A stretch of 42,727 nt of DNA from a virus. How positions within the stretch are numbered: the stretch's first letter is position 1; every line of letters begins with the position of its first letter. Location of the stretch: positions 1 to 42,727 of the IMG/VR virus record IMGVR_UViG_3300030520_001127; one strand, written 5' to 3'. Below the pieces are notes generated by a model. The model was not told the DNA's origin and made no database searches. It saw only the letters and a list, made by a program, of their open reading frames with translations. Shown here piece by piece: positions 1-42,727 of the stretch. The position numbers and the translations under genes were made by a program.

Positions 1-153
1 AACCTGCCTCAGCGTTTCCTTCGTCAGGCCGGCCTTGAGGCCACGCGCCTTGCGCACGGCGGCCCGCATGGCTTGTTCGGTGACACCAAACTGGACACTC
101 AATTCGGCGTAGCTCAACGTCTCGCCATCAATCCGTAGTAACGGGTTGGTCAT
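1..153 (-). CDS. Unknown protein, N-terminal 51 residues (runs off left edge)
   Basis: An open frame starts at an ATG at 153 and is still open at base 1, so only the first 51 residues are visible. The peptide begins MTNPLLRIDGETLSYAELSV and continues with a segment (FGVTEQAMRAAVRKARG) that has the look of a helix-turn-helix recognition region, as in many small phage DNA-binding or terminase-small-like proteins. The start is preceded by a purine-rich GGCGG on the minus strand. It points the same way as the recombinase cassette to its right, about 145 bp downstream of that cassette's last gene. I do not recognise the family, and function cannot be assigned from this fragment. Confidence 0.5.
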   Translation of the reverse strand, partial: MTNPLLRIDGETLSYAELSVQFGVTEQAMRAAVRKARGLKAGLTKETLRQV

Positions 154-296
154 CGCCAGGCCGCCTCGGCGGTGGCTATGCGGGCTTGCCGTAACGGTGC
201 GTTTAAACGTGGACATCGAATAGCAGAGTCAGCAGAAGGGCCGGTAGGCTAGCGAATTCCATCGCAGCCCGCGTGAACATCCGTGCACGGCTGACT

Positions 297-746
297 TCAC
301 GCCTCCATGATGCGCCGCTGCTCCGACCACAACAGCGGCGTGTTGATGCCCAGGGCATGAATGGTCAGATGCGCCGGCAGTGTGTCGTCGAGGATGGCAG
401 CGATGATCTCGGGCGCGAGCGTGGTCAGGTTGACCAGCCGCGCGGCGTAGCTGAAATCCACGCCCTCGCGCCGGGCGATCTCGCTGATCGACGTGACCTC
501 TCCCGCCTCCAGCGCGCGCAGCCACCGGTAGCCGCGCGCCAGCGCCGCCTGTAGCGGCGTGAGCCGGCTATCCCAAGGGCGAGAGGTATCCACCGGCGAC
601 GGCTCGCGCGCTGCGCCGGAGGGTACCTGCACCACCATGCGGCGGCTGCGCAGCCCAATTCGGATCGGCACGCTGACCGTCAGGCTGCCGTCGCTGGCGG
701 GAATTTTCGTGGGTGCGCCGCGTGCGCAGATCGTGGTGTGTTTCAT
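297..746 (-). CDS. Small HTH-type protein, last gene of the recombinase cassette
   Basis: A 149-residue protein whose ATG overlaps the recombinase stop codon by 4 bp, so the two are translationally coupled. The second half contains a helix-turn-helix-like stretch (SISEIARREGVDFSYAARLV, about residues 85-104), preceded by a helical segment rich in Leu and Ala. The N-terminal third is basic and strand-like (SVPIRIGLRSRRMVVQV). From memory, small proteins of this kind commonly follow large serine recombinases with DUF2924 partners in proteobacteria; the HTH suggests DNA binding, perhaps as an accessory or directionality factor. That role is inference. No terminator is obvious in the 143 bp between its end and the partial gene at the left edge. 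Confidence 0.7.
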   Translation of the reverse strand: MKHTTICARGAPTKIPASDGSLTVSVPIRIGLRSRRMVVQVPSGAAREPSPVDTSRPWDSRLTPLQAALARGYRWLRALEAGEVTSISEIARREGVDFSYAARLVNLTTLAPEIIAAILDDTLPAHLTIHALGINTPLLWSEQRRIMEA

Positions 747-2083
747 GCGGCGACCCCCGCGTCGTCAGCCAGCTCGCTCTTCATCGACTCAATGCCTGCC
801 GCACGCAGCCGCACCTCGAGCGTATCGGCACTCACCACCACCCGTTCGACCAGCAGCCGGACCACCCGCGCCTGCTCGGCAGGGAAGAGCTGATCCCATA
901 GTGCATCGAGTTGGCGCATCGCCACGGTGACCCGCGCTTCGTCGAGATCGGGGTCCTGCTTCATGGCTTCCGGCACCATGGCCGCGATCATCTCCGGTGA
1001 GCGCAGCACCCCGCGCAGTTGCTCGATCACCGCCGCTTCCAGTTCGGACGCCGGCAGGCGTGGCAGGTCGGTCGTGCCGGCTCCTTCATGGAGGGTGCGT
1101 GTGCTCAGGTAATACCGATACCGCCGCCCGTTTTTCTTGGTCGTATGCCATGGCGTCAGTGCGCGGCCGTCCGCGCCGACCACCAGCCCTTTCAGCAGGA
1201 AGACCACCTTGCCCTCCCGCTCCGACACGGCGGCGCGCGGCGGGCGCGTGAAGGCGGCTTGCGCCCGCTCCCACAGGTCGGTGGCAATGACCGCCGGGTG
1301 CGCGCCGGGAAACCACTGATCCTGATGCCGCAATTCCCCGAGGTAGGTCCGGTTGGCCAGCATCTTATAGAGGTAGCTCTTGTCGATGGCCTTGCCGACG
1401 ATCTCGCGGCCCGACTGGGTCACCCAGTGTTTCGACACGATGCCGCGCTCGCGCAGTTCCTTGACCACGCCCGTCGCCGAACCGGTCGCGGCAAACCGCT
1501 GGAAGATGAGGGTAACGATCTTCGCCTCGGCCGCATTGACCGCCAGCCGCCGCTCCTTGATGTCATAGCCCAAGGGCGGGACACCATGCATCCACAGTCC
1601 CTTCTTTTTGCTCGCGACCATCTTGTCGCGTACACGGTCCGCCGCGACCTCGCGCTCGAATTGTGCGAAGGAGAGCAGCACATTGAGCATGAGCCGGCCC
1701 ATCGAATCGGTGGTGTTGAATTGCTGAGTCACCGACACAAAGGACACCTTGTGCCGGTCGAAGATCTCGACCAGCCGGGAGAAGTCGTGCAGCGAGCGGG
1801 TCAGGCGGTCGATCTTGTAGACCACTACGATGTCGATCAGCCCGGCCTCGATATCCGCCAGCAGTCGCTTCAGTGCAGGCCGCTCCATGGTGCCACCGGA
1901 GTAAGCGGGATCGTCGTAGTCCGCGCCGACCGGAATCCAGCCCTCGGCGCGGCGACTGGCGATGTACGCCTGCCCGCCGTCGCGCTGCGCCTCGATGGAA
2001 TTGTATTCGCGCTCCAGACCTTCCTCGGTGGATTTGCGGGTGTAGACGGCGCAGCGCATGCGCTTTTGAGTCAGAGAGGTCAT
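743..2083 (-). CDS. Large serine recombinase (resolvase/invertase family)
   Basis: 446 residues. The resolvase catalytic domain spans about residues 9-150: the YTRKS motif places the nucleophilic serine at 18, followed by the conserved SIEAQRD, a DYDDPAYSGGTMERP loop and the KIDRLTRS signature of the family. The recombinase DNA-binding domain follows (about 160-290, with GVPPLGYDI and a YLGELRHQDQWFPGAHPAVI segment). The usual zinc beta-ribbon is degenerate: the LKGL element is followed by VVGADGRALTPWH, so the expected CxxC cysteines are absent. The enzyme cuts and rejoins DNA through a 5'-phosphoserine link. It may be the integrase of this element, because no tyrosine integrase is visible in the window, but it may also belong to an independent cassette. 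Genes on both sides overlap it by 4 bp. Confidence 0.9.
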   Translation of the reverse strand: MTSLTQKRMRCAVYTRKSTEEGLEREYNSIEAQRDGGQAYIASRRAEGWIPVGADYDDPAYSGGTMERPALKRLLADIEAGLIDIVVVYKIDRLTRSLHDFSRLVEIFDRHKVSFVSVTQQFNTTDSMGRLMLNVLLSFAQFEREVAADRVRDKMVASKKKGLWMHGVPPLGYDIKERRLAVNAAEAKIVTLIFQRFAATGSATGVVKELRERGIVSKHWVTQSGREIVGKAIDKSYLYKMLANRTYLGELRHQDQWFPGAHPAVIATDLWERAQAAFTRPPRAAVSEREGKVVFLLKGLVVGADGRALTPWHTTKKNGRRYRYYLSTRTLHEGAGTTDLPRLPASELEAAVIEQLRGVLRSPEMIAAMVPEAMKQDPDLDEARVTVAMRQLDALWDQLFPAEQARVVRLLVERVVVSADTLEVRLRAAGIESMKSELADDAGVAA

Positions 2084-2562
2084 CGTGCGGCTCCCTTGCG
2101 CAGACCGAAGAAGGCCGGGCCGGACCAGCGCGTACCGGTAATTTCGCGGGCAATCACCGACAGGCTGCCGTAGCGGCGGCCTTGGTATTCGAAAGCGCCC
2201 TCCGTGGTCGCGACGACGCGGTGCGTCTGACCGCCGTATTCACGAGTAAACACGGTGCCGGCCATCGCGGCGGCATAGGGCAGGCGCTTCGCGGTGGTGC
2301 CGAGTTCAAGCAGTCGCGCGATCCGGCGCTCGTTGCGCTCCAGCAGTGCGGCCTGCGCCTCCCGACTCGCAAGTTCTTGCAATCGGTACGCCAGCCGGCG
2401 CTGCAAGAACCTGCGATGCACGACCGTAGGCGGTGACTCGTACAGCTTCTGCCACAACGCCTTTAGCGCGGCGGTGCGCATGGTTTCCAGGGCGGCGATT
2501 TGCGCCACGAGCGACGGTGCGATCGGACTAGGTGCAGCTTTCTTGGAGACGGCTTTCATCAC
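2080..2562 (-). CDS. DUF2924-family protein
   Basis: 160 residues, rich in helix in the first half (VAQIAALETMRTAALKALWQ then a YRLQELA segment) and ending in a compact domain with GTVFTREYGGQTHRV, YGSLSVIAREITG and W-GPAFFGL. The N-terminal LWQKLYESPP and C-terminal SLSAIA-ITG-GPxFFGL patterns are those of DUF2924, a family found next to large serine recombinases. The molecular role is not known to me; the pattern of co-occurrence suggests a recombinase partner. The ATG at 2562 overlaps the upstream gene's stop, and the stop overlaps the recombinase ATG. A leader element shared with two other genes in this window lies 27 nt upstream of the start. Confidence 0.85.
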   Translation of the reverse strand: MMKAVSKKAAPSPIAPSLVAQIAALETMRTAALKALWQKLYESPPTVVHRRFLQRRLAYRLQELASREAQAALLERNERRIARLLELGTTAKRLPYAAAMAGTVFTREYGGQTHRVVATTEGAFEYQGRRYGSLSVIAREITGTRWSGPAFFGLRKGAAR

Positions 2563-2741
2563 AAGGTTGGACTCCGGAGGGTGGAGTTGGCATGAACGCT
2601 CGGTTCACCCCGAAAGCCAAGTCCCACCTTGCTCTCCGCGTTTTTCTGCCGCCAACGGACCAGGGCTAAGGCGAGCCATTGCGCGATCTCCTGTCGACGT
2701 TGGTCGGCGGTCAACTGATCGGGCGGCAGAGCGTTAGGCAT
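2559..2741 (-). CDS. Small 60-aa protein at the head of the recombinase operon
   Basis: A short protein starting MPNALPPDQLTADQRRQEIA, with a helical body (QWLALALVRWRQKNA) and a tail ending SVHANSTLRSPTL. It opens the four-gene recombinase operon and overlaps the DUF2924 start by 4 bp. The helical first two thirds looks like a real protein. The last third coincides exactly with a leader element found at two other places in the window, so that part may be conserved for the RNA or DNA rather than for the peptide. Its role may be translational coupling to the DUF2924 gene. The function is unknown. Confidence 0.65.
   Translation of the reverse strand: MPNALPPDQLTADQRRQEIAQWLALALVRWRQKNAESKVGLGFRGEPSVHANSTLRSPTL
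2590..2624 (-). promoter_or_regulatory. Leader element copy 1, upstream of DUF2924 gene
   Basis: On the minus strand this carries CTTGGCTTTCGGGG, then GAACCGAGCGTTCATGC. It aligns with elements at 16273-16309 and 17271-17308, sharing CTTGGCTT, the G-rich centre and a GCGTTCATGC end. It can fold as a hairpin (GCT..CGG with CCGAGC). It ends 27 nt before the DUF2924 ATG and lies inside the 3' end of the 60-aa gene. A cis-acting translational or transcriptional control role is inferred. Confidence 0.55.
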
Positions 2742-2895
2742 CGTGAATCTCCAGCGGGCGGCCGCGGATTATGCAAGTCACATGCGCAGTCGCCATGCAT
2801 GCCTTGCCAGCGATGTAGGCCGATGGAGTCATTTGTAGGTCGATGGAGGGATACGTAAAAACATCATGCAATGAATTGCGATTTCGTCGCGTTCA

Positions 2896-4164
2896 ATGAG
2901 ATTTGCTCATGTAAGATTGCGAACTGCTCGACGCCCATGGAATGAAGCGCGAGCTGAGCACGACCTGGCTAGGGGATTGAGGGTGATCGACGTTTTGAAT
3001 TTTTTATGGGCGCTACCCGCGCCGCTGTGCAAGAGCTTCTTCGCTTTCCACCACATGGGCGTTCCGGCCCGCTTTCCATGGAAGGCATCCGACATCACGC
3101 GGGCACTTCTTCTACTTCGCGTCATTGATCGGACGCCAGAACAGCGGCGTGCCGAGTTTCTGTCCGAACTACGCGAGGCCAACGCGCTCGCCGACCAAGC
3201 GGGCTCCGACGCCATCCTCAATGCGTGCCAACCGGATCATCCGCTTATCGCCACGCTTGAGGCCATGCCTGGCTTCGCCGAGCGCGCCTTGTGGACGCAG
3301 TGGACGAACTGGCCGGTGCTAGACCACGCGCTGGCGATTCGCTTGGTTGATGAGCATGCGCTGACACACCGTTCGCAGCGCATCGTCGTTCCAGGCAACC
3401 CGCGCCTGGCGGAAAAGGCAGACCACTATGATGCGTTCGCGGACGAGGTGTCGTTTCATTTCCGAGAGCAGGAACGGGTGGACGAACAGGTTTTCATGGC
3501 GGTCGCACGGCGCTATCGGGATGGTGCCATCCAATTCGTGCTTTACGTCGATCGACCGACCGATTCGCTCGATATCGTTCCTTCGGATGGAACGCATCCC
3601 ACCTGTGTGAGGCCATCGATGCGGCTGGCAGTCGTCTATTACGAGGGGACCGGTATGCTCGAAACCATCGTGAGTAGCGGCCAGTCTTATCATCCACTTC
3701 TGCGCGAAGCGTTCGTTCGCTACCTTTTGAAGGCCCGAGTGGAGTCAGGCCGAAGCATGTCGACAGCATCCTATCTCGCGCGCCGCGACAAGCTCACGCA
3801 CGACCCCACAGCCTCACCGCCTCTACATGACGCTTGGCAAATGCCTGCGCTCCCTACTTCAAGACCTACGAAGGTGGAAATCGCCATCGACGGGCGATGG
3901 CTACGCGTCAATGGCCGCGAACTACGGCTTAAGGGCAAGCAGCGCGATTTCGCGCTGGTCATGGCCGAGGCCTATGGCCGTGGCATGCGATCCCCCACCT
4001 TGGAATGGGTGCTGCGCAAGGCCGGCTACGGCGCAGGCACGACCCAGCTACGCCATGTTTCGAAGATCCCGGAGTTTTTCGACTTCTTCGGCTATGGCGA
4101 TGGCGAGGTATGGATACGCGCGGATGACGACAACGAAAGCGACTTGCACGCCGAGTCCGCATAG
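2896..4164 (+). CDS. Unknown 422-aa protein, possible C-terminal winged helix
   Basis: A well-formed 422-residue protein that I do not recognise. It is transcribed divergently from the recombinase operon (gap 154 bp). The middle is mixed helix and strand without a catalytic motif I can name. The last 90 residues (from about 330: a WLRVNGRELRLKGKQRDF stretch, a VLRKAGYG turn, and an FFDFFGYGDGEVWIRAD hairpin) read like a winged-helix DNA-binding fold, which is an inference. The N-terminus is uncertain: the first ATG is at 2896, but the residues before about 30 are Arg-rich and less protein-like, so the true start may be a later GTG. It sits with the next gene as accessory cargo between the recombinase cassette and the phage early operon. 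Confidence 0.6.
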   Translation: MRFAHVRLRTARRPWNEARAEHDLARGLRVIDVLNFLWALPAPLCKSFFAFHHMGVPARFPWKASDITRALLLLRVIDRTPEQRRAEFLSELREANALADQAGSDAILNACQPDHPLIATLEAMPGFAERALWTQWTNWPVLDHALAIRLVDEHALTHRSQRIVVPGNPRLAEKADHYDAFADEVSFHFREQERVDEQVFMAVARRYRDGAIQFVLYVDRPTDSLDIVPSDGTHPTCVRPSMRLAVVYYEGTGMLETIVSSGQSYHPLLREAFVRYLLKARVESGRSMSTASYLARRDKLTHDPTASPPLHDAWQMPALPTSRPTKVEIAIDGRWLRVNGRELRLKGKQRDFALVMAEAYGRGMRSPTLEWVLRKAGYGAGTTQLRHVSKIPEFFDFFGYGDGEVWIRADDDNESDLHAESA

Positions 4165-4190
4165 TCGCTACATCGACGCTCCTACCCACC

Positions 4191-5102
4191 TCACTCCGGG
4201 GTACTTCCCAACGAACCCTTGCAAGTCAACGTGACATGGGATGGATGAATGATCTCCACGTCGCTCCTGGGCACCGGGACCGTCAAGGTTCGATTTCCAC
4301 TCGAACCTTGATCGATAAGGCTTAGATAGGATGTCGTTCCAATCCCATGCCAGATGGCTCTTGCGTTCAGCGTTGCCCATTTGGGCGAATCGGGTAGCTG
4401 ACAAAAATCGACATGCAGACCGCTTTGTTTTGCCAAACCTTCCAAGCGCGCATGCTCATCGGCGGATATGACGATAAGCGCGGCAGGGTTGGAGCGTAAA
4501 CCAAACGCCATGAAAGTCATATTAAGCAGTACCGGACGGAAGCTCAGCAGAAAAGCAAAAACGAGCCCAGCGCCCAAGGCTGCTTTGAATTTCATCGTCA
4601 GCGGCTGTTGTACTTCGCTCGTTGTCGCGAAAACGATAAGTAGGAATAAGCCACACGCCGGAAAAAACCAAAGCGTACGCTCCAACCCCAGATCATCAGG
4701 CGAGGTATGGATGTAGGCTCCCACGGCAAGTACCGTAAAGACAAATGCACACAGGATGGAGCAAATCAAGGCATCCAAACTCATCATGGATGGATGAAGC
4801 GAACGCACGGACTTAATGCCTACGTAGTGCCCAAGCCGTGATTTTCCAAACCAGGAAAGTAGTCGAATAAACCAAATGGCTACGACGGCCCCGTACACAA
4901 TTCCGAATACAAGAACAACGCCAAATCCCAGGGCGATCAATATCAGCAAGAGCGCGTCGCCGATGGATAAGCCATCGGGAAGAATGTGCTCCGACCAGCA
5001 ATAAACAAAAAAGAGAGCCACGCCCATACTGACGATGGCCGATCGGGCAAGGGAGCCCAGCGATTTCATTTGCTCCAGCATTTCTTTGTCTGGCAATTTC
5101 AT
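4191..5102 (-). CDS. Multi-pass membrane protein, AT-richer accessory gene
   Basis: 303 residues starting MKLPDKEMLEQMKSLGSLAR. By eye there are about five hydrophobic segments: residues 20-38, 48-80 (long, perhaps two), 108-130, 142-160 and 172-200. They are followed by a soluble tail of about 100 residues (205-303) with no membrane segment. The base composition is visibly lower in GC than its neighbours, which suggests recent acquisition. It converges on the 422-aa gene (26 bp gap, no clear terminator) and diverges from the early operon across the 450-bp control region. No family is recognised. Position and composition resemble a lysogenic-conversion gene, for example one acting in superinfection exclusion or host envelope change, but nothing in the sequence proves that. 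Confidence 0.65.
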   Translation of the reverse strand: MKLPDKEMLEQMKSLGSLARSAIVSMGVALFFVYCWSEHILPDGLSIGDALLLILIALGFGVVLVFGIVYGAVVAIWFIRLLSWFGKSRLGHYVGIKSVRSLHPSMMSLDALICSILCAFVFTVLAVGAYIHTSPDDLGLERTLWFFPACGLFLLIVFATTSEVQQPLTMKFKAALGAGLVFAFLLSFRPVLLNMTFMAFGLRSNPAALIVISADEHARLEGLAKQSGLHVDFCQLPDSPKWATLNARAIWHGIGTTSYLSLIDQGSSGNRTLTVPVPRSDVEIIHPSHVTLTCKGSLGSTPE

Positions 5103-5332
5103 CGTTCCCTCTTTTTGAATGACATGTATCGAACGGTGTTAAAAGGCCCCGTGAGGCGAAGTGCGATCAAACCCGTCGCAGCAGGGGGTGCCTGGAAAAC
5201 AGGGCGTCGACCACTTTTGCCGCGTCCCATTGAGCTTTCCATCGAATCCTCGACTTCCTCGCACATCATGCTGCTTCGAACCTATCGCAGCGCTTTCTCA
5301 AATCATAGGACCATGGGATGGTGGATTTGCGA

Positions 5333-5364
5333 ATGAAACTGGCCGAATTTCAACCGAGTTTCAT
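5333..5364. repeat. Perfect 8-bp inverted repeat, operator-like
   Basis: ATGAAACT at 5333-5340 is matched by AGTTTCAT at 5357-5364 with a 16-bp spacer, so the arm centres are 24 bp apart, a little over two helical turns. It abuts the 11-bp repeat array. It fits a binding site for a dimeric regulator such as the XRE protein at the right end, but this is inference. Confidence 0.45.
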
Positions 5365-5368
5365 GCTG

Positions 5369-5490
5369 CTTCCAGCCTAGTTCTAGGTTACTTCCAACCT
5401 AGTTCCAAGTTACTTCCAACCTAGCTCCAACCTACTTCCAACCTACTTCCAACTTAGTTCCAAGTTACTTCCAACCCACTTCCAACCTCA
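5369..5490. repeat. Array of eleven 11-bp direct repeats (iteron-like)
   Basis: The stretch divides without gaps into eleven 11-bp units (the last has one extra base). The consensus is CTTCCAACCTA, with a GTTCCAAGTTA variant that recurs so that part of the array has a 22-bp higher-order unit. One strand is almost free of G in most units. The 11-bp period places every unit on nearly the same face of the helix, which suits cooperative binding of a protein. It is not a CRISPR array because there are no spacers. Likely roles are iterons for replication initiation or an operator/silencer array for the early operon. Confidence 0.7.
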
Positions 5491-5552
5491 TTTGCCCGAC
5501 GCTTCTCCACGGTCATTCAACGACCGTTATCTGTACTGGAGATTCGTCATTT

Positions 5553-5768
5553 ATGAGCAAGCAGCAACTCACCTCTCACGAACTGGCCGCGCGCTGGGAT
5601 GTGAAGACAGGCACCCTCGATCGCTGGCGCCGCGAAAAGATCGGACCGCGTTACCTCAAGCTCAACGCCAGGGGGACGATTCGTTATCGGCTGGAAGATG
5701 TCGAAGCCTACGAGAAGGTCACCGAGCGCGCAGGCAGCGCGGCGGCGTGCGCAGGCGGTGCCGCATGA
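5553..5768 (+). CDS. Excisionase/AlpA-like HTH protein
   Basis: 71 residues starting MSKQQLTSHELAARWDVKTG. The pattern LTSHELAARWDVKTGTL..WRREKIGPRY..L...GTIRYRLEDVEAYE is that of the MerR-like helix-turn-helix used by excisionases, AlpA regulators and similar small phage DNA-binding proteins (HTH about residues 7-27, wing about 36-50). It is the first gene of the early operon and lies 62 bp downstream of the 11-bp repeat array, so that array may be its binding site. Its stop overlaps the next gene's ATG by 4 bp. It could act as a regulator of early transcription or as a recombination directionality factor. Confidence 0.75.
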   Translation: MSKQQLTSHELAARWDVKTGTLDRWRREKIGPRYLKLNARGTIRYRLEDVEAYEKVTERAGSAAACAGGAA

Positions 5769-6238
5769 CGCTCTCTCTCGACCAAGCCCTGGAGCTACCC
5801 TTCGGCACCTTGTCGAAACAAGAAGCCAGCACGCTGGCAGCGCTCAAGCAGGAAGCCGCCGCGCGTCTGCAAGCGGCACGCAACGCGAACGATGCCATCG
5901 ATGCCGTACTGCTATTCCGCTATGGCCAGCAAGCGCGCGATGCGCGGCTGGCCATCGGCAAGGATGCCGGCGTGGTGCATCTCGACGATGCCGGCGTCCG
6001 GGTGACCGTGAATCAGCCGAAGCGCGTCGAATGGGATCAGGCCAAGCTGGCCGCGATCGCCGCGCGGATCACCGCACAGGGCGAAGACCCGACCGAGTTC
6101 ATCTCCGTCAGCTATACCGTGTCCGAAAGCAAATACAACGCGTGGTCCACCGCGATGCGCGAACCCTTCCAGTCCGCCCGCCTCCTGAAGACCGGCAAGC
6201 CGTCCTTCCACTTCGATCCGGTGGAGGTGACGCCATGA
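5765..6238 (+). CDS. Conserved phage early protein of unknown function
   Basis: 157 residues from the ATG that overlaps the preceding stop. An upstream in-frame start exists at 5492 but would run through the HTH gene, so the coupled ATG is preferred. The N-terminal half is a helical, Ala-rich segment (about 15-60: STLAALKQEAAARLQAA and so on). The second half (IGKDAGVVHLDDAGVRVTV.QPKRVEWDQAKLAAIAARI) resembles small phage proteins that accompany AAA ATPases in recombination modules. Its tail, SYTVSESKYNAWSTAMREPF, is also typical of that group. The exact function is not known to me. The stop overlaps the ATPase start by 4 bp, indicating one operon. Confidence 0.65.
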   Translation: MTLSLDQALELPFGTLSKQEASTLAALKQEAAARLQAARNANDAIDAVLLFRYGQQARDARLAIGKDAGVVHLDDAGVRVTVNQPKRVEWDQAKLAAIAARITAQGEDPTEFISVSYTVSESKYNAWSTAMREPFQSARLLKTGKPSFHFDPVEVTP

Positions 6239-7110
6239 CGCTTCCGATTATCAGCGTGGAGCAGCGCCTCGCCGAGCGTCGCGGCATCAAGGGCGTGATC
6301 GTCGGCAAATCCGGCATCGGCAAGACCACGCAGCTCAGCACGCTCGATCCGGCCACCACCTTGTTTGTCGACATGGAGGCCGGCGACCTCGCCGTCGAAT
6401 CCTGGCCGGGCGACGCGCTGCGTCCGCGCACCTGGAACGAATGCCGCGACATCGCGGTGTTCCTGGGCGGCGCGAACCCCGCGCTGCGCGACGACCAGCC
6501 GTACAGCGTCGCGCACTTCAATGCCGTGTGCGAGCGCTACGGCGATCCGGCCGCGCTCAGCAAATACGCCACCTTCTTCATCGACTCGATCACCGTCGCC
6601 GGTCGTTTGTGCCTGCAGTGGAGCAAGGGCCAGCCGCAGGCGCAGTCGGAGAAAAGCGGCAAGCCCGACACGCGCGGCGCATACGGCCTGATGGGTCAGG
6701 AGATGATCGGCTGGCTGACCCAGCTCCAGCATGCGCGCGGCAAGCACGTCTGGTTAGTCGGCATCCTCGACGAGAAGCTGGATGATTTCGGTCGCCGCTA
6801 TTTCGCGCTGCAGATCGATGGCAGCAAGACCGGCCTGGAACTGCCCGGCATCGTCGATGAGGTGCTGACGCTCGCCGAGCTGAAGGCCGACGAGGGCGAA
6901 CCGTACCGTGCGTTTGTCTGCCACACGCTCAATCCGTGGGGCTTCCCGGCCAAGGATCGCTCGGGCCAGCTCGATCCGATCGAAGAACCGCATCTCGGCA
7001 AGCTGATGGCGAAGATCGCCGCGGCCCAGCGCAGCCACCGTCCCTTCCATCACACCTTGCCGAGCGCGACACCCGCGCCCGCATCACCTTCTTCGGAGAT
7101 CGCCGCATGA
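6235..7110 (+). CDS. AAA-family phage nucleotide-binding ATPase (AAA_24 type)
   Basis: 291 residues. Walker A is GKSGIGKT at residues 24-31; a conserved acidic strand LFVDMEAGD follows (43-51), and Walker B is FFID at 114-117. The middle holds a GAYGLMGQEMIGWLTQLQHA segment and then VWLVGILDEK, as in phage RecA-like ATPases of the AAA_24 group. The last 30 residues are a Pro/Ala-rich tail. Such proteins are found beside an SSB-like protein and a RecB/Cas4-like nuclease, as here, and probably drive phage recombination or replication repair; that role is inferred from context. It overlaps both neighbours by 4 bp. Confidence 0.85.
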   Translation: MTLPIISVEQRLAERRGIKGVIVGKSGIGKTTQLSTLDPATTLFVDMEAGDLAVESWPGDALRPRTWNECRDIAVFLGGANPALRDDQPYSVAHFNAVCERYGDPAALSKYATFFIDSITVAGRLCLQWSKGQPQAQSEKSGKPDTRGAYGLMGQEMIGWLTQLQHARGKHVWLVGILDEKLDDFGRRYFALQIDGSKTGLELPGIVDEVLTLAELKADEGEPYRAFVCHTLNPWGFPAKDRSGQLDPIEEPHLGKLMAKIAAAQRSHRPFHHTLPSATPAPASPSSEIAA

Positions 7111-7721
7111 CGCTTTGGACCGACTTCAACAATGCCGAGGATACCGGCGCTTTCAACCTCATCCCGAAAGGGTCGCTGCTCAAGGTCCGCATGACCCTCA
7201 AGCCCGGCGGCTACGACGATCCCGCGCAGGGCTGGACGTGCGGCTTTGCGACGCGCAGCGAGAAAACCGGCTCCGTATTCCTCAACGCTGAATTCATCGT
7301 GCTGGAAGGCGAGTATGCGAAGCGGAAACTCTGGACGCTGATCGGCCTGCAGAGCGCCAACGGCCATGCCTGGGGCGACATGGGTCGCAGCTTCATCAAG
7401 GGCGCGCTCAATTCCGCTTTCGGTTTGCTGCCGCAGGACGTCAGTCCCGCCGCGCAGGCCAAGCGTCGCATCCGCGACTTCGGTGATCTCGACGGCCTGG
7501 TCTTTGCCGCCCAAGTGAGCTGGGAGCGCGATGACACCGGCGAGGACAAGGCGGTCATCAAGGCACCGGTGACGCCGAGCCATGCGCGCTATGCCGAGGT
7601 CATGCACGGAGGCGGCGCCAGCGCCGCACACGGCGGCACGTCCGCGCCCTCCGGGGCGACCACGGCTGCGCCGCGCACGACCGCCGCACCCGTGGCCACG
7701 CGGCCGACGTGGGCGCAATAG
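7107..7721 (+). CDS. Probable single-strand DNA-binding-like phage protein
   Basis: 204 residues beginning MTLWTDFNNAEDTGAFNLIP. The first 150 residues are strand-rich and contain LKVRMTLKPGGY, the pair of aromatic strands around FLNAEFIVLEGEYAKRKLW and a GRSFIKGALNSAFGL helix, as in the SSB-like proteins placed next to AAA_24 ATPases in phages. The C-terminal 50 residues are low-complexity Gly/Ala/Thr/Pro, like the flexible tails of single-strand binding proteins, although the acidic tip of bacterial SSB is missing. Coupled by a 4-bp overlap to the ATPase gene. The SSB role is inferred from fold pattern and location. Confidence 0.6.
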   Translation: MTLWTDFNNAEDTGAFNLIPKGSLLKVRMTLKPGGYDDPAQGWTCGFATRSEKTGSVFLNAEFIVLEGEYAKRKLWTLIGLQSANGHAWGDMGRSFIKGALNSAFGLLPQDVSPAAQAKRRIRDFGDLDGLVFAAQVSWERDDTGEDKAVIKAPVTPSHARYAEVMHGGGASAAHGGTSAPSGATTAAPRTTAAPVATRPTWAQ

Positions 7722-8350
7722 CCTGTTGGGTCTGCCGCCAGCCCGCGCGCGGCTTCGTCCATACGGACCTGCGCTTTCCGCTCGCTGACCCGCGCCGCTA
7801 TCCGCTTCGCTGGGCGTTCTGCTCGCGGCACTGCCAGAACGCCTTCCACATTCTCTACGACCTTCGCCGCCGGGACGATCCGGCGGCGATCGAGGAGCTA
7901 TTGCCTGTGAATTTCCCCCTTCCCCCGTCCGCCCAGCAAGCTTGCGTGCGGGCCTTGGCCGGTGCCGCCGAGCGCGTCGGCTTCGACGTACCGCTCTCTC
8001 GCTACAGCCACGGCCAAGTGATCTCGCTGATCGAGGCGGTACTCACCGCCTACGAAGCCTTGCTGCACAAGGGCATGCCATCCCCCACACCGCCGCCCGT
8101 CGATTTTTTCGACGACATCCCTTTTGACTTGGGGCATGACGCCATGACAACCGATTTCCTTCGGCGCGTTGTGCCTTCGCACGCAGACCTGATGTTCTTC
8201 ATGGACGGGCGCGAAAACTGCGCACACGAATTCAGCACCACGCGGCTTCCCGACGCGGATGATCGGCCGCGCGACGAGGCCCGCTGGATCTTCCCGGTGA
8301 AAGCGCATCGACCCGACGAAGTCCTCCAAGTGGAGGTGGCCGATGCTTGA
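7709..8350 (+). CDS. Zinc-finger phage protein (DUF6511-like)
   Basis: 213 residues starting at a GTG that overlaps the previous gene by 13 bp. The N-terminus has CWVC near residue 6 and CSRHC around residue 38, a likely four-cysteine zinc site. About residues 65-115 (LPPSAQQACVRALAGAAERVGFDVPLSRYS...VISLIEAVLTAYEALL) match the helical C-terminal region of DUF6511-type phage proteins, which often end at a phrase like DDIPF, also present here. The last 70 residues, after DFFDDIPFDLG, form an extra segment that I cannot place. It may be a fused second domain; no stop or frame change is seen between them. A role in DNA or protein binding within the replication operon is inferred. Confidence 0.7.
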   Translation: MGAIACWVCRQPARGFVHTDLRFPLADPRRYPLRWAFCSRHCQNAFHILYDLRRRDDPAAIEELLPVNFPLPPSAQQACVRALAGAAERVGFDVPLSRYSHGQVISLIEAVLTAYEALLHKGMPSPTPPPVDFFDDIPFDLGHDAMTTDFLRRVVPSHADLMFFMDGRENCAHEFSTTRLPDADDRPRDEARWIFPVKAHRPDEVLQVEVADA

Positions 8351-9077
8351 CTACAACTCGCATGACCTCTCGGAAGCGCTGGAGGCACTGCTCGATCAGC
8401 CGCTGGAGCAACGCGATGCCGACACACCGCCGCGTGCCTACCTCGGCGCATCCAGTCTCGGTGAGGACTGCGCGCGCAAGCTGCAGTACCAGTTCTTTGC
8501 CGCGCCGAAAGACCCGGGTCGGCACTTCCCTGGCCGGGTGCTGCGTGTGTTTGCTCGCGGTCATCGCGTCGAGCTGTGGATGGCCGAATGGCTGCGCCTG
8601 GCCGGTTTCGAACTGGCGACCGAGCAGGCCGACGGCGGCCAATTCGGTTTCTCGCTGGCCGACGGATTGATTCGAGGCCACGCCGATGGCGTGCTGCTCA
8701 ACGGACCGGCGCTGCTGACTTATCCCGCGCTTTGGGAGTCAAAAGCCGTAGGCCACAAGACGTTCGGCGAGCTGAAGAAGAAGCGCCTGGCGTTGAGCCG
8801 GCCGGTGTATGCGGCGCAGATCGCGCTGTACCAAGCGTACCTCGGCTTGCATGAGGAGCCCGCGCTGTTCACCGCGATCAACGTCGACACGATGGACGTC
8901 TATGCCGAACGCGTGCCATTCGATGCAGCACTGGCACAGCGCATGTCCGATCGCGCGGGCGACATCCTGCGTGCCTGTGAAGCCGCCGAGCTGCTTCCTC
9001 GCTTCGCCACCACATCCTCTCACTACGAATGCCGGTTCTGCGCATGGCAGGACCGCTGCTGGAGTCAAGCCGCATGA
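8343..9077 (+). CDS. RecB/Cas4-like PD-(D/E)XK exonuclease with cysteine cluster
   Basis: 244 residues. The nuclease core shows GHADG with Asp115 and WESK with Glu132 and Lys134, the D...ExK triad of the PD-(D/E)XK superfamily; a YAAQIALYQAYLG motif (Gln159, Tyr163) follows, as in RecB and Cas4 enzymes. Cys43 (GEDCARK) together with Cys230, Cys233 and Cys239 (ECRFCAWQDRC) gives the one-plus-three cysteine pattern that holds an iron-sulfur cluster in Cas4/AddB-type nucleases. It should resect or trim DNA ends in phage recombination together with the ATPase and SSB-like protein upstream. It overlaps both neighbours by 4-8 bp. Confidence 0.85.
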   Translation: MLDYNSHDLSEALEALLDQPLEQRDADTPPRAYLGASSLGEDCARKLQYQFFAAPKDPGRHFPGRVLRVFARGHRVELWMAEWLRLAGFELATEQADGGQFGFSLADGLIRGHADGVLLNGPALLTYPALWESKAVGHKTFGELKKKRLALSRPVYAAQIALYQAYLGLHEEPALFTAINVDTMDVYAERVPFDAALAQRMSDRAGDILRACEAAELLPRFATTSSHYECRFCAWQDRCWSQAA

Positions 9078-11362
9078 CAAATACCTGGATCGATTTCAAC
9101 GACGCCGACGACCTGGCGCCGGTTCGCGACGCGCAAGCAGAGCGGGAGGCCATCCGTGCCGAGCTGATGCTTCGGCTCGAGACCGTGCTGCATGCGCTCT
9201 TCCCCGCTGGCAAGCAGCACCATGGCGTATTTGTCATCGGCGACGCGCTTGGCAGTCCCGGTCGCAGCCTCGAAGTGGTACTGGACGGCGAGAAGGCGGG
9301 CCTGTGGACCGATCGCGCCGAAAACCGCGGCGGCGATATCTTCGACCTGATCGCCGCGCATTACCGGCTGGACGCGCAGCACGATTTTGGCCGTGTGCTG
9401 GAGGAAGCGCAGTCCCTGCTGGGCTATGCGGCAGCGCTGCCTGCGGCCAAGCCCAAGGCCAAACGCCGCGAGATCGCGTTGGACGAACTCGGCCCGGCCA
9501 CGGCGAAGTGGGATTATCGCGATGCCGATGGCGCGTTGCTGGCCGTGGTCTATCGCTACGATCCACCGAGCGGAAAGGAATTCCGCCCATGGGATGCGAA
9601 GCGGCGTAAAGCCACGCCGCCCTCCCCGCGCCCGCTCTACAACCTGCCCGGCTTCGCCCACTCGACCCACATCGTGCTCGTGGAAGGCGAGAAATGCGCG
9701 CAGGCACTGATCGACAGCGGCGTGTGCGCCACGACGGCGATGCATGGTGCGAACGCACCTGTGGAGAAAACCGACTGGTCGCCCCTGGCCGGCAAGGAGG
9801 TGCTGATCTGGCCGGACAAGGATAAGGCCGGCAGCGACTATGCGCTCAGTGCAGGCGAGGCCGTAATGGCCGCCGGCGCATTGCGTTGCGCGATCCTGGC
9901 GCCGCCGGAAGATCGTCCCGACGGTTGGGACGCTGCCGATGCGCTGGCCGAAGGTTTCGATGTCATCGGCTTCCTGGGTTCGGGCGAACGCATGCCGCTG
10001 TCGTTGCCAGCACCCTCGATCGACATGGCGGCGATTTCCGCCGTCACCGACGACGCCCTGGCGCTGGCGTTTACTCGTCACTACGGCCAGGACTGGCGCT
10101 ACTGCTCGGCGTGGGGCCAGTGGCTGGCATGGAGCGGCACGCGGTGGAATCAGGACCGCACCTTGCTAATCCAGCATCTCGCACGCGGCATCTGTCGCGC
10201 GGCAGCCGCTCAGGTCGATAAGTCGTCGTTGCGCGCCAAGCTGGCCAGCGCCGCGACGGTCATGTCGGTCGAGCGGCTGGTGCGCAGCGACCGCAGGCAT
10301 GCGGCGGCGCCCGATATGTGGGATCGGCAGACCTGGGCGCTCAATACACCGGGCGGCATTCTTGATCTGCGCACCGGCAAGCTGCGTCTGCATGATCGCA
10401 GCGAGGGCATGACCAAGCTGGCGACCGCCACGCCGCGTGGCGACTGCCCGACCTGGCGGCGCTTCCTCGGCGACGTCACCGGTCAGGATGTGGAGTTGCA
10501 GACGTACCTGCAATGCATGGCCGGCTACTTCCTGACCGGCGTGACGTCGGCGCATGCGCTGTTCTTTTTGTACGGCACCGGCGCGAACGGCAAGAGCGTG
10601 TTCGTGAATGTATTGACGTCGATCCTCGGCGATTATGCGATGAACGCGCCGATGGAAACGTTCATGGAAACGCGGGGTGACCGGCATCCGACCGATCTGG
10701 CCGGCTTGCGCGGCGCGCGTTTCGTCGCGGCATCCGAAACCGAACAGGGCCGGCGCTGGAACGAGTCGAAGTTGAAGGCAATCACGGGCGGCGACACCAT
10801 CACCGCGCGCTTCATGCGCCAGGATTTCTTCGAGTACGTCCCGCAGTTCAAATTGCTGATCGCCGGCAACCACAAGCCCGCGATCCGCAACGTCGACGAG
10901 GCGATGAAGCGGCGTCTGCATCTGATCCCATTTACCGTCACGATTCCCGAAGAACGACGCGACCGCCAGCTCACCGAGAAGCTGCTCGCCGAACGCGACG
11001 GCATCCTCGCCTGGGCGCTCGCCGGGTGCCTCGCATGGCAACGGGACGGATTGCGTCCGCCCGCGATCGTGCGTGCGGCCACGGAAGAGTACTTCGAGGA
11101 AGAGGACAGCGTCGGCGAGTTTGTGAGCGAGCAGTTCCAGTTGGGCGACGAGGCACGCGAATCCGTCGCGGATATTTTCGAGCGATGGCGCGACATACGA
11201 GAACAACGCGGCGAGTATGTGGGCAACAGCCGTTGGCTGGTCCAGCAACTGCTATCGCGTGGATTTCGCCGCACTCGCATGGCAGGCGGCACCAAAGCGC
11301 TCGCCGGCTTGAAATTGAAGCCTCGCGAAATCGTTTTGCGATCGCCCTTTAGAAACAACTGA
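9074..11362 (+). CDS. Replicative primase-helicase (Toprim plus D5/P4-type helicase)
   Basis: 762 residues from the ATG coupled to the nuclease stop; an in-frame ATG at 9029 lies inside the nuclease gene and is less likely. The first 130 residues include GLWTDRAENRGGDIFDLIAAHY, typical of primase N-termini. A Toprim-like half holds LVEGEKCAQAL (about 203-213) and IWPDKDKAG (about 243-251). The helicase half has a D5_N-like region with WALNTPGGILDLRTG, Walker A GTGANGKS at about 500-507, Walker B-like RFVAASE and an arginine-rich sensor region (NVDEAMKRRLHLIPF). This is the superfamily 3 helicase of P4-type phage and plasmid primases. It should unwind and prime the phage origin, and a strong candidate origin follows directly. 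Confidence 0.92.
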   Translation: MTNTWIDFNDADDLAPVRDAQAEREAIRAELMLRLETVLHALFPAGKQHHGVFVIGDALGSPGRSLEVVLDGEKAGLWTDRAENRGGDIFDLIAAHYRLDAQHDFGRVLEEAQSLLGYAAALPAAKPKAKRREIALDELGPATAKWDYRDADGALLAVVYRYDPPSGKEFRPWDAKRRKATPPSPRPLYNLPGFAHSTHIVLVEGEKCAQALIDSGVCATTAMHGANAPVEKTDWSPLAGKEVLIWPDKDKAGSDYALSAGEAVMAAGALRCAILAPPEDRPDGWDAADALAEGFDVIGFLGSGERMPLSLPAPSIDMAAISAVTDDALALAFTRHYGQDWRYCSAWGQWLAWSGTRWNQDRTLLIQHLARGICRAAAAQVDKSSLRAKLASAATVMSVERLVRSDRRHAAAPDMWDRQTWALNTPGGILDLRTGKLRLHDRSEGMTKLATATPRGDCPTWRRFLGDVTGQDVELQTYLQCMAGYFLTGVTSAHALFFLYGTGANGKSVFVNVLTSILGDYAMNAPMETFMETRGDRHPTDLAGLRGARFVAASETEQGRRWNESKLKAITGGDTITARFMRQDFFEYVPQFKLLIAGNHKPAIRNVDEAMKRRLHLIPFTVTIPEERRDRQLTEKLLAERDGILAWALAGCLAWQRDGLRPPAIVRAATEEYFEEEDSVGEFVSEQFQLGDEARESVADIFERWRDIREQRGEYVGNSRWLVQQLLSRGFRRTRMAGGTKALAGLKLKPREIVLRSPFRNN

Positions 11363-11495
11363 TCGCCTGTTTGTGACCGAAGCTGACCGAGATCCCGTAA
11401 CTCTCTTATGTGTGCGCGTACGCGCGTACGCGTAGAGACTTATTGTAATTACGGTCAGCTTCGGTCACTCGAAATTCTTTTAACGAGCTGACTCA
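11363..11495. other. Nested inverted repeat, candidate replication origin
   Basis: GTGACCGAAGCTGACCG (11373-11389) is repeated as a perfect reverse complement at 11452-11468, with 62 bp between the arms. Each arm holds two TGACCG hexamers in tandem, so there are four sites, two on each strand. The space between holds CGCGTACGCGCGTACGCG (11415-11432), an 18-bp perfect palindrome, and an AT-rich stretch (cttattgtaatta). Iterated hexamers, a central palindrome and an AT-rich segment beside an SF3 primase-helicase match the layout of phage and plasmid origins. A processed mRNA hairpin is the main alternative. Confidence 0.6.
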
Positions 11496-11747
11496 ATGAC
11501 TTATTTCGACATGACACGATTCACTGAAGAGCTGGAACAGGCTGTGGGTCCAATCCCTGGCATCACGCCCGCACGAGAGCTCTTCGATCGCTTCGAACGT
11601 TTTGCGCGCCTGACGGATGAGCCCCTACCCGACCCCCATGAAGTCACTCGTGCCCTTGCTGCACAAGGCATGGTGCCGTGTCGGTTGCCGGATGGTTCGC
11701 TCGGCTACTTCGGTCTCGCCTTCCCCGCTCAGGAGAAGCAAGCATGA
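11496..11747 (+). CDS. Small protein of unknown function
   Basis: 83 residues starting MTYFDMTRFTEELEQAVGPI. The body is helical and acidic (ARELFDRFERFARL), then an HEVTRALAAQGMVP segment and a strand-like end LPDGSLGYFGLAF. I do not recognise a family. It begins 27 bp after the nested inverted repeat and its stop overlaps the resolvase start by 4 bp, so it belongs to the same operon. The HEVTRALAAQG turn could be a small DNA-binding motif, but that is weak. Confidence 0.6.
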   Translation: MTYFDMTRFTEELEQAVGPIPGITPARELFDRFERFARLTDEPLPDPHEVTRALAAQGMVPCRLPDGSLGYFGLAFPAQEKQA

Positions 11748-12214
11748 TCGCCACCCTTCTCGCGTTGGACCTCGGCACGACGATGGGCTGGGCGCTCCAG
11801 GGTCGCGACAACACCATCGCCAGTGGCACCGTTACGTTCAGACCCGGTCGCTTCGAAGGCGGTGGCATGCGCTTCCTGCGCTTCACCCGCTGGCTGGGCG
11901 AGCTGCATGCCGTGAGCCAAGGCATCCATGCTCTGTATTTCGAGGAGGTGCGCCGCCACGCAGGCGTCGATGCCGCGCACATCTACGGCGGCTTCCTCGG
12001 ACAATTGTCCGCCTGGTGCGAAGCGCAGTCGGTGCCGTACCAAGGCGTCCCCGTGGGGACCATCAAAAAACATGCGACCGGCAAGGGCAATGCAAGCAAG
12101 GAAGCGATGATCGCTGCGGCGCGTGCACGCGGCCATCGCCCCTTCGATGACAACGAAGCCGATGCGCTGGCGCTGCTGCGCTGGGCCATCGAAAGCCAAG
12201 GCGGTGCGGCATGA
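11744..12214 (+). CDS. RuvC-like Holliday junction resolvase
   Basis: 156 residues. The RNase H-like fold is shown by LLALDLGTTMGWAL with the first catalytic Asp at residue 9, a second acidic strand YFEEVRRH near 66-70 (Glu67/Glu68), and the C-terminal DDNEADALALL with the final acidic residues around 140-145. This is the pattern of phage RuvC-type endonucleases, which cut four-way junctions and branched DNA before packaging. Length fits the family. Coupled by 4-bp overlaps to both neighbours. Confidence 0.85.
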   Translation: MIATLLALDLGTTMGWALQGRDNTIASGTVTFRPGRFEGGGMRFLRFTRWLGELHAVSQGIHALYFEEVRRHAGVDAAHIYGGFLGQLSAWCEAQSVPYQGVPVGTIKKHATGKGNASKEAMIAAARARGHRPFDDNEADALALLRWAIESQGGAA

Positions 12215-12417
12215 AGGTCGCCTCTGCCAACTACCGCTGCCCGCTTGGCCGCTTCATTCCCGACACCGTCGACAAGGAACAGATCAAGCGCGACGGCTGG
12301 CGCGACCAGGGCATGGTCGTGGTGGCCGTCGATGATCTTCGCCTGGACTGGATGGAGCGCGAGCTGCTGACGCAGATCGGCAATCGCCTGTATGGCCAGC
12401 GACGGAGGACGTCATGA
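12211..12417 (+). CDS. Small unknown protein in the early operon
   Basis: 68 residues beginning MKVASANYRCPLGRFIPDTV. It contains an IKRDGWRDQGMVVVAVDD stretch, followed by a helix (WMERELLTQIGNRLYG) and a basic end. No family is recognised. It is locked between the resolvase and the DUF6362 gene with 4-bp overlaps on both sides, which supports it as a real translated gene. Confidence 0.6.
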   Translation: MKVASANYRCPLGRFIPDTVDKEQIKRDGWRDQGMVVVAVDDLRLDWMERELLTQIGNRLYGQRRRTS

Positions 12418-12818
12418 CGCCATGGGATCTGCAGCAAGTGGCCGACCGCTTCCACGAAGCGGCGGTCACGGCCCATCGACTGCCGGCCGTGCGTGTCCAG
12501 GGTTATGCCAACACCTGGCCCAACTTTGATCGCCAAGCTTGGGAAGGCTATGCCGACGAGCGCATCGTACTGCGCCTGCCCGCGACGCCTGCGGCCATTG
12601 ATCGTTTCGTGGAGACGACACGCTGGTTGGCGTGGCTCAGTATCGAACAGCGCCAGTTGATTTGGCTGCGCGCTCGCTATGTACCGTGGCGCGTCATCGG
12701 TAAACAGATCGGTTGCGATGCACGCACCGCACGTCGTCACTGGCATCACGCGCTGGCGATCATCGTGACGCAGCTCAACGGTGTCTTGCCCCGCATCAGC
12801 GGGTCCGAATCGGCATGA
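12414..12818 (+). CDS. DUF6362-like protein, sigma-region-4-like HTH
   Basis: 134 residues. The order LPAVRVQGYANTWP, then AIDRFVETTRWLAWLSIEQRQLIWLRARYVPWRVIGKQIGCDARTARRHWHHALAIIVTQLNG, matches DUF6362 phage proteins as I remember them. The C-terminal helix-turn-helix (about 96-120) looks like sigma factor region 4: a WRVIGKQIGCDARTARR recognition segment. It is the last gene of the early operon, just before the late region, a position suited to an activator of late transcription. That role is inference. Confidence 0.75.
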   Translation: MTPWDLQQVADRFHEAAVTAHRLPAVRVQGYANTWPNFDRQAWEGYADERIVLRLPATPAAIDRFVETTRWLAWLSIEQRQLIWLRARYVPWRVIGKQIGCDARTARRHWHHALAIIVTQLNGVLPRISGSESA

Positions 12819-13222
12819 AAAGGTGTCCCAAAAAAAATATATTTCGAGGATGCATGAAGATGAAGGTGTTTGATGGCGGATGCATAAATCGTTGCGCCCC
12901 ATTTCGACGATTTAAGCTGTACCCTTTCGGCATGCTGATCATGCTGCGAGAAACCAAAGCGCAGACCACGAGACGCAACACGAACTAAGTCATGCAGCCC
13001 GGCAAAGGCGGTGGTAACCCCCTCCCTGCCATCGCCTTCGCCGGGCCTGCATGCATCCATCGAAAGGGCTCACGAATTGTCGCGTCGCGACATTCGCGGG
13101 TCCTACCTTTGCCTGCCGCCAAGCGGGGGCAACAGCCGCAAAAACGCGCTAGCGTCCACTCGAAAAACCCGGTTCGCAGTGCGCACGTCAGCGTGCGGAC
13201 CTATGCCTCGTCGGCTCCCTCC
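12819..13222. other. Non-coding segment with strong secondary structure
   Basis: About 400 bp with no convincing gene. It starts with an A-rich tract and AT box (aaaaaaaatatattt, 12829-12843), which could be a promoter or a weak terminator for the early operon. GGATGCAT occurs at 12848-12855 and 12878-12885 and inverted at 13051-13058. From 12991 onward the sequence contains a chain of hairpins described in the next entry. Confidence 0.55.
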
Positions 13223-13235
13223 TCAGGGCTTAGGT
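12991..13235. ncRNA. Candidate structured RNA (multi-hairpin)
   Basis: Arm 12991-13014 pairs with 13029-13053 over about 24 bp with one bulge and two mismatches, around a 14-nt loop. Further stems are CGAAT(T)GTCGCG with CGCGACATTCG (13073-13096), TGCC-CC with GG-GGCA (about 13112-13132), CGCTAGCG (13147-13154), CGAA with TTCG (13161-13176) and CGCACG with CGTGCG around a TCAG loop (13182-13197). So many stems in 245 bp without a gene suggests a functional RNA or a protein-bound DNA site. The strand is unknown. No known RNA family is claimed. Confidence 0.4.
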
Positions 13236-13477
13236 GATTTTAGCGGAAGGCGCTTCTTCCTCACGGTGCGCTTCTTCACCACCACCGCCGGCATGGGCTT
13301 GGGTTCTTGGAAGGGAAACACCTCATCCAGGGTGAACCAGTCCTCATCAAGAATGGCCTGAATCCGTTCGCGCGCTCGCTGGCGCAGTTGCGCCCTGAGC
13401 AAGAGGTGGCCCTGGACCAGGGCGATCAAGTCATCGCGCTCTTGGGGCGACATATCGTCAAGCGTAATAGCGGGCAT
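13223..13477 (-). CDS. Small basic-tailed protein on the reverse strand
   Basis: 84 residues starting MPAITLDDMSPQERDDLIAL. The body is a helix-rich segment (QGHLLLRAQLRQRARERIQAILDEDWFTLDEVFPF) and the tail is strongly basic (KKRTVRKKRLPLKSPKP), consistent with nucleic acid binding. It runs opposite to the phage early and late operons. TACGTAGGT lies just upstream of the ATG and may serve as a weak ribosome site. Its stop is at the edge of the structured segment, which would lie in its 3' untranslated region if transcribed from this strand. No family is recognised. Confidence 0.55.
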   Translation of the reverse strand: MPAITLDDMSPQERDDLIALVQGHLLLRAQLRQRARERIQAILDEDWFTLDEVFPFQEPKPMPAVVVKKRTVRKKRLPLKSPKP

Positions 13478-13600
13478 ACAACCTACGTAAGTATCGGGAG
13501 GGGAGCAGATCGCTTCCTCGGGCCGGTCGACCGTTACCCGTCCTCTCCATGAATCGTGGGCGTGCCGCGAGGCACGCTATGGAACTCACTAGTTTAAGCC

Positions 13601-14851
13601 ATGACCCTGCAACTCGAGCACTGGCCAGTCGATCGGCTCAAAGACTACGCCCGCAATCCACGCAAGAACGATCATGCCGTCGACCAGATGGCCGCGGTGA
13701 TCCGCGAGTTCGGATTTCGTATTCCGTGTGTGGTGAAGAGCACCGGTGAAGTGGTCGATGGCCATCTGCGACTGAAGGCGGCACGCCAGCTCGGTCTGGA
13801 ATCGGTGCCGGTGGTGCTGGCCGACGAACTGACCGACGCGCAGATCAAGGCATTTCGCCTGCTCGCCAATCGTTCGGCGACATGGGCCGAGTGGGACGAC
13901 GAGCTGCTGCAGCTTGAACTGGCTGACCTGCAGGCGCTGGATTTCGATCTGTCGCTGACAGGCTTCGATAGCGAGGAAATCGATGCTCTGCTCGCGGGTG
14001 ACGGCGAAGGGAGCGAAGGGCTCACCGACGAGGACGATACGCCCGAGCTGGCGGAACAGGCCATCTCGCAACGCGGTGATCTGTGGCTGCTCGGCGAGCA
14101 CCGCCTGCTCTGCGGCGACGCGACGTCCGCCGATGACGTTGCGCTGCTGCTGGGCGAGACGCGCCCTCATTTGATGGTGACCGACCCGCCCTACGGCGTC
14201 GAATACGACCCCGGCTGGCGGCGCGAGGCCGGCGTCAATCATTCCGAACGATTGGGTCAAGTGGTCAACGATGACCGCGCCGACTGGCGCGACGCGTGGG
14301 CGCTGTTTCCGGGCGATGTGGCGTACGTGTGGCATGCCGCGCTCTACGCCAGCACCGTCCAGGCGAGCCTGGAAGCCTGCAAGTTCAAGCTGCGTTCGCA
14401 GATCGTGTGGGTCAAGCGCCGGTTCGTCATCTCGCGTGGCCATTATCACTGGGGTCACGAAGCCTGCTGGTATGCCGTGCGCGAGGGCGCGACCGGACAC
14501 TGGAATGGCGCGCGTGATCAATCCACGGCCTGGGACCTGGCCAACGGCGGCGAAGAGGACACCGCGACCACGCACGGCACGCAGAAGCCGGTCGCCTGCA
14601 TGCAGCGCCCGATCCTCAACAACAGCGCCGCTGGCGATCCCATCTACGAACCGTTCAGCGGCAGCGGCACGACGCTGATTGCGTGTCAGACCTCGCAACG
14701 CCTGGCCCTCGCGATGGAGATCGAACCGCTGTACGTCGATCTGGCCGTACGCCGCTGGCAGAACTTCACGGGATTGGCCGCGACGCGCGCCAGCGATGGT
14801 TTGTCGTTCGACGAAGCAGCGACGCAAGCCGAGGCCGAAGCGGTCGCATGA
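13601..14851 (+). CDS. ParB-domain adenine DNA methyltransferase (beta class)
   Basis: 416 residues. The first 100 form a ParB/sulfiredoxin-like domain (LKDYARNPRKNDHAVDQMAAVI, GEVVDGHLRLKAA, then LADELTDAQIKAFRLLANRSA). The methyltransferase domain follows: catalytic DPPYG at about 194-198 and the SAM-binding FSGSGTT at about 351-357. Motif IV therefore precedes motif I, the beta-class order of N6-adenine or N4-cytosine enzymes; DPPY favours N6-adenine. Such ParB fusions are common in phages and protect phage DNA from restriction or mark it for other processes. It heads the two-methyltransferase block and overlaps the next gene by 4 bp. Confidence 0.9.
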   Translation: MTLQLEHWPVDRLKDYARNPRKNDHAVDQMAAVIREFGFRIPCVVKSTGEVVDGHLRLKAARQLGLESVPVVLADELTDAQIKAFRLLANRSATWAEWDDELLQLELADLQALDFDLSLTGFDSEEIDALLAGDGEGSEGLTDEDDTPELAEQAISQRGDLWLLGEHRLLCGDATSADDVALLLGETRPHLMVTDPPYGVEYDPGWRREAGVNHSERLGQVVNDDRADWRDAWALFPGDVAYVWHAALYASTVQASLEACKFKLRSQIVWVKRRFVISRGHYHWGHEACWYAVREGATGHWNGARDQSTAWDLANGGEEDTATTHGTQKPVACMQRPILNNSAAGDPIYEPFSGSGTTLIACQTSQRLALAMEIEPLYVDLAVRRWQNFTGLAATRASDGLSFDEAATQAEAEAVA

Positions 14852-15894
14852 TCAAGCCCGCGTACTACAACGAGAACGATCCGTACCTCTGCCAGTGGCT
14901 GCGCAACCTGATCGACGCGGGGCTGATCCCACCCGGCGAGATCGACAGCCGCAGCATCATCGACGTGCAGTCGAACGATCTGATTGGATTTTCTCAGTGC
15001 CATTTCTTTGCAGGGATCGGAGGATTTGCGTATGCCGCTCGACTCGCCGGCTGGCCCGACGATAAGCCGCTCTGGACTGGCGGCTTCCCGTGCCAGCCGT
15101 TCTCGGTCGCTGGACGCCAGCGCGCAGCGCAAGATGATCGTTACCTCTGGCCGCCACTGCATCGCCTTGTTGCATCGGGCCGACCGCCTTGGGTCTTGTG
15201 TGAAAATGTTACTGGCATCATCGGACTGGCACTCGACCGAGTGCTCGCTGATCTGGAGAGCGCGCGCTACGCCACACGGCCGCTTGTTGTTCCAGCTTGC
15301 GCCGTCGACGCGCCGCACCGCCGCGACCGCGTGTGGATCATCGCTCGCCACTTGGCTGACGCCGCTGACGCCGAACGGCGGGCGGACGCTGCCGGTGGGA
15401 ACGAGCCTGACCGGACGCACGCCGCAGGGATCGAAGGTGACGGTGGACCTGGCGCACCAAGCGAAAACGTTCTGGCCGACCGCGTTGGCGAACGACGCGG
15501 AGAAGCGTGGGCAGATCGCGCCGGAGCGGCGCAACGGGTTGCCGGGCGTCACGAGGGCCTGGAGCACGCCGCGCGCGAGCGACGGCGCGAAAGGCGGGCC
15601 GCACATGGCGTTCGGGGCGGGCGGCACGCCGCTACCCGCGCAAGCGGCGCAGCTCGCGTGGGCAACGCCGACGAGCCGCGACTACAAGGATGGGACGTCG
15701 CCGGGGACCGCGCCGGTGAACGCACACCTTGGGCGGCAAGTCGAACCGTCGCTGGACGCCGGGTCCCTGAATCCGGCATTTGTGTTCTGGCTGATGGGGT
15801 ACCCGCCCGCGTACCTAAGCTGCGCGCCGCCGGCAACGCGATCGTCCCGCAAGTCGCCGCGCGCATCCTCGGTGCCATGCTCGACGCCGGATGA
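14848..15894 (+). CDS. C5-cytosine DNA methyltransferase
   Basis: 348 residues from the ATG that overlaps the adenine methyltransferase stop. Motif I is FFAGIGGFAYA (about 53-63), the catalytic motif IV is GGFPCQPFSVAG with Cys82, and motif VI is ENV (119-121). DAPHRRDRVWIIA is motif VIII-like, and the C-terminal GNAIVPQVA (about 329-337) is motif X. The region between about 170 and 310 is a low-complexity, Ala/Arg/Gly-rich linker with repeated ADA and GERR phrases. I recognise that style from phage cytosine methyltransferases. Its likely role is protection of phage DNA. Almost all of its second half is also open in the +1 frame and codes for a different phage-like protein (next entry). Confidence 0.88.
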   Translation: MIKPAYYNENDPYLCQWLRNLIDAGLIPPGEIDSRSIIDVQSNDLIGFSQCHFFAGIGGFAYAARLAGWPDDKPLWTGGFPCQPFSVAGRQRAAQDDRYLWPPLHRLVASGRPPWVLCENVTGIIGLALDRVLADLESARYATRPLVVPACAVDAPHRRDRVWIIARHLADAADAERRADAAGGNEPDRTHAAGIEGDGGPGAPSENVLADRVGERRGEAWADRAGAAQRVAGRHEGLEHAARERRRERRAAHGVRGGRHAATRASGAARVGNADEPRLQGWDVAGDRAGERTPWAASRTVAGRRVPESGICVLADGVPARVPKLRAAGNAIVPQVAARILGAMLDAG

Positions 15895-15916
15895 TCCGGC
15901 GGCGGCGGGTGTTTGA
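15206..15916 (+). CDS. Overlapping +1-frame protein nested in the cytosine methyltransferase gene
   Basis: 236 residues if it starts at the ATG at 15206 (a GTG at 15200 is an alternative). It lies in the +1 frame over the 3' two thirds of the cytosine methyltransferase and ends 22 bp past it. It begins MLLASSDWHSTECSLIWRAR and continues with TPHGRLLFQLAPS, repeated W-TPL-P, WSTPRASDG and WATPTSRDYKDG phrases, a SLNPAFVFWLMGYPP motif and an Arg/Ser-rich end. These phrases are those of a known phage protein type that accompanies or replaces the C-terminus of phage cytosine methyltransferases. Both frames therefore look coding. It may be a separate protein or be reached by frameshifting from the methyltransferase. 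Confidence 0.6.
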   Translation: MLLASSDWHSTECSLIWRARATPHGRLLFQLAPSTRRTAATACGSSLATWLTPLTPNGGRTLPVGTSLTGRTPQGSKVTVDLAHQAKTFWPTALANDAEKRGQIAPERRNGLPGVTRAWSTPRASDGAKGGPHMAFGAGGTPLPAQAAQLAWATPTSRDYKDGTSPGTAPVNAHLGRQVEPSLDAGSLNPAFVFWLMGYPPAYLSCAPPATRSSRKSPRASSVPCSTPDDPAAAGV

Positions 15917-16246
15917 TTACGCCTCGTCGGCGAAGCCGACGTAGCGGGCATAGTCGCTGCCCGAGGGATCGATGTAGAGCGTGCGGCGACGCGGCGCGCT
16001 CACTTTGACCACCAGCCGGTAGCCGTTCTCGACACCGCCGCGCCCGGCCAGGAAATCCCAGGTCGAGAGAAAGTGCTCGACAAATCCATCGTACTGGGTA
16101 GCCGTGAATCGGCAGGTCGATTGCACTTTGATGGGCTGAGCCTCATCTTCGAGGTGGAGTTGATTGAGCGCGCTGTCCAGGTTGTAGGGCTTGCGGGCGA
16201 AGCACACTTTCAGGGCGGGGCGGGTTTTCGTCGTAGCGTTTTTCAT
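15917..16246 (-). CDS. Unknown small protein of the reverse cassette
   Basis: 109 residues from the ATG at 16246 (MKNATTKTRPALKVCFARKP). The frame stays open upstream to 16312, but that extension reads through the leader element, so the later start is preferred. Features: a YNLDSALNQLHLEDEAQPI segment, an aromatic region FVEHFLSTWDFLAGRGGVENGYRLVVKV, and a strand-like end RRRTLYIDPSGSDYARYVGF. No family is recognised. It converges on the methyltransferase block with no gap: its stop abuts the stop of the nested frame. Confidence 0.6.
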   Translation of the reverse strand: MKNATTKTRPALKVCFARKPYNLDSALNQLHLEDEAQPIKVQSTCRFTATQYDGFVEHFLSTWDFLAGRGGVENGYRLVVKVSAPRRRTLYIDPSGSDYARYVGFADEA

Positions 16247-16272
16247 GGCGATGGCCTTGCGGTTGGGGTGAC

Positions 16273-16344
16273 GCATGAACGCTTCGTTCGGCGCGGAAGC
16301 CAAGCGAAACATCGCGATGATTTGCAGATATTTCGCTTGACTGT
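16273..16344 (-). promoter_or_regulatory. Leader element copy 2, upstream of the 109-aa gene
   Basis: On the minus strand this runs from ACAGTCAAG through CATCGCGATG to a core TTTCGCTTGGCTTCCGCGCC then GAACGAAGCGTTCATGC (16309-16273). The core can form a hairpin with GCTTC/GAAGC arms and a 10-nt loop. It ends 26 nt before the ATG at 16246. The whole 72 nt aligns with copy 3 at 17271-17342; the core also aligns with copy 1 near DUF2924. Confidence 0.6.
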
Positions 16345-16362
16345 TTTCCGCTTTCGAGCGCG

Positions 16363-16932
16363 TCAGTCGATGCGGTAGATGCGCGTGCCGCCCTCCTCCT
16401 TGCTTGAGGTGACGATGAGGCCGCGCTTCTTGAAGGCACCGGCAAATGCGCCGCGTACGGTGTGGGCCTGCCAGTCCGTAAGCTTCTGCACCTCAGCGAT
16501 GGTCGCGCCCTGGGGCCGCTTGAGCAGTGCGATCACCTGCGCCTGCTTGCTGTTCTCGCGGATGCGCTTGGTCGGCGCGGCGTCAGCGGCTCCCGTCGGC
16601 GCGGCCTTGCCCTTGCCGGCGGCCTTCGCCGGGGCGACCTTGCCCTTGCCGGCAGCCTTGGCCGGGGTGACCTTGCCCTTGCCGGCGGGCGCGGCCGTGG
16701 GCGCGTCGTGGCCGAGCGCGGCGTAGCCCTTCGGGGTGAGGACGTGGCCGTCGCCGCGTGCGCGGATCACGCCGGCCTTGACCAGCGTTTGCAGCACCTT
16801 GGTGCGGGCGCCGCCGCGTAGGCTGGCCGGGAAGGTAACAAGGCGACCGTCCGTGGAAAGCGCGGCGGTCAGCAAGCTGCGCTGGTTGTCGGTCAGCGTG
16901 GCGATTGCGGCGGCGGTGTTGTTCTTCTTCAT
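16363..16932 (-). CDS. DUF3489-family protein
   Basis: 189 residues. Two small winged-helix-like parts flank a linker. The first (about 8-70: TLTDNQRSLLTAALS, LRGGARTKVLQTLVKAGVI, LTPKGYAAL) looks like a HTH. The second (about 120-189: KQAQVIALLKRPQGATIAEV, DWQAHTVRGAFAGAFKKRG, EGGTRIYRID) is the DUF3489 signature. The linker consists of three copies of an 11-residue Gly-Lys/Pro-Ala-Lys-Ala unit, basic and probably DNA-contacting. From memory, DUF3489 genes are often found near DUF2924 and recombinase genes, which in this window lie 14 kb away. The function is unknown; a DNA-binding regulator is the natural guess. Confidence 0.8.
   Translation of the reverse strand: MKKNNTAAAIATLTDNQRSLLTAALSTDGRLVTFPASLRGGARTKVLQTLVKAGVIRARGDGHVLTPKGYAALGHDAPTAAPAGKGKVTPAKAAGKGKVAPAKAAGKGKAAPTGAADAAPTKRIRENSKQAQVIALLKRPQGATIAEVQKLTDWQAHTVRGAFAGAFKKRGLIVTSSKEEGGTRIYRID
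16605..16688. repeat. 33-bp tandem repeat inside the DUF3489 gene
   Basis: CCTTGCCCTTGCCGGC recurs at 16605, 16638 and 16671, giving two full 33-bp units and a partial third. They encode the repeated GKGKVAPAKAA-type linker. Unit number may vary between strains by slippage without breaking the frame. Confidence 0.75.
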
Positions 16933-16981
16933 GGTGATTCCTTAAGTGTTGGAGTCGCGCCCGCGAGGGGCGCGTGGTGGA

Positions 16982-17227
16982 TTAGCGGGTTTCGTTGAGG
17001 ATGTGCTGGATGGCTTGCGGGGCATCGATCTCGCCATCGGCCAGCGCTTGCAAGGTGACCGGGTCCAGTGCGCGGATAAATTGCGTTGCGCGGGTTTCAA
17101 CCTCCTGCTTCGCCAGCGCGGCCCAGCTTGTGATTTGCAGTAAACGTTCGAGTTGTTCGCGCCGCTGGTAGCGCGCGATGCCGCGCAGGTAGTCTTTGAA
17201 ATAGCCGGTGGAAGTGTTCTCAGGCAT
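16982..17227 (-). CDS. Unknown 81-aa protein of the reverse cassette
   Basis: 81 residues starting MPENTSTGYFKDYLRGIARY. It is almost wholly helical (QRREQLERLLQITSWAALAKQEVETRATQFIRAL), ending with a PVTLQALADGEIDAPQAIQHIL segment. No family is recognised. It is the first gene of the three-gene minus-strand cassette, followed after 49 bp by the DUF3489 gene. The leader element copy 3 ends 43 nt before its ATG. The frame is open upstream, but residues there read through the leader, so the ATG at 17227 is preferred. Confidence 0.65.
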   Translation of the reverse strand: MPENTSTGYFKDYLRGIARYQRREQLERLLQITSWAALAKQEVETRATQFIRALDPVTLQALADGEIDAPQAIQHILNETR

Positions 17228-17270
17228 GGTGCTTTCTCTTAGGTGGTAGCGCCGCGTCGTTGCGGCGACG

Positions 17271-17342
17271 GCATGAACGCTTCGTCCCGCGCAGAAGCCA
17301 AGCGAAAGATCGCGATGGTCTGCAAATAAATACCTTGACTGT
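17271..17342 (-). promoter_or_regulatory. Leader element copy 3, upstream of the 81-aa gene
   Basis: On the minus strand: ACAGTCAAG, a variable AT-rich 9 nt, TGCA, CATCGCGAT, then the core TTTCGCTTGGCTTCTGCGCG followed by GGACGAAGCGTTCATGC. The GCTTC/GAAGC hairpin arms of copy 2 are kept, while the 10-nt loop differs at several bases. It sits between the reverse cassette and the terminase operon, so it may also carry the promoter for one or both. Confidence 0.6.
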
Positions 17343-17380
17343 GGGCGCGTGCAGAGTGATGCGGTCGATCGTGCCGAGGA

Positions 17381-17899
17381 ATGCAACGCGTGGGACTCTC
17401 GATACGCGCCTACGCGCGCCAGCGCGGCGTGTCCGATGCCGCCGTGCGCAAAGCGATCCAGTCCGGTCGCATCACCGCTGAAGCCGATGGCACGATCGAT
17501 CCCGCGCGCGCGGATCGTGACTGGCAGCAGCACACGCAGGCGCATCTACGTCGACGCGGTGAAGGTCCGACGTTCGATACCGGTGCGCGCGAAGCAACCG
17601 GCAGCGGCGGTGCCACGTTGGTGCAGGCACGCACCGCCAATGAAGTCCTCAAGGCTCAGCACCACAAGCTGAAGCTGGCGAAGCTCAAGGGCGAGCTGAT
17701 TGATCGCGCGGCGGCGCTTGCGCATGTGTTTGCGCTCGCGCGCAGCGAACGCGACGCGTGGCTGAACTGGCCCACGCGGATCGCCGCGGTGCTCGCCGCC
17801 GAGCTGGGTGTGGACGCGCACACGATGCATGTCGTGCTTGAGCGCGAGGTGCGCGCGCATTTGGATGAACTCGGCGACATGAAGGCGAGGGTCGACTAG
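17381..17899 (+). CDS. Terminase small subunit (Nu1-like)
   Basis: 172 residues. The N-terminus (SIRAYARQRGVSDAAVRKAI, about 7-26) is a winged-helix DNA-binding motif typical of Nu1-type small terminases, with a wing around AEADGTIDP. The C-terminal half is helical (TANEVLKAQHHKLKLAKLKGELIDRAAALAHVFALARSERDAWLNWPTRIAAVLAAELG), the assembly and large-subunit contact region in this family. It recognises the packaging site and recruits the large subunit encoded 12 bp downstream. The start at 17381 leaves the HTH intact. Confidence 0.85.
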   Translation: MQRVGLSIRAYARQRGVSDAAVRKAIQSGRITAEADGTIDPARADRDWQQHTQAHLRRRGEGPTFDTGAREATGSGGATLVQARTANEVLKAQHHKLKLAKLKGELIDRAAALAHVFALARSERDAWLNWPTRIAAVLAAELGVDAHTMHVVLEREVRAHLDELGDMKARVD

Positions 17900-17910
17900 A
17901 TCGAGAGGGT

Positions 17911-19833
17911 ATGAGCGACGGCCTGCACGACATTGAGCAGGCGTGGCGCGACGGCCTGACACCCGACCCGTTGCTTTCGGTCTCCGCGTGGGCGGACCTG
18001 CACCGCATGCTGTCGCCGATCTCGTCAGCGGAACCGGGACGCTGGCGCACGTCGCGCACCCCGTACCTGCGCGAGATCATGGATTGTCTCTCGCCAACCT
18101 CGCCGATCGAGCGCACGGTGTTCATGAAGGGTGCGCAGATCGGCGGCACCGAAGCGGGCAACTGTTTCATCGGCTACGTCATCCATCACGCGCCGGGGCC
18201 GATGATGGCGGTCGCGCCGACGGTGGAGATGGCGAAGCGCAACTCGAAGCAGCGCATCGATCCGCTGATCGAAGAATCGCCGGTCTTGCGGGAGCTCATT
18301 GCCCCTTCTCGTTCGCGCGATGCCGGCAACACGATTCTCGCCAAGGAGTTTCGCGGCGGCGTCCTGGTGATGACCGGCGCGAACAGCGCGGTGGGCTTGC
18401 GCTCAATGCCCGTGCGCTATCTGTTCCTCGATGAGGTCGATGGCTATCCGCGCGACGTCGATGGGGAGGGCGATGCGGTGGCGCTGGCCGAGGCGCGCAC
18501 GCGCACCTTTTCGCGCCGGAAGATCTTCCTGGTGTCGACGCCGACGATTGCCGGCGCCAGCACGATCGAGCGCGAATACCTCAGCAGCGACCAGCGACGT
18601 TACTTCATGCCGTGTCCGCATTGCGGTCACATGCAATGGCTGCTGTTCGAACAACTGCGCTGGACGTGGGGCGAGCCCGCGACAGCGCGCTACATCTGCA
18701 CCGGCTGCGGCGAACCGATCGCCGAATACCACAAGCAAGCGATGCTGGCGGCGGGCCAGTGGCGCGCGACCGCACCGGAAAACGCAGGGAAGACGGCGGG
18801 CTTCCATCTGTCGTCGCTGTATTCGCCGATCGGCTGGCGAAGCTGGGCCGACATCGCAGCAGCGTGGGAAGCGGCCCAAGGGTCGGCCAGCGCGCTGAAG
18901 GCGTTCAAGAACACGGAGCTGGGCGAAACCTGGGAAGAGGAAGGCGAGACGCCGGACTACGAGCGCCTGCTGGAGCGGCGGGAGGATTATCGCATCGGCA
19001 CCGTCCCAGCCGGCGGGCTGTTACTGGTGGCCGGCTGCGACGTACAGAAAGATCGTCTCGAAGTGTCGGTGTGGGCGTTCGGTCGCGAGCGGCAAGCGTG
19101 GCTGGTCGAGCACCGCGTGTTAATGGGCGACACGGCGCGCAACGAAGTGTGGCGACAGCTAAACGGATTGCGCACCGAAACCTGGACGCATGCCTCCGGC
19201 GCGGTCATGCCGCTGGTACGGCTGGGCCTAGATACCGGTTACGCCACACAGGAAGCGTATGCATTCGTGCGGCGCAGCCATGACCCGCGCGTGCTGGCGA
19301 TGAAAGGTGTCGCACGCGGTGCCGCCTTGATTGGTACGCCGACCGCCGTCGACGTCACCATCAACGGCAAAAAACTCCATCGTGGCGTGAAGCTCTTCAG
19401 TGTGGTCGGACCCATCGCCAAGCTGGAGTTGTACAACGCGCTGCGCCTCGGCATCGAGCGCGATGAAACGGATCAACCGATCTATCCGGCCGGCTACATC
19501 CACTTGCCGAAGATCGATGCCGAGTACGTGCAGCAGCTCACCGCTGAGCAGCTCGTCACGCGCCGCGACCGTCACGGCTTTCCGGTGCGCGCGTGGGAAA
19601 AGCGGCGCGACCGGAATGATGCCCTCGACGCGTACGTGTACGCGCGTGCGGCGGCGGCCCAGGCCGGACTGGATCGTTATGAGGAGCGCCACTGGCGCGA
19701 GCTGGAACGGTCGCTCGGCATCGCCGCCGAACCGGTCGTCGCAACACCCGTTTCACCCGCGCTGCCCCCCGCGCCGGCCCGCTCGCCCGAGCGGCAGGCC
19801 CGCCGTGTCGTGCGCAGCCCCTGGATGCGCTGA
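17911..19833 (+). CDS. Terminase large subunit (lambda gpA family)
   Basis: 640 residues, usual for the family. The ATPase part has the GpA-type Walker A-like KGAQIGGTEAG (73-83) and Walker B YLFLDEVDGYP (170-180). A zinc-ribbon follows, with CPHC near 234 and CTGC near 264. The nuclease half starts around residue 370 (GCDVQKDRLEVSVWAFG), with further acidic residues in LGLDTGYATQEAY (about 435) and DRNDALDAYVYA (about 567). It cuts concatemers at cos and pumps DNA into the prohead. The C-terminal 30 residues are Pro/Ala/Arg-rich. First large gene of the late operon. Confidence 0.93.
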   Translation: MSDGLHDIEQAWRDGLTPDPLLSVSAWADLHRMLSPISSAEPGRWRTSRTPYLREIMDCLSPTSPIERTVFMKGAQIGGTEAGNCFIGYVIHHAPGPMMAVAPTVEMAKRNSKQRIDPLIEESPVLRELIAPSRSRDAGNTILAKEFRGGVLVMTGANSAVGLRSMPVRYLFLDEVDGYPRDVDGEGDAVALAEARTRTFSRRKIFLVSTPTIAGASTIEREYLSSDQRRYFMPCPHCGHMQWLLFEQLRWTWGEPATARYICTGCGEPIAEYHKQAMLAAGQWRATAPENAGKTAGFHLSSLYSPIGWRSWADIAAAWEAAQGSASALKAFKNTELGETWEEEGETPDYERLLERREDYRIGTVPAGGLLLVAGCDVQKDRLEVSVWAFGRERQAWLVEHRVLMGDTARNEVWRQLNGLRTETWTHASGAVMPLVRLGLDTGYATQEAYAFVRRSHDPRVLAMKGVARGAALIGTPTAVDVTINGKKLHRGVKLFSVVGPIAKLELYNALRLGIERDETDQPIYPAGYIHLPKIDAEYVQQLTAEQLVTRRDRHGFPVRAWEKRRDRNDALDAYVYARAAAAQAGLDRYEERHWRELERSLGIAAEPVVATPVSPALPPAPARSPERQARRVVRSPWMR

Positions 19834-19872
19834 CGCGCTCCGATCGATACACATTATATATAGGCACGCTGG

Positions 19873-20088
19873 ATGTCCGATTCGCCGTACACCACCGAAC
19901 AGCGCGATGCGCTGCGCGCCGCCCTGGCGCGTGGCGAGCACCGCGTAAGCTTCGGCGACCGCAGCATCCAGTACCGCTCAGTCGCGGAATTGCAGGCCGC
20001 GCTGCGCGAGGTCGAGGCCGCGCTCAACGATGCCGCCGGCACGCCGCGCCCGCGTCACGTCCGCCTCGATACCCGCAAGGGCTTCTAG
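19873..20088 (+). CDS. gpW-like head-tail joining protein
   Basis: 71 residues starting MSDSPYTTEQRDALRAALAR. The arrangement helix, short hairpin (GEHRVSFGDRSIQYRSV), helix (AELQAALREVEAALN), basic tail is the gpW fold. In lambda gpW plugs the portal after packaging and gives the site for the tail adaptor. It lies between the terminase and portal genes exactly as in lambda. The portal GTG starts immediately after its stop codon. Confidence 0.85.
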   Translation: MSDSPYTTEQRDALRAALARGEHRVSFGDRSIQYRSVAELQAALREVEAALNDAAGTPRPRHVRLDTRKGF

Positions 20089-21561
20089 GTGGCTTGGTTT
20101 GCACGGATGCGCGCGGCGCTCTGGGGCCGCAGCACGCCCACACACGAAGTCTCGGGCTTTGGCCGCCGCGCACTGGCGTGGCGACCGGGCAGCCCCGGCG
20201 CGGTCTCCGCGCTGGCGGAAACCGGCGAGGCATTGCGGACGCGCTCGCGCGACCTCGTGCGTCGGAACGCCTGGGCCAACGCCGCGATTGAAGCGTACGT
20301 GGCCAACGCGGTCGGCACCGGTATCAAGCCGCAGTCGCAGATCGCGGACGAAGCCACCCGAGCCAAGGTGCACGCGCTGTGGCGCGACTGGACCGATGAG
20401 GCCGATGCGGCGGGGTTGACTGATTTCTACGGCCTGCAGGCGCTGGCGTGCCGCGCGCTGTTGGAAGGCGGCGAGTGCCTGGCGCGGCTTCGTCCACGCG
20501 AAGCGAAGGATGGCTTGTCCGTGCCGCTACAGATCCAGTTGCTCGAACCCGAGCACCTACCGATCTCGCTCAACCGGGAAGCGCCGAACGGCAACGTCAT
20601 CCGTGCCGGCATCGAGTTCGACGGTTTAGGAAGGCGCGTCGCCTATCACCTCTATCCCTCGCACCCGGAAGATGGCGTGTTCGCGCCGATGAGCCGGCAG
20701 GGCGGGCTGGACACCGTGCGTATTCCGGCGGCGCAGGTCCTGCATGTGTTCCGGCCACTGCGGCCGGGGCAGATTCGCGGCGAGCCGTGGCTGGCGCGAG
20801 CCCTGGTCAAGCTCAACGAGCTGGATCAATACGACGACGCGGAACTGGTGCGCAAGAAAACGGCGGCGATGTTCGCCGGCTTCGTGACGCGGAGCAGTCC
20901 CGACGATCCACTGCCCGGCGAGGTCACCACGGAACCGGGTGTCGCGCTCGGCGGCCTAGAGCCCGGCACGATGCAGATGCTGGAGCCGGGCGAGGACATC
21001 AAGTTCTCGGAGCCCGCCGATGTGGGTTCCACCTACGATTCATTCTTGCGCACGCAGTTTCGCGCCATTGCGGCAGCGATCGGTGTGACGTATGAGCAGC
21101 TCACCGGCGACCTGACTGGGGTCAACTACTCGTCCATCCGCGCCGGTCTGCTCGAGTTTCGCCGCCGGTGCGAAATGGTGCAGCACGCGGTGCTGGCCTT
21201 CCAGCTCTGTCGGCCGATCTGGACGGCCTGGATGGATGCCGCCGTCATGTCGGGCGCGCTCGAGCTGCCGGGCTATCGCAAATCGTCACGTGCCTTCCGT
21301 GCGTGCAAATGGGTCCCACAGGGCTGGAGCTGGGTCGACCCGGAAAAAGAATTCACCGCGATCAAGCTCGCGATCCGCAGCGGCTTGATCTCGCGCGCCG
21401 AGGCGGTCTCCAGTTTCGGCTATGACGTCGAAACCATGGATCGCGAAATCGCCGCCGACAACGCCCGCGCCGATGACCTCGGTTTGATCCTCGACAGCGA
21501 TCCACGTCAGACCGCCGGCAACGGCGCAGCCCGCACCGTCGCTTCGCCTCAAGGCTTTTAA
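20089..21561 (+). CDS. Portal protein (lambda gpB family)
   Basis: 490 residues from a GTG directly after the gpW stop; no better ATG lies near. Family phrases include RDLVRRNAWANAAIEAYVANAVGTGIKPQ (about 60-90), LLEPEHLP, EFDGLGRRVAYHLY, IPAAQVLHVFRPLRPGQIRG, and the C-terminal GVNYSSIRAGLLEFRR. It forms the dodecameric ring through which DNA enters and leaves and on which the head assembles. Its length agrees with lambda gpB-type portals. The order gpW, portal, protease, decoration, capsid is fully conserved. Confidence 0.92.
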   Translation: MAWFARMRAALWGRSTPTHEVSGFGRRALAWRPGSPGAVSALAETGEALRTRSRDLVRRNAWANAAIEAYVANAVGTGIKPQSQIADEATRAKVHALWRDWTDEADAAGLTDFYGLQALACRALLEGGECLARLRPREAKDGLSVPLQIQLLEPEHLPISLNREAPNGNVIRAGIEFDGLGRRVAYHLYPSHPEDGVFAPMSRQGGLDTVRIPAAQVLHVFRPLRPGQIRGEPWLARALVKLNELDQYDDAELVRKKTAAMFAGFVTRSSPDDPLPGEVTTEPGVALGGLEPGTMQMLEPGEDIKFSEPADVGSTYDSFLRTQFRAIAAAIGVTYEQLTGDLTGVNYSSIRAGLLEFRRRCEMVQHAVLAFQLCRPIWTAWMDAAVMSGALELPGYRKSSRAFRACKWVPQGWSWVDPEKEFTAIKLAIRSGLISRAEAVSSFGYDVETMDREIAADNARADDLGLILDSDPRQTAGNGAARTVASPQGF

Positions 21562-22698
21562 ATGGCTTATCCGCATCTCGCGGCGCGCGTGTTCAACACG
21601 CCGCTGCTGATTCATCGTGCCAAATTGGACGCGATCCTCGCCGTGCTCGCGCCGCGTTTCGACTTGCGCGGCCAAGCGCCGCCCGCGATACCACCGCCGC
21701 GCGGTGTCGCATCCAGCGCGGACAGCATTGCGGTGCTGCCGATCCACGGCACCTTGGTGAAACGCACCTCCGGCCTGGAGGCCCTGTCCGGCCTGACCAG
21801 TGTCGAGATGATTGGGCAGGCGTTCGATACAGCGCTGGCCGATCCGTCCGTGACCGCGATCGTGTTGGACGTCGACTCGGGCGGCGGCGAGGTCGCCGGC
21901 ATCTTCGATCTCGCCGACCGCATTCGCGCGGCACGCGGCACGAAGCCCATCGTCGCGGTTTCCAACGAGGCCGCGTACTCGGCAGCGTACGCGCTGGCCA
22001 GCGCCGCCGACACGGTCTATCTGGCGCGCACGGCCGGTGTCGGCTCCATTGGCGTGATCGCGCTGCACGTCGACCAGTCGGCGCAGGATGCCGCCGAGGG
22101 ACTCACGTACACCGCGATCACGGCGGGCGCGCACAAGAACGACGGCTCACCACATGCGCCGCTGACCGACGCGGCCCGCGCCAGCGTGCAGGCCGAAGTG
22201 GATCGTCTCTACACCTTGTTTGTCACCACGGTCGCCGAGGCGCGCGGCCTGTCGGTCGAGGCCGTGCGCGCCACGGAGGCCGGCCTGTACTTCGGTGCCG
22301 ACGCGGTCACCGCCGGCCTCGCGGATCGCGTCGGCACCCTCGCCGACGCACTCGCCGATTTATCAACCCCCCCGGCCTCGCAGCCGGCGCTTGTCCATCC
22401 CCCGGAGAACACCACGATGTCCAACCCCACCGAATCGACGGCCGCGCCGCCCGTGCTCGATGCCATCGCGATTGCGCAAACCTGCGCCCTCGCCGGCCGT
22501 CCCGACTTGACCGTGTCGTTCCTCGAACGCGGCCTCGCCCTGGAGGCCGTCCGCAACGAGCTGCTTAGCCTGCGTGCGCAGGGGCCGGAGATCACCAGTC
22601 ACTTGGTGCCGGGCGCGACGAGCGCCAGCGCCAAGCTCGAGGACAACCCGCTGGTACGGGCCGCGCAGGCACGAGTGACCAAGGGAGGTGCCCGATGA
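21562..22698 (+). CDS. Head maturation protease (S49/SppA-like) with C-terminal scaffold region
   Basis: 378 residues. The peptidase domain (about 50-260) has the S49 pattern: a VLPIHGTLVKR strand, VLDVDSGGGEV (oxyanion region), NEAAYSAAYALASAAD with likely nucleophile Ser140, and AGAHKNDG with likely general base Lys192. After a Pro-rich linker the last 93 residues form a separate region that can be made alone from an internal start at 22417. This is the lambda C/Nu3 arrangement: protease and scaffold share a C-terminus, and the protease later removes the scaffold. Overlaps the decoration gene by 4 bp. Confidence 0.9.
   Translation: MAYPHLAARVFNTPLLIHRAKLDAILAVLAPRFDLRGQAPPAIPPPRGVASSADSIAVLPIHGTLVKRTSGLEALSGLTSVEMIGQAFDTALADPSVTAIVLDVDSGGGEVAGIFDLADRIRAARGTKPIVAVSNEAAYSAAYALASAADTVYLARTAGVGSIGVIALHVDQSAQDAAEGLTYTAITAGAHKNDGSPHAPLTDAARASVQAEVDRLYTLFVTTVAEARGLSVEAVRATEAGLYFGADAVTAGLADRVGTLADALADLSTPPASQPALVHPPENTTMSNPTESTAAPPVLDAIAIAQTCALAGRPDLTVSFLERGLALEAVRNELLSLRAQGPEITSHLVPGATSASAKLEDNPLVRAAQARVTKGGAR
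22417..22698 (+). CDS. Internal in-frame scaffold protein (Nu3-like)
   Basis: An ATG at 22417 (MSNPTESTAAPPVLDAIAIA) is in frame with the protease gene and is preceded by GGAG at 22404-22407, a well-spaced ribosome site. The resulting 93-residue protein would be short for a scaffold but is helical (LERGLALEAVRNELLSLRAQ) and ends like the protease. By analogy with lambda Nu3 it would be produced in excess as the assembly core. The start and spacing are seen directly; the role is by analogy. Confidence 0.6.
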   Translation: MSNPTESTAAPPVLDAIAIAQTCALAGRPDLTVSFLERGLALEAVRNELLSLRAQGPEITSHLVPGATSASAKLEDNPLVRAAQARVTKGGAR

Positions 22699-23069
22699 TC
22701 TTTGTCGAAGGCATGAACCTCGGCGATCTCTTGAAATTCGAAGCGCCGAACCTGTACTCCCGCGACCAGGTGACCGTCGCGCCCAACCAGACGCTGGTGC
22801 TTGGCCAGGTCGTCGGCGCACTGACCGCGTCCGGCCAGATCGTCGCGCTCAATCCCGCCGCTGCCGATGGCAGCGAGCAGGCGATCGGCATCGTGCTCGC
22901 TGCCATCACCACGCTGGCCACCGCCAGCCCGAACGGTCTGCTGCTCGCCCGCGAAGCCGCGGTGTCCGATCACGCCCTGGTATGGCCGGCCGCGATCACT
23001 CCGGCGCAGCAGGCCGCTGCCATCGCTCAACTCAAGGCGCACGGCATTCTCGTGCGCGAAGGACGCTAA
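22695..23069 (+). CDS. Head decoration protein (lambda gpD-like)
   Basis: 124 residues starting MIFVEGMNLGDLLKFEAPNL. The pattern SRDQVTVAPNQTLVLGQVVGAL, GIVLAAITT, LLLAREAAVSDHALVWP is that of gpD-type decoration proteins, which bind as trimers on the expanded capsid and strengthen it. Size and position before the major capsid gene fit. The ATG overlaps the protease stop by 4 bp. Confidence 0.88.
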   Translation: MIFVEGMNLGDLLKFEAPNLYSRDQVTVAPNQTLVLGQVVGALTASGQIVALNPAAADGSEQAIGIVLAAITTLATASPNGLLLAREAAVSDHALVWPAAITPAQQAAAIAQLKAHGILVREGR

Positions 23070-23073
23070 TCCC

Positions 23074-24081
23074 ATGACGATGAACAACCCGTTCGACAAT
23101 CCCGCGTTCAACGTCACCGCGATGACCGCCGCCATCAACATCCTGCCGAACCAGTACGGCCGGCTCGATGAGCTGGACCTGATGCCGATCAAGCCGGTGC
23201 GCTTTCGCGAAGTCGCCGTCGAAGAGAAGAACGGCGTATTGGTGCTGTTGCCGACGCGCCCGGTCGGTGCGCCCGGTACGGTCGGCGTGCGCGGCAAGCG
23301 CAAGCTGCGCTCGATGACGGTGCCGCACATCCCGCATGACGATGTCGTGCTGCCCCAGGAGGTGATCGGCGTGCGCGCGTTCGGCTCGGAAACCGAGGTC
23401 GAGACCCTCGCCGATGTCATGACCGATCATCTGCAGGCCATGCGCGACAAGCATGCGATCACGCTCGAACACCTGCGCATGGGGGCGCTCAAGGGCATCA
23501 TTTTGGATGCGGACGGCTCGGAACTGGCCGATCTCTTCGAGATCTTCGACATCGCGCCCAAAACCTTCAGCTTCGGCCTGGACGTCGCGACCACGGACGT
23601 CAAGAAGAAGTGCCTCGATCTCAAGCGCTACGTCGAGGACAACCTGCGCGGCGAGCGCATGACCGGCATCCGTGTCTTGGTCTCCGAGGAGTTCTTCGAC
23701 GCGCTGACCGGCCATCCGGATGTCGAGCATGCGTGGGAGCGCTATCAGGACGGCGCGGTGCTGCGCTCAGACCTGCGCTCGGGCTTCACCTTCGCCGGCA
23801 TTACGTTTGAAGAGTATCGCGGCAAGGCCGACGATGGCGAAGGTCACGTGCGCCGCTTCATCGAGGCGGGCGAAGGACACAGCTTTCCCGAAGGCACGCT
23901 CTCGACGTTCGCGACCTACGTCGCGCCGGCCGACTTCAACGAGACGGTCAATACGGCGGGGCAGCTCATCTACGCCAAGCAGGCACCGCGTCAATTTGAT
24001 CGCGGCACCGATGTGCATACGCAGAGCAATCCGCTGCCGATGTGCCATCGCCCCGCGCTCCTCGTGAAGCTCACGATTTAA
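23074..24081 (+). CDS. Major capsid protein (lambda gpE family)
   Basis: 335 residues from the ATG at 23074 (MTMNNPFDNPAFNVTAMTAA). Characteristic segments are INILPNQYGRLDELDLMPIKPVRFREVAVEEKNGVLVLLPT, HDDVVLPQEVIGVRAFGSE, the GALKGIILDADGSELADLFEIF turn, and GAVLRSDLRSGFTFAGITFEEYRG. These are the E-type HK97-fold capsid signatures. It forms the icosahedral shell. The 3' end overlaps an oppositely oriented transposase-like fragment by 11 bp, which is unusual here. Confidence 0.92.
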   Translation: MTMNNPFDNPAFNVTAMTAAINILPNQYGRLDELDLMPIKPVRFREVAVEEKNGVLVLLPTRPVGAPGTVGVRGKRKLRSMTVPHIPHDDVVLPQEVIGVRAFGSETEVETLADVMTDHLQAMRDKHAITLEHLRMGALKGIILDADGSELADLFEIFDIAPKTFSFGLDVATTDVKKKCLDLKRYVEDNLRGERMTGIRVLVSEEFFDALTGHPDVEHAWERYQDGAVLRSDLRSGFTFAGITFEEYRGKADDGEGHVRRFIEAGEGHSFPEGTLSTFATYVAPADFNETVNTAGQLIYAKQAPRQFDRGTDVHTQSNPLPMCHRPALLVKLTI

Positions 24082-24388
24082 GTGTTTCACGTGGAGTAGG
24101 TGGATCGTTTGTGCCCAGTCGTCTTTGAAGCTGCACGATGCGGTTGAGCAGCACGTCGATTGTCAAATGCGCCTCGCCCAGCAGCTTCGTCAACTGCACA
24201 TTGTCCGCTTGCACCTCGCGCAACCGGCGCAGTTCGTCGGCCTCCATGCCGCCGTATTGCGCACGCCACTTGTAGTACAGGAAATGGGGAACGCTGTGCC
24301 GGCGACAGGCATCGCTGACCGAGGCTCCGGCTTCGACTTCTTTCAACAAGCCAATGATCTGCTCTTCGGTGAATCGCTGGGTATCCAT
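24071..24388 (-). pseudogene. Solitary IS3-family OrfA-like transposase fragment
   Basis: From the ATG at 24388 the frame gives 105 residues. The first about 83 match IS3-group OrfA: MDTQRFTEEQIIGLLKEVEA, a HTH (VSDACRRHSVPHFLYYKWRAQYGGM) and a leucine-zipper-like LREVQADNVQLTKLLGEAHL. The normal OrfA end and the whole OrfB catalytic gene are missing; the tail after about residue 85 is unrelated and runs into the capsid gene's 3' end. It lies between the capsid and the head-tail joining genes, on the opposite strand. It is either an IS remnant or a domesticated DNA-binding gene. No clear terminal inverted repeats or target duplication were found. Confidence 0.7.
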
Positions 24389-24417
24389 AAAGGCTCTCTT
24401 CCGTGATCCATAAGCGT

Positions 24418-24437
24418 TGCACCATCGTAACGGTGCA
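24418..24437. repeat. 6-bp stem hairpin between OrfA fragment and head-tail gene
   Basis: TGCACC (24418-24423) and GGTGCA (24432-24437) flank an 8-nt loop. It lies 9 bp before the start of the next plus-strand gene and may affect its translation, or mark the edge of the insertion. There is no T-run, so it is not a typical terminator. Confidence 0.35.
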
Positions 24438-24445
24438 TAAACACC

Positions 24446-24745
24446 ATGGCAATGGTTAATCCTTTCGTCGATCTCCATGCGGCCCTATTCGCCACTTTGG
24501 GGGAGTCCGTCACCCTTCAGCGCGGCAACGATTCGCCGGTCACCCTATTGGCCATCGTCCGCCACGGGGTGACCAACGTCGGCGAGTTCGGCCGCGTGGT
24601 CGGCGCGCGCACCGCCGTCAGCCTGCCGCGCGACCGCTGGCAGCCACGGCGCGGCGACTTGGTCACCGTGCGCGGTGCGACGCATCCGATCGAGTCAATC
24701 GCCTCCGACGATGGCTACGCCGTCGAGGTCATCCTGCATGCCTGA
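24446..24745 (+). CDS. Head-tail joining protein (lambda gpFII-like)
   Basis: 99 residues; ATG at 24446 or 24452. The N-terminus VNPFVDLHAALFATLGESVTL, then TLLAIVRHGVTNVGEFGRV and a strand-rich C-terminus LPRDRWQPRRGDLVTVRGATHPIESIASDDGYAVEVIL, match the phage attachment/FII group that forms the head-to-tail adaptor. Position after the capsid gene fits. It overlaps the following gene by 8 bp. Confidence 0.75.
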   Translation: MAMVNPFVDLHAALFATLGESVTLQRGNDSPVTLLAIVRHGVTNVGEFGRVVGARTAVSLPRDRWQPRRGDLVTVRGATHPIESIASDDGYAVEVILHA

Positions 24746-25184
24746 GTCGAAAAGCTGGGCGGTGATCAAGGCGCTCGCCACGCAGCTCGCCACCATCACC
24801 ATCGCCAACGGCTATCTCACCGATGTCGGTTTGAACGTCTGGACCACCGACCACCAGCGGCCAAGCGACGAAGCGCTCGGCCTGATGCTCTACAGCGAGA
24901 GCATCGTCGGTACCGGCCTCGATCACGAACGGCCGACGAAGCCGGTGCGGGATTTCACGATCCTGATCGAAGCCGCGATCGGTACGGCGCTGGACGATGC
25001 TCAGGCGCAGATCCACCGCGTTATCGAGGACGTCGAGTGCTGTATCGAGCAGTTTGCCAAGGCACCGCGTGCACCGCGTCAGACCACGCCGATGGTGCTC
25101 GCCGACATCGCGATCCTCGATCGACCGGAAGGCGCCGCCGTGGTCGCCATGCAGGCCCGCGTGGTGGGCCGGTACCTGCGATGA
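24738..25184 (+). CDS. Tail terminator / minor tail protein, probable
   Basis: 148 residues from the ATG at 24738 (MPESKSWAVIKALATQLATI). It contains VGLNVWTTDHQRPSDEALGLMLYSE, RDFTILIEAAIGTALDDAQAQIHRVIEDVE and a C-terminal strand pattern ending VVAMQARVVGRYLR. These suggest the gpU-type tail terminator or neck protein fold, with a conserved early strand, long helix and closing strands. In lambda the equivalent position is held by Z and U. The assignment is from order and size. Overlaps the next gene by 4 bp. Confidence 0.6.
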   Translation: MPESKSWAVIKALATQLATITIANGYLTDVGLNVWTTDHQRPSDEALGLMLYSESIVGTGLDHERPTKPVRDFTILIEAAIGTALDDAQAQIHRVIEDVECCIEQFAKAPRAPRQTTPMVLADIAILDRPEGAAVVAMQARVVGRYLR

Positions 25185-25738
25185 CTGTCCGTCAGAAGGT
25201 TATTAGCTATGCCGCCGAACTGACCGGCGCGCTCGACGCGATGCGTGGCGTGGCGGCGACGCCGCAACGCATCCTGCTCGCCCAGCAGCGTGCCCTCGGC
25301 ACCTTGCGCCGCCGCTTGCCGCCCGAAGCCAAACGCGACATCGGCGCGGAATACAACCTCGCGCCGACGCGTATCGCGCAGGGCCTGAGCACCCGCGTCA
25401 CCGCCGATGGCCTCGTGCTGATCGGCAGCGCGCGTGGTGTCAACGCCATGGCCTTCGGCGCGACGTGGTCGCCGCGCTGGTCGGGGGGCGCACGCTTTGC
25501 GATCAAGCGCGGTGGCGACCGTTCGCCGCATCCCGAGAGTTTTATCGCGGTCGGTCGCAGCGGTAATCGGCTGGTGTTTGTGCGCAAGGGCAAGCCGCGC
25601 CTGCCGATCCAGGGCGTCTACGGCCCAAGCCTGGGCCAGATGCTCAAGCATGGCCGGCGTCCAGAACGTCTCGTTGAGTTCGCCTTGCGCGTGCTCGCAA
25701 GCGAACAGCTTCGTCTGCTGGGCAGTGGTGCTCCGTGA
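25181..25738 (+). CDS. Tail completion protein (gpZ-like)
   Basis: 185 residues. It begins with a helix (MTVRQKVISYAAELTGALDA) and a long Ala/Arg/Leu helix (ALGTLRRRLPPEAKRDIGAEYNL). Then comes a strand-rich core (LSTRVTADGLVLIGSARGVNAMAFG, RFAIKRGG, ESFIAVGRSGNRLVFVRKGKPRLPIQGVYGPSLGQML), typical of phage minor tail protein Z. gpZ helps to complete the tail so that infectious virions form. Order and size support the call. Confidence 0.75.
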   Translation: MTVRQKVISYAAELTGALDAMRGVAATPQRILLAQQRALGTLRRRLPPEAKRDIGAEYNLAPTRIAQGLSTRVTADGLVLIGSARGVNAMAFGATWSPRWSGGARFAIKRGGDRSPHPESFIAVGRSGNRLVFVRKGKPRLPIQGVYGPSLGQMLKHGRRPERLVEFALRVLASEQLRLLGSGAP

Positions 25739-25823
25739 GGAAAACTCCCAGCGACCGGTAACAGGGGGAATACCTCTGTCGCTGACCGGCGTCGATTCGC
25801 CGATGCCGCCCCGTCCGTGGCTG

Positions 25824-25875
25824 CGGAGCCGCGAATGGTAGCAAGCCTCGTCGGCCCGCCTGACTCCGTTTTTTT
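25824..25875 (+). terminator. Possible intrinsic terminator between head and tail genes
   Basis: CGGAG (25824-25828) can pair with CTCCG (25864-25868), with an inner GCCG/CGGC pairing, directly followed by seven T (25869-25875). The long loop makes it weak. It falls in the only larger gap (190 bp) of the structural operon, so it could attenuate transcription. A second hairpin (AGCGAC 25750-25755 with GTCGCT 25778-25783) lies upstream. Confidence 0.35.
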
Positions 25876-25928
25876 AACGATGCACTCGCCGCGTCGATGC
25901 ATCCCTGCGCCTCACTCGAAGGAAATCC

Positions 25929-26126
25929 ATGCCCCTTGTCACCTTGCTCCAACGACACACCCATGCCGGCTGCGACTACTCGGCGGGCGACACGCTCAAT
26001 GTCGGCGAGTCCGATCACGCGTGGCTACGCCGCCAGGGCGTCATCGAGGACCACCCACCGGACGAGCCGCCGTCGCGCCCTTCCCTCACCGATTCGCACG
26101 AGAACGATGACCATGCTGCAAACTGA
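25929..26126 (+). CDS. Small phage protein of unknown function
   Basis: 65 residues starting MPLVTLLQRHTHAGCDYSAG, with GGAAA upstream as a ribosome site. The N-terminal phrase VTLLQRHTHAGCDYSAGDTLNVGESDHAWLRRQGVIE is that of small phage structural-operon proteins that precede the tail tube gene. The tail is acidic and Pro-rich. Function unknown. It overlaps the tail tube start by 20 bp. Confidence 0.7.
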   Translation: MPLVTLLQRHTHAGCDYSAGDTLNVGESDHAWLRRQGVIEDHPPDEPPSRPSLTDSHENDDHAAN

Positions 26127-26889
26127 TCCGCACTATTACGGGCAAGGCCGCCTGCTGATCGCCCAGCGGCTCGCGGGCGGCACGCTCGGCCCCTGGACGT
26201 GGCTCGGCGACGTCAGCGCCTTCAGCCTGAAGCTGACCGTCGAGAAGGTGGAGCATAAAGAGAGCTGGAGCGGCCAGCGCGCGCTGACCGACAGTTTTCC
26301 GGTCGGCAAGACCTGCACGCTCGATCTGACGCTGCATCAATTGAGTCCAGACAATCTCGCGCTGGCGCTGTACGGCACGGTCAGCACCGTCGTACAAGGC
26401 ACCGTGACGGGCGAAGCGTTTCCACCGGCCGTCGCGGTCAACGACGACCTCTATCTCAATCATCTGGCCATCACCAATCTGGTGATCACCGATGCCACCG
26501 CCGGCACGCCCAAGACATTGGTGCCGGATGTCGACTACACCGTCGATGCCGATTTCGGCCGCATCACCATGCTCAACGTCACGGGCTATGTGCAGCCGTT
26601 CGCCCGCGCGTATGCGTATGCCGCCACGCAGGCCGTGGGCCTCTTCACTCGCGCGCAGCCGGTGATCGCGCTGCGCTACGAAGGCATCAACCTCGCCGAA
26701 GGCAATGCGCCGGTGGTCGTGACGCTTTTCAAGGTCGCCACCGACCCGTTGCAGGAACTGGCGCTGATCACGACCGGCACCGATGTCGCGGGCATGCAGG
26801 TCAGCGCCGGCCTGCTCGCCGATCTGTCGAAACCGGCCAACGGACCGCTCGGTCAGTTCGGCTCCATCGTGATGGTGCGCGCGGCATGA
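26107..26889 (+). CDS. Major tail (tube) protein, probable
   Basis: 260 residues from the ATG at 26107 (or 26113). The pattern DPHYYGQGRLLIAQRL, LGDVSAFSLKLTVEKVEHKESWSGQ, VGKTCTLDLTLHQLSPDNLALALYG, strand repeats with DYTVDADFGRITML, and a C-terminal LLADLSKPANGPLGQFG is that of siphovirus tail tube proteins (beta-sandwich hexamers stacked along the tape measure). It immediately precedes the G/GT chaperone pair, the standard place. Its stop overlaps the next ATG by 4 bp. Confidence 0.8.
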   Translation: MTMLQTDPHYYGQGRLLIAQRLAGGTLGPWTWLGDVSAFSLKLTVEKVEHKESWSGQRALTDSFPVGKTCTLDLTLHQLSPDNLALALYGTVSTVVQGTVTGEAFPPAVAVNDDLYLNHLAITNLVITDATAGTPKTLVPDVDYTVDADFGRITMLNVTGYVQPFARAYAYAATQAVGLFTRAQPVIALRYEGINLAEGNAPVVVTLFKVATDPLQELALITTGTDVAGMQVSAGLLADLSKPANGPLGQFGSIVMVRAA

Positions 26890-27323
26890 CGGACGCGAAC
26901 GATCTGGCCATCCTGTTCCCCGAGCGCCATGTCACTGTCGCCGGCGTCGATATCACCATGCGCGAATACGGCTTTGCCGAGTCGTTGCAGCACGCCGGGC
27001 TGATTGCCAAGCTCACCGATGCCATTGCGGCGGTCGCCCTGCGTCGCGATTTCCACGATCTCGATTCGCTACGCGAGGCGTTCGGTGCATGCCATGCCGA
27101 GGTACGCGAGCTGATCGCGATCGCCTGCGACCAGCCGCTCGATTGGGTGTCTGGTTTGAAGGCGGCCGAGGGTGAAGTGCTGATGGCGTTGTGGTGGGAC
27201 GTCAACACCGATTTTTTTCTGCGTCGCGTCTTGCAAAGCGTGCGGCTGCGCAAGCTCCGGGAAGTCGCTGGGCTGACGTCCTCGGCACCCTCGTCGCCCA
27301 TGGGCACGACGCGCGACACCTAG
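26886..27323 (+). CDS. Tail assembly chaperone, short form (gpG-like)
   Basis: 145 residues starting MTDANDLAILFPERHVTVAG. Mainly helical after residue 25, with EYGFAESLQHAGLIAKLTDAIAA and a C-terminal WWDVNTDFFLRRVLQSVRLRKLREVAG. It lies between tail tube and tape measure modules, as lambda G does. A slippery heptamer at codons 109-111 lets some ribosomes move to the -1 frame to make the longer GT form. The chaperones bind the tape measure protein and guide tube polymerisation. Confidence 0.82.
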   Translation: MTDANDLAILFPERHVTVAGVDITMREYGFAESLQHAGLIAKLTDAIAAVALRRDFHDLDSLREAFGACHAEVRELIAIACDQPLDWVSGLKAAEGEVLMALWWDVNTDFFLRRVLQSVRLRKLREVAGLTSSAPSSPMGTTRDT

Positions 27324-27472
27324 GCCGCTACACCCGCCGACAACTGCTCCTGTATTTCCAGGTCGCCCAGCGGCAGGACCGCCGCGCGCGGCGCGCACGG
27401 TTGGCCGATCTGTCGGCGGTCCAGGCGCGTGGACGCGCCGCCCTCGACCTTTTCCAGCAACTCTCCGACTGA
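26886..27472 (+). CDS. Tail assembly chaperone, frameshifted long form (gpGT-like)
   Basis: Reading shifts by -1 at the heptamer at 27212-27218 and continues to the stop at 27470-27472, adding 84 residues to the first 111 of the short form (about 195 in total). The extension (RWADVLGTLVAHGHDARHLGRYTRRQLLLYFQVAQRQDRRARRARLADLSAVQARG) resembles the T part of other phages, with an HxLxxYT-RQ pattern. The extension has no good independent start of its own. The ratio of short to long form is normally critical for tail assembly. Confidence 0.78.
27212..27218 (+). promoter_or_regulatory. Programmed -1 frameshift site (T TTT TTT)
   Basis: Seven T bases sit in exact slippery phase (T TTT TTT) relative to the chaperone zero frame (codons GAT TTT TTT CTG). 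The -1 frame is open from before the site to 27472. A downstream GC-rich stretch could form a stimulatory stem. This is the same logic as lambda G/GT. Confidence 0.8.
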
Positions 27473-27482
27473 TCTCTCTTTC

Positions 27483-28403
27483 ATGGCTTATGACCTCGGC
27501 TTTGTCGATCGCACCGGTAGCGAAGGGATCGCGCACTGGCAACTTCTTCGCGTGATCCAGACGCTGGCGCAAGCGAACGGCTGGACGACGCTGCGCTACC
27601 TCACGCCGACCGATCCCGCGCAGAAACGCGAGTTGATCCTGCGCGGCGTCGGGCTCTCGGGGACGGCGCAGATTTTCATCGGACTGCGCGCTTACCAAGA
27701 CCCCAGCTCGGATTACTACAACCTCAGCGTCGCGGGCTTTACCGGCTATGTCCCCGAGAACAGCTTCGAGGCCCAGCCGGGGTATTTCGAATCCGGCGTG
27801 CCGGCCCACAACCAGCGTGTGGATTACTGGTTGACGATCAATGCTCAGCGCATCGCGTTTGGCCTCAAGGTCGGCACGCCCGTGTATGAGTGCGCCTATG
27901 CGGGCCTTTGCCTGCCGTATGCCACGCCGGGTCAATTTCCCTACCCGCTCGCGGTGGGCGGCATGCTCACCGGGATCACGCCGACGCGTTTCAGCGAAAC
28001 CACGCACAGCGTGTACGCGAAAGGCACCCGCACGAATCTCGGCTTGCGCTTCGTCGATGGAAGCTGGCGCAATCCGGATGTATGGCCCTGGATCAACGGC
28101 TCGATCGCCGGCGGCTGGCAGCTCCGGGACACGGCCGATCATTACCCACTGCTGCCCCTGCGGATGACGATGAACGGGCTCGGCGAGTTGGGCGAACTGG
28201 ATGGCATCGCGTATGTCAGCGGTTTCAACAACACGGTCGAGACCATGATTCAGGACGGCGGCACGCCCGTGGTCGATGATCCCGCGTCGACCGCCGCCCA
28301 GCGCGCGGCCGCGATCGTCGCGGCGGGTGGCATACCGCATGTGGTGCTGCAGGATGTGGGCCGTAATGGCTTCACCGATTACCTGACGATGCGGCTCAAC
28401 TGA
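27483..28403 (+). CDS. Phage tail structural protein of unknown role
   Basis: 306 residues from the ATG at 27483 (MAYDLGFVDRTGSEGIAHWQ). The N-terminal domain (HWQLLRVIQTLAQANGWTTLRY) has the same layout as that of the next gene, followed by strand-rich sequence with many aromatic residues (YYNLSVAGFTGYVPENSF, YWLTINAQRIAFGLKVG) and a Gly/Tyr-rich centre. It looks like a virion surface or tail fibre component. In this phage group, two such proteins precede the tail hub genes. Receptor binding is possible but unproven. Its stop overlaps the next ATG. Confidence 0.65.
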   Translation: MAYDLGFVDRTGSEGIAHWQLLRVIQTLAQANGWTTLRYLTPTDPAQKRELILRGVGLSGTAQIFIGLRAYQDPSSDYYNLSVAGFTGYVPENSFEAQPGYFESGVPAHNQRVDYWLTINAQRIAFGLKVGTPVYECAYAGLCLPYATPGQFPYPLAVGGMLTGITPTRFSETTHSVYAKGTRTNLGLRFVDGSWRNPDVWPWINGSIAGGWQLRDTADHYPLLPLRMTMNGLGELGELDGIAYVSGFNNTVETMIQDGGTPVVDDPASTAAQRAAAIVAAGGIPHVVLQDVGRNGFTDYLTMRLN

Positions 28404-29308
28404 TGGCCTACGTCACCGGCAGTGCCGGCAACCTCAACGATCTCCTGCTCGCGTTGCAGCAGGCGTGCACGGCAAACGGCTGGACGCTAACCGGCGCCGT
28501 GCTTTCGAAGGGGGCTTGCTTCGTGCAGCCCGGCATCGCCGGCAACTACCTCTCCCTGATCGGCGGCAACGGCCTTGATGGCGCGGGCGCATTGGTCGCG
28601 CCCGGTCCGATGACGGCCGGCATGGGTCCGATCTGGAGCACCGAACCGTTCGGCTTTCCGCTCACCTACGAAGTGCATGTTCTGAGCGCACCGGACGAGG
28701 TGTACCTGGTGGTCAACTATGCGGTCGATCGGTACCAATGGTTCGCGTTTGGGTGCAGTCCGGTCCCCGGCCTGCCCGGCACCGGCAACTGGTACGGCGC
28801 TTCGCTCGGTCAAATCGCTCCGTACTACTACGCGATCACTATGCAGCCCACGAACGGGGCCAACTATCCCAACTCGATTGCGCCGGCGTTGTTCTGGAAC
28901 ACCAATGCCTATGACGGGCGCTCAAGCACGTTTCATCACGGCCTCGATGGCGGCGGCTGGGCATGGGGCCAGGGCTACAACTACGGCGCGGCCGTGGCCG
29001 ATGCGCTCTACCCCACCGTGCCGAGCCTGTCGCGCCAGCCCAATACGTGGAACGGCGAGACGGTCTTGATCCCGATCCAGCCGTTCATCACGCGGCCGGC
29101 GAACAAGGTCTCGATGATCGGCGACCTCGCCCATGCGCGTTATCTGCGCAACGACAACCTCGGCGCGGGCCAGCTCCTGACGCTCGGCCCGGATCGCTGG
29201 AAGACCTATCCCTGGTATCGGAAGAATGCCTCCGGACGCGACGGCGCGAACTACAACGGCACGGATACCGGCACGTTCGGGTGGGCCGTGCGCTACACCG
29301 GGCCGTGA
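28403..29308 (+). CDS. Phage tail structural protein, related N-terminus to the preceding gene
   Basis: 301 residues beginning MAYVTGSAGNLNDLLLALQQ, then ACTANGWTLTG. The order (TGS, a helix with LLLALQQ, ANGWT) parallels the preceding protein, so the two may be ancient duplicates. The rest is rich in Gly, Tyr, Trp and Asn (GNWYGASLGQIAPYYY, WAWGQGYNYGAAV), a composition typical of exposed tail fibres. Starts within the previous stop codon (ATG at 28403). Confidence 0.65.
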   Translation: MAYVTGSAGNLNDLLLALQQACTANGWTLTGAVLSKGACFVQPGIAGNYLSLIGGNGLDGAGALVAPGPMTAGMGPIWSTEPFGFPLTYEVHVLSAPDEVYLVVNYAVDRYQWFAFGCSPVPGLPGTGNWYGASLGQIAPYYYAITMQPTNGANYPNSIAPALFWNTNAYDGRSSTFHHGLDGGGWAWGQGYNYGAAVADALYPTVPSLSRQPNTWNGETVLIPIQPFITRPANKVSMIGDLAHARYLRNDNLGAGQLLTLGPDRWKTYPWYRKNASGRDGANYNGTDTGTFGWAVRYTGP

Positions 29309-29311
29309 CGC

Positions 29312-31021
29312 ATGACGCTGCTGATCGGCACCGTGATCCGTTCTGCGCGGGGCGGCACGCAGATCCCGCAGCTTTGCGACGCGCTGCATGGCCTCACCCT
29401 GGATGCTTGGCCGCCGCATGCCGCCGTCGCTCGCGCGACGGCCCACGGCACGCGCCACGCGATCGTGCCAATCGCCGCGTATGGCCGCGTGCGGGCGGGG
29501 CAGCTCATCCGCAGCTACTTGCGCGATTTCTATTATCGCGTGCACATCGATCCGGCCGTGATCGCGCTCGGCAATCTGGTCACGGCACAGACGCGCACCG
29601 TGCGCGTGTGGAACGCGTATCCCGACCGCCCGCTCACGCTGCAAGCCGTCGAGGCCATCAACGCCGATGGCATCACCGTCACCGGCCCGGCGGCATTGCC
29701 GTTAGCGTTCGCGCCGCTGCAGGAACAGCTTTGGCAGCTTGCACTGTCGGCCTCGGGTGCGGCCGTGGTCGATGCGACGCTACGCTGGCACTTCGCGAGC
29801 AGCGACGACGACGTCACGTTAAGGCTCAGCGGTAATCGCATCACCGCGTGGATGATTCCGCCGGACTGGTCGAACGGCATCACCGAAACGTTGACCTGGT
29901 TGACCGACGTCGAGCGCGCGATCGATGGCACCGTGCAGCGCCAGCCGTGTCGCGAAGCGCCGCGCCGGCAGTGGGAATTCAGTGTGATCGCGGAAGGCAG
30001 CGATCGACGCGTGCTTGAGCTGGCGCTGTTCGATGCCAGCGCGCGAGTGTGGGCCGTGCCGGTGTGGCCGGATGTGACGTTCCTGACCGCTGACCTCGGC
30101 GCGGGCTCGGACACCATCGCGCTGGCGACGGATGGACTCGATTTCGTGCTCGGCGGGCTGGCGATGCTGTGGGCCAGCGCCACGCGCTTCGAGTTGATCG
30201 AAGTGGCGGCCGTCGCCAGCAACGCGATCACGCTCGCGCACCCTACCGCGAACACGTGGGTCGCCGGCTCACGGCTCTATCCCTGCCGCACGGCGACGCT
30301 GACCGACTTCCCGGCGCTCGCGCGCGCCAGCGATCGGCTGGTCCAGAGTCAAATCCGGTTTCTGGCCGCTGAGCCGTGCGATTGGCCCGCGCTGGCACCG
30401 GTCACGATGTACCTCGGGTTTCCGGTGCTCGACATGCCGCGCGACGAACCGGCGAATCGCGACGCGAGCTATGGACGTGTGATCACGACCCTGGACAACG
30501 ATAGCGGCCTGCCGGTCATCGATGATGCGAGTGGTCTGTCTTTTGTCGCGTTGCCGTTCGATGTGCTGCAGGTCGGTCGCGCCGAACGCGCGGCGCATCG
30601 CAGCTTGCTGTACTGGCTCGCCGGCCAGGCGCAGGCGCTCTGGCTGGCGAGCGGGATGGACGATGTCGTCGTGCTCGGCCCGATCTCCACGCACGTCACC
30701 ACACTGTCGGTGGCTTGGTCCGGCATCACCCGCTTCGGCGCGCTGCAACCGGGCCGCCGGCATCTGCGCATCGCGCTCTGGGACGGCAGCGTGTTCTACC
30801 GCCGCATCACCGCGGTCGCCGAGATCGATGCGGCCAGCGAGCAATTCGTGATCGACACGCCCCTCGGCCGCGATGTGGCGCTGGAGGACCTTCGCCTCGT
30901 GAGCTGGTTGACGTTAGTCACGCTCGCCGCCGACGCCATCGAAATCCAGCACCTCACCGATAGCGAGGGCGTAGCCACGGGCAGCTTGCGCTTTGCCGGC
31001 GTGCCTCAAGAAGAACCGTAG
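29312..31021 (+). CDS. Phage tail protein, probable distal-tail or baseplate component
   Basis: 569 residues starting MTLLIGTVIRSARGGTQIPQ. It is composed of repeated beta-strand blocks with phrases such as RTVRVWNAYPDRPLTLQAV (about 95-113), WREFSV-like cores and IWLVSWLTLVTLAADAIEI near the end. It lies between tail surface genes and the DUF2163/BR0599-type gene, where distal tail and baseplate proteins are encoded. I do not recognise a precise family; structural role is inferred from position and from the strand-rich composition. Confidence 0.65.
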   Translation: MTLLIGTVIRSARGGTQIPQLCDALHGLTLDAWPPHAAVARATAHGTRHAIVPIAAYGRVRAGQLIRSYLRDFYYRVHIDPAVIALGNLVTAQTRTVRVWNAYPDRPLTLQAVEAINADGITVTGPAALPLAFAPLQEQLWQLALSASGAAVVDATLRWHFASSDDDVTLRLSGNRITAWMIPPDWSNGITETLTWLTDVERAIDGTVQRQPCREAPRRQWEFSVIAEGSDRRVLELALFDASARVWAVPVWPDVTFLTADLGAGSDTIALATDGLDFVLGGLAMLWASATRFELIEVAAVASNAITLAHPTANTWVAGSRLYPCRTATLTDFPALARASDRLVQSQIRFLAAEPCDWPALAPVTMYLGFPVLDMPRDEPANRDASYGRVITTLDNDSGLPVIDDASGLSFVALPFDVLQVGRAERAAHRSLLYWLAGQAQALWLASGMDDVVVLGPISTHVTTLSVAWSGITRFGALQPGRRHLRIALWDGSVFYRRITAVAEIDAASEQFVIDTPLGRDVALEDLRLVSWLTLVTLAADAIEIQHLTDSEGVATGSLRFAGVPQEEP

Positions 31022-31032
31022 GACGAATCACG

Positions 31033-31827
31033 ATGAGCTTCTTTGCTCGCGACAGCGAGCTGTACGATTTCGTGCGCGGTCCGACCGTCTACCGGTACAC
31101 CAGCGACGATCGTCCGCTGATCGTCGCTGGGCAGACGTATCTCGCCTATGCGCTTAAACGCGGCGCCGTGAGCGAGAGTGCCGACCTCACCCGCAATACC
31201 CTGGACATCACCGTACCACTCGCGCTGCCGTTGCTGGAGCTTTTCAGGCCGGTCGCACCACTCGATCCCATCGGCATCACGTTGTCGCGCCGACGCAAGG
31301 GCTCTGCCGTCGTCGAGGTGCAGTGGATCGGAGAGATCGGCAGCGTCGAGTTCGCCACGGCGCAGGCCATCATTCACGGCCTGCCGCCCATGGCCAGCCT
31401 GCGCGCCCAGGGGCTCCTGCGCTGCTGGCAGAAGAATTGTCCGCTGGTGGTGTATTCCGCCGGGCTCGGTCAGTGCAACGCGAGCCGCACGGCACTGCGC
31501 GTCGACGCGACGATCACGGGCGTCGCCGGCGCGACCTGTCAATCGGCGGCGTTCGCCGCGCATCCGGACGGCTATTTCGCGGGCGGCGATCTCGAGTGGA
31601 CGGACGGCCCAGTCACCGAGCGCCGCTTCGTGCTGGATCACGTCAAAGACACGCTGACGCTGCTCACGCCCGCGCGCATGACGGTCGGCCTGCAACTCGC
31701 CGCTTATCCCGGCTGCGACCACACGCTCGCCACCTGCGACCGCAAATTCAAGAACGCGGACAACTACGGCGGCCAGCCGTGGATACCGACCAAGAACCCC
31801 TTCGGCGGCGATCCGATTTACTCATGA
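31033..31827 (+). CDS. Tail hub-associated protein (BR0599 / DUF2163-like)
   Basis: 264 residues starting MSFFARDSELYDFVRGPTVY. The C-terminus (YPGCDHTLATCDRKFKNADNYGGQPWIPTKNPFGGDPI) is the signature of the phage BR0599 family: two paired cysteines and a GG-PW-P ending. These are about residues 229-264. The first half matches the strand-rich DUF2163-like region (TRNTLDITVPLALPLLELFRP). Related proteins sit in gene transfer agents and lambda-like phages as part of the tail tip, near cell-wall-acting components. Position before the tape measure gene is as expected for this phage group. Confidence 0.8.
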   Translation: MSFFARDSELYDFVRGPTVYRYTSDDRPLIVAGQTYLAYALKRGAVSESADLTRNTLDITVPLALPLLELFRPVAPLDPIGITLSRRRKGSAVVEVQWIGEIGSVEFATAQAIIHGLPPMASLRAQGLLRCWQKNCPLVVYSAGLGQCNASRTALRVDATITGVAGATCQSAAFAAHPDGYFAGGDLEWTDGPVTERRFVLDHVKDTLTLLTPARMTVGLQLAAYPGCDHTLATCDRKFKNADNYGGQPWIPTKNPFGGDPIYS

Positions 31828-31843
31828 CATCAGCGAGCCACCC

Positions 31844-34800
31844 ATGACCAACGTGCAGGACTACGAACTGCTGTTGCGCGTGCGCGCGGATTTAGTCGCC
31901 GCCATCGCGGGCATGGACCGAATGGGTGCCAGCATCGGCGGCGCGAAGGCGAACACCGATGCGCTCGGCGAAAGCAGCGAGGCCGCCGCCGCACGGATTT
32001 CGGCGCTGGTGGCGGCGACCGGTAAACAGGCCGAGGTACAGGAGTCAGCGCGCTCAGCGACCGAGCGCGCGGCGCAGGCCACGAACGCCGCGATCGAGCA
32101 AGCCGACCGGCAGGCAGCGGTGAGCCGCCGTGCACCCTCGGCGACGGCCGGTGCCGTGGCCTCATCCCTTCCGGTTGCCGCCGACACGGCCGCCCAGGCC
32201 GCGCGCGTCGCCGCCGTCGATGCCCAGCGCGAGGCGCTGGCCAAGCTCGCCGGGCAGATCGATCCGACCGTCGCCGCACTCAACAAGCTCGACGCGCAGG
32301 AGCGCACGCTGCAGTCGCTGCTGAAAGCCGGCGCGATCGGCACCGACGATTACAAGGCCCTGAAGACCGCGATCGATGCGAGCCGTGCCTCGCTGACCGG
32401 CGCGGCCGAGGCCATGCACGGCCTGAATCTCAACACCTCGGCGGCGCGGCTGGAACTCGGCCGAATGATCAAGGATGTGGCGACCGGTAACTTCGGCCGG
32501 CTCGAACAGAGCGCCGCGACGCTGGCCTCGCAGACCGGCTTGCTGTCGATCCTGTTCAATCCGCTGGCGGTAGCCATCGCCGCCGTGACCGGCTCGCTCG
32601 GCGGCTTTGCTCTCGCGGCGATTCAGGTCGCGGAGGAGGAATCCAAGGTCAACAAGGCCATCGAGTTGACCGGCAACTTTGCCGGGGTCACGACCGGACA
32701 GATCGAGCAGATGGCTTCGGGCCTGACCTCGGCGCACAGCTCCATCGGTGACACGCGGACGATCCTGACGACCCTGGTCGCGACCGGCAAGCTCAGCGGC
32801 ACCGCCCTGGAATCCGTGGGGCAAGCGGCGGTCGACATGGCCGCGCTGACCGGTCAGAACACGGAGCAGGCGAGCAAGTCGGCGCTGCAGATGTTCGATG
32901 GCACCGCGGCGAGTGCGCTGAAGGCCAACGATCAATATCACTTCCTCACCACCGCGATCTACGACCAGATCGTGGCGCTGGAAGAAGAAGGCAAAACGCA
33001 GGAAGCGATCGAGGTCGCTGCGGATGCCTTCCACGACGCGGCGACCGCACGCATCGCCGAGGAGACCGAGCACACCTACGGTTTGGCGAAGGCGTGGGAC
33101 AGCGTCAAGCGATCCGCGTCCAACGCCTGGGAAGCAGTCAAGACGACCGCCTCGATCACGCTCGGCACGGCCGGCGATGAAACGCGCATCGCCGATCTCG
33201 AAGGTCGCAAGCAGACGACGCAGGAAGGCGGCTTCGGCGCGATTATGCAGGGCCTGCTGGGTCGGAACTTCGATGCGGACAACCAGGCCGAGCTTGATCG
33301 ACTTAAAGCGCAGGTCCAGCAATCGCAACAGAAGGCCGACACGCAAGGGTTCGCCGAAGGGCTGGCCACCGCGGCGGTCAAGGCCGATGCCGATCTCGAC
33401 AAGCTCAGCGCGGGCATCGACAAGGTCGCCGCCAAGGGACAAAAACTGAAGGAACTGAATAAGGATTTTGAAGATCTGTACGGCGGCGGCGATGGCGACA
33501 ATCCCAAGCTACGCAATGTCATCCGCATCGTCGGCGACGATGGGAAGGTCAGCTTCGCCGGCGGTCTGTACGACAAGCTCAAAAGCGACCTCGACAAGAA
33601 ATACGATCCGAAGGCACGCAGCACCGCCGGGCAGGAAAAGGCCGCCGCGACGGCTCAGGAGGACCTGATCAAGGCCCTCGGTGACGAGCAGGGCGCGCTC
33701 GATCCGGTCGCGAAGATTTGGGCCAAATACAACGACGAAGTCACCAAGGCCAACGACCTCGCCGCGAAAGCCAAAACCGCGAAAGGCGCGGATGTGATCG
33801 CCATCGGCGCGGAGCGCGATGCGCTGGTCAAGCTCTACGGCAGCGCGCGGGATGCGTCGCTGGCGAAGCTCGCCCAAACCGACCGCGAAGCCTTCGAGAA
33901 ACTCCGCGACAGCCTGAAAGACGTCAACGGCATCTCGCTCGGCAAGGTGCGCGAGCAGATCGCGCAGCTCAGCAAGGAACTCGCCAAGGGCACGATCACG
34001 CCGGACGAATACCAGTCGACGCTCGAGGATGCGCTCAACCAGAACTTCAAGAAACTACCCGACACCAAGGGCGTCGATGCGACGGTCGGCGGTCCCTTCG
34101 GCGAACTCGACAAGCTGGCCGAGCAGCAGAAGCAGCTCGAGGCAGCCTACCGCGCCGACCTTGATCTGCTCAATCAGCAGCACGACGAAAAGCTACGCTC
34201 GGATGCCTCGTTTATCGCGAAGGAAAACGCGCTCTATCAGGAACACAACGCCAAGCTGCAGCAGATCGAGCAGGACCGCACCAAGGTCACCCTGCTCGGC
34301 CTGACCGGCATGTTCTCCAGCGCCGCCGAGGCCGTGAAGAATGGTTTTGGCGAGCAGAGCGAGGCGTACCGGGCCGCGTTCGCGCTCAGCAAAGCCGCCG
34401 CCATCGCGCAGGCGACGGTCAACATGTACCTCGACATTTCGCAGGCGTCGGCGAAGGGTTTTCCGGCGAACATTCCGCTCATCGCGCAGGCCGTCGCCGA
34501 AGGGATCAGCCTGCTCGGCTCGATCCGTTCCGTCACCGCGAGTTTCAGCACCGGCGGCTACACCGGCGACGTCGGTGTGGGCGAGCCGGCCGGCATTGTG
34601 CACGGCCGCGAGCATGTGACGCGTGCGGCCGTCGTCGCGGAACCGGGCGCGCGTTCGTTCCTCGATGACTTCAATCGGCGCGGGATGGCCGCGCTCGCCG
34701 ACTGGCACCTCCCCGGCTACGCGGCGGGCGGCTACGTCGATCCCGGCGGTGCGCCCATGGCGAGCACCGAGGGTTTCACGCCAACACCCGAGCCGCGCGT

Positions 34801-34975
34801 CAGTCCCGCCGCGCCGCGCAACAACACCGCCAGCCGACCGACCGTGTCGCTACGCGTGGTCAACCAGCTCGATCCGCAGGTCGTGCTCGAGCAGATGGCC
34901 ACGCCGGCCGGCGAAGTGCTGGTGATGAACATTCTCTCGCGCAACCAGACGCGCGTCCGCCAGCTCGTGAAATAA
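31844..34975 (+). CDS. Tail tape measure protein
   Basis: 1043 residues, the longest protein here. Long helical, Ala/Lys/Asp-rich regions with coiled-coil character (about 20-170 and 480-800), a hydrophobic segment near 232-262 (LLSILFNPLAVAIAAVTGSLGGFALAA), and a C-terminal region with SFSTGGYTGDVGVGEPAGIVHGREHVTRAA, a phrase typical of tape measure proteins of this group. The length sets the tail at roughly 150 nm by the usual rule of about 0.15 nm per residue. It is bound by the G/GT chaperones encoded upstream. Confidence 0.92.
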   Translation: MTNVQDYELLLRVRADLVAAIAGMDRMGASIGGAKANTDALGESSEAAAARISALVAATGKQAEVQESARSATERAAQATNAAIEQADRQAAVSRRAPSATAGAVASSLPVAADTAAQAARVAAVDAQREALAKLAGQIDPTVAALNKLDAQERTLQSLLKAGAIGTDDYKALKTAIDASRASLTGAAEAMHGLNLNTSAARLELGRMIKDVATGNFGRLEQSAATLASQTGLLSILFNPLAVAIAAVTGSLGGFALAAIQVAEEESKVNKAIELTGNFAGVTTGQIEQMASGLTSAHSSIGDTRTILTTLVATGKLSGTALESVGQAAVDMAALTGQNTEQASKSALQMFDGTAASALKANDQYHFLTTAIYDQIVALEEEGKTQEAIEVAADAFHDAATARIAEETEHTYGLAKAWDSVKRSASNAWEAVKTTASITLGTAGDETRIADLEGRKQTTQEGGFGAIMQGLLGRNFDADNQAELDRLKAQVQQSQQKADTQGFAEGLATAAVKADADLDKLSAGIDKVAAKGQKLKELNKDFEDLYGGGDGDNPKLRNVIRIVGDDGKVSFAGGLYDKLKSDLDKKYDPKARSTAGQEKAAATAQEDLIKALGDEQGALDPVAKIWAKYNDEVTKANDLAAKAKTAKGADVIAIGAERDALVKLYGSARDASLAKLAQTDREAFEKLRDSLKDVNGISLGKVREQIAQLSKELAKGTITPDEYQSTLEDALNQNFKKLPDTKGVDATVGGPFGELDKLAEQQKQLEAAYRADLDLLNQQHDEKLRSDASFIAKENALYQEHNAKLQQIEQDRTKVTLLGLTGMFSSAAEAVKNGFGEQSEAYRAAFALSKAAAIAQATVNMYLDISQASAKGFPANIPLIAQAVAEGISLLGSIRSVTASFSTGGYTGDVGVGEPAGIVHGREHVTRAAVVAEPGARSFLDDFNRRGMAALADWHLPGYAAGGYVDPGGAPMASTEGFTPTPEPRVSPAAPRNNTASRPTVSLRVVNQLDPQVVLEQMATPAGEVLVMNILSRNQTRVRQLVK

Positions 34976-34984
34976 GGAATCGCC

Positions 34985-35224
34985 ATGGACCCGATGACAT
35001 GGATTTACCTCATCGTCCTGGTCGTGAGTTTGATCGTGGCCTACGCCTCGATCCAGCGACCCAAGAGCACGCCCGCGCCGCTGCTGTCCGACTTCGACGT
35101 GCCGACGGCAGAGGACGGCCGCGAGGTGGTCGACATCGGCGGGACATGCTGGATCGATGATCCCAATGTGCTGTGGTACGGCGATCTTTCCACGACGCCG
35201 ATCAAGCAGAAGGGCGGCAAGTGA
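34985..35224 (+). CDS. Small membrane-anchored phage protein
   Basis: 79 residues beginning MDPMTWIYLIVLVVSLIVAY, so a single N-terminal hydrophobic segment (about 5-20), then a soluble region with DVPTAEDGREVVDIGGTCWIDDPNVLWYGDLSTTPIK. Proteins with this arrangement, a short membrane anchor and a GTCWIDDPNVLWYGD-like motif, occur after tape measure genes in related prophages. Function unknown. Its stop overlaps the next gene's GTG. Confidence 0.7.
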   Translation: MDPMTWIYLIVLVVSLIVAYASIQRPKSTPAPLLSDFDVPTAEDGREVVDIGGTCWIDDPNVLWYGDLSTTPIKQKGGK

Positions 35225-35424
35225 GCGACGTGCGCGTGAGGATGCCGCATGTGCGCGCGGCGAAACTCTGCGCGCGTGGCGCGCGGGACTGGTGCGCGCG
35301 GCATGGTTTCGATGGGTCGGCGTTAATGACCGAGGGCCTCTCTGCCGAATCGCTGGAAGCGACCGGCGACGCCTTCGCGCTGCGCGTGGTGGCCATCGCG
35401 CGCGCGGAGGAAGCGGATGGGTAA
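35221..35424 (+). CDS. Small phage protein of unknown function
   Basis: 67 residues from a GTG at 35221 that overlaps the previous stop by 4 bp (a start at the internal ATG near 35242 would lose conserved residues). The segment MPHVRAAKLCARGARDWCARHGFD, then GLSAESLEATGDAFALRVVAIARAEE, is a common small gene between tape measure and tip genes. The role is unknown. Overlaps the tip protein gene by 8 bp. Confidence 0.7.
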   Translation: MSDVRVRMPHVRAAKLCARGARDWCARHGFDGSALMTEGLSAESLEATGDAFALRVVAIARAEEADG

Positions 35425-37615
35425 GAGCAGCAGCGCGGTCACCATCGGCTACCGGTATCACATGGGCCTGCAGATGGGCTTGAGCTACGGCGAGATCGAT
35501 TGCCTGCCGCAGATCCGTGCCGGCGATCTCGTGGCCTGGACCGGCAACGTCACCGCAAGCACCACCATCCGCATCGATGCGCCCAACCTCTTCGGCGGCG
35601 ATCACAGCGAGGGCGGTCTGCAAGGGACGCTCGATATCTGCATGGGCGAAGCGACCCAGCGACCGAACGCCTATTTGCAGCAACAGCTCGGCACGCCGAT
35701 GCCGGCCTTTCGGGGACTGGTGACGCTGGTCTATCGCGGTCTGGTCGGCGCGATGAATCCGTATATCAAAGCGTGGAGTTTCCAGGTCCAGCGCTGGGTG
35801 AAAGGCTGGCGCACCGCCGTGTGGGAGCCCGACCTGTGCCGAGTGGACATGGGCATGAACGGCGCGCATTTCATCTACCGCGCGATCACCGATCCGGTGA
35901 CCGGCCTCGGCAAGGATGCCTCCGCGCTCGATCTCGTCCGCATGAAGCAGGCGGCGCAGACCCTGCACGACGAAGGGCTCGGTCTGTGCCTCAAATGGTC
36001 GCGCAGCGACGTGCTCGGCAACTTCATCCAGATCATCACGGATCATGTCGGCGGCGATTTCGTGGACGACCCAACCACCGGCAAGCAATATCTCAAACTC
36101 TACCGCGGCGATTACGATGTCACGACGCTGCCGCTGCTCGATGAATCCAACACGGTCGAGCTGACCAGCTACGAACCCGGCACCATCCACGGGGCGGTCA
36201 ACCAGATCACCGTCACGTATCGCGATTGCGCGACGAACAAGGATGCCAACGTCACCGTCCAGAACGGCGCGAATATCCGCGCGCAGGGCCGGGTGATCGG
36301 CCAGTCCACGAACTACCCCGGTTTGTGGAATGCCAGCCTTGCCACGCGCATCGCGCTGCGTGATCTCAAGGCCGCGAGTAGCGGACCGGCGCGACTGAAA
36401 CTCAAGGTGTTTGGCAGCGTCGATGTGCGCAAGGGCGATGTGCGCGCGTTCAGTTGGAAGCGGTTAAACATCGATCGCATGCCGGTGCGCATCCTCGAGA
36501 TCGAGCGCGGCACCGCGACCGATCGCACCATCACGTTGACCTGTGCACAGGACGTCTACAGCCTGCCGACCCAGAGTTACGTGGTGGTGCAGCCGCCGCT
36601 GTGGACACCGCCCGACCTCGCCCCGAAACCCGTGCCGGCGCAGCGACTGCTCGAGGCCAGCTACCGCGACCTCGCGGCGAGCCTCCGGCCGGCCGACCTC
36701 GCCCAGGTCCACGCGACGGCGGGCTGCGTGGGCGCGCTGGGCGCGCGTCCCTCCGGGGTGGCCTATAACTACCGCCTGCAGACCCACGCGGCGGGCGGCG
36801 CGTGGGTCGACGTGGGCAGCGGCGACTTCGCGCCGAGCGGCCTGTTGGCCACCGCGATGATCGCCGAGGCCGGACCGACCGTGGTGACGCTGACCGGCGC
36901 GACCGATCTCGACCAGGCCGTGGTCGGCAGCGAGGTGGTGATCGACGCAGAGATCTGCCGGCTCGTGGCGATCGATACGATCCAGAACACCCTGACGCTG
37001 GCGCGCGGCTGCGTTGACAGCGTGCCGGCCGCGCACGCGATCGGTGCGCGGGTGTGGTGCAGCGATGGTTTTACGGCGGCGGATGCGACCGAGTACGTCG
37101 CGGGCGAGGCGATCCAGGCGCAACTTCTGACCCGCACCGGCCAAGGCATCCTCGATCCCGCGCTCGCGCCGGTTGCGAACGTGGTGCTCGAGCAGCGTTT
37201 CGCCCGGCCCTACGCGCCCGGTCGCCTGCTCATCCAGGGCCGGTTCTATCCGGCGCTGGTCGAAGGTGCGCTGGCGTTGAACTGGTCGCATCGCGATCGG
37301 CTACTGCAAGCCGACCAGTTGATCGATACCGCGCAGGGCGATATCGGACCGGAGCCCGGCACCACGTACGCCGTCGCGGTCACGCTGGATGGCGTCCCTT
37401 CCAGCAACGCGACCGGTGTGGTCGCCAACGCGCTGACACCGATCGTGGGCGGCGACGGCTTGGTGCGGGTGGCGATCACCGCGCAGCGCGATGGGCTGGC
37501 CAGCGCACAGGCGCTCAGCGCCACGTTCGCCTACACGCGCGGCGAAGCGCTGCACACCGAGGACGGTGATGCGCTGATGACCGAAGACAACGTTGCACTC
37601 ATCACGGAGTTTTAA
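35417..37615 (+). CDS. Tail tip / host specificity protein (J-like)
   Basis: 732 residues starting MGKSSSAVTIGYRYHMGLQM. The first part (VTIGYRYHMGLQMGLSYGEID, FGGDHSEGGLQGTLDICMGE, YKAWSFQVQRW) is the phage tail hub-like N-terminus. Then come a NVTVQNGANIRAQGRV region, a central hub domain and a C-terminal strand-rich part ending with a repeat-like run (EALHTEDGDALMTEDNVALITEF). This architecture resembles the tip attachment protein group of lambda-like siphophages with short tips. It likely contacts the receptor. The C-terminal is shorter than lambda J, consistent with separate receptor proteins encoded upstream. Confidence 0.78.
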   Translation: MGKSSSAVTIGYRYHMGLQMGLSYGEIDCLPQIRAGDLVAWTGNVTASTTIRIDAPNLFGGDHSEGGLQGTLDICMGEATQRPNAYLQQQLGTPMPAFRGLVTLVYRGLVGAMNPYIKAWSFQVQRWVKGWRTAVWEPDLCRVDMGMNGAHFIYRAITDPVTGLGKDASALDLVRMKQAAQTLHDEGLGLCLKWSRSDVLGNFIQIITDHVGGDFVDDPTTGKQYLKLYRGDYDVTTLPLLDESNTVELTSYEPGTIHGAVNQITVTYRDCATNKDANVTVQNGANIRAQGRVIGQSTNYPGLWNASLATRIALRDLKAASSGPARLKLKVFGSVDVRKGDVRAFSWKRLNIDRMPVRILEIERGTATDRTITLTCAQDVYSLPTQSYVVVQPPLWTPPDLAPKPVPAQRLLEASYRDLAASLRPADLAQVHATAGCVGALGARPSGVAYNYRLQTHAAGGAWVDVGSGDFAPSGLLATAMIAEAGPTVVTLTGATDLDQAVVGSEVVIDAEICRLVAIDTIQNTLTLARGCVDSVPAAHAIGARVWCSDGFTAADATEYVAGEAIQAQLLTRTGQGILDPALAPVANVVLEQRFARPYAPGRLLIQGRFYPALVEGALALNWSHRDRLLQADQLIDTAQGDIGPEPGTTYAVAVTLDGVPSSNATGVVANALTPIVGGDGLVRVAITAQRDGLASAQALSATFAYTRGEALHTEDGDALMTEDNVALITEF

Positions 37616-37616
37616 G

Positions 37617-38408
37617 TTGGCTAGAAAGATTTCGGAATTACCCGCCGCCGACACCCTCGACGGCTCGGAGTCGCTCGCGCTGGTGCAGGCCGGTGCGACC
37701 CGCCGTAGCGCAGTCGGCGCGCTGCTGTCGCCCGCTCTGATCGACGGCCTGCAGTTGCAATGGCTCAGCGGCACCGCGCTAACCGTGACCACGGGCCTTG
37801 CGATGATCCCGAGCCTTGGCCGCACGGTCCGCGTCAATGCGCCCCTCGCTAAGGCCGGGCTCGCGCTGGTCGCGAGTGCTTGGCACCACGTCTACCTCTG
37901 GCTCAATGCGGCCGTCCCAGACATCGAGATCGTGACGACCGCGCCGGATGCGCCCTACTTCGCCACCGCGCGTGCGAAGCCTGGCGACACCTCGCGGCGC
38001 TACCTCGGCAGCGTGCTGACGGATGCGGCCGGACAGCTTTTCAACTTCCTGCACAGCGGCCACACCATGGCTTATCAGGTGATCGCGCAGAACGCGCCGT
38101 TCCGGGTGCTGAGCAGCGGCGCGTCGACCGCGAAGACCGAAGTCAGCGTGGCGGGCGCGGTACCGATCACCGCACGCGTCGCGACGTTGAGCTGCAACGC
38201 GACTTCGGACACCTCGGTGCGGCTCGGCAACGCGAACGATGGCGGCGTCGCGGTCGGCGAGGCGATCTACGCGTTCAAGGGCGGCGCGACGGTCATCGTG
38301 CCGATGCCGCTGACCGCCACCGGCACCTTCAACTACGGCTACACCGCCGCACCCACCAACGGCGGCGGACTGATCGTCGATGTCACCGGCTATCAGTTCG
38401 AGCGCTGA
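37617..38408 (+). CDS. Tail fibre/tip accessory protein with TTG start
   Basis: 263 residues if started at the TTG at 37617, which puts the conserved N-terminus ARKISELPAADTLDGSESLALVQAGATRR in place and has GGAG at the right distance. An ATG at 37593 inside the tip gene would add 8 residues. That N-terminal phrase is typical of short tail fibre or side-tail proteins (KISELPAA...). The C-terminal half is strand-rich (TGTFNYGYTAAPTNGGG). It may be the distal receptor-binding or fibre protein. Confidence 0.65.
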   Translation: MARKISELPAADTLDGSESLALVQAGATRRSAVGALLSPALIDGLQLQWLSGTALTVTTGLAMIPSLGRTVRVNAPLAKAGLALVASAWHHVYLWLNAAVPDIEIVTTAPDAPYFATARAKPGDTSRRYLGSVLTDAAGQLFNFLHSGHTMAYQVIAQNAPFRVLSSGASTAKTEVSVAGAVPITARVATLSCNATSDTSVRLGNANDGGVAVGEAIYAFKGGATVIVPMPLTATGTFNYGYTAAPTNGGGLIVDVTGYQFER

Positions 38409-38454
38409 CGCGTCGATTTCCCTTCTCTCTGTTCCATCCCCCTCGAGGTTTCCT

Positions 38455-38694
38455 ATGCAAGTCGTACCTAACTGGCGCCAGGCCTGGCGCTGGCTCTCCC
38501 TGCACGCGCTCGTTGCCACCGGCGCGCTGCCTTCCCTGTGGCTGGCCCTCCCGCCCGAATGGCGCGCGGCCGTCCCCGCGAGCTGGCTCGCCAGCGCGAG
38601 CGTCGTGATGGCCCTGCTCGGCATCGTCGGGCGACTGACGCAATCAGCGCCGCCCGCCACGTCGACGACGCCAAGCGACGAGGTGAAGTCATGA
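38455..38694 (+). CDS. Holin, probable
   Basis: 79 residues from the ATG at 38455, with CGAGG as ribosome site. Two hydrophobic segments are visible: WRWLSLHALVATGALPSLWLAL (about 11-32) and AVPASWLASASVVMALLGIVG (about 40-60), then a polar tail. Two segments in a small protein directly upstream of a lysozyme gene is the holin arrangement. It would open the inner membrane and time lysis. The stop overlaps the lysozyme start by 4 bp. Confidence 0.75.
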   Translation: MQVVPNWRQAWRWLSLHALVATGALPSLWLALPPEWRAAVPASWLASASVVMALLGIVGRLTQSAPPATSTTPSDEVKS

Positions 38695-39161
38695 TCCTGA
38701 CCGATGAGTCGATCAATCTCGCCGAACGCTTCATCCAGGCGCGCGAAGGTTGCCGGCTGGTGGCCTATCGCGATGCGGTCGGCCGCTGGACGATCGGCTT
38801 CGGCGCGACCGGTGCCGGCATCGGTGCCACGACCCACTGGACGCAGGCCCAGGCCGAGGCCGATCTGCGTCGACGGCTGCGGGAGGAATTTGGGCCGGCG
38901 CTCATGTCGGCCGTACGGGTGCCGTTGTCGACTAACCAAGCCGCGGCGCTGATGAGCCTGGCCTACAACATCGGTGTGAGTGCGTTCGAACACTCGACCC
39001 TGTTCATCGTGCTCAACACCGGCGACTACGCTAGGGCGGCGACGCACTTCGCGGACTTCAGCATGGCGCACATCGCCGGCCGACTCACCCGGCTCGACGG
39101 CCTGGTGTTACGACGAGCGGCGGAAGCGAAGCTATTCCTCGAAGGCAGTCCGACGACATAA
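38691..39161 (+). CDS. Phage lysozyme (GH24, T4/R21 type)
   Basis: 156 residues. The catalytic pattern is present: Glu19 (AREGCRL), Asp28 (YRDAVG) and Thr34 (RWTIGFG), the E/D/T triad of T4-type lysozymes. LSTNQAAALMSLAYNIGVSAFEHST and the C-terminal GRLTRLDGLVLRRAAEAKLFL are also family features. It cleaves peptidoglycan glycan chains at lysis. No signal anchor segment is visible, so export depends on the holin. No spanin gene follows. Confidence 0.92.
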   Translation: MILTDESINLAERFIQAREGCRLVAYRDAVGRWTIGFGATGAGIGATTHWTQAQAEADLRRRLREEFGPALMSAVRVPLSTNQAAALMSLAYNIGVSAFEHSTLFIVLNTGDYARAATHFADFSMAHIAGRLTRLDGLVLRRAAEAKLFLEGSPTT

Positions 39162-39180
39162 ACAGGCCGGTCGGCGGTCG

Positions 39181-39603
39181 CTAGTGATGGATCGGATCGC
39201 GCGGCGGGCGTGGCTGGACGCGTGGCGGGCACGGCAACGTCTCGGGCACGGCATGCGAAAAATCCTCATGGATGCGTAACGCGACATCGCACACATTCAA
39301 CCAGTCCGGGTTCGCCGACTCGATCAAACGCCGTTGCCAGCGCAAGGGCCATCCTTGAATCTGCGCGATCCGCTCGCGCGCAGCCTGTTCATCGACGTGG
39401 GTCTCGAGCCACACCGGCAAGGCCGGATCGTAATGGTCCATGCCGCTCGACTGGCTGCGCTGGTACATCAACATGGACACCCGCGCTTCGAGGGTCCAGA
39501 GATCCGGCGCGATCCCCGCGTAATAGGGGCCGCGCCGCAGATGCGCCAGCATATAGGCGATGCAGGGAGACCCTGGTTTCACCGCGATCGGCTCAGCGGC
39601 CAC
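39181..39603 (-). CDS. GIY-YIG-like small protein
   Basis: 140 residues from a GTG at 39603, which overlaps the effector's stop by 11 bp. The sequence CIAYMLAHLRRGPYYAGIAPDLWTLEARV, then PVWLETHVDEQAARERIAQIQGWPLRWQRRLIESANPDWLNV follows the GIY-YIG domain order (strand, turn, YxG strand, Leu/Arg helix, then the RE-QI-GW-W--LIE-NP-W phrase). The first GIY is replaced by PYY, and the second motif is degenerate (YAG), so catalysis is uncertain. It is translationally coupled to the effector gene. It might be a nuclease accessory or a non-enzymatic DNA-binding form. Confidence 0.72.
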   Translation of the reverse strand: MAAEPIAVKPGSPCIAYMLAHLRRGPYYAGIAPDLWTLEARVSMLMYQRSQSSGMDHYDPALPVWLETHVDEQAARERIAQIQGWPLRWQRRLIESANPDWLNVCDVALRIHEDFSHAVPETLPCPPRVQPRPPRDPIHH

Positions 39604-41638
39604 CGGGACCGCCCATGCCCGGACCGCCCGGACCCTGGATCTGCGGCGGCGTCGGTTGCTGCGGCGCCTGGGCCTGTTGCTGCTGGAGGTGCGCGAGCTG
39701 CTGAAAGGTCTGCTCGGGCGCCGCCCGTTGGGCCTGCGGGACGTCCGTGAAGCTACGCATCGAGGTCACCTCCTTGTTATGGCCCGAGAAAGCAATCAGC
39801 AAACTGTTGGGACCGATCTGATGCGTTCGAAGATCGCGGTTGAGCTGAACGTCCTTGATGTCCAGCTTGTCCTTCTGCGCGTTGTACATGACGTGCGCGG
39901 TGGTGCGTTCGAGCTGCTCGGGACTTTGGGCGATGCCGTGCTTGGCATACGCGCCGGCCACCAGGGCCGCCGTCTTTTCGTATTGAGCATGCTGCGGATG
40001 GTCGGGATGGCGCGGATCATAGGGCCGCTGGGTCTCGGCAGGCGGTGGGGCGGCGTTCGAACCGACATGCGGCGTCGCCGACGATCCGTGAAACAGTTGC
40101 CCCGGATGGCTCAGCGTGTCGAAAGCTTGGCCAGCGGCGTGTTCGGCCCGATCGATACCGTGCGTCACCGTCTGCTTGGCCGCATCATACGTCTGCGCGG
40201 CGGCGCGCTCGGTGTTTTCGACGGTTTGTGAAATGACCTGCTTGGTGGCCTCGTAGGTCTGCGTCGCGGCTTGCGCGGTGGCTTGAGCGTTGTGATAGGT
40301 GTCAACAATGCGGTTCACGACATTGGCCGCACCCGCCTGGACGCCAGGGTTGTGGATGGTGCCCAGCGCCGCCTGCGCGACGTTGTGCGCACCGTGTTCA
40401 ACAGCACCTTTGGCCGATTCGAATTGACCGCCGACGAAGCGGCCTGTTGCATCGGCGGCTTGTCCGTGCAGATGGGCCGCTTCGCCGGCGGCCAGACCGA
40501 CCAAGGGAGCCAGCGGACTCAAGGGCAACGCGTAGGCGCCGGCCTTACGCGCCGCCGAGGCGACATGCTCATCCTGCGCTTGGACGTAGTGGCCGGCCGC
40601 GCGTGCGGCATCGGCGCCGTGTTGCAGTCGCTGTTCGGTGCCTTGCACGGTACCGTTCTGCTCGATGGCATGGCGGATGGGCTGGTCGGCATGCAGCGCA
40701 AGGTACTCGTTCACCTGCCTCTGGACATCCGGTGGCAGGCTGTTTTGACCGTAGTGGTTCTCCATCTGCTTCAACGCCTGGGACAGTTCTCCGCGTTCGC
40801 GGGACACGTCGCCGCTGAAATGGTCGAAGGCGGGCTTGTTGTCCGCATACCGCTGCGCGGCCTCTCTGAAGCGGCTGGGTTCCAGGATGTTGTCAGCGCT
40901 CTTGCTGTCGAAGTGCTGCTGGCCGCCGTGATCGTCCAGCCGCATCGCGATCAGCGCGTTGGGCGGCGGCGAACCGGACGGCGCATCCAGATAACGGCCA
41001 TCGCGCGCGCTCTGGACATCCTCCTTGCTGGCCAGCGACACCACCTCGCCCACGTGCGCGTTGGCCGCGCTCACCACGTCGCCCGCCATGCGGTAGTTGG
41101 TGAGCTGGCAGCCCGGCTGCGGCGGGCCATCGGTCAGGCCCGCCGCGCCGAAGGCGTTGTAGGTGGAGCCGGTCAGGCCGAACTTCGCCGCCTCGATTTC
41201 TGCCAGCGTGCCGCCAAGGGAGTGGCCGGCCACGAACACATGATCCTTGGGAATGCCCTGCCGTGCCGCCTTGTCGATCATGGCCTGCGTGAAGGCATCG
41301 GCCGTACCTTTTTGTGGATTGACACTGTCACGCACCATCGTGGCATCGACGGCGATGTCCTGCACGGTGGTGAGGGCGTGGTCCCGTTTTTCGGCGGGAG
41401 TGGTACCGGAAAATAAAGCCGGGTCGGTGCCGCGATAGGCGATGATGATGCTGTGCGGCTTATCAACACTTTGGTACGCGGTGGCGTGAAAGCCGCTGAT
41501 GGGGTCGTTCGCGTAGCCAAAGACTCGGTACTTTTGGCCGTCTAGAAATACTCCTTTCGGACTATCAACATCACTCTGCGGGCGGTTGGCGTACGAGTCA
41601 TTGGCCGCGTCGGCTCGCTCCTGCACGGCGGAGGTCAT
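39593..41638 (-). CDS. Type IV secretion lipase effector with C-terminal XVIPCD-like domain
   Basis: 681 residues. The N-terminal lipase class 3 domain carries AYRGTD (about 67-72, oxyanion area) and the nucleophile elbow GHSLGG at 138-143 (Ser140). The middle (about 300-540) is long, helical and Ala/Gln/Thr-rich with repeated AKQ-V-x-T phrases. The C-terminus from residue 541 (DPRHPDHPQHAQYEKTAALV) to about 660 shows the XVIPCD hallmarks: an early DPxHP, conserved APEQTFQQL and a Gln-rich tail (LQQQQAQAPQQ). In Xanthomonas-type systems this domain targets antibacterial effectors to the T4SS through VirD4. It would be a phospholipase or lipase toxin for rival bacteria. A putative immunity lipoprotein overlaps upstream by 4 bp. 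Confidence 0.85.
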   Translation of the reverse strand: MTSAVQERADAANDSYANRPQSDVDSPKGVFLDGQKYRVFGYANDPISGFHATAYQSVDKPHSIIIAYRGTDPALFSGTTPAEKRDHALTTVQDIAVDATMVRDSVNPQKGTADAFTQAMIDKAARQGIPKDHVFVAGHSLGGTLAEIEAAKFGLTGSTYNAFGAAGLTDGPPQPGCQLTNYRMAGDVVSAANAHVGEVVSLASKEDVQSARDGRYLDAPSGSPPPNALIAMRLDDHGGQQHFDSKSADNILEPSRFREAAQRYADNKPAFDHFSGDVSRERGELSQALKQMENHYGQNSLPPDVQRQVNEYLALHADQPIRHAIEQNGTVQGTEQRLQHGADAARAAGHYVQAQDEHVASAARKAGAYALPLSPLAPLVGLAAGEAAHLHGQAADATGRFVGGQFESAKGAVEHGAHNVAQAALGTIHNPGVQAGAANVVNRIVDTYHNAQATAQAATQTYEATKQVISQTVENTERAAAQTYDAAKQTVTHGIDRAEHAAGQAFDTLSHPGQLFHGSSATPHVGSNAAPPPAETQRPYDPRHPDHPQHAQYEKTAALVAGAYAKHGIAQSPEQLERTTAHVMYNAQKDKLDIKDVQLNRDLRTHQIGPNSLLIAFSGHNKEVTSMRSFTDVPQAQRAAPEQTFQQLAHLQQQQAQAPQQPTPPQIQGPGGPGMGGPGGR

Positions 41639-42243
41639 GGCTCATTCTCCTTGACGGCAATAGTGACCCGGAAATAGGCATAAGGATGCTGGAATACCTC
41701 AGTATCAGTATTATTAAGATTTAATGCGGGATAACCCACCATTGCCGGGTCGCCGTACGCGCTCTTCTTGAAATAGCTCGTTCCCGGACCGTCATGTAGG
41801 AGCGATACCAACATATCGCCCCAACCAAACCTTACCCCCTTCGCTGCCGCGCTAACGCCGACGCTGGTGACATCCCAGTGGCACACCCCCAGGTTGAAGT
41901 AGTCCTCGTCCTGCAAGGCATCCCGATAGAAATAACCTCGCCACGTGTGATCGTCCACGCGGGTCATTTCAATATCGATTCCAATGCTCGTCAGGCTCTG
42001 CTCACCGAGGAACGAATCCATCGGCACGCATTTCGCGATGCCGTCCTTAGCTTTCTCGATGTCGTAGCCGATATAGCCCTTGATTGAATCCCAAGGTCCT
42101 GGCGCTTCGGACATCGCCGTGACTTCGTACCGCTTAACCGGATGCGGGTTCTTCGCGGGGTGGTTCGAGTCGCCGTGCGTCATAGAGCATCCTGTGGTCA
42201 GCGTCAGTAAAAGAATTAGCGCAGAAGTTAAACGTGTCGGCAT
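41635..42243 (-). CDS. Immunity lipoprotein candidate for the lipase effector
   Basis: 202 residues from the ATG at 42243 (MPTRLTSALILLLTLTTGCS): a lipoprotein signal peptide with lipobox LTTGC, Cys at residue 19. An upstream ATG at 42297 would add 18 residues in front of the signal and is less likely. The mature part is strand-rich (SIGIDIEMTRVDDHTWRGYFY, VCHWDVTSVGV) and no enzyme motif is seen. It is transcribed ahead of and overlaps the effector by 4 bp, which is the typical X-Tfi/X-Tfe order: the periplasmic lipoprotein neutralises the incoming lipase. The sequence is visibly less GC-rich than the phage core. No known immunity family recognised. Confidence 0.75.
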   Translation of the reverse strand: MPTRLTSALILLLTLTTGCSMTHGDSNHPAKNPHPVKRYEVTAMSEAPGPWDSIKGYIGYDIEKAKDGIAKCVPMDSFLGEQSLTSIGIDIEMTRVDDHTWRGYFYRDALQDEDYFNLGVCHWDVTSVGVSAAAKGVRFGWGDMLVSLLHDGPGTSYFKKSAYGDPAMVGYPALNLNNTDTEVFQHPYAYFRVTIAVKENEP

Positions 42244-42397
42244 GGCGAACAGATACCTGCGGTTAGCGTGGCTGACATTGAGCATAGCTCGAACCATGCA
42301 AAGCGTCAGGCGACGATACGGTGATGACTGGCCGGTGCCGGCTCTGATCGGCCGCGGCGGCTGCTCATCGCGTAATGCCAGCGTAGCGCCGCCCTCT

Positions 42398-42727
42398 CTA
42401 AGTCTTACGTCTCGGCTCAGCAGGCGCCAGCTCGATCAAGGATTCAATCAGCTCCAGCACCGGCTGGCGCTGCCGATTCGGTAACCGCCGGAAGGCTCCG
42501 AGCAGGTGGATTTCCTTCGCATCCATAGCAGCCGGCTGTCCATCCCCGACCAGCTCCCACGGGTGGCAGTTCAACGCGTTGCCCAACCGGGTCATCCAGT
42601 ACACCGTCAGACGCCGCTTCCCGGTTTCCAAATGGCTGATCTGCTGCGCGCTGGTCCCTACGCGCTGGGCTAAGCTCCCAAGCGGCAGATTGTGCGCTTC
42701 GCGTAGCGCTTTAATACGATTCGCCAT
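42398..42727 (-). CDS. XRE-family regulator (possible repressor)
   Basis: 109 residues from an ATG at the last base of the window. The helix-turn-helix (about 4-58: IKALREAHNLPLGSLAQRVGTSAQQISHLETGKRRLTVYWMTRLGNALNCHPWELVG) is a standard XRE/HTH_3 domain, followed by a helical C-terminal stretch (LLGAFRRLPNRQRQPVLELIESLIEL). It could be a lysogeny repressor or a regulator of the toxin operon next to it. The gene may start outside the window, but MANRIKALREA is a normal beginning. Confidence 0.8.
   Translation of the reverse strand: MANRIKALREAHNLPLGSLAQRVGTSAQQISHLETGKRRLTVYWMTRLGNALNCHPWELVGDGQPAAMDAKEIHLLGAFRRLPNRQRQPVLELIESLIELAPAEPRRKT

Follow-up and report, generated by a model that had tools for sequence, protein, structure and literature searches.

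Does the +1 frame of a cytosine methyltransferase gene in a virus genome encode a second protein and, if so, what would that protein do? This question is raised by a 42.7 kb virus record of about 65% GC, the whole of which (42,727 nucleotides) we call the window. The original prediction, made from the window's letters, had singled out about 690 bp in which the methyltransferase frame and the +1 frame both read like real proteins, and had proposed either true dual coding or a frame switch. Throughout, we refer to the product of the methyltransferase frame as alpha and to that of the +1 frame as beta.

Layout of the locus

Both frames were found to be open over this stretch. The alpha frame runs from an ATG at 14848 to a stop codon at 15892-15894 and the +1 frame is open, stop to stop, from 14984 to 15916. 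All peptides that had been quoted were recovered in the translations, and the DNA run ttggctgacgccgctgacgcc, which had been pointed out as a segment with two readings, is translated as LADAADA in the alpha frame and as WLTPLTP in the beta frame. The extent of the hidden gene had to be revised: it had been placed from 15206 onwards, while we locate it at about 15032 to 15916, so that it is earlier and larger and reaches, with its 3' tail, 22 nt past the end of alpha. The features of the locus are as follows.

14848..15894, + strand: alpha, C5-cytosine DNA methyltransferase, proposed catalytic subunit, 348 aa (translation, PF00145, phrog_363, AF2, Foldseek)
15001..15027, + strand: alpha motif I (HFFAGIGGF)
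15019..15023, + strand: GGAGG, putative Shine-Dalgarno of beta, with an 8-nt spacer to the ATG at 15032
15032..15916, + strand: beta, +1-frame gene nested in alpha, 294 aa (open frame, Shine-Dalgarno and ATG, stop depletion, codon-position signature, phrog_1008)
15079..15114, + strand: alpha motif IV with the catalytic PCQ (GGFPCQPFSVAG)
15199..15219, + strand: alpha motif VI (CENVTGI)
15218..15343, + strand: conserved core of beta (SSDWHSTECSLIWRA..RLLFQLAPSTRRT..GSS), part of it folded as strands with confidence in AF2
15313..15345, + strand: alpha motif VIII (PHRRDRVWIIA)
15353..15472, + strand: beta cassette 1 (WLTPLTPNGG..AKTF)
15415..15840, + strand: alpha VIII-X linker, residues 190-331, largely disordered by prediction (block pLDDT about 31-50)
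15473..15559, + strand: beta cassette 2 (WPTALANDAEKRG..)
15560..15658, + strand: beta cassette 3 (WSTPRASDGAKGG..)
15659..15763, + strand: beta cassette 4 (WATPTSRDYKDG..)
15764..15814, + strand: putative motif IX of beta (SLNPAFVFWLMGYPPAY)
15832..15867, + strand: alpha motif X (GNAIVPQVAARI)

Directly 5' of alpha, at 13601-14851, lies a second DNA methyltransferase-like gene with a DPPYG motif, whose stop codon overlaps the start ATG of alpha in the sequence ATGA. In the homologue L017, alpha is likewise preceded by a similar gene.

Evidence that the +1 frame is coding

Homologues were gathered by similarity to alpha alone where possible, and thus without selection for an open +1 frame; the collection covers both ENV-type and GEQV-type homologues. 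Stops were counted between 171 nt past the conserved YYN and 90 nt before the end of alpha, and were compared with a null model in which synonymous codons are shuffled within each gene, which preserves both the protein sequence of alpha and the codon usage. The original prediction had asked whether homologous loci carry stops in this frame. In 82 non-identical alphas, the window included, we counted 9 stops in the +1 frame where 295 ± 13 are expected, and the frame was fully open in 77 genes (2.4 expected). The +2 frame, serving as control, was at expectation with 853 stops versus 856. An enlarged set of 219 non-identical homologues contained 36 stops against a prediction of about 798, in sequences that are related, so that these counts are not independent events. 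Observed and expected stops were 3 and 61 for phages and plasmids, 10 and 126 for Lacticaseibacillus phages (49% GC), 10 and 390 for viral contigs, and 13 and 222 for bacterial genomes, which are probably largely prophages. The depletion thus recurs in distant groups, in counts that are uncorrected for relatedness, and it persists in homologues at 43-50% GC. Five ordinary C5-methyltransferases showed no depletion (56 stops versus 57 expected). Upstream of the beta start, stops were at or above expectation, and they were enriched in the last 60 nt of alpha. On this distribution of stops, the constraint has gene-like borders.

Is the +1 protein itself conserved? The original prediction had proposed to measure constraint in both frames, and we found that conservation of the +1 frame exceeds the level forced by alpha: its amino acid similarity was higher than in synonymously shuffled pairs in 83% of pairs over motifs I-VIII, in 80% over VIII-X and in 97% over IX/X. 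Among close pairs, motifs I-VIII showed the pattern of an ordinary gene, with differences at alpha codon position 3 (0.226) outnumbering those at position 2 (0.057). Between VIII and X, differences were most frequent at alpha codon position 1 (0.355, versus 0.240 at position 3), which is the third position of the beta codons, and beta was more conserved than alpha (identity 0.68 versus 0.56). From codon positions and identities taken together, alpha dominates the first half of the locus and beta the second, a split with which the AF2 confidence profile of alpha agrees. Dual coding, with beta as a conserved coding gene, is strongly supported by these sequence comparisons, and neither of the two outcomes that had been named at the outset as speaking against it was seen.

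Start of beta

The putative GGAGG Shine-Dalgarno of beta sits within the motif I codons of alpha that encode AGIGG. Across the family, the ATGs of beta were found at a few fixed offsets from the YYN of alpha (+82, +100, +112 and +169), many of them with a Shine-Dalgarno sequence; the homologues L021, L026, L045 and L087 belong to the same +169 class as the window. The +100 start site makes use of the alpha codons for 'ERS'. Of the 49 genes with their first beta ATG at +100, 39 have a GGAG at this position, compared with 18 of the 86 other genes (P 4e-11); the Arg of 'ERS' was encoded by AGG in 36 of the 49, compared with 12% gene-wide. The conserved offsets of Shine-Dalgarno and ATG, together with this codon bias, argue for independent initiation over frameshifting, and ATG 15032 is the most likely start of beta on these grounds. 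A start at ATG 15206 had been considered and was replaced by 15032 in view of the Shine-Dalgarno and the family-wide start offsets. Between the two possibilities raised at the outset, dual coding is the one backed by stop depletion, +1 conservation, the codon-position signature and the internal starts.

Alpha as the catalytic chain

Alpha contains motifs I, IV (PCQ), VI (ENV), VIII and X in this order. The Pfam family PF00145 matches the middle of the protein only (aa 76-167, E 2e-21), phrog_363 spans its full length (E 1e-65), and Foldseek aligns the predicted structure to M.HhaI. In the AF2 model, residues 1-170 are mostly above a pLDDT of 90, residues 190-331 are mostly below 50, and the motif X helix (residues 334-347) is again confident with pLDDT 81-92. 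Motif IX was absent from alpha throughout the homologue set (0 of 219). Alpha therefore departs from the layout of monomeric C5-methyltransferases, in which motif IX and the target recognition domain (TRD) are part of one chain. As judged from the model, alpha is predicted to be devoid of a small domain, i.e. of a DNA-recognition domain, and to carry between VIII and X a flexible linker, which appears to evolve as a passenger of the beta frame.

One metagenomic homologue (L017, 2468-3565), the only one with motif IX in the alpha frame, joins motifs I-VIII in frame to the last cassettes and IX. It was rejected as a true case of motif IX in alpha, as an apparent indel exchanges the frames and an assembly error or a pseudogene is likely.

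Beta and motif IX

Beta is matched by phrog_1008 (E 2.6e-22). It consists of a Ser-rich N-terminus, a core with the consensus GSTxYxLTWKxKxTPxGRxxxQLxASxxRTS, a series of W-x-T-P cassettes and a C-terminal LNPxFxxWLMGYPxxW, which we found in 208 of 219 betas. This C-terminal element resembles motif IX of ordinary methyltransferases, such as LTPRECARLMGF in Dcm and LTVRMVARLQGFPDDW in the NgoMIV type. With a PSSM of the beta motif, the top-scoring window was motif IX in 6 of 10 ordinary methyltransferases, and hhalign set the beta motif on motif IX of an NgoMIV-type enzyme, in a short match of low probability (E 0.058). Against five aligned ordinary methyltransferases, hhalign gave for beta a weak unrelated match only. 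A motif-only HMM searched against the PDB missed motif IX and hit two irrelevant small proteins, the motif IX segment alone had no match in Pfam, and the full-length beta profile found no relative in PDB or Pfam. Profile searches of beta returned no HNH family. AF2 modelled beta alone poorly (pLDDT 59, pTM 0.23), and Foldseek found no match for this model.

Relatives in actinophages link the two frames more directly. In Arthrobacter phage Andrew, gp43 contains motifs I-VIII and then ends; gp44, in the overlapping +1 frame, is a single chain with LPTP cassettes, a motif IX (LSARFTEWMMGQPAGWVTD) and a motif X (CGNGVVTQQA). Both genes are separately annotated and their ends are staggered. Gordonia phage Jumbo has an arrangement similar to that of Andrew. 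In Mycobacterium phage Magnar, motifs I-VIII, IX (EFYEWLMGLPRGWVTD) and X share one frame, and a cassette-like stretch is found in the +1 frame. The frame of IX/X relative to I-VIII thus varies between these phages (L310, L312 and L317 for Magnar, Jumbo and Andrew). A 121-aa query of the cassette-IX-X type matches 554 actinophage records, which form a good set for tracing the exchange of frames.

Our assignment of motif IX is based on the single-template hhalign match, the PSSM placement and these actinophage cases, of which the last appear to be the stronger support. Taken together, they support the location of motif IX in beta rather than alpha. The resemblance to motif IX and the actinophage cases point to beta being the small domain of the enzyme to which alpha belongs, and most likely beta is its target-recognition and motif IX subunit. 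Of the second, phage-like protein that had been proposed, the coding +1 product is upheld; it is best read as a recognition subunit and not as an independent protein.

Exchange of cassettes

The family contains between 1 and 9 tandem W-x-T-P cassettes of 30-45 aa each, four of them in the window. The cassettes (287 in a first set, 589 in the enlarged set) fall into families whose members turn up in different slots and precede up to 19 different neighbours. Cassette 1 of the window is replaced by one of another family in the relatives L012, L013 and L018 and is missing from the close relatives L014, L015 and L019; a further close relative (L016) has one additional cassette inserted. For cassette 3 of the window, we found an 86% identical cassette in Bosea (L241), at only 53% identity between the catalytic domains of alpha. 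Likewise, a Rhodobacter phage and a planctomycete genome (L093, L275) share cassettes with 90% identity and catalytic domains with 47%. Going by the sequences, cassettes are swapped between phages. The multispecific methyltransferases of Bacillus phages likewise carry a tandem series of exchangeable modules between VIII and IX, and by this analogy each cassette may be a target-recognition module. If so, phages could evade restriction by mixing and matching cassettes, and the recognised sites could be decoded by methylome sequencing.

A proposed two-subunit methyltransferase and its alternatives

We put the probability at about 85% that the locus encodes a two-subunit C5-cytosine methyltransferase of a phage or prophage, with alpha as the catalytic and beta as the recognition chain, encoded by two frames of the same DNA. 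Alpha would bind S-adenosylmethionine and contribute the catalytic PCQ, ENV, motif VIII and the closing motif X helix. Beta, with translation initiated separately from a Shine-Dalgarno and ATG of its own within alpha's motif I codons, would supply the missing small domain, i.e. the core, the exchangeable cassette array and motif IX. Motif IX would dock the recognition part onto alpha and the cassettes would select the targets, such that the alpha-beta complex may methylate phage DNA, probably at several sequences, as a protection against host restriction. The assembly of alpha with beta, the recognition role of the cassettes, the multispecificity and the anti-restriction use are all steps that we infer from sequence. 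We also lean, somewhat less firmly, towards the wider view that in a widespread enzyme family of phages and prophages the entire recognition apparatus (1-9 exchangeable cassettes plus motif IX) forms a separate +1 protein, that phages switch specificity by swapping cassettes and that alpha carries a disordered passenger linker.

Could the open +1 frame instead be an untranslated by-product of high GC and of conserved methyltransferase residues? Long alternative frames often stay open in genes of high GC, and the window is GC-rich (about 65%). However, stops in the +1 frame become about 30 times more numerous when synonymous codons of the same genes are shuffled, the +2 control behaves as expected, the depletion is also seen at 43-50% GC, substitutions between VIII and X concentrate at alpha codon position 1, and ordinary C5-methyltransferases are free of the depletion; we consider a by-product barely credible. 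A programmed frameshift, yielding a fusion of alpha I-VIII with beta and no free beta, would have the appeal of joining I-VIII, cassettes and motif IX in one chain like an ordinary methyltransferase, and L017 is indeed naturally frame-fused through an indel. Such a fusion would however be devoid of motif X, which is retained in alpha. Moreover, the Shine-Dalgarno and ATG of beta are confined to a few conserved offsets, close to motif I or ahead of it, conservation extends to the N-terminal part of beta, which lies 5' of every sensible shift site, and the genes of phage Andrew are separately annotated with staggered ends, all of which makes a frameshift very improbable.

A somewhat better, but still poor, chance is given to beta being an unrelated overprinted phage protein, e.g. 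a regulator or an anti-defence factor. Overlapping genes often encode accessory novelties, and no homologue of beta as a whole was detected among solved structures or Pfam families. This explanation would leave unaccounted for that nearly all homologues lack motif IX in alpha and have it in beta, that in Andrew and Jumbo a single chain continues from cassettes of the same type into IX and X, and that alpha has no recognition domain.

Annotation and spread of the dual-coded pair

PHROG 363 matches 68 of 68 alphas and PHROG 1008 matches 70 of 70 betas. Both families bear the same name (DNA methyltransferase) and correspond to two frames of one locus. The original suggestion, that a single stretch of DNA may yield both C-terminal types known in phages through its two frames, fits these matches and the differing frame of IX/X in actinophages. 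Dual coding would explain why two PHROG families carry one name, and would mean that these loci contain twice as many genes. The same nested pair is annotated as two DNA methyltransferases in Paenibacillus phage Shelly (gp55 and gp56, with the note 'g55 internal gene'), in E. coli phage K1ind2 (ORF29 and ORF28) and in Xanthomonas phage PhiXhv-28; several other phage records list just one of the two, as for Klebsiella phage VLCpiM12a or Cronobacter phage JC01, where this is beta. The pair is thus already listed record by record. In the open-licence literature, no paper was found that treats the pair as a dual-coded family, or its selection or role, which given this scope is weak evidence.

The arrangement is conserved in well over 100 phages and prophages, whose hosts belong to the Pseudomonadota, Bacillota, Bacteroidota and Actinomycetota, and it is missed, half-annotated or misnamed in most of the records examined. 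To our knowledge, long same-strand overlapping genes under strong selection in both frames are rare; here, an overlap of roughly 0.7-1 kb is repeated across phages and prophages of four host phyla. The two-subunit reading would further identify the specificity determinant of many phage methyltransferases, whose targets are unreadable from the annotated chain.

Comparison with known systems

In work from 1995 on M.EcoHK31I, the beta chain is reportedly encoded within the alpha gene, in another frame. This two-polypeptide C5-methyltransferase (YGGCCR) divides its motifs between a large chain, with I-VIII and X, and a small chain, with IX; its predicted TRD was placed in the large subunit (PMC3404938). 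By description, the window is alike: motifs I-VIII and X are in alpha, motif IX is in beta and the alternate frame is nested. In contrast to the TRD predicted for the large chain of M.EcoHK31I, the VIII-X region of alpha is predicted to be disordered and the cassettes are in beta; moreover, the window family has 1-9 exchangeable cassettes and occurs in phages and prophages. Among the plasmids inspected, which were phage-like and included some phage-plasmids, no restriction enzyme adjoined the dual-coded pair. The family thus appears to work like M.EcoHK31I, and we do not file it as a member because the published placement of the predicted TRD differs, which suggests that the location of the recognition domain in M.EcoHK31I should be re-examined.

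M.AquI (CYCGRG) is a natural two-subunit C5-methyltransferase that is split between VIII and IX (PMC3404938). Jumbo and Andrew resemble it, with I-VIII in one chain and IX and X in the other; the window differs in that motif X is in alpha and that beta is nested almost wholly inside alpha. The multispecific C5-methyltransferases of Bacillus phages are, as far as is known, single-chain enzymes. Those of SPR, SPbeta, phi3T, rho11 and H2 carry tandem recognition domains between VIII and IX (PMC8936443). The window shares with them the phage origin, and it has tandem exchangeable cassettes, possible TRDs, at the corresponding place; its array is however in a second frame and forms a separate protein.

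An out-of-frame gene inside a phage methylase is also known from phage ShiLan, where a hidden HNH endonuclease is a homing insert (PMC11855218). Beta of the window is similarly out of frame, but it is neither an HNH protein nor an insertion and shares the catalytic codons. HNH-like frames were seen in three homologues (L081:3525-3929, L001:2242-2760 and L078:3537-3836), inserted between IX and X in the beta frame; the alpha frame is open through the insert, which resembles the ShiLan elements (PMC11855218). In a Paenibacillus polymyxa plasmid (L287:1285-2775), the motif IX phrase 'QLNPxWVECLMGFPLxWT' occurs twice in the +1 frame, with stops in this frame after the first copy, as if the cassette/IX segment had been duplicated in tandem.
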